Virus record (IMG/VR): IMGVR_UViG_3300046355_000273
Coordinates: 1-27,167 of that record
Strand: one strand, 5' to 3'
From: a virus
DNA length: 27,167 nucleotides
The notes under the pieces are model-generated. The model worked only from the letters and a program-made list of their open reading frames with translations. It was not told where the DNA came from and searched no databases. A program made the position numbers and the translations under genes. Within the stretch, counting starts at the first letter, position 1. Each line of letters opens with the position of its first letter. Below are positions 1 to 27,167 of the stretch, piece after piece.

Positions 1-1238
1 ACTTTTCTTTTAATCTTTTCTTTTTTAATATAAGTTTGAGTTGGTTTTTCAACTAAATTATGTTTAACTAATCTGTCAAATTCTTTTTCAGCTTTTATGC
101 CAGTATATTGTTCATTCTCATATAATTTTATTAAAAGGTTTTGTTCTAAAATCTTACCTCTTTCTAAACAATATTTTAATAAATGTTCTTCTGTTTTTAT
201 ATAATTTTTTGTATAACTTATTGGGTCTTTTACTTTTATTGAATCAATTTTTTCCTGTGTAAGTCCAAGCTGTTCTGCTTCTTTTTTCCAAATAGATTTA
301 AGTTCTTTTTTATCATAATTACCTTCCTTAAATTCTCTTGATTTTAATATTTCATTTTGTTTAGTAATGGCACTGGCATCTTCTCCAACTTTGCTTTTCA
401 TTTTTTCGGCTCTATTAGAAAAGTTTTTTCTTTGTTCGTCAGTTATTCCTCTTACCTTAAAAGAATCAACCTTATTTTTTTTACCATCTTCAAGAACTTC
501 TTCTTCTTTTATTGGCTCAATAACATAACCAATTTCTCTTAAACCATTAGCAAGTTCTGCTCTAAATAATGTGCCTAAAAGCTTTACAGTTTTATGATAA
601 AATACTTTATTAAAATAAGTTCTCCATTCTCCATTTTCGTTCATAATTCTATCGGGAACAACACAATGAACATGAGTATGAGGGTCTGGTCTATTTCCCT
701 CACTTGTTCTTGCTGTTCTATGTATATAATTCATAGAAAGTATTTTAGCATTTCCAACGTAGTCACTTTCTTCTTTTCCAGTTTTTCTTTTTCTATAAAC
801 AGTAAGTTCTTCAATTTTATTCAATGCTCTTTCTGTAGCTTTAACTAAAATATCATCATAAACTTTAGTATTTTTTTCATCTAATTCTGCCAATAAAGAA
901 AAATCTTTTGGAGTATTAAAAGTAAAATCAATACCATAAGACATTGTATCTTTTTGACCTTTTCCTTTCATTTTAGCATCAGTATAATTTCTAACATTTT
1001 TTTCTTTAAATAAAAACTTTTTAGTTTTAGGGCAAAAACCAGATATATAATCTTGTAAAGCTTCTATATGAACTTTCTGCTTATCAATTTCTAATTCTTT
1101 AGCAACTCCTCCAAAATAAAAACTTTCTTCAACAGTTTTATTTTTATCTTTTTTATTTTCAGCATAGTAATCATCAGCCTTCTTAAATTCTTCTTTTTGA
1201 TAGTATCCAGTTGATTTTATTGGTATAAGTGATAACAT
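1..1238 (-). CDS. MobF-family (TrwC-like) conjugative relaxase, N-terminal 412 codons, cut by window edge
   Basis: The frame opens at ATG 1238-1236 behind a strong Shine-Dalgarno (GGAGAAGG) and is still open at base 1. Seen: tyrosine pairs at residues 12-13 (GYY) and 24-25 (ADDYYA), like the two catalytic Tyr pairs of TrwC; a DFTFNTPKDFSLL stretch near 104-116; and the metal-binding three-histidine motif PDPHTHVH with H187, H189 and H191, followed by GEWRTYF and FRAELANGLREIGY. These are the hallmarks of the MobF relaxase domain, which nicks oriT and stays covalently bound to the transferred strand. Known MobF proteins carry a C-terminal helicase; that part would lie outside the window. The frame runs on the same strand as the phage late genes but is separated from them by a plus-strand gene. 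A relaxase is not a normal phage late gene, so this points to a phage-plasmid or an adjoining mobile element. Confidence 0.9.
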   Translation of the reverse strand, partial: MLSLIPIKSTGYYQKEEFKKADDYYAENKKDKNKTVEESFYFGGVAKELEIDKQKVHIEALQDYISGFCPKTKKFLFKEKNVRNYTDAKMKGKGQKDTMSYGIDFTFNTPKDFSLLAELDEKNTKVYDDILVKATERALNKIEELTVYRKRKTGKEESDYVGNAKILSMNYIHRTARTSEGNRPDPHTHVHCVVPDRIMNENGEWRTYFNKVFYHKTVKLLGTLFRAELANGLREIGYVIEPIKEEEVLEDGKKNKVDSFKVRGITDEQRKNFSNRAEKMKSKVGEDASAITKQNEILKSREFKEGNYDKKELKSIWKKEAEQLGLTQEKIDSIKVKDPISYTKNYIKTEEHLLKYCLERGKILEQNLLIKLYENEQYTGIKAEKEFDRLVKHNLVEKPTQTYIKKEKIKRK

Positions 1239-1396
1239 TTTCCTTCTCCTTAATAGTTCTTTTTATACACGGAGGGTAAAAACCTTTAATTGTTGTTTCT
1301 TAAGCATTTTTAATGATTTTTGTTTTTTCAAAATACACTATTTTTTTAATACTTAATAACTCTAACTAACTTATACACGGGGAATTATCCAATGTT

Positions 1397-1420
1397 TATA
1401 CGGGGCTTGCCCCGTGTATA
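1397..1420. repeat. GC-rich inverted repeat (oriT-like hairpin)
   Basis: The core ACGGGG-CTTG-CCCCGT is a perfect 6-bp stem with a 4-base loop. The arms extend outward as TATAC and GTGTATA, with a two-base difference between them. No T-run follows directly on either strand, so it is a poor terminator. Its arms repeat the TATACACGGGG word at 1372-1382. Confidence 0.6.
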
Positions 1421-1599
1421 GGGTGTATGTTTTTTTGCCTCTCTAATTAATTAAAGCAAAATAAAAAGTGAAGTCAATTTTTCCGGACAATTTTATTTTA
1501 TAAGTGGTTTTTACTTTGTTTTTTAATGGTTTGAGCTATATATTAGGTAAAAGTGTTACTTTAAAAAGTGTACATAGTAACGGGGTAATTTCAAGTTTG

Positions 1600-1619
1600 C
1601 CAATTTTCTAATTTACAAT
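1600..1619. repeat. Dispersed 20-bp repeat A, copy 1
   Basis: CCAATTTTCTAATTTACAAT is identical at 1600-1619, 2462-2481 and 3027-3046. Copies 2 and 3 form the C-terminal codons (DCKLENW) of two unrelated minus-strand genes. This copy lies 11 bp before the ATG of the GIY-YIG-like gene. Read on the minus strand it still encodes CKLENWQT then stop, with an in-frame stop just upstream, so it may be the tail of a lost gene. Confidence 0.75.
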
Positions 1620-1630
1620 ATAATCATTTT

Positions 1631-2044
1631 ATGTGGTTATATAATAAAGAAGAATTAACGGATGAAAATATTCCAAAAGATGCTATTGGTTTTATCTATT
1701 TGATTACCAATATGACTAATGGCAGGATGTATGTTGGAAAAAAACTTTTAACCAAAGCTGGAACAAAACAGGTCAATGGTAAGAAGAAAAAAATCAGGAA
1801 AGAAAGTGATTGGAGAGATTACTATTCATCAAGTCCTGAATTAAAAGCAGATGTAAGTTTACTTGGAAAAGACAAATTTAGAAGAGAGATTTTATACTTC
1901 TCTTTCTCGTTAGCTGTTCATAATTATCTTGAAGAAAAAGAGCAATTTCTTCGTGGAGTTTTAGAAAAAGACCTATACTATAACTCAAATATTAGAGCAA
2001 AAATATTCAAGAAAAACATTATTGGGAAGATTGGAAAGCAATAA
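1631..2044 (+). CDS. GIY-YIG-like phage nuclease, probable homing-type endonuclease
   Basis: This 137-residue protein opens MWLYNKEELTDENIPKDAIG, then FIYLITNMTNGRMYVGKK (residues 22-39), which fits the GIY-YIG core: a Y before I near 24 and YVGKK at about 35-39. It continues with SDWRDYYSSS (58-67), GKDKFRREIL (78-87) and a YLEEKEQF helix near 98-105. This layout is shared by small phage proteins usually annotated as GIY-YIG or Seg-like nucleases. It is the only convincing plus-strand gene in the window and lies between the relaxase and the lysis operon, as selfish nuclease genes often do. No clear Shine-Dalgarno is visible. Exact repeat A sits just upstream. The nuclease call rests on motif resemblance only. 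Confidence 0.72.
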   Translation: MWLYNKEELTDENIPKDAIGFIYLITNMTNGRMYVGKKLLTKAGTKQVNGKKKKIRKESDWRDYYSSSPELKADVSLLGKDKFRREILYFSFSLAVHNYLEEKEQFLRGVLEKDLYYNSNIRAKIFKKNIIGKIGKQ

Positions 2045-2114
2045 AACTAATATGATATAGCCTTTTGAGCCCTTTATATAGAAGTAAGTTTTATAATAGC
2101 CAACCACCAATAAT

Positions 2115-2193
2115 AAGAATAGTTAGGAATCGAACCTACCGTCAAATATATAAATATACTTCATGAAACACCAGTTTATGACTATCTATTCTT
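2115..2193 (-). tRNA. tRNA-like element, degenerate or non-canonical
   Basis: On the minus strand an 8-bp acceptor-like stem (AAGAATAG at the 5' end, CTATTCTT at the 3' end) encloses a T-arm-like GTAGG-TTCGATT-CCTAA directly before the 3' acceptor arm. Overall length is right for a tRNA. A small hairpin AAAC-TGGT-GTTT could replace the D arm, but no 5-bp anticodon stem with a 7-base loop can be formed, position 8 is not U, and no CCA is encoded. It could be a tRNA remnant, an odd tRNA, or a tRNA-derived attachment site. The specificity cannot be assigned. Confidence 0.4.
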
Positions 2194-2207
2194 AATTAAA
2201 TTATATA

Positions 2208-2450
2208 CTAATTTATAGATTTAATAAAGTCTGTTTTAGCCTTATTTTGATTTTTACACAGCTCAAAAATCTTCTTATTTTCAACAAATTTATTTAATAT
2301 TTCTTCAAAACTTCCATCTTTTGGAATCAAATAATCTTCACAATCAAGCATAATTTCTGGTGATGGACTAACAGATTTTTGATAAATAATTGGAGATTTA
2401 GAAGCACAACCAACCATAAAAAAAGTGATAATGGCAATTAGAATTTTCAT
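2208..2450 (-). CDS. o-spanin (Rz1/LysC-like outer-membrane lipoprotein)
   Basis: This 80-residue protein starts at ATG 2450-2448, which overlaps the TGA of the preceding gene (ATGA); an in-frame ATG five codons upstream is less likely. The N-terminus MKILIAIITFFMVGC is a lipoprotein signal with a lipobox ending at Cys15. The mature part has PEIMLDCEDY and a later ELCKNQNK, two cysteines spaced as in the LysC/Rz1-like family. O-spanins are anchored in the outer membrane and bind the i-spanin through the periplasm to fuse both membranes in the last step of lysis. The i-spanin gene lies one gene upstream. The order endolysin, holin, i-spanin, o-spanin supports the call and implies a Gram-negative host. 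Confidence 0.82.
   Translation of the reverse strand: MKILIAIITFFMVGCASKSPIIYQKSVSPSPEIMLDCEDYLIPKDGSFEEILNKFVENKKIFELCKNQNKAKTDFIKSIN
2428..2447 (+). repeat. Dispersed repeat B, copy 1
   Basis: ATAATGGCAATTAGAATTTT here is identical to the reverse complement of 4459-4478. The inner 16-mer TGGCAATTAGAATTTT recurs at 3323-3338, and ACTGGCAATTAGAA is shared by 2947-2960 and 3321-3334. In this copy the minus strand encodes KILIAII of the o-spanin signal peptide. Confidence 0.7.
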
Positions 2451-2650
2451 ATTTTCATTATCCAATTTTCTAATTTACAATCTTTTTTAGATAACTTTCT
2501 TTCAAGTTTTCTTGCTTCCCATTTAGTTAAAATTATCTTTCTTACTTGTTTTTGAAAACTAATATCTTCACTATAAAATAAATCATAATATTGTGTATAT
2601 CGTCTTTGGTCTTTTATCATTCTGCTTATAAATTTATTTACATCTATCAT
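2447..2650 (-). CDS. Hypothetical basic protein inside the spanin cluster
   Basis: This 67-residue protein (MIDVNKFISRMIKDQRRYTQ...) is not recognised. It is rich in Lys and Arg, has no signal peptide or membrane segment, and ends DCKLENWIMKI, a tail encoded by dispersed repeat A. Its ATG overlaps the i-spanin stop by ATGA, and its own TGA overlaps the o-spanin start in the same way, so it is translationally coupled between the two spanin genes. In many phages the o-spanin overlaps or directly follows the i-spanin, so an intervening gene is unusual. Confidence 0.65.
   Translation of the reverse strand: MIDVNKFISRMIKDQRRYTQYYDLFYSEDISFQKQVRKIILTKWEARKLERKLSKKDCKLENWIMKI
2462..2481. repeat. 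Dispersed 20-bp repeat A, copy 2
   Basis: Identical to 1600-1619 and 3027-3046. On the minus strand it encodes the DCKLENW tail of the 67-residue protein at 2447-2650. Confidence 0.75.
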
Positions 2651-3015
2651 TTTATCTCCCCCAATATTTCCACAAACTTTGTATAATCTTCATCAGTTAA
2701 TTTACAATTTTTATACTCAATTTTAGTAACAATCTTTTCAACTTCTTTAATTTTATCTTTATAAATTGTTTTAATTTCAACATCTTTTTTGATAGATTTT
2801 TCAGCTAAATCATCAGTCAATTTTTTAATTTTAAGATTATTTTCTTCAATTATTTTTAATTGTTCTTGCTCCAATTTTAGATATTTTAGTTCAGCTTTAT
2901 CATATCCTATTGAATAGATTTTATATAAAAATATTGAATAGATAAGACTGGCAATTAGAAAAATCAATATATATTTTAGATAATTATTTTTGATTAAAGT
3001 GAGTATAAAATTCAT
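2647..3015 (-). CDS. i-spanin (Rz-like inner-membrane lysis protein)
   Basis: This 122-residue protein starts at ATG 3015-3013 in an ATGA overlap with the preceding stop; an in-frame ATG five codons upstream is less favoured. One N-terminal membrane segment (about residues 14-35, YILIFLIASLIYSIFLY) is followed by a long charged heptad-rich region to about residue 95 (LKLEQEQLKIIEENNLKIKK and onward), giving the N-in C-out topology of class I i-spanins. It ends in a globular tail with a single Cys (YKNCKLTDEDY). Family knowledge: the periplasmic coiled coil spans to the o-spanin lipoprotein and drives membrane fusion after the endolysin has degraded the wall. The o-spanin candidate lies two genes downstream in the same coupled run. 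Confidence 0.8.
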   Translation of the reverse strand: MNFILTLIKNNYLKYILIFLIASLIYSIFLYKIYSIGYDKAELKYLKLEQEQLKIIEENNLKIKKLTDDLAEKSIKKDVEIKTIYKDKIKEVEKIVTKIEYKNCKLTDEDYTKFVEILGEIK

Positions 3016-3380
3016 ATTTTTAGTTTCCAATTTTCTAATTTACAATCAGGTAAATTATACTCTAATTGTTCTTTTAAGTAAACTTTTCGCTCATTATTAA
3101 GATGGGTTAAAAACTCTTGCTGTGGTATAATATCACTATCAGGAAACTCACAATTAAAACCATTTAAAACATTTTGATTTTTAAACTTATAGACATATTT
3201 AATATAGTGAATATCATAATCATAAACTACTTTATAGACTACAAAATCAAGATAAGTTTCATCAGTTAGGGCTACTGGATAACTTGTCTCAATAAAGTTT
3301 AGAACATCTTCAAGCAGTATACTGGCAATTAGAATTTTGCCATCATGTATCTGTTGAATAACTTCATTTCTGGTTAGCAT
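3012..3380 (-). CDS. Hypothetical protein of the lysis operon
   Basis: This 122-residue protein (MLTRNEVIQQIHDGKILIAS...) is not recognised. It is mixed alpha/beta in appearance and aromatic-rich (VVYDYDIHYIKYVYKF), with no membrane segment or signal peptide. It ends DCKLENWKLKI, encoded by repeat A copy 3, the same tail as the 67-residue protein downstream. Its start overlaps the end of the upstream 55-residue gene by 17 bases, and its TGA overlaps the i-spanin ATG. A cytoplasmic accessory role is possible but not shown. Confidence 0.65.
   Translation of the reverse strand: MLTRNEVIQQIHDGKILIASILLEDVLNFIETSYPVALTDETYLDFVVYKVVYDYDIHYIKYVYKFKNQNVLNGFNCEFPDSDIIPQQEFLTHLNNERKVYLKEQLEYNLPDCKLENWKLKI
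3027..3046. repeat. Dispersed 20-bp repeat A, copy 3
   Basis: Identical to 1600-1619 and 2462-2481. It encodes the DCKLENW near-C-terminal residues of the 122-residue protein at 3012-3380. Confidence 0.75.
3323..3338 (+). repeat. Dispersed repeat B, copy 2 (16-bp core)
   Basis: TGGCAATTAGAATTTT matches the core of 2428-2447 and of the inverted copy at 4459-4478. Here the minus strand encodes KILIAS of the 122-residue protein. Confidence 0.6.
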
Positions 3381-3531
3381 ATACTTCTTTAATATATAAA
3401 TATAACTCTTCTTTTGTTTTAATTTCTTCTGGAATAACTATACCTCTTTGAAGAAAAAAAGGCTTTACTTTTTCAATATCAAAGTCTGGTAATTCTCCAA
3501 ATATTTGGCTTAAACTTACTTTTGCTCGCAT
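3364..3531 (-). CDS. Small hypothetical protein, 55 aa
   Basis: ATG at 3531-3529 follows a good ribosome site (AAAAAGGAAATTAAATG). The product MRAKVSLSQIFGELPDFDIE... is soluble, with no membrane segment, and is not recognised. It contains PDFDIEKVKPFFLQRGIVIP and ends YIKEVYANQK, overlapping the next gene by 17 bases. The clear ribosome site and coupling argue that it is a real gene. Confidence 0.6.
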   Translation of the reverse strand: MRAKVSLSQIFGELPDFDIEKVKPFFLQRGIVIPEEIKTKEELYLYIKEVYANQK

Positions 3532-3543
3532 TTAATTTCCTTT

Positions 3544-3618
3544 TTATTTTATAATATATTGGCAATATATAAAACCAATAATAAGCATTAACATTAAAAA
3601 CTTTTGCTGATTATTCAT
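3544..3618 (-). CDS. Micro-membrane peptide, 24 aa
   Basis: MNNQQKFLMLMLIIGFIYCQ followed by YIIK: a short hydrophilic N-terminus and one hydrophobic segment. The ATG overlaps the TGA of the upstream 57-residue membrane gene (ATGA), which supports translation by coupling. The function is unknown. Tiny single-span peptides in lysis cassettes can be holin or antiholin accessories, but nothing here proves that. Confidence 0.45.
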   Translation of the reverse strand: MNNQQKFLMLMLIIGFIYCQYIIK

Positions 3619-3788
3619 AAATCATCTATCCCAGGAATAAAAGCAATAAGACCAGCAACAAATGTTATCATAAATAAAAAATAAGCATTCCAAAAGTTTC
3701 TTTCTGTTAAATCATTTCCACCATACCACATTAAAAATAAACCAAAAAAATATATGGTAATAAAAATTGATATTCTTCTTTTACTCAT
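3615..3788 (-). CDS. Small two-span membrane protein, holin-like candidate
   Basis: This 57-residue protein begins MSKRRISIFITIYFFGLFLM and has two hydrophobic stretches (about residues 6-23 and 33-52) joined by a polar turn (GGNDLTERN). The N-terminus is basic and the C-terminus acidic (GIDDL). Size and topology fit small class II or III holins or antiholins. It lies just after the holin and endolysin genes, and its stop overlaps the next start by ATGA. It could be a second holin, an antiholin or an unrelated membrane protein. Confidence 0.55.
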   Translation of the reverse strand: MSKRRISIFITIYFFGLFLMWYGGNDLTERNFWNAYFLFMITFVAGLIAFIPGIDDL

Positions 3789-3791
3789 ATA

Positions 3792-3854
3792 TTAACTCCA
3801 AAATGTAAAAAAGAAAATTGGATTAAACAGAACAATAAACATTAAATAACTCAT
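3792..3854 (-). CDS. Micro-membrane peptide, 20 aa
   Basis: MSYLMFIVLFNPIFFFTFWS is entirely hydrophobic. The start has a strong GAGGAG ribosome site in a CTATTAAGAGGAG leader similar to those of the relaxase and of the gene at 7204, and its ATG overlaps the holin stop (ATGA). Strong ribosome site plus coupling make translation likely despite the length. Function unknown. Confidence 0.45.
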   Translation of the reverse strand: MSYLMFIVLFNPIFFFTFWS

Positions 3855-4045
3855 TTTTTTCTCCTCTTAATAGATTCAGTTGTAATAGTTCTCAACCAAA
3901 AATTTATCGCAGTTGTAATAATAACAATATACATATATTTATCTTGGCTTGTCTCTTTAATGAAATCATAATTAGCTTCTAATACAGTTAATATTGCTAT
4001 AATAAAGTTTATCCAGATTGTTTTTGATTTATACCATTTTTTCAT
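3851..4045 (-). CDS. Putative holin
   Basis: This 64-residue protein starts at ATG 4045-4043 inside the endolysin stop (ATGA); an in-frame ATG five codons earlier is possible. It opens MKKWYKSKTIWINFIIAIL, a basic head then a membrane segment, followed by a polar linker (EANYDFIKETSQDKY), a second membrane segment (MYIVIITTAINFWL) and a basic tail (ESIKRRKK). The W-YKSKTIW-N opening is common in small phage holins encoded next to endolysins. Holins form the inner-membrane lesion that lets the signal-less endolysin reach the wall and sets lysis timing. Confidence 0.72.
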   Translation of the reverse strand: MKKWYKSKTIWINFIIAILTVLEANYDFIKETSQDKYMYIVIITTAINFWLRTITTESIKRRKK

Positions 4046-4449
4046 TTTTCTAATTTCCATTTATATTTATTTGGGTCAACTTCAAAGTGAGGTCCATCGA
4101 TAAAAGTTTTGAAATCGCCTCCCCAGGTAATATCAGCATTTAATTCATTTGCTGCTTCTTTAAATTTATCAGCTAACTTTTTATATTCTTTAATGTCCCA
4201 TGTAATTTTACCATTAATTACTACAGCAATATCAACAGCATGACCAGTAAGATGTTTACTTTTTAAAGTTTTAGTTTTCTTTTCAGCTAAGAGTTTTTTC
4301 TGTTCTTCCAATGTTCTAACACCAGAAGTAATAACAAAAGAATATTCTGGTAAATCTTCAGTAATAATTTCTACTGCTTTATTAACAATATTAATTAAAA
4401 CAGGATGAACACCTTTTAAATTATTTTTAGAGCGAGTATTAAGTTCCAT
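4042..4449 (-). CDS. Endolysin, M15-family (VanY / L-Ala-D-Glu type) peptidase
   Basis: This 135-residue protein carries the complete M15 zinc site. SKHLTGHAVD (64-73) gives H66 and D73. WGGDFKTFIDGPHFEV (109-124) gives the third ligand H121, with D112 in the usual WGGDF element. SGVRT (42-46) is the conserved substrate-side motif. Such enzymes cleave peptidoglycan stem peptides. There is no signal peptide or membrane anchor, so export depends on the holin encoded next to it with an ATGA overlap. The length matches single-domain phage M15 endolysins and no cell-wall-binding domain is present. Only a weak GGAT precedes the ATG. The gene follows tRNA-Thr and probably shares the promoter at 4644-4672. 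Confidence 0.92.
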   Translation of the reverse strand: MELNTRSKNNLKGVHPVLINIVNKAVEIITEDLPEYSFVITSGVRTLEEQKKLLAEKKTKTLKSKHLTGHAVDIAVVINGKITWDIKEYKKLADKFKEAANELNADITWGGDFKTFIDGPHFEVDPNKYKWKLEK

Positions 4450-4458
4450 AGTTTATCC

Positions 4459-4478
4459 AAAATTCTAATTGCCATTAT
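4459..4478 (-). repeat. Dispersed repeat B, inverted copy
   Basis: The minus strand reads ATAATGGCAATTAGAATTTT, identical to the plus strand at 2428-2447. It begins at the last base of the tRNA-Thr CCA and fills most of the gap before the endolysin start, so it lies in the endolysin leader. Confidence 0.7.
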
Positions 4479-4553
4479 GGTGCTGGTTGTAGGACTTGAA
4501 CCCACTGCCTTCTCATTACAAGTGAGATGCTCTACCAGATGAGCTAAACCAGC
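4478..4553 (-). tRNA. tRNA-Thr (anticodon TGT)
   Basis: Full cloverleaf, 76 nt with encoded CCA. Acceptor GCTGGTT pairs with AACCAGC (7 bp), then discriminator A and CCA. D stem GCTC/GAGC. Anticodon stem TCTCA/TGAGA encloses the loop CTTGTAA, anticodon TGT, reading ACA. T stem GTGGG/CCTAC (one G-T pair) with loop TTCAAGT. It lies 2 bases after tRNA-Ala and just before the endolysin gene. Confidence 0.95.
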
Positions 4554-4555
4554 AC

Positions 4556-4633
4556 TGGTGGAGGTAGTCAGGATCGAACTGACGAAACCTTTTGCATGCC
4601 ATGCAAACGCTCTCCCAACTGAGCTATACCCCC
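4556..4633 (-). tRNA. tRNA-Ala (anticodon GGC)
   Basis: Acceptor GGGGGTA pairs with TACCTCC (one G-T), then A and CCA. D stem GCTC/GAGC with loop AGTTGGGA. Anticodon stem TTTGC/GCAAA with loop ATGGCAT, anticodon GGC (reads GCC and GCU). T stem GTCAG/CTGAC with loop TTCGATC. The variable loop is 7 bases (AGGTTTC), slightly longer than usual. The sequence otherwise looks like a normal proteobacterial tRNA-Ala(GGC). Confidence 0.95.
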
Positions 4634-4643
4634 ATTAAAAAAC

Positions 4644-4672
4644 ATTATATAAAAATGTATTAGTATTGGCAA
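4644..4672 (-). promoter_or_regulatory. Promoter for tRNA-Ala, tRNA-Thr and the lysis operon
   Basis: -35 TTGCCA (4672-4667), 17-bp spacer, -10 TATAAT (4649-4644), followed by G as in the structural-gene promoters. Transcription would begin a few bases before tRNA-Ala. Confidence 0.75.
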
Positions 4673-4673
4673 A

Positions 4674-4710
4674 TAAAAAAATCCCCAGAAATATTTCTAT
4701 AACTGGGGAC
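4674..4710 (-). terminator. Rho-independent terminator ending the short transcript from 4768
   Basis: On the minus strand TCCCCAG (4709-4703) pairs with CTGGGGA (4688-4682), and AAATATTT in the loop can extend the fold. A T-run follows (4681-4675). It stands between the promoter at 4768-4796 and the tRNA promoter. Confidence 0.85.
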
Positions 4711-4761
4711 TTAAGACTTAGAAAGGATCAGTCTACTCAAAACTTTATTCTTATTATTATG
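4675..4761 (-). ncRNA. Putative small RNA 1 with anti-SD-like loop
   Basis: A perfect-consensus promoter (4768-4796) and a strong terminator (4674-4710) enclose about 85 nt with no convincing minus-strand reading frame. The predicted RNA has a 5-bp hairpin AGACT/AGTCT (4734-4730 with 4718-4714) whose 11-base loop presents GATCCTTTCTA. ATCCTTT is complementary to the AAAGGAT ribosome sites of the capsid gene (22370) and the helix-turn-helix repeat gene (6038). GATC...CTTTCTAAG also resembles the 16S rRNA 3' end. The ends are predicted, not measured. It could instead be an attenuated leader. Confidence 0.5.
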
Positions 4762-4767
4762 GGTTTA

Positions 4768-4796
4768 ATTATACAGACATTTTAATTTTCTGTCAA
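4768..4796 (-). promoter_or_regulatory. Perfect-consensus sigma70 promoter for small RNA 1
   Basis: TTGACA (4796-4791), 17-bp spacer, TATAAT (4773-4768). The -35 hexamer begins at the base after the stop of the 413-residue gene. There is no minus-strand gene between it and the terminator. Confidence 0.85.
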
Positions 4797-6038
4797 TCAT
4801 TTTTTCCATAGCATATTCAATAAATTAATTGGGTTAGATTTAATCTTTTCAATATCAATATCTTGAGTAAGTGATGGATCTTTAATTCCACTTGTAACAT
4901 CTTTATATATTTTATTCTTTTTAATTTCATAAAAAATACCTTCACTAATTCCATATTTTTCACAAGCATCTTTATAATATGTTAATTTTCTAATCTCTCT
5001 AACTTGCTCATCAGTCAATTTTCTATGTTTATTTATTAATGGTCTTTTAATTGGAATATAGTCAGGGTCAACATTATATTTATTAGCTAATATATCCCAA
5101 ACATGATTTTTTGAAATATCAAATTTTTCAGCCAATTCTTCAACTGATAATTTACTGGTTCTAATTTCTTTAGCATCTTCCATTGTAAGTTTTGGCTTCC
5201 ATCTAACTCTTGGAGTATAATTTGGGTCAAAATAAGTTTTATTATTTCTTATTAAGACAATGGTTGAAACACTAACATTATAAACTTTACAAATCTTTTT
5301 ATTAGCCATATTGCTATCTCTAATAAACTTTACTTCTTCATCTGTAAACTTTCTTGCTTCTTTTTTGTTAGGGTATAATGATTTTACAACTTCTCCAGTT
5401 TGAAACTTTTTAATTTTATCTGCTCTTAATCTTTGGATATATCCAGAATGAACACCATAAATTTTAGCAATTTCTCCATTAGAAATATCGGGATTTTCTT
5501 TTATATATTTAATTTGAGATTCAGTAAAATTAACATCTCTTTTCTTAGGTCTTGGTTTATACATTGGATCATAGTGGCTATCATTATTAACAATTAAAGT
5601 AATAGTAGATTGACCTGAATTAAACATTTTAGCTAATTCAGTAATATTATATTTTCCATTGGCATATTCTTGACGGATAAAATCAACTTGTTCTTGATTA
5701 AAATGTTTACCTTTTTCTTTTTTGAAAAAATCTTCAGTAAGATTAAAAACTTTATCTTTTTTCTTATAGGTTGGTTTTTCTCGTTTTATCTCATTACCAT
5801 CTTCATCCCAGTTATAACTATAATCTTCATCGTGATAAACACCAGTATTATTGATAACATGATAAATAACAGTAACAGAACAATTAAATTTATTACAAAA
5901 CTCTTTAACAGAATATTTATCAATATTTTTTCGAATAAATGCCACCTCTTCATCGTTTAAGATTTTTCGTGCAGCATTTATTCGTCTTGAGTTTTCTATC
6001 CATTCCTCGTTACTAAAATATTCTTTTTTCTCTTCCAT
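4797..6038 (-). CDS. Tandem helix-turn-helix repeat protein (six repeats)
   Basis: This 413-residue protein is built of about six related units near residues 27-68, 113-157, 170-208, 230-270, 283-324 and 340-379. Each follows LT-EQV--IR, then a short recognition-helix pattern (E/K-LA-KF-VS-STI--I), often ending N-K-Y-DP-Y. The units look like the small HTH repeats (LTEEQVREIR type) attached to phage HNH and other homing nucleases, but no nuclease motif is seen. Linkers are basic (KPRPKKRD, RVRWKPK). It probably binds an extended DNA site as an array; specificity and role are unknown. The start has AAAGGATTAATCTATG. The promoter of small RNA 1 begins at its stop codon. Confidence 0.75.
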   Translation of the reverse strand: MEEKKEYFSNEEWIENSRRINAARKILNDEEVAFIRKNIDKYSVKEFCNKFNCSVTVIYHVINNTGVYHDEDYSYNWDEDGNEIKREKPTYKKKDKVFNLTEDFFKKEKGKHFNQEQVDFIRQEYANGKYNITELAKMFNSGQSTITLIVNNDSHYDPMYKPRPKKRDVNFTESQIKYIKENPDISNGEIAKIYGVHSGYIQRLRADKIKKFQTGEVVKSLYPNKKEARKFTDEEVKFIRDSNMANKKICKVYNVSVSTIVLIRNNKTYFDPNYTPRVRWKPKLTMEDAKEIRTSKLSVEELAEKFDISKNHVWDILANKYNVDPDYIPIKRPLINKHRKLTDEQVREIRKLTYYKDACEKYGISEGIFYEIKKNKIYKDVTSGIKDPSLTQDIDIEKIKSNPINLLNMLWKK

Positions 6039-6041
6039 AGA

Positions 6042-6233
6042 TTAATCCTTTATAATTTCAAATAATGTGCTTTTAATAAAAAAATCAAGAGAAACAAAAA
6101 ACATTGATAAAGCATAAAGTAAATCAATAGATAATTCTAATTTGAAAAAATAACAAACAGGATAAGATAAAAACAAAGCAGAAATAAAAGATATTATAAA
6201 TACTTTAAAACCAGCAGATAATATTTTTAACAT
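6042..6233 (-). CDS. Small membrane protein, 63 aa
   Basis: The start is taken at ATG 6233-6231 because AAAGGAGAATAAAATG gives a strong ribosome site; an in-frame ATG nine codons upstream lies inside the previous gene. Two hydrophobic segments are seen: about residues 8-26 (FKVFIISFISALFLSYPVC) and about 34-50 (LSIDLLYALSMFFVSLDFF). Not recognised. It lies between a small coiled-coil gene and the HTH-array gene in one operon. Confidence 0.6.
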   Translation of the reverse strand: MLKILSAGFKVFIISFISALFLSYPVCYFFKLELSIDLLYALSMFFVSLDFFIKSTLFEIIKD

Positions 6234-6234
6234 T

Positions 6235-6438
6235 TTATTCTCCTTTAAATTGTTTAGCATCTTTGACTTTAATGGTAAAATTTACAGCTTCGCCATTTTT
6301 GAGTTCTAACATTCTCAATCTTTGCTCTAAATCTTCCTGCCTATCTAATAAAGTTTGAATTATTTTATGTTGAGCATCTAATAACTGGTAAACCAATACC
6401 ATATCTTTAGCAAAGAATTTTAAAAATAATGCTTTCAT
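6235..6438 (-). CDS. Small coiled-coil protein, 67 aa
   Basis: MKALFLKFFAKDMVLVYQLL and onward: a short hydrophobic N-terminus, a heptad-like central helix (DAQHKIIQTLLDRQEDLEQRLRML at about 21-44) and a charged end (KVKDAKQFKGE). The ATG overlaps the TGA of the preceding 47-residue gene (ATGA). Not recognised. Its upstream neighbour has a similar make-up, so the two may be diverged copies or partners. Confidence 0.6.
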   Translation of the reverse strand: MKALFLKFFAKDMVLVYQLLDAQHKIIQTLLDRQEDLEQRLRMLELKNGEAVNFTIKVKDAKQFKGE

Positions 6439-6578
6439 TTTTCCCCCAATTTCTTTTCAAGTTCAGTAAGTCTATCATTTAAGATTCTGTTAATCTCTTG
6501 TTGTTCTTCAAGCTTTCTATAAAGGTTGTAAATATCTTGATAAAAATGCTTCATAAACCAGTGCTTAATTGTATTCAT
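6435..6578 (-). CDS. Small coiled-coil protein, 47 aa
   Basis: MNTIKHWFMKHFYQDIYNLY and onward; the second half is a charged helix (RKLEEQQEINRILNDRLTEL). The ribosome site is excellent (TTAAGGAGAAATATATG), and the TGA overlaps the next ATG. It resembles the 67-residue neighbour: an aromatic-basic head (HWFMKHFY against LFLKFFAK), then a heptad helix. Function unknown. Confidence 0.65.
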   Translation of the reverse strand: MNTIKHWFMKHFYQDIYNLYRKLEEQQEINRILNDRLTELEKKLGEK

Positions 6579-6588
6579 ATATTTCTCC

Positions 6589-6639
6589 TTAATTTAAAAA
6601 CAAAAATGGGTCAAAGGGGTCAAAATTATATTCTATCAT
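6589..6639 (-). CDS. Micro-ORF, 16 aa, with NFDPFDPF motif
   Basis: MIEYNFDPFDPFLFLN. Its ATG overlaps the TGA of the 59-residue gene (ATGA), the coupling used throughout this operon. The core NFDPFDPF is nearly the same as the C-terminal NFDPFDIPF of the 70-residue protein at 7262-7474, in both amino acids and DNA (AATTTTGACCC). The repeat argues against chance. The function is unknown, and it could be a broken gene end. Confidence 0.4.
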   Translation of the reverse strand: MIEYNFDPFDPFLFLN

Positions 6640-6815
6640 TTTTTAATCTCTATTTTATAATTGGTTGACTTAAGATTAAATTCTAAAATGAGTAAAACAC
6701 CCATAACACATAAAATAGTTTGTAGTGAGTTTTCTAAATTGATATTATCAACAAAGAATAAAATACCCCAAGCACTAATAAATTTTAAGATAAAATAAAC
6801 AATGGTATTAATCAT
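6636..6815 (-). CDS. Small membrane protein, 59 aa
   Basis: The protein begins MINTIVYFILKFISAWGILF and has two hydrophobic segments: residues 4-23 and about 33-47 (LQTILCVMGVLLILEF). The tail is basic (KSTNYKIEIKK). The ATG overlaps the TGA of the 130-residue gene, and its own TGA overlaps the 16-residue micro-ORF. Not recognised; a membrane accessory or holin-like protein is possible. Confidence 0.6.
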   Translation of the reverse strand: MINTIVYFILKFISAWGILFFVDNINLENSLQTILCVMGVLLILEFNLKSTNYKIEIKK

Positions 6816-7204
6816 ACTTTCATCCCCCTTGCTTGCTTTTGTTTGGTTGGTAAATCTCTGCCTAATCTTTGTTGAAACAAATAAGTTTCATATTCTTTTT
6901 CTTTGTGAGCAATAGCTGGAAGCATAGAGTCAAACATTTGCTTGATGATAATTGGCATCATCGTTTTGAAAAAATCTTTATTGATAAAGTTTTGGATGTT
7001 TCTTTCTGTGAAAACATTATAGTTAGTAATTGAAGTATCATCATAAAAATGAAGGTCAATAACTATCTTTGCTTCTGTTTCATCGTTAATAAAGAAAACA
7101 CCACTTTTTTGACCTGCTGAGTTTCGGTATCTGTAAGAGTGAACATAATCATCAAGATATTCAGTTAGCTCTTGCCAGACTTCATCTGTGTTAAAATCAT
7201 ACAT
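6812..7204 (-). CDS. Hypothetical protein, first gene of an accessory operon
   Basis: This 130-residue soluble protein (MYDFNTDEVWQELTEYLDDY...) is acidic at the start and basic at the end (KQKQARGMKV). It is not recognised. It has its own consensus promoter (7229-7257) and the leader CTATTAAGGAGAAATATATG, one of the best ribosome sites in the window. The first 11 bases of that leader are perfectly complementary to putative small RNA 2. Downstream, ATGA overlaps couple it to a membrane protein and a micro-ORF; small coiled-coil, membrane and HTH-array genes follow. Confidence 0.65.
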   Translation of the reverse strand: MYDFNTDEVWQELTEYLDDYVHSYRYRNSAGQKSGVFFINDETEAKIVIDLHFYDDTSITNYNVFTERNIQNFINKDFFKTMMPIIIKQMFDSMLPAIAHKEKEYETYLFQQRLGRDLPTKQKQARGMKV

Positions 7205-7228
7205 ATATTTCTCCTTAATAGTAGGGGA

Positions 7229-7257
7229 ATTATAGGGACATTTTAGATTTTTGTCAA
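7229..7257 (-). promoter_or_regulatory. Perfect-consensus sigma70 promoter for the 130-aa gene operon
   Basis: TTGACA (7257-7252), 17-bp spacer ending TGTCCC, TATAAT (7234-7229). The ribosome site follows about 15 bases later, so the 5' leader is very short. Confidence 0.85.
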
Positions 7258-7261
7258 CAGA

Positions 7262-7474
7262 TTAAAAAGGTATATCAAAAGGGTCAAAATTAGCAGTAAT
7301 TTCAAAGGGATTGACCTTAGCAGGCTTAATGATAATAAGCTTTAATTCTGGTCTACTGTATTGCCATTGCTTGGCACATTCTTGAGTTCTAAATTCACGA
7401 ATACAGCCAAAGTCATCATGGAGTTGGTATCTCCATTTTAATTTATCAAGCTTTTGTTTCATGTAATTAGTCAT
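7262..7474 (-). CDS. Small protein with SSB-tail-like C-terminus
   Basis: This 70-residue protein (MTNYMKQKLDKLKWRYQLHD...) is not recognised. The body is basic and aromatic. The last nine residues, NFDPFDIPF, end in DIPF, matching the last four residues of the bacterial SSB C-terminal peptide (acidic residues then DIPF) that docks onto host replication and repair proteins. This could be mimicry of that peptide or chance. The NFDPFD core recurs in the micro-ORF at 6589-6639. It has its own promoter (7482-7509); the leader is short and no clear Shine-Dalgarno is seen. Confidence 0.6.
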   Translation of the reverse strand: MTNYMKQKLDKLKWRYQLHDDFGCIREFRTQECAKQWQYSRPELKLIIIKPAKVNPFEITANFDPFDIPF

Positions 7475-7481
7475 ATATTAA

Positions 7482-7509
7482 ATAATAGGGACAAATTATT
7501 GATTGTCAA
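7482..7509 (-). promoter_or_regulatory. Promoter for the 70-aa gene
   Basis: TTGACA (7509-7504), 16-bp spacer ending TGTCCC, TATTAT (7487-7482). The -35 overlaps the last codons of the nuclease-like gene. The spacer end matches that of the promoter at 7229-7257. Confidence 0.7.
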
Positions 7510-8161
7510 TATTTTTAATAATTTCTTCTTGTTTTCTTATAAGGATTTCTTTTTGTTTGAGGTCTTGTAGTTTATCTATATTATTTTTAACTACTTTATC
7601 AATGTTGACTTTTTTATTAAGGTATTTTTCTTGCCATCTTAAATAATGCTCTGTATCTCTTTTTATACTGAATCCTAAACTGCTTTTTTCTGTGGCATAT
7701 TCTTTTATGTTGGCAACTGGTAGAGCATTTAACAGTTTACATTCTTCTATCATTTCTTCTTTTGTTAGCTCGTATAAATTATATTTAATGTTGGTATAAT
7801 CTTCAAAATTTACTTCTAAAATTAAATAATAATCTAAGTCTTGCCAGGGTCGTATTTGTTTACAATTTATCGTATTGGTTTCATTATCTACAAAACTACA
7901 TTTAAACTCTATATCGTGTCCTAAATGGGTTTTAAAATCTCCACAATCCCAAGAGCTTGGAGTAATCTCAAAATTAAAGTGATAACAGAAATAAGCCTGT
8001 ATTCTAACACCCCATATTTGAGTTGGTAAATGCCTACATCTTAAAAAGAACGGTTTGGGCATTAAATCAAAAGCATATTGTTTATCAGTTTTGAAAGACG
8101 ACTTGAGGGTATCAAATATTTGATAAATCTTAATTAAATCATCGTCTTCAAATTGTGCCAT
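7496..8161 (-). CDS. PD-(D/E)XK restriction-endonuclease-like protein
   Basis: This 221-residue protein has SSWDCGDFKTHLGHDIEFKCS (69-89): D75 followed ten residues later by E85-F-K87, the PD-(D/E)XK spacing. After it come QIRPWQDLDYYLIL (102-115), where Q-RPWQ-Y is a pattern seen in some type II restriction enzymes, and a predicted helical lysine-rich tail (NIDKLQDLKQKEILIRKQEE). The call is fold-level inference and the recognition site is unknown. No DNA methyltransferase is visible in the window. It could act in host DNA degradation, exclusion of other phages, or as half of a restriction-modification pair. It has its own promoter (8191-8219) directly after a terminator; the start ATGGCACAATTTG lacks a clear ribosome site. 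Confidence 0.55.
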   Translation of the reverse strand: MAQFEDDDLIKIYQIFDTLKSSFKTDKQYAFDLMPKPFFLRCRHLPTQIWGVRIQAYFCYHFNFEITPSSWDCGDFKTHLGHDIEFKCSFVDNETNTINCKQIRPWQDLDYYLILEVNFEDYTNIKYNLYELTKEEMIEECKLLNALPVANIKEYATEKSSLGFSIKRDTEHYLRWQEKYLNKKVNIDKVVKNNIDKLQDLKQKEILIRKQEEIIKNIDNQ

Positions 8162-8190
8162 CCAAACAAACCAAAAAAATATACATACAT

Positions 8191-8219
8191 TTTATATATA
8201 CAAAAGTTAATTTTGTCAA
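8191..8219 (-). promoter_or_regulatory. Sigma70 promoter for the nuclease-like gene
   Basis: TTGACA (8219-8214), 17-bp spacer, TATAAA (8196-8191). It lies just downstream of the terminator of small RNA 2, so the nuclease-like gene is insulated from upstream transcription. Confidence 0.8.
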
Positions 8220-8230
8220 ATAGTAGAAAA

Positions 8231-8260
8231 AAGAAAACCCCCAGTTTTTTAAGCTGAGGG
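8231..8260 (-). terminator. Rho-independent terminator ending small RNA 2
   Basis: On the minus strand CCCTCAG (8260-8254) pairs with CTGGGGG (8244-8238), with one T-G pair and loop CTTAAAAAA, followed by TTTTCTTTTTTC. Confidence 0.85.
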
Positions 8261-8300
8261 TATCTTTACACTATTAAGGAGGTCATGAAAAATCATAACT
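8232..8300 (-). ncRNA. Putative small RNA 2 with exposed anti-Shine-Dalgarno
   Basis: Promoter (8307-8335) and terminator (8231-8260) enclose about 70 nt with no minus-strand gene. The predicted 5' end begins with the hairpin GTTATGA-TTTT-TCATGAC (8299-8282), followed by a mostly unpaired CTCCTTAATAG and then the terminator hairpin. ACCTCCTTA (8283-8275) equals the 3' end of typical bacterial 16S rRNA. CTCCTTAATAG (8281-8271) is perfectly complementary, over 11 bases, to the ribosome-site leaders of the relaxase (CTATTAAGGAG, on the minus strand at 1256-1246) and the 130-residue gene (7221-7211). The plus strand could encode a 12-residue peptide here, an alternative reading. Ends are predicted only. 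Confidence 0.55.
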
Positions 8301-8306
8301 GTTGGT

Positions 8307-8335
8307 ATTGTAGGGCAATTTAAAATAAAAGTCAA
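8307..8335 (-). promoter_or_regulatory. Promoter for small RNA 2
   Basis: TTGACT (8335-8330), 17-bp spacer, TACAAT (8312-8307). The -35 overlaps the stop codon of the upstream coiled-coil membrane gene, as at 4796 for small RNA 1. Confidence 0.75.
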
Positions 8336-8604
8336 TTAAATAATTTAAGTATATAAGAAATAACAGCAAAAACACCAACAACAGCAGAACCTATAACTGT
8401 GATAACTTTCCAACCACCTCTTTGTTTATTTAAGTATTCTTCTATTTTCTTAAAATTCTGTGAACTCTCTTTTTGCATCTCATCAAGTCTTGTCATTATA
8501 GATTTTTCAAGTTCTATAATCTTTTTTTCTAACTTAATATCGCTTTCTTTTAAGTGGTCAACAGTTGTTTCCAGCCTTATGATTTTATCTCGTAATTCTT
8601 GCAT
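8332..8604 (-). CDS. Coiled-coil protein with C-terminal membrane anchor (XhlA-like)
   Basis: In this 90-residue protein residues 1-65 form a charged heptad helix (MQELRDKIIRLETTVDHLKE... to ...EEYLNKQ), then RGG and one membrane segment at about 68-87 (VITVIGSAVVGVFAVISYIL). The long helix followed by a C-terminal span fits the haemolysin XhlA type found beside phage lysis genes, where it assists membrane permeabilisation. Here it follows the tail hub and is far from the endolysin. A structural or exclusion role is possible. The ribosome site is AGGAT and a promoter of the structural type precedes it. Confidence 0.6.
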   Translation of the reverse strand: MQELRDKIIRLETTVDHLKESDIKLEKKIIELEKSIMTRLDEMQKESSQNFKKIEEYLNKQRGGWKVITVIGSAVVGVFAVISYILKLFN

Positions 8605-8633
8605 GGTTTATCCTAAAAATATCAATTCCCATT

Positions 8634-8662
8634 ATTATAAACAATAATTTTATTTTGTAAAA
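8634..8662 (-). promoter_or_regulatory. Structural-type promoter for the coiled-coil membrane gene
   Basis: -10 TATAAT (8639-8634) in ATTATTGTTTATAAT, closely matching AATAATTGTTTATAAT before the tape measure gene. The -35 (TTTTAC, 8662-8657) is poor. Confidence 0.5.
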
Positions 8663-8676
8663 ATTAAAGGGGGACA

Positions 8677-11600
8677 TTAAAGGGTAGAAGTATAATCAAA
8701 ACCTCTTCCAAAGCTTCTATTTACTTTATATATAGACAAATTGACAGAACTTTGAACTGATCCAAAATCTGCTATCTGCTGACTGCCAAGATAAGTAAAT
8801 GATAAAGTTGTGCTTGTTAAGGTTCTAACCACTGCTCCAGCTTTGTAAATATCCATTTCATAATAATCCCCATCTGGGTCTAATGGGTCAAGTGTATTAT
8901 TAAGAACGGCTTGCCCTCTCATTCTTTTATTAAACTCTATAACCAAATCTCCGTCATCGTTTCTGTTAGGAATAACATTAACAACAGAATAAGGTTTTAA
9001 TCCAATAGCATCATTTTTAAATTTAATGCTTGCCACTTCTTCTGTGCTTTGCCCAACACTAACACCTTTATAGTATTTATAGACTCCATACATATAGTCG
9101 CTCTTATTAATTCTTGCTATAGAACTATTATCAAAATTAAAAAATATAAATTGTTTATTAATTGCCAATTCTGGTATATATCTTTCTGTTCCAAATCTAC
9201 CTCTTAATAATCCAGATAATATATAAGTATTAGGGGCTACAAGTTCAGCATTCATAAACTGTAACAATTCATTACCAATTAAGCATAAATTGTCTCCGTT
9301 CAATAAATCTTCTCTTGTAATAGAATACAATTGACCAGATGAGCTAACTTCAATTCTTGATAAATAATCTATTGTATTTAATTGATGGTTAGAATTATCA
9401 AAATTAATCACTTTACCTGTTTTTGTTTTCTGTGTAAAAGTTGCTTGAGAAAAATAATCGCCATCTCTTTGACTGCTCTTAAATATATCAGCACCTCGCC
9501 AAGTTCCATCAGTAGAACCATCAATAACAGCATAATTTCCACCGTCATTATCTTTAATATCAAAAATAGGAATATCTAAAATAAAAGCAAATGATTGAGC
9601 AGGGTCAAAAACACTATCTAAAGTGCTTGAACCAGTATCAGCACCGTCATCACTTTGAGTATAAACTGTAGCCTGTTCGCCTTCGCCTTCAAATCTTATA
9701 ATACCTTGGCTTTCATCTTTACCAGTAATTCTAATAAAGTATTGTTGACCGTCTCTTTCAACGACAACTACATCAGTTGGCTCTATATCAATATAATCAT
9801 AATTAGTTTCAAATTGGTATTTATCTCTTGTAATATAGGCTTGATACATTAATCTCTCAGCAATCTTTTTAGCCTCTTGTGCTGTAAACACTATTGGGGC
9901 TTCAACTGTTTCTATATTGTTAGTAGTATTAATAACTCTTTGAGCTTGTTGGTTATTTTGTTCATAATCTTTAGCAGAATCATAATAAACCACATTCAAA
10001 GTTTTAGGCAATTCTACTTCTTGTATTCTTTGAGTTTTAAATAAGGTTGTATTATCTTTGTTGTTAGTGTAAAAATCAGCACCAAGTTCTCCTTCTGTAA
10101 TAGTAGCAACTGGCTCTCTTCCTCTTACTGTAAATTTTAAAATACCATTACTCTCAACAGCATCAAAATTATAAAATACTGCTAATGTTTCAAATAATTG
10201 TCTAACTGTTATTTGTCTATCTCGTTTAAAACCTCTTACAGCAATAGCATCAAGTTCAGTAGTATCTAACAGTCCATCGCTAATTCCAGCTTCTAAACAA
10301 GCATCTTTAATTAAGTCGCCAAGCATATAATCTTCTTGATTAAATCTATTTTCAGCAAAAAGTAAAACTTCTAATGAACCAAAAACAGGAGAACCAAATT
10401 CTGTTTTAATAGTTGGCACAACATAACCATCCCAAGCACTGCTATAAACTGCTTGATATTGATCTATCTGCCAATAATCAGCAAACTCTATATTATCTAT
10501 CTGTATAAATCTCTCTTCTAAATTATTAAGATTAATAGCACAGATAAATTTAAACTCGTTGCTTGGATCTCTAATGGTAAAATATAATCTATTTTTATCT
10601 AATGAATAAGCTAAATTAAAATCATTATTTAAAGTAACACCAGGATTTTCTGGATCTGAAAATGTAAAACTTTTAACAGCTGCCAATGTGTCATTAGTTA
10701 AATTAATTTTTTTAACATAAAGTAAATCTCTATTAAAACTATTAAAATAAACAACATAAGCAACACTTAAATTAGGATTTACAAACAAATAACTTTGGTC
10801 ATAAATATCATCGCTTGTTATTTGTAAAAATCTATCTGTATATATAGCACCATCTTTTTGAACTTTATTAAGCCAAATAGAAGTGCCCCCAATAGTTGGC
10901 TCATGTGTTAAATAATATATTTTAGCATTATTATTATTGATAGCAGAACCTAAAGCTTGATCGGGGTTAGAAGTTGGGTATATAGTGCCAATAAACTCAT
11001 TTTCAGTTACATCATAAGCAATCATGCCAGCTTGAGTAAAACTATACATTTTATCAATGCTATAATTAGCACCATAAATTTGTTCAAAAGTAAAAGAACA
11101 TACTTGAGCAAAAGCAGGCTTAGGAACTCCACCAGAATAAGCCTCAACTTTTTTAATAATTAAAGTATCTTTATCAACAATATTAAAAGTCAAATCTTGG
11201 CTAACAGTTCCACCATAACTATAAACTAAGTCTCCATCTGTGTTAGTGCCAACAAAACCACCAAGCCAATCAGTATAATAAGCACTATTAATAATGGTCA
11301 TTGTTTTAGGATTAACTTTTGATATAACAGCCTCGCCAAAACCAGCATTAACAGTATATAAATATTTAGTAACTGGATGCTCTATAATAGATTGAATTTG
11401 TGAAACTTCTTGGCTTTGGTCATTAAACCATTCATAATGATCTGAACCTATTTCTCTTGGATAAAGTTTATCATTATTAATATTGCCATTTTTTCTAACA
11501 ATCTCAAACTCTAATTGAGGTAATTGGTTGCTAAAATCGCCAAGTGGTAAATTTTCAAAAACAACATAAGCAATACCTCTAAAGCCAGGTGTATAATCTC

Positions 11601-12120
11601 CGTGTTTTTCTTGTATTAATGAATCAGGTTCTTGTGTTTCTGTTCCAAGATATATTCTCATATATGGAGCAATATTTGTAGTTAGTCCTGTATTATTGTT
11701 AGCCACATTATAAACAAGTTTTTTATTAGCCCATATTCTTCTTATTCCAGATATTTCACTATCATGAATTGCTAAAGCAAAACTGGATGTATATGAATAA
11801 GTTGTTGATTCAACTTTAGGACCACCACCTTTTCCACCACTTGCTCTTTGAGTTTCTACTTTTTTAATTTCTTTAAAACCACCAAACCAAATAATATTTC
11901 CTGCTGTTCTAAATGTTCCCCAACCTTTAGTTATAGGTATTCCGTTCGTATTCGTTTGAATATTAAAAGTGTTTAATCTTGGGCCTTCTTGTTTTTGAGT
12001 TGGAGCAAATAAATAATTACCAGCCATAGAGCCTAAGCCCCAACCAATTTGAGCACCAATTGGGCCGCCTATAGCACCACCAACAACACCACCAACAACA
12101 CCTAAAGCTAATCCTGCCAT
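8677..12120 (-). CDS. Large tail hub / receptor-tip protein, GTA gp15-like, with beta-propeller-like insert
   Basis: This 1147-residue protein is last in the order DUF2460, DUF2163, NlpC/P60, large hub. The N-terminus is a glycine-alanine-rich segment (residues 1-35) as in this family, followed by PITKGWGTFRTAGNIIWFG (62-80) and YTSSFALAIHDSEISGIRRI (110-129). Residues about 238-590 are aromatic-rich strand repeats with NP-T and DK--LYF elements (HPVTKYLYTVNAG, NNNAKIYYLTHEP, SLDKNRLYFTIRD) that read like a beta-propeller. After about 600, YMLGDLIKDACLEAGI and the following region match the conserved hub core. In the Rhodobacter GTA this protein carries a TIM-barrel-like domain; here a propeller seems to sit in that place. 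Ribosome site GAGGAT. It probably sits at the tail tip and contributes to host contact. Confidence 0.82.
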   Translation of the reverse strand: MAGLALGVVGGVVGGAIGGPIGAQIGWGLGSMAGNYLFAPTQKQEGPRLNTFNIQTNTNGIPITKGWGTFRTAGNIIWFGGFKEIKKVETQRASGGKGGGPKVESTTYSYTSSFALAIHDSEISGIRRIWANKKLVYNVANNNTGLTTNIAPYMRIYLGTETQEPDSLIQEKHGDYTPGFRGIAYVVFENLPLGDFSNQLPQLEFEIVRKNGNINNDKLYPREIGSDHYEWFNDQSQEVSQIQSIIEHPVTKYLYTVNAGFGEAVISKVNPKTMTIINSAYYTDWLGGFVGTNTDGDLVYSYGGTVSQDLTFNIVDKDTLIIKKVEAYSGGVPKPAFAQVCSFTFEQIYGANYSIDKMYSFTQAGMIAYDVTENEFIGTIYPTSNPDQALGSAINNNNAKIYYLTHEPTIGGTSIWLNKVQKDGAIYTDRFLQITSDDIYDQSYLFVNPNLSVAYVVYFNSFNRDLLYVKKINLTNDTLAAVKSFTFSDPENPGVTLNNDFNLAYSLDKNRLYFTIRDPSNEFKFICAINLNNLEERFIQIDNIEFADYWQIDQYQAVYSSAWDGYVVPTIKTEFGSPVFGSLEVLLFAENRFNQEDYMLGDLIKDACLEAGISDGLLDTTELDAIAVRGFKRDRQITVRQLFETLAVFYNFDAVESNGILKFTVRGREPVATITEGELGADFYTNNKDNTTLFKTQRIQEVELPKTLNVVYYDSAKDYEQNNQQAQRVINTTNNIETVEAPIVFTAQEAKKIAERLMYQAYITRDKYQFETNYDYIDIEPTDVVVVERDGQQYFIRITGKDESQGIIRFEGEGEQATVYTQSDDGADTGSSTLDSVFDPAQSFAFILDIPIFDIKDNDGGNYAVIDGSTDGTWRGADIFKSSQRDGDYFSQATFTQKTKTGKVINFDNSNHQLNTIDYLSRIEVSSSGQLYSITREDLLNGDNLCLIGNELLQFMNAELVAPNTYILSGLLRGRFGTERYIPELAINKQFIFFNFDNSSIARINKSDYMYGVYKYYKGVSVGQSTEEVASIKFKNDAIGLKPYSVVNVIPNRNDDGDLVIEFNKRMRGQAVLNNTLDPLDPDGDYYEMDIYKAGAVVRTLTSTTLSFTYLGSQQIADFGSVQSSVNLSIYKVNRSFGRGFDYTSTL

Positions 12121-12123
12121 TTT

Positions 12124-12549
12124 TTAATCCTCTATGTTTTCAAATTCAAATACACTAACTATTTTATTTTTCCATTTTTCATCTAAGTCATGTATAATAA
12201 CTTTTTCAGCAGTGCTATAAGCATGAATAATTTTATTATTTGGCATATATAAAGCAAGATGCTGAGGATTTTGTAAAAACCTAAAAAGTATTATATCTCC
12301 TATTTTAATATCTGTAAAAGTCTTTTCTTTTGCCGTTCCTTGTAATAATGTTTTTCTTAAGCTAACACCGTCAGGCTTTGCTGAATAATTTCTCATATCA
12401 ACAACATTACCTTTATACAATTTACATTCTTTGGCTAATTCAACAATAAAACCAGCACAATCTAAACCAACACCTTTTTTTCTTCCTTGATGATGAAAAG
12501 GAGTGTCTAAATATTCTAAAGCCTTTTTACATACTTCTTCTCTTATCAT
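12124..12549 (-). CDS. Tail-associated NlpC/P60 peptidase (GTA gp14-like)
   Basis: The 141-residue protein has the NlpC/P60 core: GVGLDCAGFI with catalytic Cys31, NPQHLALYM with His97, and KIIHAYS with His109 as the third residue. GDIILFRF (84-91) precedes the catalytic His as usual. Family members cut peptidoglycan stem peptides; in tail-tip clusters the enzyme helps the tail or DNA cross the wall during entry. The start overlaps the DUF2163 stop (ATGA), and the hub gene begins three bases after its stop. No signal peptide, as expected for a virion-borne enzyme. Confidence 0.88.
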   Translation of the reverse strand: MIREEVCKKALEYLDTPFHHQGRKKGVGLDCAGFIVELAKECKLYKGNVVDMRNYSAKPDGVSLRKTLLQGTAKEKTFTDIKIGDIILFRFLQNPQHLALYMPNNKIIHAYSTAEKVIIHDLDEKWKNKIVSVFEFENIED

Positions 12550-13385
12550 TTGTTTATAATCTCCCCACTTACAGGAATATAAGGCTCTCCCCTAAAGTTG
12601 ACAGAGTTATTAAATATTTCTGTGCAAGTTTTAATTGTTTTATTACAGCCTCTAACAATTTTAAAAGTATCTCCAACAGCAATTAAATAATTTGCTGGAA
12701 TCTGTAAATCAATAATATTTCCCCATGTGCTTTTAACTTCATAAACAAGGTTAGTATTTAAACCACTTGTAAAAAGAATTGAGCCACCATTATAATAGCC
12801 ATTAGGTGCTGTTAAATCAGCATAAATTCTAAGATTATTTTCTAATCCATTAACAGAAGATAACTCGCTAAAATCATCAGTATTAACACCACATCTATTA
12901 TCGCCAAATCTTGCTCTACAAGTAGTTTGATAAAGTTGACCTGTTTTGTTGGTTAGCTCTTGTTGTAATCCTCTTATTTCAGCAACAAACTTTCCATCTT
13001 GTATTTTTACTTCGCCTAATTTACCAACTCTTTTAATATTGACTTTATTCCAATTATAAGGAGTATCAGCCCAATTAAGTTCAGCAATAATAACATCGGC
13101 ATAATCATATTTGCCATATTTTAAATCTGCTTCTGTTATTCTGTCATCTTCTAAAAAACCTTCTATATCTAAGTTATCCACATTGAATTGAGAAGTTGAA
13201 CTAACAGCAGAAGGAGTCATGCCAGAAAATGCTTTATAAGTTACTCCATCACCCATTAAGATATCTTTATCAAAAGAAGTAAAGCCCATTACTTCCCCAT
13301 TTCTTAAAGTTAATTTAACAATTTGGGCTAAAGTTTGTTCTGGTTGTTTATAGTGTTCTAATAGTGATATTGGAATTTGTTTCAT
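12546..13385 (-). CDS. Tail hub protein, DUF2163 family (GTA gp13-like)
   Basis: This 279-residue protein has an N-terminal domain with VTYKAFSGMTPSAVSSTSQF, then the family signature TTCRARFGDNRCGV (Cys156, Cys165) and, near the end, GCNKTIKTCTEIFNNSVNFRGEPYIP (Cys247, Cys254). These four cysteines are the conserved set of DUF2163; in the GTA particle the equivalent hub protein was reported to hold an iron-sulfur cluster. The protein joins the distal tail protein to the megatron-like hub. It shares one base with the DUF2460 stop upstream and overlaps the NlpC gene by ATGA. Confidence 0.88.
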   Translation of the reverse strand: MKQIPISLLEHYKQPEQTLAQIVKLTLRNGEVMGFTSFDKDILMGDGVTYKAFSGMTPSAVSSTSQFNVDNLDIEGFLEDDRITEADLKYGKYDYADVIIAELNWADTPYNWNKVNIKRVGKLGEVKIQDGKFVAEIRGLQQELTNKTGQLYQTTCRARFGDNRCGVNTDDFSELSSVNGLENNLRIYADLTAPNGYYNGGSILFTSGLNTNLVYEVKSTWGNIIDLQIPANYLIAVGDTFKIVRGCNKTIKTCTEIFNNSVNFRGEPYIPVSGEIINK

Positions 13386-13966
13386 TATTCCCTCACTTCA
13401 ACTAAAGGTATTTGATTCCAAGAATAAACATTATAATTATCAATACTAACAGGCATGGAGTCAGTATTAAATCTAACATAAAAATCAAACTCGCATTCGC
13501 AAGTAAAAACTGTTCCTTCTGGATAGCTTGCTGGAAATTGTAAAGTAACTTCGCCAGTATCTATATTGACTTCAAAACCAGATAATACTTGAACACCATC
13601 AGCATAAAGTTTAAATGTTCCATCTACTATTTTTGTTATTCTTCTTCTATAGGTGGCATACTTTTTCCAAACAAGTAAAGTATCTGTTACTGGTCTTGTA
13701 AGTTCGCTGGTTTCTTCAATTAATTTATATTCAGCCCAATTTTTAAATCTAAAAGTTCCAGCTCTTCCACCAACTTGATAAAAGAAATTAATTAATTCAT
13801 CTAATTGGTCTTGAGTTTTTAAACCATGAGCACATTCAAACTCATATATTGGGGTTTCCCAAAGTCTTATTCTTTTTTCTGCTCCGCTGGCTACTGTTAC
13901 AACTTGAGTATTAAAGTTGGGGCCACCAGTTGCCCCATAACTTATATCTTCTGGAAATTTTAACAT
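13385..13966 (-). CDS. Distal tail protein, DUF2460 family (GTA gp12-like)
   Basis: This 193-residue protein starts MLKFPEDISYGATGGPNFNT, the family opening (PE-ISYGA-GGP-F-T). It continues RLWETPIYEFECAHGLKTQD, FFYQVGGRAGTFRFKNWAEY and a C-terminal beta part ending FNTDSMPVSIDNYNVYSWNQIPLVEVRE. DUF2460 proteins form the distal-tail ring at the end of the tube. It is the first gene of a four-gene tail-tip operon with one-base or ATGA overlaps, under the promoter at 13994-14022. The ribosome site is weak (AGGT). Confidence 0.9.
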   Translation of the reverse strand: MLKFPEDISYGATGGPNFNTQVVTVASGAEKRIRLWETPIYEFECAHGLKTQDQLDELINFFYQVGGRAGTFRFKNWAEYKLIEETSELTRPVTDTLLVWKKYATYRRRITKIVDGTFKLYADGVQVLSGFEVNIDTGEVTLQFPASYPEGTVFTCECEFDFYVRFNTDSMPVSIDNYNVYSWNQIPLVEVRE

Positions 13967-13993
13967 ATCTTGCTACCTATTTTATTTATTTTC

Positions 13994-14022
13994 ATTATAT
14001 AAATAAAACTATAATATAGCAA
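13994..14022 (-). promoter_or_regulatory. Structural-type promoter for the tail-tip operon
   Basis: TTGCTA (14022-14017), 17-bp spacer, TATAAT (13999-13994) then G. The -35 lies in ATTTGTATTGCTA, a 13-mer repeated exactly at the chaperone promoter. Confidence 0.75.
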
Positions 14023-14028
14023 TACAAA

Positions 14029-16737
14029 TTAATTATTCCTGCTTCCTCTTGTCAATGCTCTTTGTAGTTGTTGAGCCACTTGAGTCTCACTATTTCTAAA
14101 GCTTTGATAGTCTTTTGTTTGAATAGTAACATTAACAGTATTATTACCACCAACCATTTTAGAACTATCTTTATTGCTCATTACATAACCACTTTGACCA
14201 GGATAAAATAACTCTGGGCCTCTTTCGCCAACAACATAAGCATTACCTGCTCTGGCATATCCACCATCAGCAAAGAAACCACTGATAAAGCCACCTATTT
14301 TATCAAATAAGCCACCACCAGCTTGACCTGTTCCAAAAAGGTTAGAAACAAAACCACCAAGACCACCTTCAGATCTATTATCTGGGAATATAGATCTATA
14401 AAGTGCTTTGCCTAAGTCTTGAGCAATCATAGAATTTATAGTGCTAACAATATTACCAGCCATATCTTTAAAAGCATCTTCAACAGATTTAGTTCCGTTC
14501 AATACATCGCCAAAGAAGTTTTCAAAACCTTTACCAACAGCATTGTTAATATCTAAGGCAACTTGATCAGTAGTTCTCTTTAGTTTTTCTAATTCTAATT
14601 TTTTCTGTTCAATCAATAAAATATCTTTTTTATCTTTATTTTCTTTTTTCTCTAAAATACTTATTTCTTCTTTAAGTAATTTTACTTGATCTTCTTTTAT
14701 CTTTTTAATACTTAAATTATTATCAAAAAGAGTAGCACCATTCTCAACCAAGAATTGAATTCTTTCTATCTCAACATCTTTTAATTGAGAGCTAACAGAT
14801 AAATCTTCTAATTTTTTCTTATATTGATCAGAGGTTATAGCATTTCTTGTTTTAGCTATATTTAACTCTAAATCAGCTAATGTTTTTTGATCTTGCTCTG
14901 TGAGCTTAGTAATATCTTTGTTTTTCAATAAATGTCCTATTTCTTTTTGATAATTAGCAATTTTTAAGTTTTGTAATTTAACAATATTAGCCTCATCTTC
15001 AGCAGTTAGACCTATCAACTCTTTTTTGATATTTATTTTTTCTATTTCAGTATCATATCTGCTATTAACTAATTCTTGTAATTGAATTTTATCCTTAATC
15101 TCTTTAGCATTAAAATCTAAAACACCTAATTGATAGTCTTTTTCTATCTTATTTCGCTTTACCAATAAATCGTTGGCTTGCTGTTCTAATTTTGTTTTAT
15201 CTTCTTGTTTTCCAGCAACAGGAATAGCCTTTTGTAATAAAGCTATTTGTTTATCAATCATATTTAATTGAAACTGATAATCAGTCTCCATTAAATCTCT
15301 TTTATTTTGATAATATTCTTCAACATCTTTTAGTTGAGCATTATATTGAGACTCGTTATATTTTTGTAAATAATCAATATTATCTTTACCAAGTTTTAAT
15401 TGATTTTCTAATTCTTTAACTAAAGCACCAGCCATAGCAGAAGCATTAACAGGATCAAAACCCATTCTTGTGCCATCAACACCTTTACCATCTTTTCCTA
15501 CAGCATCAATAACACCTTGAATTTGAGCATAAAATGCTTTAGCAAATTGAGCCTTTTCTTTATCGTATCTTCCAGTTTTTAATTTAGCTGTGATAGTATT
15601 CCAAGATTCATCAATAATAATATTAGAAAAATCAATTTGTGCTTGGTCTTCTTTTAGTTTTTGTTTATATTTTTCAAAGCCTTCGCTAAAATCAAAAGCC
15701 TTAGATGCTGATTCTTTAGCACCAGCAAAATCTCCTTTAACAACTTTCATTAAAGCAGTTGCTAAATCTCCAAGTGAACTAATACCACCTTTTATAGCAC
15801 CAACAATAGCACCAAATATAGCATCGCCTATTAAATTAACAGCAGGAATAACTTTTAATAATCCACCACCTAATAAAGAAATAAAACCACCAACTATTTC
15901 TCCTAATTTAACAAAAGCAGCAGTAACAACATCAGCAAAATCATAAGCACCATCAATAAGCAATTTAAAAGTGTGAGCTTTATCAATAAAATCTAATAAT
16001 TGCTGACTTTTATCTAATTCTTCATTGGTTGTAAATAAAGATTGAATAAAACCATTAATAGCAGGTAATGCTGGAGCAAAACCCATAGCAATATCATTTT
16101 TAATAGTATTGCCTGCTACTTTTAAACTTTTATCAAATTCATCAGTAACAAAAGCAGTGGCTCTTATGGTTTCTTTTAATTGATTGGCATTGTTTAAGAT
16201 AGCCTTTACTCTTTCATCTTGACTGGCATCTAAAACTTTTAATCCTTGCTTACCAAAAACATCTTTTAATAATGTTAATTGTTTTGCTTTATCTGCTGTT
16301 TTAGATGTGCTATTTAATATTTTTTCAAATATATCTCCAACATTACCAGTTCTTAAATCTTTTAAAGTAACCCCTAATTGATTAAAGGTAGTTCTTAATT
16401 TTTCATCGCTAAATGCTTTTGTTATATTAGTGCTTAGATCAGAAAATGATTTTTTAGTATCTTCTGCTGACATTCCAACCAAAGTCATAGCATCAGTAAA
16501 ACCTAATGCCTTTTCTACAGATACATCAAAATTATCGGCAATATCATTAAGATCAGCAAATTTTTGAAATGATTCACTAACGGTTTGAGCTGCTTTACTA
16601 ACAAGAGCAAACCCAGCAACTGCTCCAGTAGCAATAGTTGCTAAACCTTTTAATCTTCCAGATATTGTATCAAAAGCTTGTTTAGTATTATCAGTTGCTT
16701 TTATATATATATTTGCTGTATTCGTATTCATTGCCAT
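14029..16737 (-). CDS. Tail tape measure protein
   Basis: At 902 residues it is the second longest protein here. The N-terminus has TDNTKQAFDTISGRLKGLAT followed by an alanine-rich hydrophobic stretch (about 31-45). There are hydrophobic glycine-rich segments around 275-330 (VGGFISLLGGGLLKVIPAVN and onward), a long charged coiled-coil region at about 440-740, and the C-terminal signature ADGGYARAGNAYVVGERGPE followed by LFYPGQSGYV, typical of tape measure C-termini. Its length sets tail length; by the common rule of about 0.15 nm per residue the tail would be roughly 130 nm (inference). It lies directly after the tail chaperone pair and one small gene, as expected. Ribosome site AAAGG. Confidence 0.92.
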   Translation of the reverse strand: MAMNTNTANIYIKATDNTKQAFDTISGRLKGLATIATGAVAGFALVSKAAQTVSESFQKFADLNDIADNFDVSVEKALGFTDAMTLVGMSAEDTKKSFSDLSTNITKAFSDEKLRTTFNQLGVTLKDLRTGNVGDIFEKILNSTSKTADKAKQLTLLKDVFGKQGLKVLDASQDERVKAILNNANQLKETIRATAFVTDEFDKSLKVAGNTIKNDIAMGFAPALPAINGFIQSLFTTNEELDKSQQLLDFIDKAHTFKLLIDGAYDFADVVTAAFVKLGEIVGGFISLLGGGLLKVIPAVNLIGDAIFGAIVGAIKGGISSLGDLATALMKVVKGDFAGAKESASKAFDFSEGFEKYKQKLKEDQAQIDFSNIIIDESWNTITAKLKTGRYDKEKAQFAKAFYAQIQGVIDAVGKDGKGVDGTRMGFDPVNASAMAGALVKELENQLKLGKDNIDYLQKYNESQYNAQLKDVEEYYQNKRDLMETDYQFQLNMIDKQIALLQKAIPVAGKQEDKTKLEQQANDLLVKRNKIEKDYQLGVLDFNAKEIKDKIQLQELVNSRYDTEIEKINIKKELIGLTAEDEANIVKLQNLKIANYQKEIGHLLKNKDITKLTEQDQKTLADLELNIAKTRNAITSDQYKKKLEDLSVSSQLKDVEIERIQFLVENGATLFDNNLSIKKIKEDQVKLLKEEISILEKKENKDKKDILLIEQKKLELEKLKRTTDQVALDINNAVGKGFENFFGDVLNGTKSVEDAFKDMAGNIVSTINSMIAQDLGKALYRSIFPDNRSEGGLGGFVSNLFGTGQAGGGLFDKIGGFISGFFADGGYARAGNAYVVGERGPELFYPGQSGYVMSNKDSSKMVGGNNTVNVTIQTKDYQSFRNSETQVAQQLQRALTRGSRNN

Positions 16738-16763
16738 AATAGATAACCTTTTTTATTAAATCT

Positions 16764-16791
16764 ATTATAAACAATTATTTATTTTTGACAA
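16764..16791 (-). promoter_or_regulatory. Structural-type promoter for the tape measure gene
   Basis: TTGTCA (16791-16786), 16-bp spacer, TATAAT (16769-16764). The -35 lies inside the end of the upstream gene. Confidence 0.65.
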
Positions 16792-17437
16792 TTTTAAACT
16801 GTTTTTCAATCTCTTTAGATAATTTAGGCATATTTAATTGAACTATATCATACATGTTTAATTTTTTAGTCCACTTTACACTTGTTATAAAACCAATATT
16901 TACTCTTTCATTTTTTTTAATAGATTTTTGCCCTGTTTGTTTTCTTTGATAAGCTCTAAAATTAACTAATAATCTTCTATCTTCACGAGTATTTCTTGCC
17001 CAAATAATAGTAATACTTCCTTTTTTTTCAAAAAATAAATTTTTATTACTTGCTAACTGAGCTAATAGTTTTCTAAATCCAATAGTTCCAAGACCTTCTT
17101 TAACAGTTCCTTTTCTAAAAGCAAGAGGTATAACAACTTTTCCAGCACTTCCACCTTTTGCATGAACTCCCATCCATTTAATTCCTGAATAAAAATGTAA
17201 TGCTGGTATTTTATTTGTTTTTCTAAAATAAACTTTATAAACAAAAGATTTTAAAATAGCTTGCCTTCTTACTTTTAAAGTATTAGAAACATCAGTCCTT
17301 ATTTTATCTCTTATTTCTTTACCAAACTCTTGCATAGCTCTTCTTGTTGCTAACAATAACTGTGCTTGAAAGTCTCTTCTATACTTCCTTAATCCTTCTG
17401 CTTTTAATAATTCTCCAAACTCAAATTTTAGATCCAT
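16775..17437 (-). CDS. Putative tail-completion / minor tail protein (DUF6441-like?)
   Basis: This 220-residue basic protein lies between the chaperone frameshift product and the tape measure. It begins MDLKFEFGELLKAEGLRKYR; the N-terminal helical part (AQLLLATRRAMQEFGKEIRD) is followed by a beta-rich part with VHAKGGSAGKVVIPLAFRKG and GSITIIWARNTREDRRLLVN. This layout resembles phage proteins annotated DUF6441 (residue after residue of a helical head, then an AIPT-like strand region), but the match is from memory and not certain. Position suggests a role in tail assembly. It starts within the last codons of the frameshifted chaperone (17-base overlap), behind AAAGGCAAG. Confidence 0.5.
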   Translation of the reverse strand: MDLKFEFGELLKAEGLRKYRRDFQAQLLLATRRAMQEFGKEIRDKIRTDVSNTLKVRRQAILKSFVYKVYFRKTNKIPALHFYSGIKWMGVHAKGGSAGKVVIPLAFRKGTVKEGLGTIGFRKLLAQLASNKNLFFEKKGSITIIWARNTREDRRLLVNFRAYQRKQTGQKSIKKNERVNIGFITSVKWTKKLNMYDIVQLNMPKLSKEIEKQFKIVKNK

Positions 17438-18172
17438 TTTTCTTGCCTTTATATTTCATAGAGTCAATAAGTGCTTGAGCCTTTTTAACTTCTGGTGTGT
17501 TGGTCTTATTATCATATATTTTATCAAAATTGTTAATAGTCTCTTTTATAAGACATATATACTCAATATAATCTTTGACATTTTCAATATCATATAAGTC
17601 CATCATAAGCTTAAAACCGACCCAATCAACTGACTGATTGTAATCGGTTATATCATTGAAAATTTTTAAGGCTAAATCTAATTCTAAATCTTCTTCAGGT
17701 TCTTCTTGATAAAGAGTTACATTTGAATAAATGCTTTTTTTATCTTTATCTTTTTCTTTTCTATTTAAGAAGATGATTTGTTCAATTCTGTATTGGAGTT
17801 CTCTTTTTTTTTGTTAGCCTGTTCTGTAAATTCTAAAAAGTCTTTAGCAATACTTTCATAAAGAGTAACTAAAACCTCTTGATTTTTTCCTAAATACATT
17901 TGAACATATTCAATATCATATTCTAAATCTGTTTCTAATTCTGTTGGGGTAAAATCTTCTAATTTTTCAGCAACATGTTTAATCTTTAAGCCAGTAGTAT
18001 TTTTGATACAAGAAAGAATAAGCTCTATTTCAAAATCAGTAGAGTTTCTTTTTAATCTGCTTGCTAATCTTTGAAACTCTAAATAATCCATTTTTTTAAG
18101 AGTAAAAGTTACTCCGTTTACTTCTTTTGTAATATATTGTTGAGCTTTTAATCTTTCCTTAATACTTTTCAT
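17421..18172 (-). CDS. Tail assembly chaperone, -1 frameshift product (gpGT-like)
   Basis: The frame that starts at 18172 can slip -1 on a run of nine A (17812-17804) and then stay open to the stop at 17421-17423. I read the -1 frame codon by codon from the A-run to the downstream ATG-ATG at 17606 and found no stop. The product would be about 250 residues: 123 from the first frame and 127 from the second (RELQYRIEQIIFLNRKEKDK ... KYKGKKNGSKI). This is the layout of lambda gpG/gpGT and of most long-tailed phages, in which the minor longer product recruits the tail tube protein to the tape measure. Position just before the tape measure agrees. The frames from 17606 on should be read as part of this product, not as a separate gene. 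Confidence 0.82.
17765..18172 (-). CDS. Tail assembly chaperone, unshifted product (gpG-like)
   Basis: This 135-residue protein begins MKSIKERLKAQQYITKEVNG and ends NKKKENSNTELNKSSS. VTFTLKKMDYLEFQRLASRL and the acidic helical region (FEIELILSCIKNTTGLKIKH) fit the small alpha-helical tail chaperones. It is the major product of the pair and stops soon after the slippery site. The ribosome site is AAGGAACAAATATG; a structural-type promoter lies upstream and the tail tube terminator separates it from the tail tube gene. Confidence 0.8.
   Translation of the reverse strand: MKSIKERLKAQQYITKEVNGVTFTLKKMDYLEFQRLASRLKRNSTDFEIELILSCIKNTTGLKIKHVAEKLEDFTPTELETDLEYDIEYVQMYLGKNQEVLVTLYESIAKDFLEFTEQANKKKENSNTELNKSSS
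17804..17812 (-). promoter_or_regulatory. Programmed -1 frameshift site (A9)
   Basis: Frame-0 reading is AAC AAA AAA AAA GAG. The heptamer A-AAA-AAA permits -1 slippage of both tRNAs. The new frame begins AGA GAA CTC CAA and stays open for 127 codons, while frame 0 stops 13 codons later. Confidence 0.8.
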
Positions 18173-18199
18173 ATTTGTTCCTTATTTTTAATAAAAATT

Positions 18200-18228
18200 A
18201 TTATATATAAATAAGATAAAATTAGCAA
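18200..18228 (-). promoter_or_regulatory. Structural-type promoter for the tail chaperone
   Basis: TTGCTA (18228-18223), 17-bp spacer, TATAAT (18205-18200). The preceding ATTTGTATTGCTA is identical to the copy at the tail-tip promoter. It lies directly after the tail tube terminator. Confidence 0.75.
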
Positions 18229-18242
18229 TACAAATTATAAAT

Positions 18243-18290
18243 AAAAAAACCCCCAATCGCTGGGGGCAAAACTCAAAGTAGAGAGTTTTG
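18243..18290 (-). terminator. Double-hairpin terminator after the tail tube gene
   Basis: Right after the stop codon, CAAAACTC (18290-18283) pairs with GAGTTTTG (18274-18267). Then CCCCCA (18266-18261) pairs with TGGGGG (18255-18250) and a run of seven T follows. The second hairpin is a classic terminator; the first may protect the message 3' end. Confidence 0.92.
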
Positions 18291-18292
18291 AA

Positions 18293-19255
18293 TTAGATCA
18301 ATGAAGCCTCATTGTTTACAACAGTGATTTTAATTGATTCGTTGTATGTTGTGCTTAATGGGTTATTGTCTAACAAAGCTGTAAATGATAATTCTAAATT
18401 AATTAAAGACTGACCACCAACTTTAGGAACTGGATCACCAGAGTATTTAATTCTTGGCAAGAAGAATTCTACAGTGCTTGCTCCGTTAGTAAATGTTACT
18501 TTTAAATTATCTTCAGTTCCGTTTACTGCTTTAGAGATTAAAGGTAAAGCCATATCAACACTTAAAGGAAGAGTGAAAGAACCAGAAACCTCAAAACGAC
18601 CAGGTGTTAAAGCAGCACTTTGATCGGAACCAATGGCTCTTGAATCTTCTAAATTGTTAGTTGCTTCTAAAGATAGGTTAGAAAGAACATTATAAGCAAC
18701 ACCACCAATTTCAACACTTGCTCTAATACCGTCATGGAAAGCATGAGAAAGTTGTGTAGGAGTTGGGTCTAATTCTGTGCCAGATTGAATATAGCTCTTA
18801 GCCAAAAGACCAATAGAACCAGTAGCAATAGCATTAGGAGTAGCATTTAAAGAAAATGTGTTTATCTTACAGCCTTTAAATACGAAACCAACATCAATAT
18901 CGCTATGCCATTTTTCAATAGTTAAGAATTTAGGGCCATCAGCAACCAATACTTCGTGAGTATATGGGCCTGCTCCAGTTGTAGTAACATCACCCATCGC
19001 AGCAGCCATTAAACTAACAGCACCAAAAACACCCAATTCATATTCAATAGAGCCACCAGCAGTAATTTGACCTGCTGCCATAAAGTCTACACCTCTGTTT
19101 GGGTTTAAAGCATTAGACACTAAAGCTTCTTGAGTTCCACCGATAGATTCAGCAGTAACACCTGCTAAAACCTTCATCTGTGGAGTTGCTGGAGTCTCGC
19201 CCCATGTTGTTTCTTCTACGAAACTTAATTTTAAATTGCTTCCGCTTGCTGACAT
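18293..19255 (-). CDS. Major tail tube protein
   Basis: This 320-residue protein reads MSASGSNLKLSFVEETTWGE TPATPQMKVL..., the usual opening of phage tail tube proteins of the Phage_tube_2 type. It is beta-rich and glycine/alanine-rich with a conserved-looking core (LEDSRAIGSDQSAALTPGRF) and a C-terminal domain ending in a strand-rich tail. It is visibly less AT-rich than its neighbours, as expected for a very highly expressed protein. It is a single-gene transcription unit with promoter 19284-19312, ribosome site AAAGGAA and a double-hairpin terminator. It polymerises into the tube around the tape measure. Confidence 0.88.
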   Translation of the reverse strand: MSASGSNLKLSFVEETTWGETPATPQMKVLAGVTAESIGGTQEALVSNALNPNRGVDFMAAGQITAGGSIEYELGVFGAVSLMAAAMGDVTTTGAGPYTHEVLVADGPKFLTIEKWHSDIDVGFVFKGCKINTFSLNATPNAIATGSIGLLAKSYIQSGTELDPTPTQLSHAFHDGIRASVEIGGVAYNVLSNLSLEATNNLEDSRAIGSDQSAALTPGRFEVSGSFTLPLSVDMALPLISKAVNGTEDNLKVTFTNGASTVEFFLPRIKYSGDPVPKVGGQSLINLELSFTALLDNNPLSTTYNESIKITVVNNEASLI

Positions 19256-19283
19256 ATTATTTTTCCTTTACAAAATTTATTTC

Positions 19284-19312
19284 ATTATATAAACAAAACT
19301 AAAAAAAATCAA
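19284..19312 (-). promoter_or_regulatory. Structural-type promoter for the tail tube gene
   Basis: TTGATT (19312-19307), 17-bp spacer, TATAAT (19289-19284) then G. Confidence 0.7.
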
Positions 19313-19315
19313 AAA

Positions 19316-19756
19316 TTACAATATAGTATCTGGATCGTTACTCATTGTTCTATAAGTAATTTCAAATATTATAGTTGTATAAGTTACTGGAACATCTTGA
19401 TCATCATCTGTTTCTTGATTGATAGACTGAATATAACAAGATTGAACCAAGCCCTCTAAGGTGCATGTTTCATTAAACTTTTTTTCAATTAAATTCTTAA
19501 AATTATCTAATTGGTCTTGATAATCATTTTTAGCATTAATAACGATGCTTAAACTAACATTAAGAGTTTTTTCTATAACAAAAGGAGTTCCTAAAGATAT
19601 ATTATTATAAGTTTCGTTTCCAGTGGTTACGATAAAGCAAGGCAAAGAGCCTTGTTTTAAAGCATAAAGATAATCATAAAATACACTGCCATAGATTTGA
19701 GGAATATCATTAAGCATTGTAATTATTTTATTTCTAATTTGATTTCTTGAATCCAT
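19316..19756 (-). CDS. Tail terminator / gpU-like minor tail protein
   Basis: This 146-residue protein (MDSRNQIRNKIITMLNDIPQ...) has an N-terminal helix, then beta strands and a helix (DYQDQLDNFKNLIEKKFNET), ending in TYTTIIFEITYRTMS. Such alpha/beta proteins placed directly before the tail tube gene are usually tail terminators that cap the tube and contact the head. Sequence identity is not recognised, so the call is from position and fold pattern. Its ATG shares one base with the upstream stop (TAATG). Confidence 0.65.
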   Translation of the reverse strand: MDSRNQIRNKIITMLNDIPQIYGSVFYDYLYALKQGSLPCFIVTTGNETYNNISLGTPFVIEKTLNVSLSIVINAKNDYQDQLDNFKNLIEKKFNETCTLEGLVQSCYIQSINQETDDDQDVPVTYTTIIFEITYRTMSNDPDTIL

Positions 19757-20061
19757 TATACTTCTTCTTCTATGGTTAGGGTTGTAGTGCCATTATTATT
19801 ATTGATAATTTCTTTTACAAAATAACTAACACCATTAAAGCTAACTAATGTATTATCTTCTATTGAATATTTATCTTTATCAGCAGTCTTAATAATTAAT
19901 TTATTATTGACACCACTTACAGAAAAACCAGCACTAAAATTAGCCACTGACTCTTCATCTTTTATACAATAAATAGTTGTATTTAAGTTTGGCAAAAATA
20001 AAGGTTCAGCAAAAAATTTACTGTCAAAAATAGTATTAATATATTTATTGATAAGGCTCAT
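19756..20061 (-). CDS. Head-tail connector, gpFII-like
   Basis: This 101-residue protein (MSLINKYINTIFDSKFFAEP...) ends in beta strands: DNTLVSFNGVSYFVKEIINN followed by a strand ending TLTIEEEV. The length and pattern (N-terminal helix with F--EA/P, central strands, final F-V-E--- strand) fit lambda gpFII-type attachment proteins, which form the surface to which the preassembled tail docks. It shares one base with both neighbours (TAATG). The identification rests on order and pattern. Confidence 0.6.
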   Translation of the reverse strand: MSLINKYINTIFDSKFFAEPLFLPNLNTTIYCIKDEESVANFSAGFSVSGVNNKLIIKTADKDKYSIEDNTLVSFNGVSYFVKEIINNNNGTTTLTIEEEV

Positions 20062-20339
20062 TATTTTTTACCTTTTTTAGATACCTTTTCTTCAACGACA
20101 GGCTCTTCTACTTCTATCTCTACTTCAACAGTTTCCTCTTGGGCTTCTACTGGTTGTTCTTCTTCTTGAACTACAACCTCTTCTTGTTCTAAAGGTAACT
20201 CTAATTGCTCTTCTGTTATTTCAAAAGCAAGATTTAATTTAATTAATTTTTTACCAGTGCTTTCACTGACTTCAATAACTTCATTTTTATGACCAACTTC
20301 TTGACCCAAATTACAATCTTTAATTAGTTTAATTTTCAT
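20061..20339 (-). CDS. Small acidic head-associated protein (gpFI position; DUF7210-like N-terminus)
   Basis: This 92-residue protein begins at ATG 20339-20337, directly behind AAAGGAATATAT; a longer frame starting 13 codons upstream would place the start before the ribosome site and is rejected. The N-terminal 40 residues (MKIKLIKDCNLGQEVGHKNE) resemble short phage proteins of the K-KLLKD--H-GK---G-EIEV type. The rest is a Glu/Val-rich low-complexity tail (QLELPLEQEEVVVQEEEQPV ...) ending in KKGKK. It occupies the lambda gpFI position after the capsid gene. Function unproven. Confidence 0.6.
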   Translation of the reverse strand: MKIKLIKDCNLGQEVGHKNEVIEVSESTGKKLIKLNLAFEITEEQLELPLEQEEVVVQEEEQPVEAQEETVEVEIEVEEPVVEEKVSKKGKK

Positions 20340-20360
20340 ATATATTCCTTTTTTTAAAAC

Positions 20361-20389
20361 ATTATATAAAAAATACAATACAAAAGCAA
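20361..20389 (-). promoter_or_regulatory. Structural-type promoter for the connector operon
   Basis: TTGCTT (20389-20384), 17-bp spacer, TATAAT (20366-20361) then G. It directly follows the capsid terminator, so the connector genes restart transcription. Confidence 0.65.
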
Positions 20390-20390
20390 A

Positions 20391-20420
20391 TAAAAAAACC
20401 CAACCTTTTGGGCTGGGTTC
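20391..20420 (-). terminator. Rho-independent terminator after the capsid gene
   Basis: AACCCA (20419-20414) pairs with TGGGTT (20402-20397), with further pairing inside (GCCC...GGT), followed by seven T. It lies 18 bases after the capsid stop. Confidence 0.88.
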
Positions 20421-20438
20421 TTTATAAGTTTTTAGCTA

Positions 20439-22370
20439 TTAAGCATCAATATCTTTAGCTAATACGATACCTTCTGTGTGTGAAACTTGGAAGTCAGCAG
20501 TCATGAACAATTCAATCTCTAATTGACCTGCACCTAAACGGTATGGGTTCACAACTAATTCAATACCACCCCACTCAATGAAATGAGCCATAGAACCGTT
20601 GATAAGAGCCATAGCAGAAAGGTTAGTGCCTGTTCCCTTAGCATAGTCAGATCCAACTTGGTTAGATACATAAACTGGGTATCCATCGGCTTGACCGTTA
20701 GCATAGATTGGAGCACCGTATGTTGGGAATTGTTGAGTTGTCTTCATAGCACCAAGAACCTTGCTGTTAGTAATGAAAGACAAGCCAGCAGTGTGAGCAT
20801 TGTTGCTATCAATTCTTGTACCAAACTCTACAATCTTAGCATAGTCCATAGCACCACCGTTAGCACCAAACTCAACGATTTCAGCACCAACAGTATTGAA
20901 GATACCTTGCCAGCCAGCAGTTCCGTTTAACAATTCGTTATCTAAGAACTCGTCTTTAGCCTTCATCAATTCTGTGCGAGCGATGTTTTCAATCATTAAT
21001 GTTGATTGCTTGAGAATATCACGAGAAAGAACAACACGACCACCGATTGTCTTAGGAGTGAAAACAACATCGCCAAAGTCAGCATTGGATTCAGTAGCTC
21101 TTTGATTTTCTGTCAAGAATTGGAAAGAGTTCTTGCCAGTTAGTTTAGGATACTTAACAGAACCATAACCAGAAGCATCAGGCAATCTGTTGATTAAAGG
21201 AAGAACAACAGAAGTATTATACAACTGCTCAATAACTTGAGTTCTGTAATCTTCGCTTGCTGTTTGACCAGCATTGCCACCAACGGCATAATCACGAGCA
21301 AAGATTGACTTAGGAAGGATGAAACCCTTGCCCATTGTCTTATAACCAGCGAAATCTTTAGCCATTTCACGAGCCATGCCAGTGTGATAACCGTCTTTGC
21401 TCTCTGCTTGTTCAGCAATGAAGCCAGCCAATGAGAATTTCTTCTGTTCTTTGTGTGTTCCAGCATCTACTGTAGAAGCTGTGCTTGTTTTCTTTTCAAT
21501 TAAAGCATCTTTAAACTGCTCTAATGATTTTCCAGCCTCAACGAACTCAACAGCTAATTCCATCTCGCCCACTGAACGGCCTAATGCTAATATTTCTTTC
21601 ATGGTTAATTTTCCTTTATTAAAATTTATGTTTACATTTTCTAAAATATTGTTAGATTTGTCAAATAATTCTTGACTTTCAATCTTAACAGTGTAATCTG
21701 CTTTCTTTTCTTCTTTAGGCTTATAGCCGTTATCTTGAGAAGTTTCATCTGTGTATTCAATACCAACTACATCAGCCATTTCTTCAACTGGGTCAGTTTC
21801 CATTTCTGGAACTTCTGGCATCTCAGGCATTTCTGGTTCAAGTTCTATTTCAACAGTAACCTCAATGCTCTTATTTTCTTCTTGGCTTCTTAATATGCCA
21901 GCATTGTCATCAGCAGGAACTGAAACAAGGCTTAGTTCATAAGGAATAGTTTTTACCTTAACAACTGGTATGCCATCTTCTTCGCCAATTTTTACCATCT
22001 CTGTAATTTCATAACCAAAAGAAACTTTATTAAGAATCTTTTCATCAATCATTGTTTGATATTTTTCGGCTGTGCTTGATAATCTAATAAGGGCATAACC
22101 TTTTTGTTCTTCAACCCAAGCTTGTTCTACTACTCCAATTAAAGCATCAAAATCATGATTGAATAAAACGGCTGCTTTATTTTGTAATTTTGATAAATCC
22201 ATATCGCCTTCGTCATGTCCAATAACTTCTAATACATCAGTTCCAAACCAGCGAGGATAAGGTGTTGTTGTGCTAAATATAATTTTAATTAAATTGCTTT
22301 CCTCAGTGCCTTGAGTTTCAATACTTAAAATTCTACTTTGCTTTTTATTATATTTAAGAGTTTTCTTCAT
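20439..22370 (-). CDS. HK97-type prohead protease fused to major capsid protein
   Basis: Single 643-residue frame. Residues 1-160 are a U35/S78 prohead protease: LFNHDFDALIG with His72, KVSFGYEI with Ser117, and YELSLVSVPADDN with Glu145, the usual catalytic set. Residues about 165-255 are an acidic linker (EPEMPEMPEVPEME) that may act as a scaffold or delta domain. From about 257 a capsid part begins MKEILALGRSVGEMELAVEF; after a further helical segment the HK97-fold core runs from about 355 to the end (GSVKYPKLTGKNSFQFLTEN, AFALINGSMAH-type C-terminal region). Protease-capsid fusions occur in some phages; the protease would cut itself from the shell. An internal start (Met257) could also make capsid protein alone. 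Own promoter, ribosome site AAAGGAT and terminator. Confidence 0.92.
   Translation of the reverse strand: MKKTLKYNKKQSRILSIETQGTEESNLIKIIFSTTTPYPRWFGTDVLEVIGHDEGDMDLSKLQNKAAVLFNHDFDALIGVVEQAWVEEQKGYALIRLSSTAEKYQTMIDEKILNKVSFGYEITEMVKIGEEDGIPVVKVKTIPYELSLVSVPADDNAGILRSQEENKSIEVTVEIELEPEMPEMPEVPEMETDPVEEMADVVGIEYTDETSQDNGYKPKEEKKADYTVKIESQELFDKSNNILENVNINFNKGKLTMKEILALGRSVGEMELAVEFVEAGKSLEQFKDALIEKKTSTASTVDAGTHKEQKKFSLAGFIAEQAESKDGYHTGMAREMAKDFAGYKTMGKGFILPKSIFARDYAVGGNAGQTASEDYRTQVIEQLYNTSVVLPLINRLPDASGYGSVKYPKLTGKNSFQFLTENQRATESNADFGDVVFTPKTIGGRVVLSRDILKQSTLMIENIARTELMKAKDEFLDNELLNGTAGWQGIFNTVGAEIVEFGANGGAMDYAKIVEFGTRIDSNNAHTAGLSFITNSKVLGAMKTTQQFPTYGAPIYANGQADGYPVYVSNQVGSDYAKGTGTNLSAMALINGSMAHFIEWGGIELVVNPYRLGAGQLEIELFMTADFQVSHTEGIVLAKDIDA
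21600..21617 (-). promoter_or_regulatory. Internal ribosome site for free capsid protein
   Basis: AAAGGA (21617-21612), 9 bases, then in-frame ATG 21602-21600 (Met257 of the fusion). It matches the ribosome sites used elsewhere in the window and would give a 387-residue capsid protein without the protease. Confidence 0.6.
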
Positions 22371-22390
22371 ATTTATCCTTTTATCAAAAC

Positions 22391-22419
22391 ATTATATAAA
22401 TATTATTGAATATTATCAA
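22391..22419 (-). promoter_or_regulatory. Structural-type promoter for the capsid gene
   Basis: TTGATA (22419-22414), 17-bp spacer, TATAAT (22396-22391) then G. The -35 lies in the last codons of the portal gene. Confidence 0.78.
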
Positions 22420-24046
22420 GATTAGCATTATCTGGTTGAGGTGCTGGTGGAACTTCTTCTTTTAATGAGTCAATAACTTGTTGAGTATCTAAAGTGCTTG
22501 CATGTTCTTCAATACCATAACTTGCTCTTAATTCTTTTTCGTATTTCATATCAGCAAGAATATCTTCATATTCAACCCCTTGCTCTGCCAATATCTGTGT
22601 TCTACTTGCTAAACCGTTTTCAATTAAAATAACATTAGCATTAGCATCTTTGAGAGGGTCAACCCAATCCCATCTACGACCGTGGAATCTATAAGATGAT
22701 AAGAATTTATCTAATTTAGTAACTGGTATAGTAGAGCCATTAATTAATTTAATAGCATTATTGAGCATAGCAGTCTCTAACCAATCTTCATAAATAGGTT
22801 CTAATATGTTTTCAATAAACCAATCTTGTTCTCTCTTGTATCCATCTCTTTCACTGATTAAACCAGTTCTTGAGCTTGTATAATTTACTGACTCTAAACT
22901 ATTTGATAAAACAAAATAAGATACATTTAAACCAGATGCTATTTGCTTCAACATAAATTGAACATAATTAACAAAGTTAGATTCTGGGTATTTTGCGTCA
23001 AAAGTTTTCATTTCAGTATTTTTAGGCAATACACGAATATCGCCTGGGGAGACCTCCATTATGAAATTTTCCAATTCATCATCTTCTTCCACAATATCAG
23101 CTAAAGCATTAATAGTAGTATTTCCAGAGTCATCAGTTCTTTGAAGATAAATAGAGGATGAAGCACCAATTTTAGAAGCAATTAAAGCAGCTCTCATAAA
23201 CTCTTGTAAGTCTGCCATTAAAGCAAAAACGGCATGTCCTTCTGGATAACCTCTTGTTTGTTCTGTAGAGGTTGCTTTAAATTTATGAATAATATCTTTA
23301 GCTATAACTCTTTCTCTTAGTGCTGTGTTATAACTTCCATTAACAACACTTTGCTGTTCTTTTAATCTTAAATGATAAGCAATAGGTTTTCCAAAAGGGT
23401 TTACTTCAACACCCATCTTTATAACATTACCGTTATCAAGGTTAGCATTATAAGAAATATCTAATCTTTGTGGATCTAATATTTGAATAGCATATCCATA
23501 AGGATTATCTTTGGTGGCTTTGCCACGAATTATACGAATTAATACTTCGCCATCTCTTGCTCTTGTTCTTTCTAATATTCTTTGTATTTCTCTAAATGAG
23601 TGTTTGCCAGTAATATCGCAGAACTTAGCTTTACTCCATCTATTGTAAGAATCTTCAATAACTTTATTACCAATAATATCTAAAGTCATTTGACCGTTAT
23701 TAAAATCTTTTGCTTGAGAGTTTAAAACAAAACCAGTAGCCCCAACGATATTAATTTCTCTTTCAGTCAAGAACTTTTTCATAATAGGGTTATTCTGTTC
23801 AAGGTTTCTTGCTAATTGAACAAGTCTCTCTTGGTCGTTATAAATATCAGCATCTATTCTGCTGTTACCAACCACCCAATTACCCTGTAGAAAATTAGAT
23901 TTTACTGCTTCAAAACTTTTTCTGTATTTCTTAATAGAGCTTTTTAAATTCTTGTATTCTTTTTCAGTCAAAATAACCTTTGACTCTTTTGGTGTATTCA
24001 TAAGTTTACCAAACCAGTTTAAAACTCCGTCTTGTTGTTTTTCCAT
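22403..24046 (-). CDS. Portal protein, lambda gpB-like
   Basis: This 547-residue protein shows the lambda-family portal pattern: LARNLEQNNPIMKKFLTERE (76-95), RARDGEVLIRI, RGYPEGHAVFALMADLQEFM with RAALIASKIGASSSIY, and near the C-terminus FHGRRWDWVDPLKDANANVI with ENGLASRTQILAEQGVEYED. The length is normal for the family. The portal forms the dodecameric vertex through which DNA is packaged and ejected, and nucleates head assembly. It follows the gpW-like gene with one base between them and is followed by the protease-capsid gene, matching the lambda order A-W-B-C/E. Confidence 0.94.
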   Translation of the reverse strand: MEKQQDGVLNWFGKLMNTPKESKVILTEKEYKNLKSSIKKYRKSFEAVKSNFLQGNWVVGNSRIDADIYNDQERLVQLARNLEQNNPIMKKFLTEREINIVGATGFVLNSQAKDFNNGQMTLDIIGNKVIEDSYNRWSKAKFCDITGKHSFREIQRILERTRARDGEVLIRIIRGKATKDNPYGYAIQILDPQRLDISYNANLDNGNVIKMGVEVNPFGKPIAYHLRLKEQQSVVNGSYNTALRERVIAKDIIHKFKATSTEQTRGYPEGHAVFALMADLQEFMRAALIASKIGASSSIYLQRTDDSGNTTINALADIVEEDDELENFIMEVSPGDIRVLPKNTEMKTFDAKYPESNFVNYVQFMLKQIASGLNVSYFVLSNSLESVNYTSSRTGLISERDGYKREQDWFIENILEPIYEDWLETAMLNNAIKLINGSTIPVTKLDKFLSSYRFHGRRWDWVDPLKDANANVILIENGLASRTQILAEQGVEYEDILADMKYEKELRASYGIEEHASTLDTQQVIDSLKEEVPPAPQPDNANLDNIQ

Positions 24047-24047
24047 T

Positions 24048-24620
24048 TTACATTATCCCCTTATATCTAACTTTTAACTTATTCCTATTTGTTTTACCTT
24101 TTGTAGCCTTTTCCATATCAGCCAACTCTTGATTAACTTTAGAGATTAAATCTTTTTCTAAAGTCATAAGTTCAGTGATAGTCATAAGGGTTACAGAACG
24201 ACCATTAATACTAAAGCTGTTCATAGTATCATCTAATCTGCCAGCTATTCTTTGTCTTACTACATCTAATAATTTTTGATTATCAGTTCTAAAATCATAA
24301 TTATCAGTAGTTAGAATATTGGGCTTAATTTCAACAGAACCACCAGTGGCTTGTTTGACAAAGTTTTGAGCAGAGTTATAAAAAGCATAATAAACGGTAT
24401 ATTTACCAATTCCTAAAGCTTCTGTTTCTGTAGCAGTTCCAACAATTGACCATGTTCCATCTGCTTTATTATCTGCTATGATTTCTATTTTTGGTAGAGT
24501 GGCACTTAAAAAAGTAACTTTCAAATTTATATTATCAGTGCTTTTTAGTTCGTCATTTGATATTGTAAAATCAATATTATCTCCAGCAAAAAAATCAGCT
24601 ATATTTGACTTTATTAACAT
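24048..24620 (-). CDS. gpW-like head completion protein with extra N-terminal domain
   Basis: This 190-residue protein is read from ATG 24620-24618, which has AAAAGG nine bases before it; an ATG nine codons upstream has no ribosome site. The C-terminal part (about 120-170: DNQKLLDVVRQRIAGRLDDT, then SFSINGRSVTLMTITELMTL) matches the compact gpW pattern (helix, beta hairpin with NGR-V, helix). Residues 1-110 form a beta-rich Ig-like domain (FFAGDNIDFTISNDELK ... GIGKYTVYYAFYN), an arrangement known from other phages with a Ig-like plus gpW layout. gpW proteins plug the portal after packaging. The position between large terminase and portal is that of lambda W. Confidence 0.72.
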   Translation of the reverse strand: MLIKSNIADFFAGDNIDFTISNDELKSTDNINLKVTFLSATLPKIEIIADNKADGTWSIVGTATETEALGIGKYTVYYAFYNSAQNFVKQATGGSVEIKPNILTTDNYDFRTDNQKLLDVVRQRIAGRLDDTMNSFSINGRSVTLMTITELMTLEKDLISKVNQELADMEKATKGKTNRNKLKVRYKGIM

Positions 24621-24652
24621 ATTTTTTAACCTTTTAACATTTAACAAAAAAC

Positions 24653-24681
24653 ATTATATAAAAAAAAGTAAAAAAAATCTA
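24653..24681 (-). promoter_or_regulatory. Structural-type promoter for the gpW-portal unit
   Basis: -10 TATAAT (24658-24653) then G, in the common TTTATATAATGTTTT context. The -35 at 17 bp (TAGATT, 24681-24676) is weak and the spacer is T-rich. Confidence 0.5.
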
Positions 24682-24682
24682 A

Positions 24683-26593
24683 TTATTTAATACTCCAGTT
24701 TTTTCCTTTATTAATCCAACCACCTTGTTTTTGGGGTGTTGGTTTTGTAGGTTGGTTTTGTTGAGCCGTATTTAGTTTCTTTCCTATGTTAATTTCCCAA
24801 AGTCTTTTATAGGTATCTCCATATAATCTTGTTAGTTGAAAATGATGGGCTAATCCTAAAGCATAGACCATGCAATCAAGTGCTTCATTTCGAGTTCCAG
24901 ATTTAGGTTTTACAAACTGTTCAACAATAGCACCTTTTACTTGTTTCTTAATTAATTTTTCACCGACTAACATTTCAAAGAATCTATCTGGTAATTCTTT
25001 TGAAAAATGGATAACCCTTGCTCCTTCTGTTTTATCATTGGCAAGTTGATTATTTAAATTGATATAAATATATTTTTTTAAAAGATGAGTATTGACTAAC
25101 CAAAGATATAAAGGATTATTTACTTTAGAATTTTTTAAATCTTTATCAACTTTGCTACCCTCTTTCATATAAGTTCCAATATCATGAGAAGCACCTTTGA
25201 TAGCAAAATACTTATCTTGATTTCTTCTAACAAAAGAATAAACGGCTGAGGTATTAGAACCACCAGTATCAATAGCCGCAGCTTTAATATAGAGTTCACT
25301 TCCTAAACTATTTTTATAAGGTCGTCTTATAATATTTTCTAAAGCATCCCATGTTGTTTGGTCTTCTGGGCTTCCGTTTACTTCGTCATAATTAACAACC
25401 CAAGTCTCGCCATCTTCTCCTATGGCAATTACTATAACAGCCAATCGGTTTGGTTGAGTATCTATACCAGCAAATAAAACAACAGCCTTATTATCTAATT
25501 CATAAAGTTTATAATCTTCTGCTCTATTTTTAATTTTAGTAGCTGATGGTTGTTCTGCTTTTTCATAATAAGTTTCGCCAAGTTTAGTATTTTTAAAAGC
25601 CTTTAGTTTAAATGGGTCATCTCTACATGCCAAAAACTCATTAGCCATTTTTTCCCAGCTATACCACCCGAGTGGGCTATAGAGGGAATTGATATGATAA
25701 CCTCTTATTTCTTTTGGAGCATTAGGGTTATTGGGTATCCATTCGCCATTAATAAGCATCCATGTTTTTTTATCTTCTGTGATAGCACCACCACAAACTT
25801 CACATTCATAATAAATAGAAAGAGGGTCAACCTTTTCATTATCTTTGCCTCTATTGGTAATTTGAAATTTCAAGTTAGGAAACTTCAATACTTGTTTAGC
25901 TTTACAATGAGGACAAGGAACATGATAATATCTTTGATCTGATTCCAAGAAACTTTTCTCTATCGCTGAAAACTCTTGAATAGTTGGTGTAGATGTTAAG
26001 AATAATTTACTCTTTCTTCCAAAGGTAGACATACGGCTATCAATCAAAGATAGCGGATCGCCTTCCTGGTCTACATCAAAAGGGTAACTATCTATTTCAT
26101 CAGCAAAAATATAGGGGGCTGAAATCATACGGAAACTGTTACCAGAATTAGCACCTAAATATCTTGCTGTACAGCCTTTGTATTTTTTAGTTGATATTCC
26201 ATTATTCTTTTTATTGCTAAATATTTCTTTCAATACTGGAGATGAATCAATAATAGGGTCAACTTTTAATTGAGTATATTGTTCAGCTAAAGCAATCGTT
26301 GGTTGATAGCAAATAAAATTCTGTGGGTTATTATAAAAGATAAAGCCTTGCCAGACATTAGCAATAAATGTTTTACCAATTTGAGCACCAGCCATAAAGA
26401 CAACTTTATTAATTCCATTATTGGGAGTTAAAGCATCCATAATCTCTTTTTGATAAGGTGCTCTATCAAGGCTAAACTTACCGGCATCACTTGTATTGGA
26501 TGGATTATAAATATACTCTTCAGCAAATTGAGAAACAGTCATATCTCTTGCTGGTCTTATAGCAGTTCCAAAATAATTTACAAAACTAATCAT
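24683..26593 (-). CDS. Large terminase subunit, lambda gpA family
   Basis: This 636-residue ATPase-nuclease has Walker A MAGAQIGKT (67-75) and Walker B YIFADEID (161-168, Asp165-Glu166) followed by the coupling motif LTSTPT (199-204). A zinc-finger-like CPHC (227-230) ... CEVC (264-267) is typical of gpA terminases. The nuclease part has AGIDTQ (Asp378), AIDTGG (Asp442) and the late DCMVYALGLAHH (near 595). It cuts concatemeric DNA and pumps it into the prohead. Its ATG overlaps the small subunit stop (ATGA). Full length; all key residues visible. Confidence 0.96.
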   Translation of the reverse strand: MISFVNYFGTAIRPARDMTVSQFAEEYIYNPSNTSDAGKFSLDRAPYQKEIMDALTPNNGINKVVFMAGAQIGKTFIANVWQGFIFYNNPQNFICYQPTIALAEQYTQLKVDPIIDSSPVLKEIFSNKKNNGISTKKYKGCTARYLGANSGNSFRMISAPYIFADEIDSYPFDVDQEGDPLSLIDSRMSTFGRKSKLFLTSTPTIQEFSAIEKSFLESDQRYYHVPCPHCKAKQVLKFPNLKFQITNRGKDNEKVDPLSIYYECEVCGGAITEDKKTWMLINGEWIPNNPNAPKEIRGYHINSLYSPLGWYSWEKMANEFLACRDDPFKLKAFKNTKLGETYYEKAEQPSATKIKNRAEDYKLYELDNKAVVLFAGIDTQPNRLAVIVIAIGEDGETWVVNYDEVNGSPEDQTTWDALENIIRRPYKNSLGSELYIKAAAIDTGGSNTSAVYSFVRRNQDKYFAIKGASHDIGTYMKEGSKVDKDLKNSKVNNPLYLWLVNTHLLKKYIYINLNNQLANDKTEGARVIHFSKELPDRFFEMLVGEKLIKKQVKGAIVEQFVKPKSGTRNEALDCMVYALGLAHHFQLTRLYGDTYKRLWEINIGKKLNTAQQNQPTKPTPQKQGGWINKGKNWSIK

Positions 26594-27075
26594 TTATTCA
26601 TGTCCTCTAATTTATCAGCAAGTTCTGTCAATACTCTTTTAGTTTCTTTAATCCACATCTCTCTTATAACCATTGGATCACTTTCAGCAGCAAAGATATT
26701 ACACAAAGATTCAGGCATAGATAAAAACTGTTCTTTGACAAGGTTGGCAATAAGAAAAGCATCTTGTTCTACTTTTTCTCTTGGTATTAAATTTTTTAAT
26801 TTTTCTTGATAATCTAATTCTTCTTTTTTAGATTTCCATTTTTCGCTTTCAGTTTTCCAATACTTATAATCTTCTTGCTGTGGCTCATCCCCATCAGTGT
26901 CTATACTGTTGGTAATCCTTTCGCTACTATTTTTAATTTGTTTTACGGCTTCGTCATAATCAATTAACCCATCATCATCAAATTTTAATTTTTTTAACCT
27001 AATTAACTTTGAAATATATGGAGGGCTTACATCTAATCGTCTTGCTAACTCTGCCTTATTTATTCTATCTGCCAT
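26590..27075 (-). CDS. Small terminase subunit, Nu1-like
   Basis: This 161-residue protein begins MADRINKAELARRLDVSPPY with a winged-helix/HTH DNA-binding domain (NKAELARRLDVSPPYISKLI, 6-25). A charged linker helix (KYWKTESEKWKSKKEELDYQ) and a C-terminal helical part (VEQDAFLIANLVKEQFLSMP) follow, the Nu1/DUF1441 layout. It recognises the packaging site and loads the large subunit. It is the first gene of the late region, under the promoter at 27103-27131. No clear Shine-Dalgarno precedes the ATG. Confidence 0.88.
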   Translation of the reverse strand: MADRINKAELARRLDVSPPYISKLIRLKKLKFDDDGLIDYDEAVKQIKNSSERITNSIDTDGDEPQQEDYKYWKTESEKWKSKKEELDYQEKLKNLIPREKVEQDAFLIANLVKEQFLSMPESLCNIFAAESDPMVIREMWIKETKRVLTELADKLEDMNK

Positions 27076-27102
27076 TTGTTTTGTATCGTAAAATTGTTTT
27101 TA

Positions 27103-27131
27103 ATTATAGAGTGTAAGGGTTATTTAGTCAA
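27103..27131 (-). promoter_or_regulatory. Promoter for the terminase genes
   Basis: TTGACT (27131-27126), 17-bp spacer, TATAAT (27108-27103). It is the first promoter of the late region. Beyond it (27132-27167) nothing is recognised. Confidence 0.78.
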
Positions 27132-27167
27132 AAGTGTAGTGCTAACCTTAACTTAAATAAAAAATCA

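Follow-up and report, generated by a model that had tools for sequence, protein, structure and literature searches.

A candidate short-RNA gene with its own promoter and terminator, linked to two tRNA genes in a tailed-phage fragment

The promoter-terminator unit and its surroundings

The phage fragment analysed here (hereafter the window) comes from an IMG/VR record, measures 27.2 kb and has a GC content of about 30%. Nearly all of its genes lie on the minus strand, among them those for terminase, portal, capsid and tail proteins, small genes, a gene for a protein with an array of helix-turn-helix (HTH) units, two tRNA genes and a lysis cassette. The latter follows the tRNA genes and comprises an M15 endolysin, small membrane proteins and Rz-like and Rz1-like spanins. 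The capsid protein is distantly related to that of phage VP882 (26.8%), and a search for a host genome via the terminase gave no match. The coordinates of the features discussed are collected in Table 1.

The TGA stop codon of the HTH gene occupies positions 4799-4797 of the minus strand and promoter P1 begins at the very next base. The initial annotation had described a perfect-consensus promoter immediately behind a stop codon, with a strong terminator downstream and no minus-strand gene between them; promoter and terminator are both present and no protein gene was found in the interval. Such an arrangement is rare by chance. Two promoters matching the consensus at 12 of 12 positions occur in the window against a mean of 0.08 per shuffled sequence, and two at once were seen in none of 200 shuffles. 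With units required to combine a promoter scoring 10/12 or better and a strict intrinsic terminator behind it, the window contained one (the P1 unit, 4796-4675) and 100 shuffles contained none. The two 12/12 promoters (7257-7229 and 4796-4768, both minus) have the spacer pattern TTGACAnAAAnnTAAAATGTCnnTATAAT in common, the TGTC half of which is lost from the second in a related phage described below; an operator in the P1 spacer was also considered and set aside, as its GACA...TGTC dyad is lost in that phage.

Transcription from P1 would yield an RNA of about 85 nt. The region possesses both a promoter and an intrinsic terminator of its own and holds no reading frame of note, as expected of a small-RNA gene. 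A 9-codon frame starting with TTG, TTGAGTAGACTGATCCTTTCTAAGTCTTAA, is a leader-peptide candidate that comes without a clear ribosome site. An attenuator was rejected, since inspection of the upstream sequence revealed nothing with which an arm of the CCCCAG/CTGGGG stem could pair instead. The -10-like element ATAATAAT lies within the first bases that would be transcribed, in the window and in its relative alike; a -10-like element in this position is a feature of promoters with sigma-dependent pausing. A second promoter had also been noted directly behind the unit, and it is there (P2). What had been missed is that P2 lies in front of genes for tRNA-Ala and tRNA-Thr. The commonest codons of the phage are GCT (244) and ACT/ACA (201/134), and the tRNAs it encodes carry the anticodons GGC (Ala) and TGT (Thr).

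Table 1 Features of the locus and its neighbourhood, with positions in the window
Feature	Position	Strand	Remarks
TrwC-type relaxase in tailed-phage genome	3-1238	minus	PF08751, 2.5e-44
tRNA-Thr (anticodon TGT)	4478-4553	minus	its 3' end marks one limit of the conserved block
tRNA-Ala (anticodon GGC)	4556-4633	minus	
Promoter P2, TTGCCA-17-TATAAT (11/12)	4644-4672	minus	in front of the tRNAs; hexamers kept in the relative
Intrinsic terminator, TCCCCAG-14 nt-CTGGGGA + TTTTTTT	4675-4710	minus	7-bp stem and 7 T; hairpin kept in the relative
Predicted RNA, ~85 nt	4675-4760	minus	start predicted at ~4760; 48-nt 5' stretch identical in the relative
Small hairpin, AGACT-GATCCTTTCTA-AGTCT, anti-SD-like loop	4714-4734	minus	drawn from the sequence; ~-3.7 kcal/mol, no better than shuffles
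Promoter P1, TTGACA-17-TATAAT (12/12)	4768-4796	minus	TTGACA 4796-4791, TATAAT 4773-4768; hexamers kept in the relative
Conserved cassette, P1-RNA-terminator-P2-tRNA-tRNA	4478-4797	minus	genes on both sides differ in the relative
Protein with array of HTH units	4797-6038	minus	PHROG D5-like regulator, HNH/homing endonuclease-like matches
Unit 1, promoter TTGACT-17-TACAAT (10/12), terminator CCCTCAG...CTGGGGG	8225-8335	minus	short promoter-terminator unit

Conservation of the cassette in a related phage

A single relative was found, the 38.4 kb IMG/VR contig IMGVR_UViG_3300035670_008251 (G001), whose terminase is 98% identical. Over 20.9 kb of backbone the two phages share 95.9% identity. A separate match, at 88.8%, corresponds to the block 4478-4797, which is bounded by the CCA end of tRNA-Thr and by the promoter edge. 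Upstream of the block, the HTH gene is missing from G001 together with the next gene, and the gene at 6235-6438 has a shortened homologue there whose 3' end overlaps with P1. Downstream, a DNA methyltransferase gene present in G001 only (L089:15641-17197) is placed between the tRNAs and the endolysin. Because both flanks change in G001 while the block persists, the RNA unit appears to go with the tRNAs rather than with the HTH gene, and the P1 edge of the cassette coincides with the recombination junction. At the position of the relaxase, G001 carries a longer, divergent TrwC-like relaxase.

Within the block, both promoters retain their hexamers unchanged, the differences falling at 4 of 17 spacer bases in P1 (76% identical) and 3 of 17 in P2 (82% identical). 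In the terminator, where identity is 85%, the hairpin is retained despite indels and a changed loop, and the whole RNA of G001 folds at -23.7 kcal/mol. The longest unchanged run in the block is 48 nt and corresponds to the 5' part of the RNA (P 0.07 under random placement of the differences), which by itself is not significant; the second longest, of 43 nt, covers the P2 -10 element and the start of tRNA-Ala. The anticodon stem of tRNA-Thr is not the same in the two phages. In this one comparison, the pattern of conservation fits constraint on the promoter, the RNA body and the terminator, and it argues for a putative constrained RNA gene tied to the tRNAs.

Searches for homologues of the RNA among viral contigs (with three patterns), genome contigs, phages and plasmids returned G001 only. 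The P2-tRNA start yielded no relative beyond G001, a sequence model run over 81 records behind related terminase and endolysin loci found no further homologue of the RNA, and no relatives of the HTH gene were detected among viral contigs. A 34-nt match in a Campylobacter plasmid (E 0.01) was not taken as homology, being short and inside a type IV secretion gene. No Rfam family reached its own threshold with the RNA; NsiR1 (RF02399), whose gathering score is 39, was dismissed at 24.7 bits, the similarity residing mainly in the terminator.

The small hairpin, its loop and the neighbouring unit

The whole predicted RNA folds better than shuffled sequences (z -2.5), which is the contribution of the terminator. 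The initial annotation had proposed that a small hairpin in the 5' part displays a loop complementary to ribosome-binding sites. This hairpin can be drawn; it is not established, because the 51-nt region that contains it folds no better than shuffles, 142 of 200 of which folded as well (z +0.6). The AAAGGAT sites to which the loop was said to be complementary are present before both genes named, at 6038 (HTH) and 22370 (capsid). The likeness of the loop to the 16S 3' tail is confined to CCTTTCTAAG, and the CCUCC core of that tail is absent. Small RNAs with anti-SD loops are recognised by exposed loops that contain CCUCC, whereas the loop here is GAUCCUUUCUA and its hairpin is non-significant. 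A comparable case is offered by the anti-SD small RNAs of Rhizobiales with their CCUCCUCCC loops (PMC3927594), where, as here, a pyrimidine-rich loop could meet ribosome sites; the present RNA differs from them in having one weak hairpin and no CCUCC motif.

The match between the loop and start regions depended on the length of the words compared. With 5-mers, 17 of the 32 start regions had a complement in the loop, where shuffled loops averaged 5.5 (P 0.003); for 6-mers there were 4 matches against 1.4 (P 0.13), and 7-mers matched 2 of the 32 start regions against 0.32 (P 0.07). For the 5' part of the RNA paired with start regions from the two phages, duplex energies were at the level of shuffles (best -21.4 against -19.4 +/- 2.2; P 0.52 for the overall mean). 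The anti-SD reading of the 4675-4760 RNA is weak, and the SD-like match of the loop is a weak lead as a clue to targets. What had been presented as a designed short-RNA unit is upheld by the chance controls and by the keeping of the cassette in G001, whereas support is weak for the role assigned to it in anti-SD pairing with the genes for the capsid and HTH proteins.

A further promoter-terminator unit, unit 1, had been taken as sharing the layout of the P1 unit and as forming one system with it. The layouts are similar, but the unit 1 promoter scores 10/12 and its terminator fails the strict test; the two RNAs, when compared, proved unrelated in sequence, which lends no support to a single system. 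Unit 1 is identical in G001. Its RNA contains ACCTCCTTA, an exact anti-SD, and is perfectly complementary over 12 nt to the SD region of gene 7204 and to that of gene 1238. The duplex energies of its 5' part with start regions gave a best-five mean of -23.9 against -16.4 +/- 1.2 for shuffles, a value reached by none of 300, and its exact k-mer counts were no higher than those of shuffles. On the plus strand the same DNA reads as an SD followed immediately by an ATG (AAGGAGGTCATG) and a 12-codon frame. If either RNA acts as an anti-SD RNA, unit 1 is the better candidate.

Possible roles of the short RNA

We give an even chance to the reading that the unit is a stand-alone short-RNA gene, sharing a cassette with the genes for tRNA-Ala and tRNA-Thr in front of the lysis genes. 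An RNA polymerase of the host type would initiate at the consensus P1, synthesise about 85 nt and halt at the strong terminator. P2, right behind the terminator, would transcribe the tRNAs separately, so that the short RNA would be an independent product and something more than a leader. The RNA would presumably act in trans. Roughly its first 50 nt, predicted to be largely single-stranded and the same in both phages, might pair with a host mRNA, a phage mRNA or a host small RNA, and the terminator hairpin and U-tail would give the molecule stability.

Possible, though rather unlikely in our estimate, is that the RNA is the leader of a late operon of the lambda PR'-tR' ('6S RNA') kind, in which transcription would stop early at the terminator and later proceed by antitermination into the tRNAs and lysis genes, leaving the RNA as a by-product of a timing switch. 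The locus resembles a lambdoid late leader in its succession of strong promoter, short leader, terminator, tRNAs and lysis module. Phages L and Sf6 have the same order of late promoter, tRNA genes and lysis module (PMC8022706), M15 endolysin, Rz and Rz1 are located downstream here, and the -10-like element early in the transcript of both phages is in keeping with this reading. The lambdoid arrangement is departed from, however, in that a second promoter with conserved hexamers stands between terminator and tRNAs and would bypass the terminator, in that the upstream gene is not the same in the two phages, and in that the lysis genes come after the structural genes and not before them. No antiterminator of the Q type (PF03589, PF06530) was found in the G001 contig, which may be incomplete, although several unrelated types of phage antiterminator exist, at least five in all (PMC8022706).

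The locus could instead be a plain operon boundary, which we regard as unlikely: the terminator would close an upstream late transcript, P1 and P2 would be tandem promoters of the tRNAs and the short RNA would have no function. Terminators do stand between other gene blocks of the phage (e.g. at 18267 and 20423), promoter-like sites are abundant in AT-rich phage DNA, and the start-region duplex energies, being at chance, give no target signal. Yet a perfect promoter placed before a strong terminator would be useless to the tRNAs unless the terminator is read through; the unit also stays with the tRNAs despite the changed upstream gene, and the 5' part of its RNA is the longest unchanged run of the block. 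That the RNA is an anti-SD RNA, its loop GATCCTTTCTA covering the AAAGGAT ribosome sites that precede the capsid gene and the HTH gene, seems very unlikely. Those two sites and the excess of 5-mer matches favour it, but neither the 7-mer counts nor the duplex energies bear it out, the displaying hairpin is non-significant, the CCUCC core is missing, and the 48-nt stretch of the RNA is unchanged in G001 even though the HTH target is missing there. These four readings are not mutually exclusive, and the anti-SD RNA overlaps the stand-alone RNA gene.

Among known systems, RNAC and RNAD of phage T4 are cut from one tRNA precursor, unlike the RNA described here, which has a promoter and terminator of its own. 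By position they are the closest known objects, likened by location alone: both are small RNAs that T4 encodes within its tRNA region, and their role is unknown (PMC3014915). VpdS of phage VP882, a trans-acting small RNA (reviewed in PMC12197685), is likewise a short phage RNA, the likeness being one of type alone. A further reading, which we hold to be quite doubtful, is that the locus represents a mobile phage cassette in which a self-terminated, trans-acting small RNA and tRNA genes form a transferable unit, the RNA tuning phage or host translation alongside the tRNAs.

If the RNA is not transcribed as predicted, the locus would be an ordinary late-operon boundary. If it is, the cassette would provide a tRNA-linked phage small RNA with its own promoter and terminator, and a simple case in which to approach the role of uncharacterised small RNAs, such as T4 RNAC and RNAD, that are encoded in the tRNA regions of phages.
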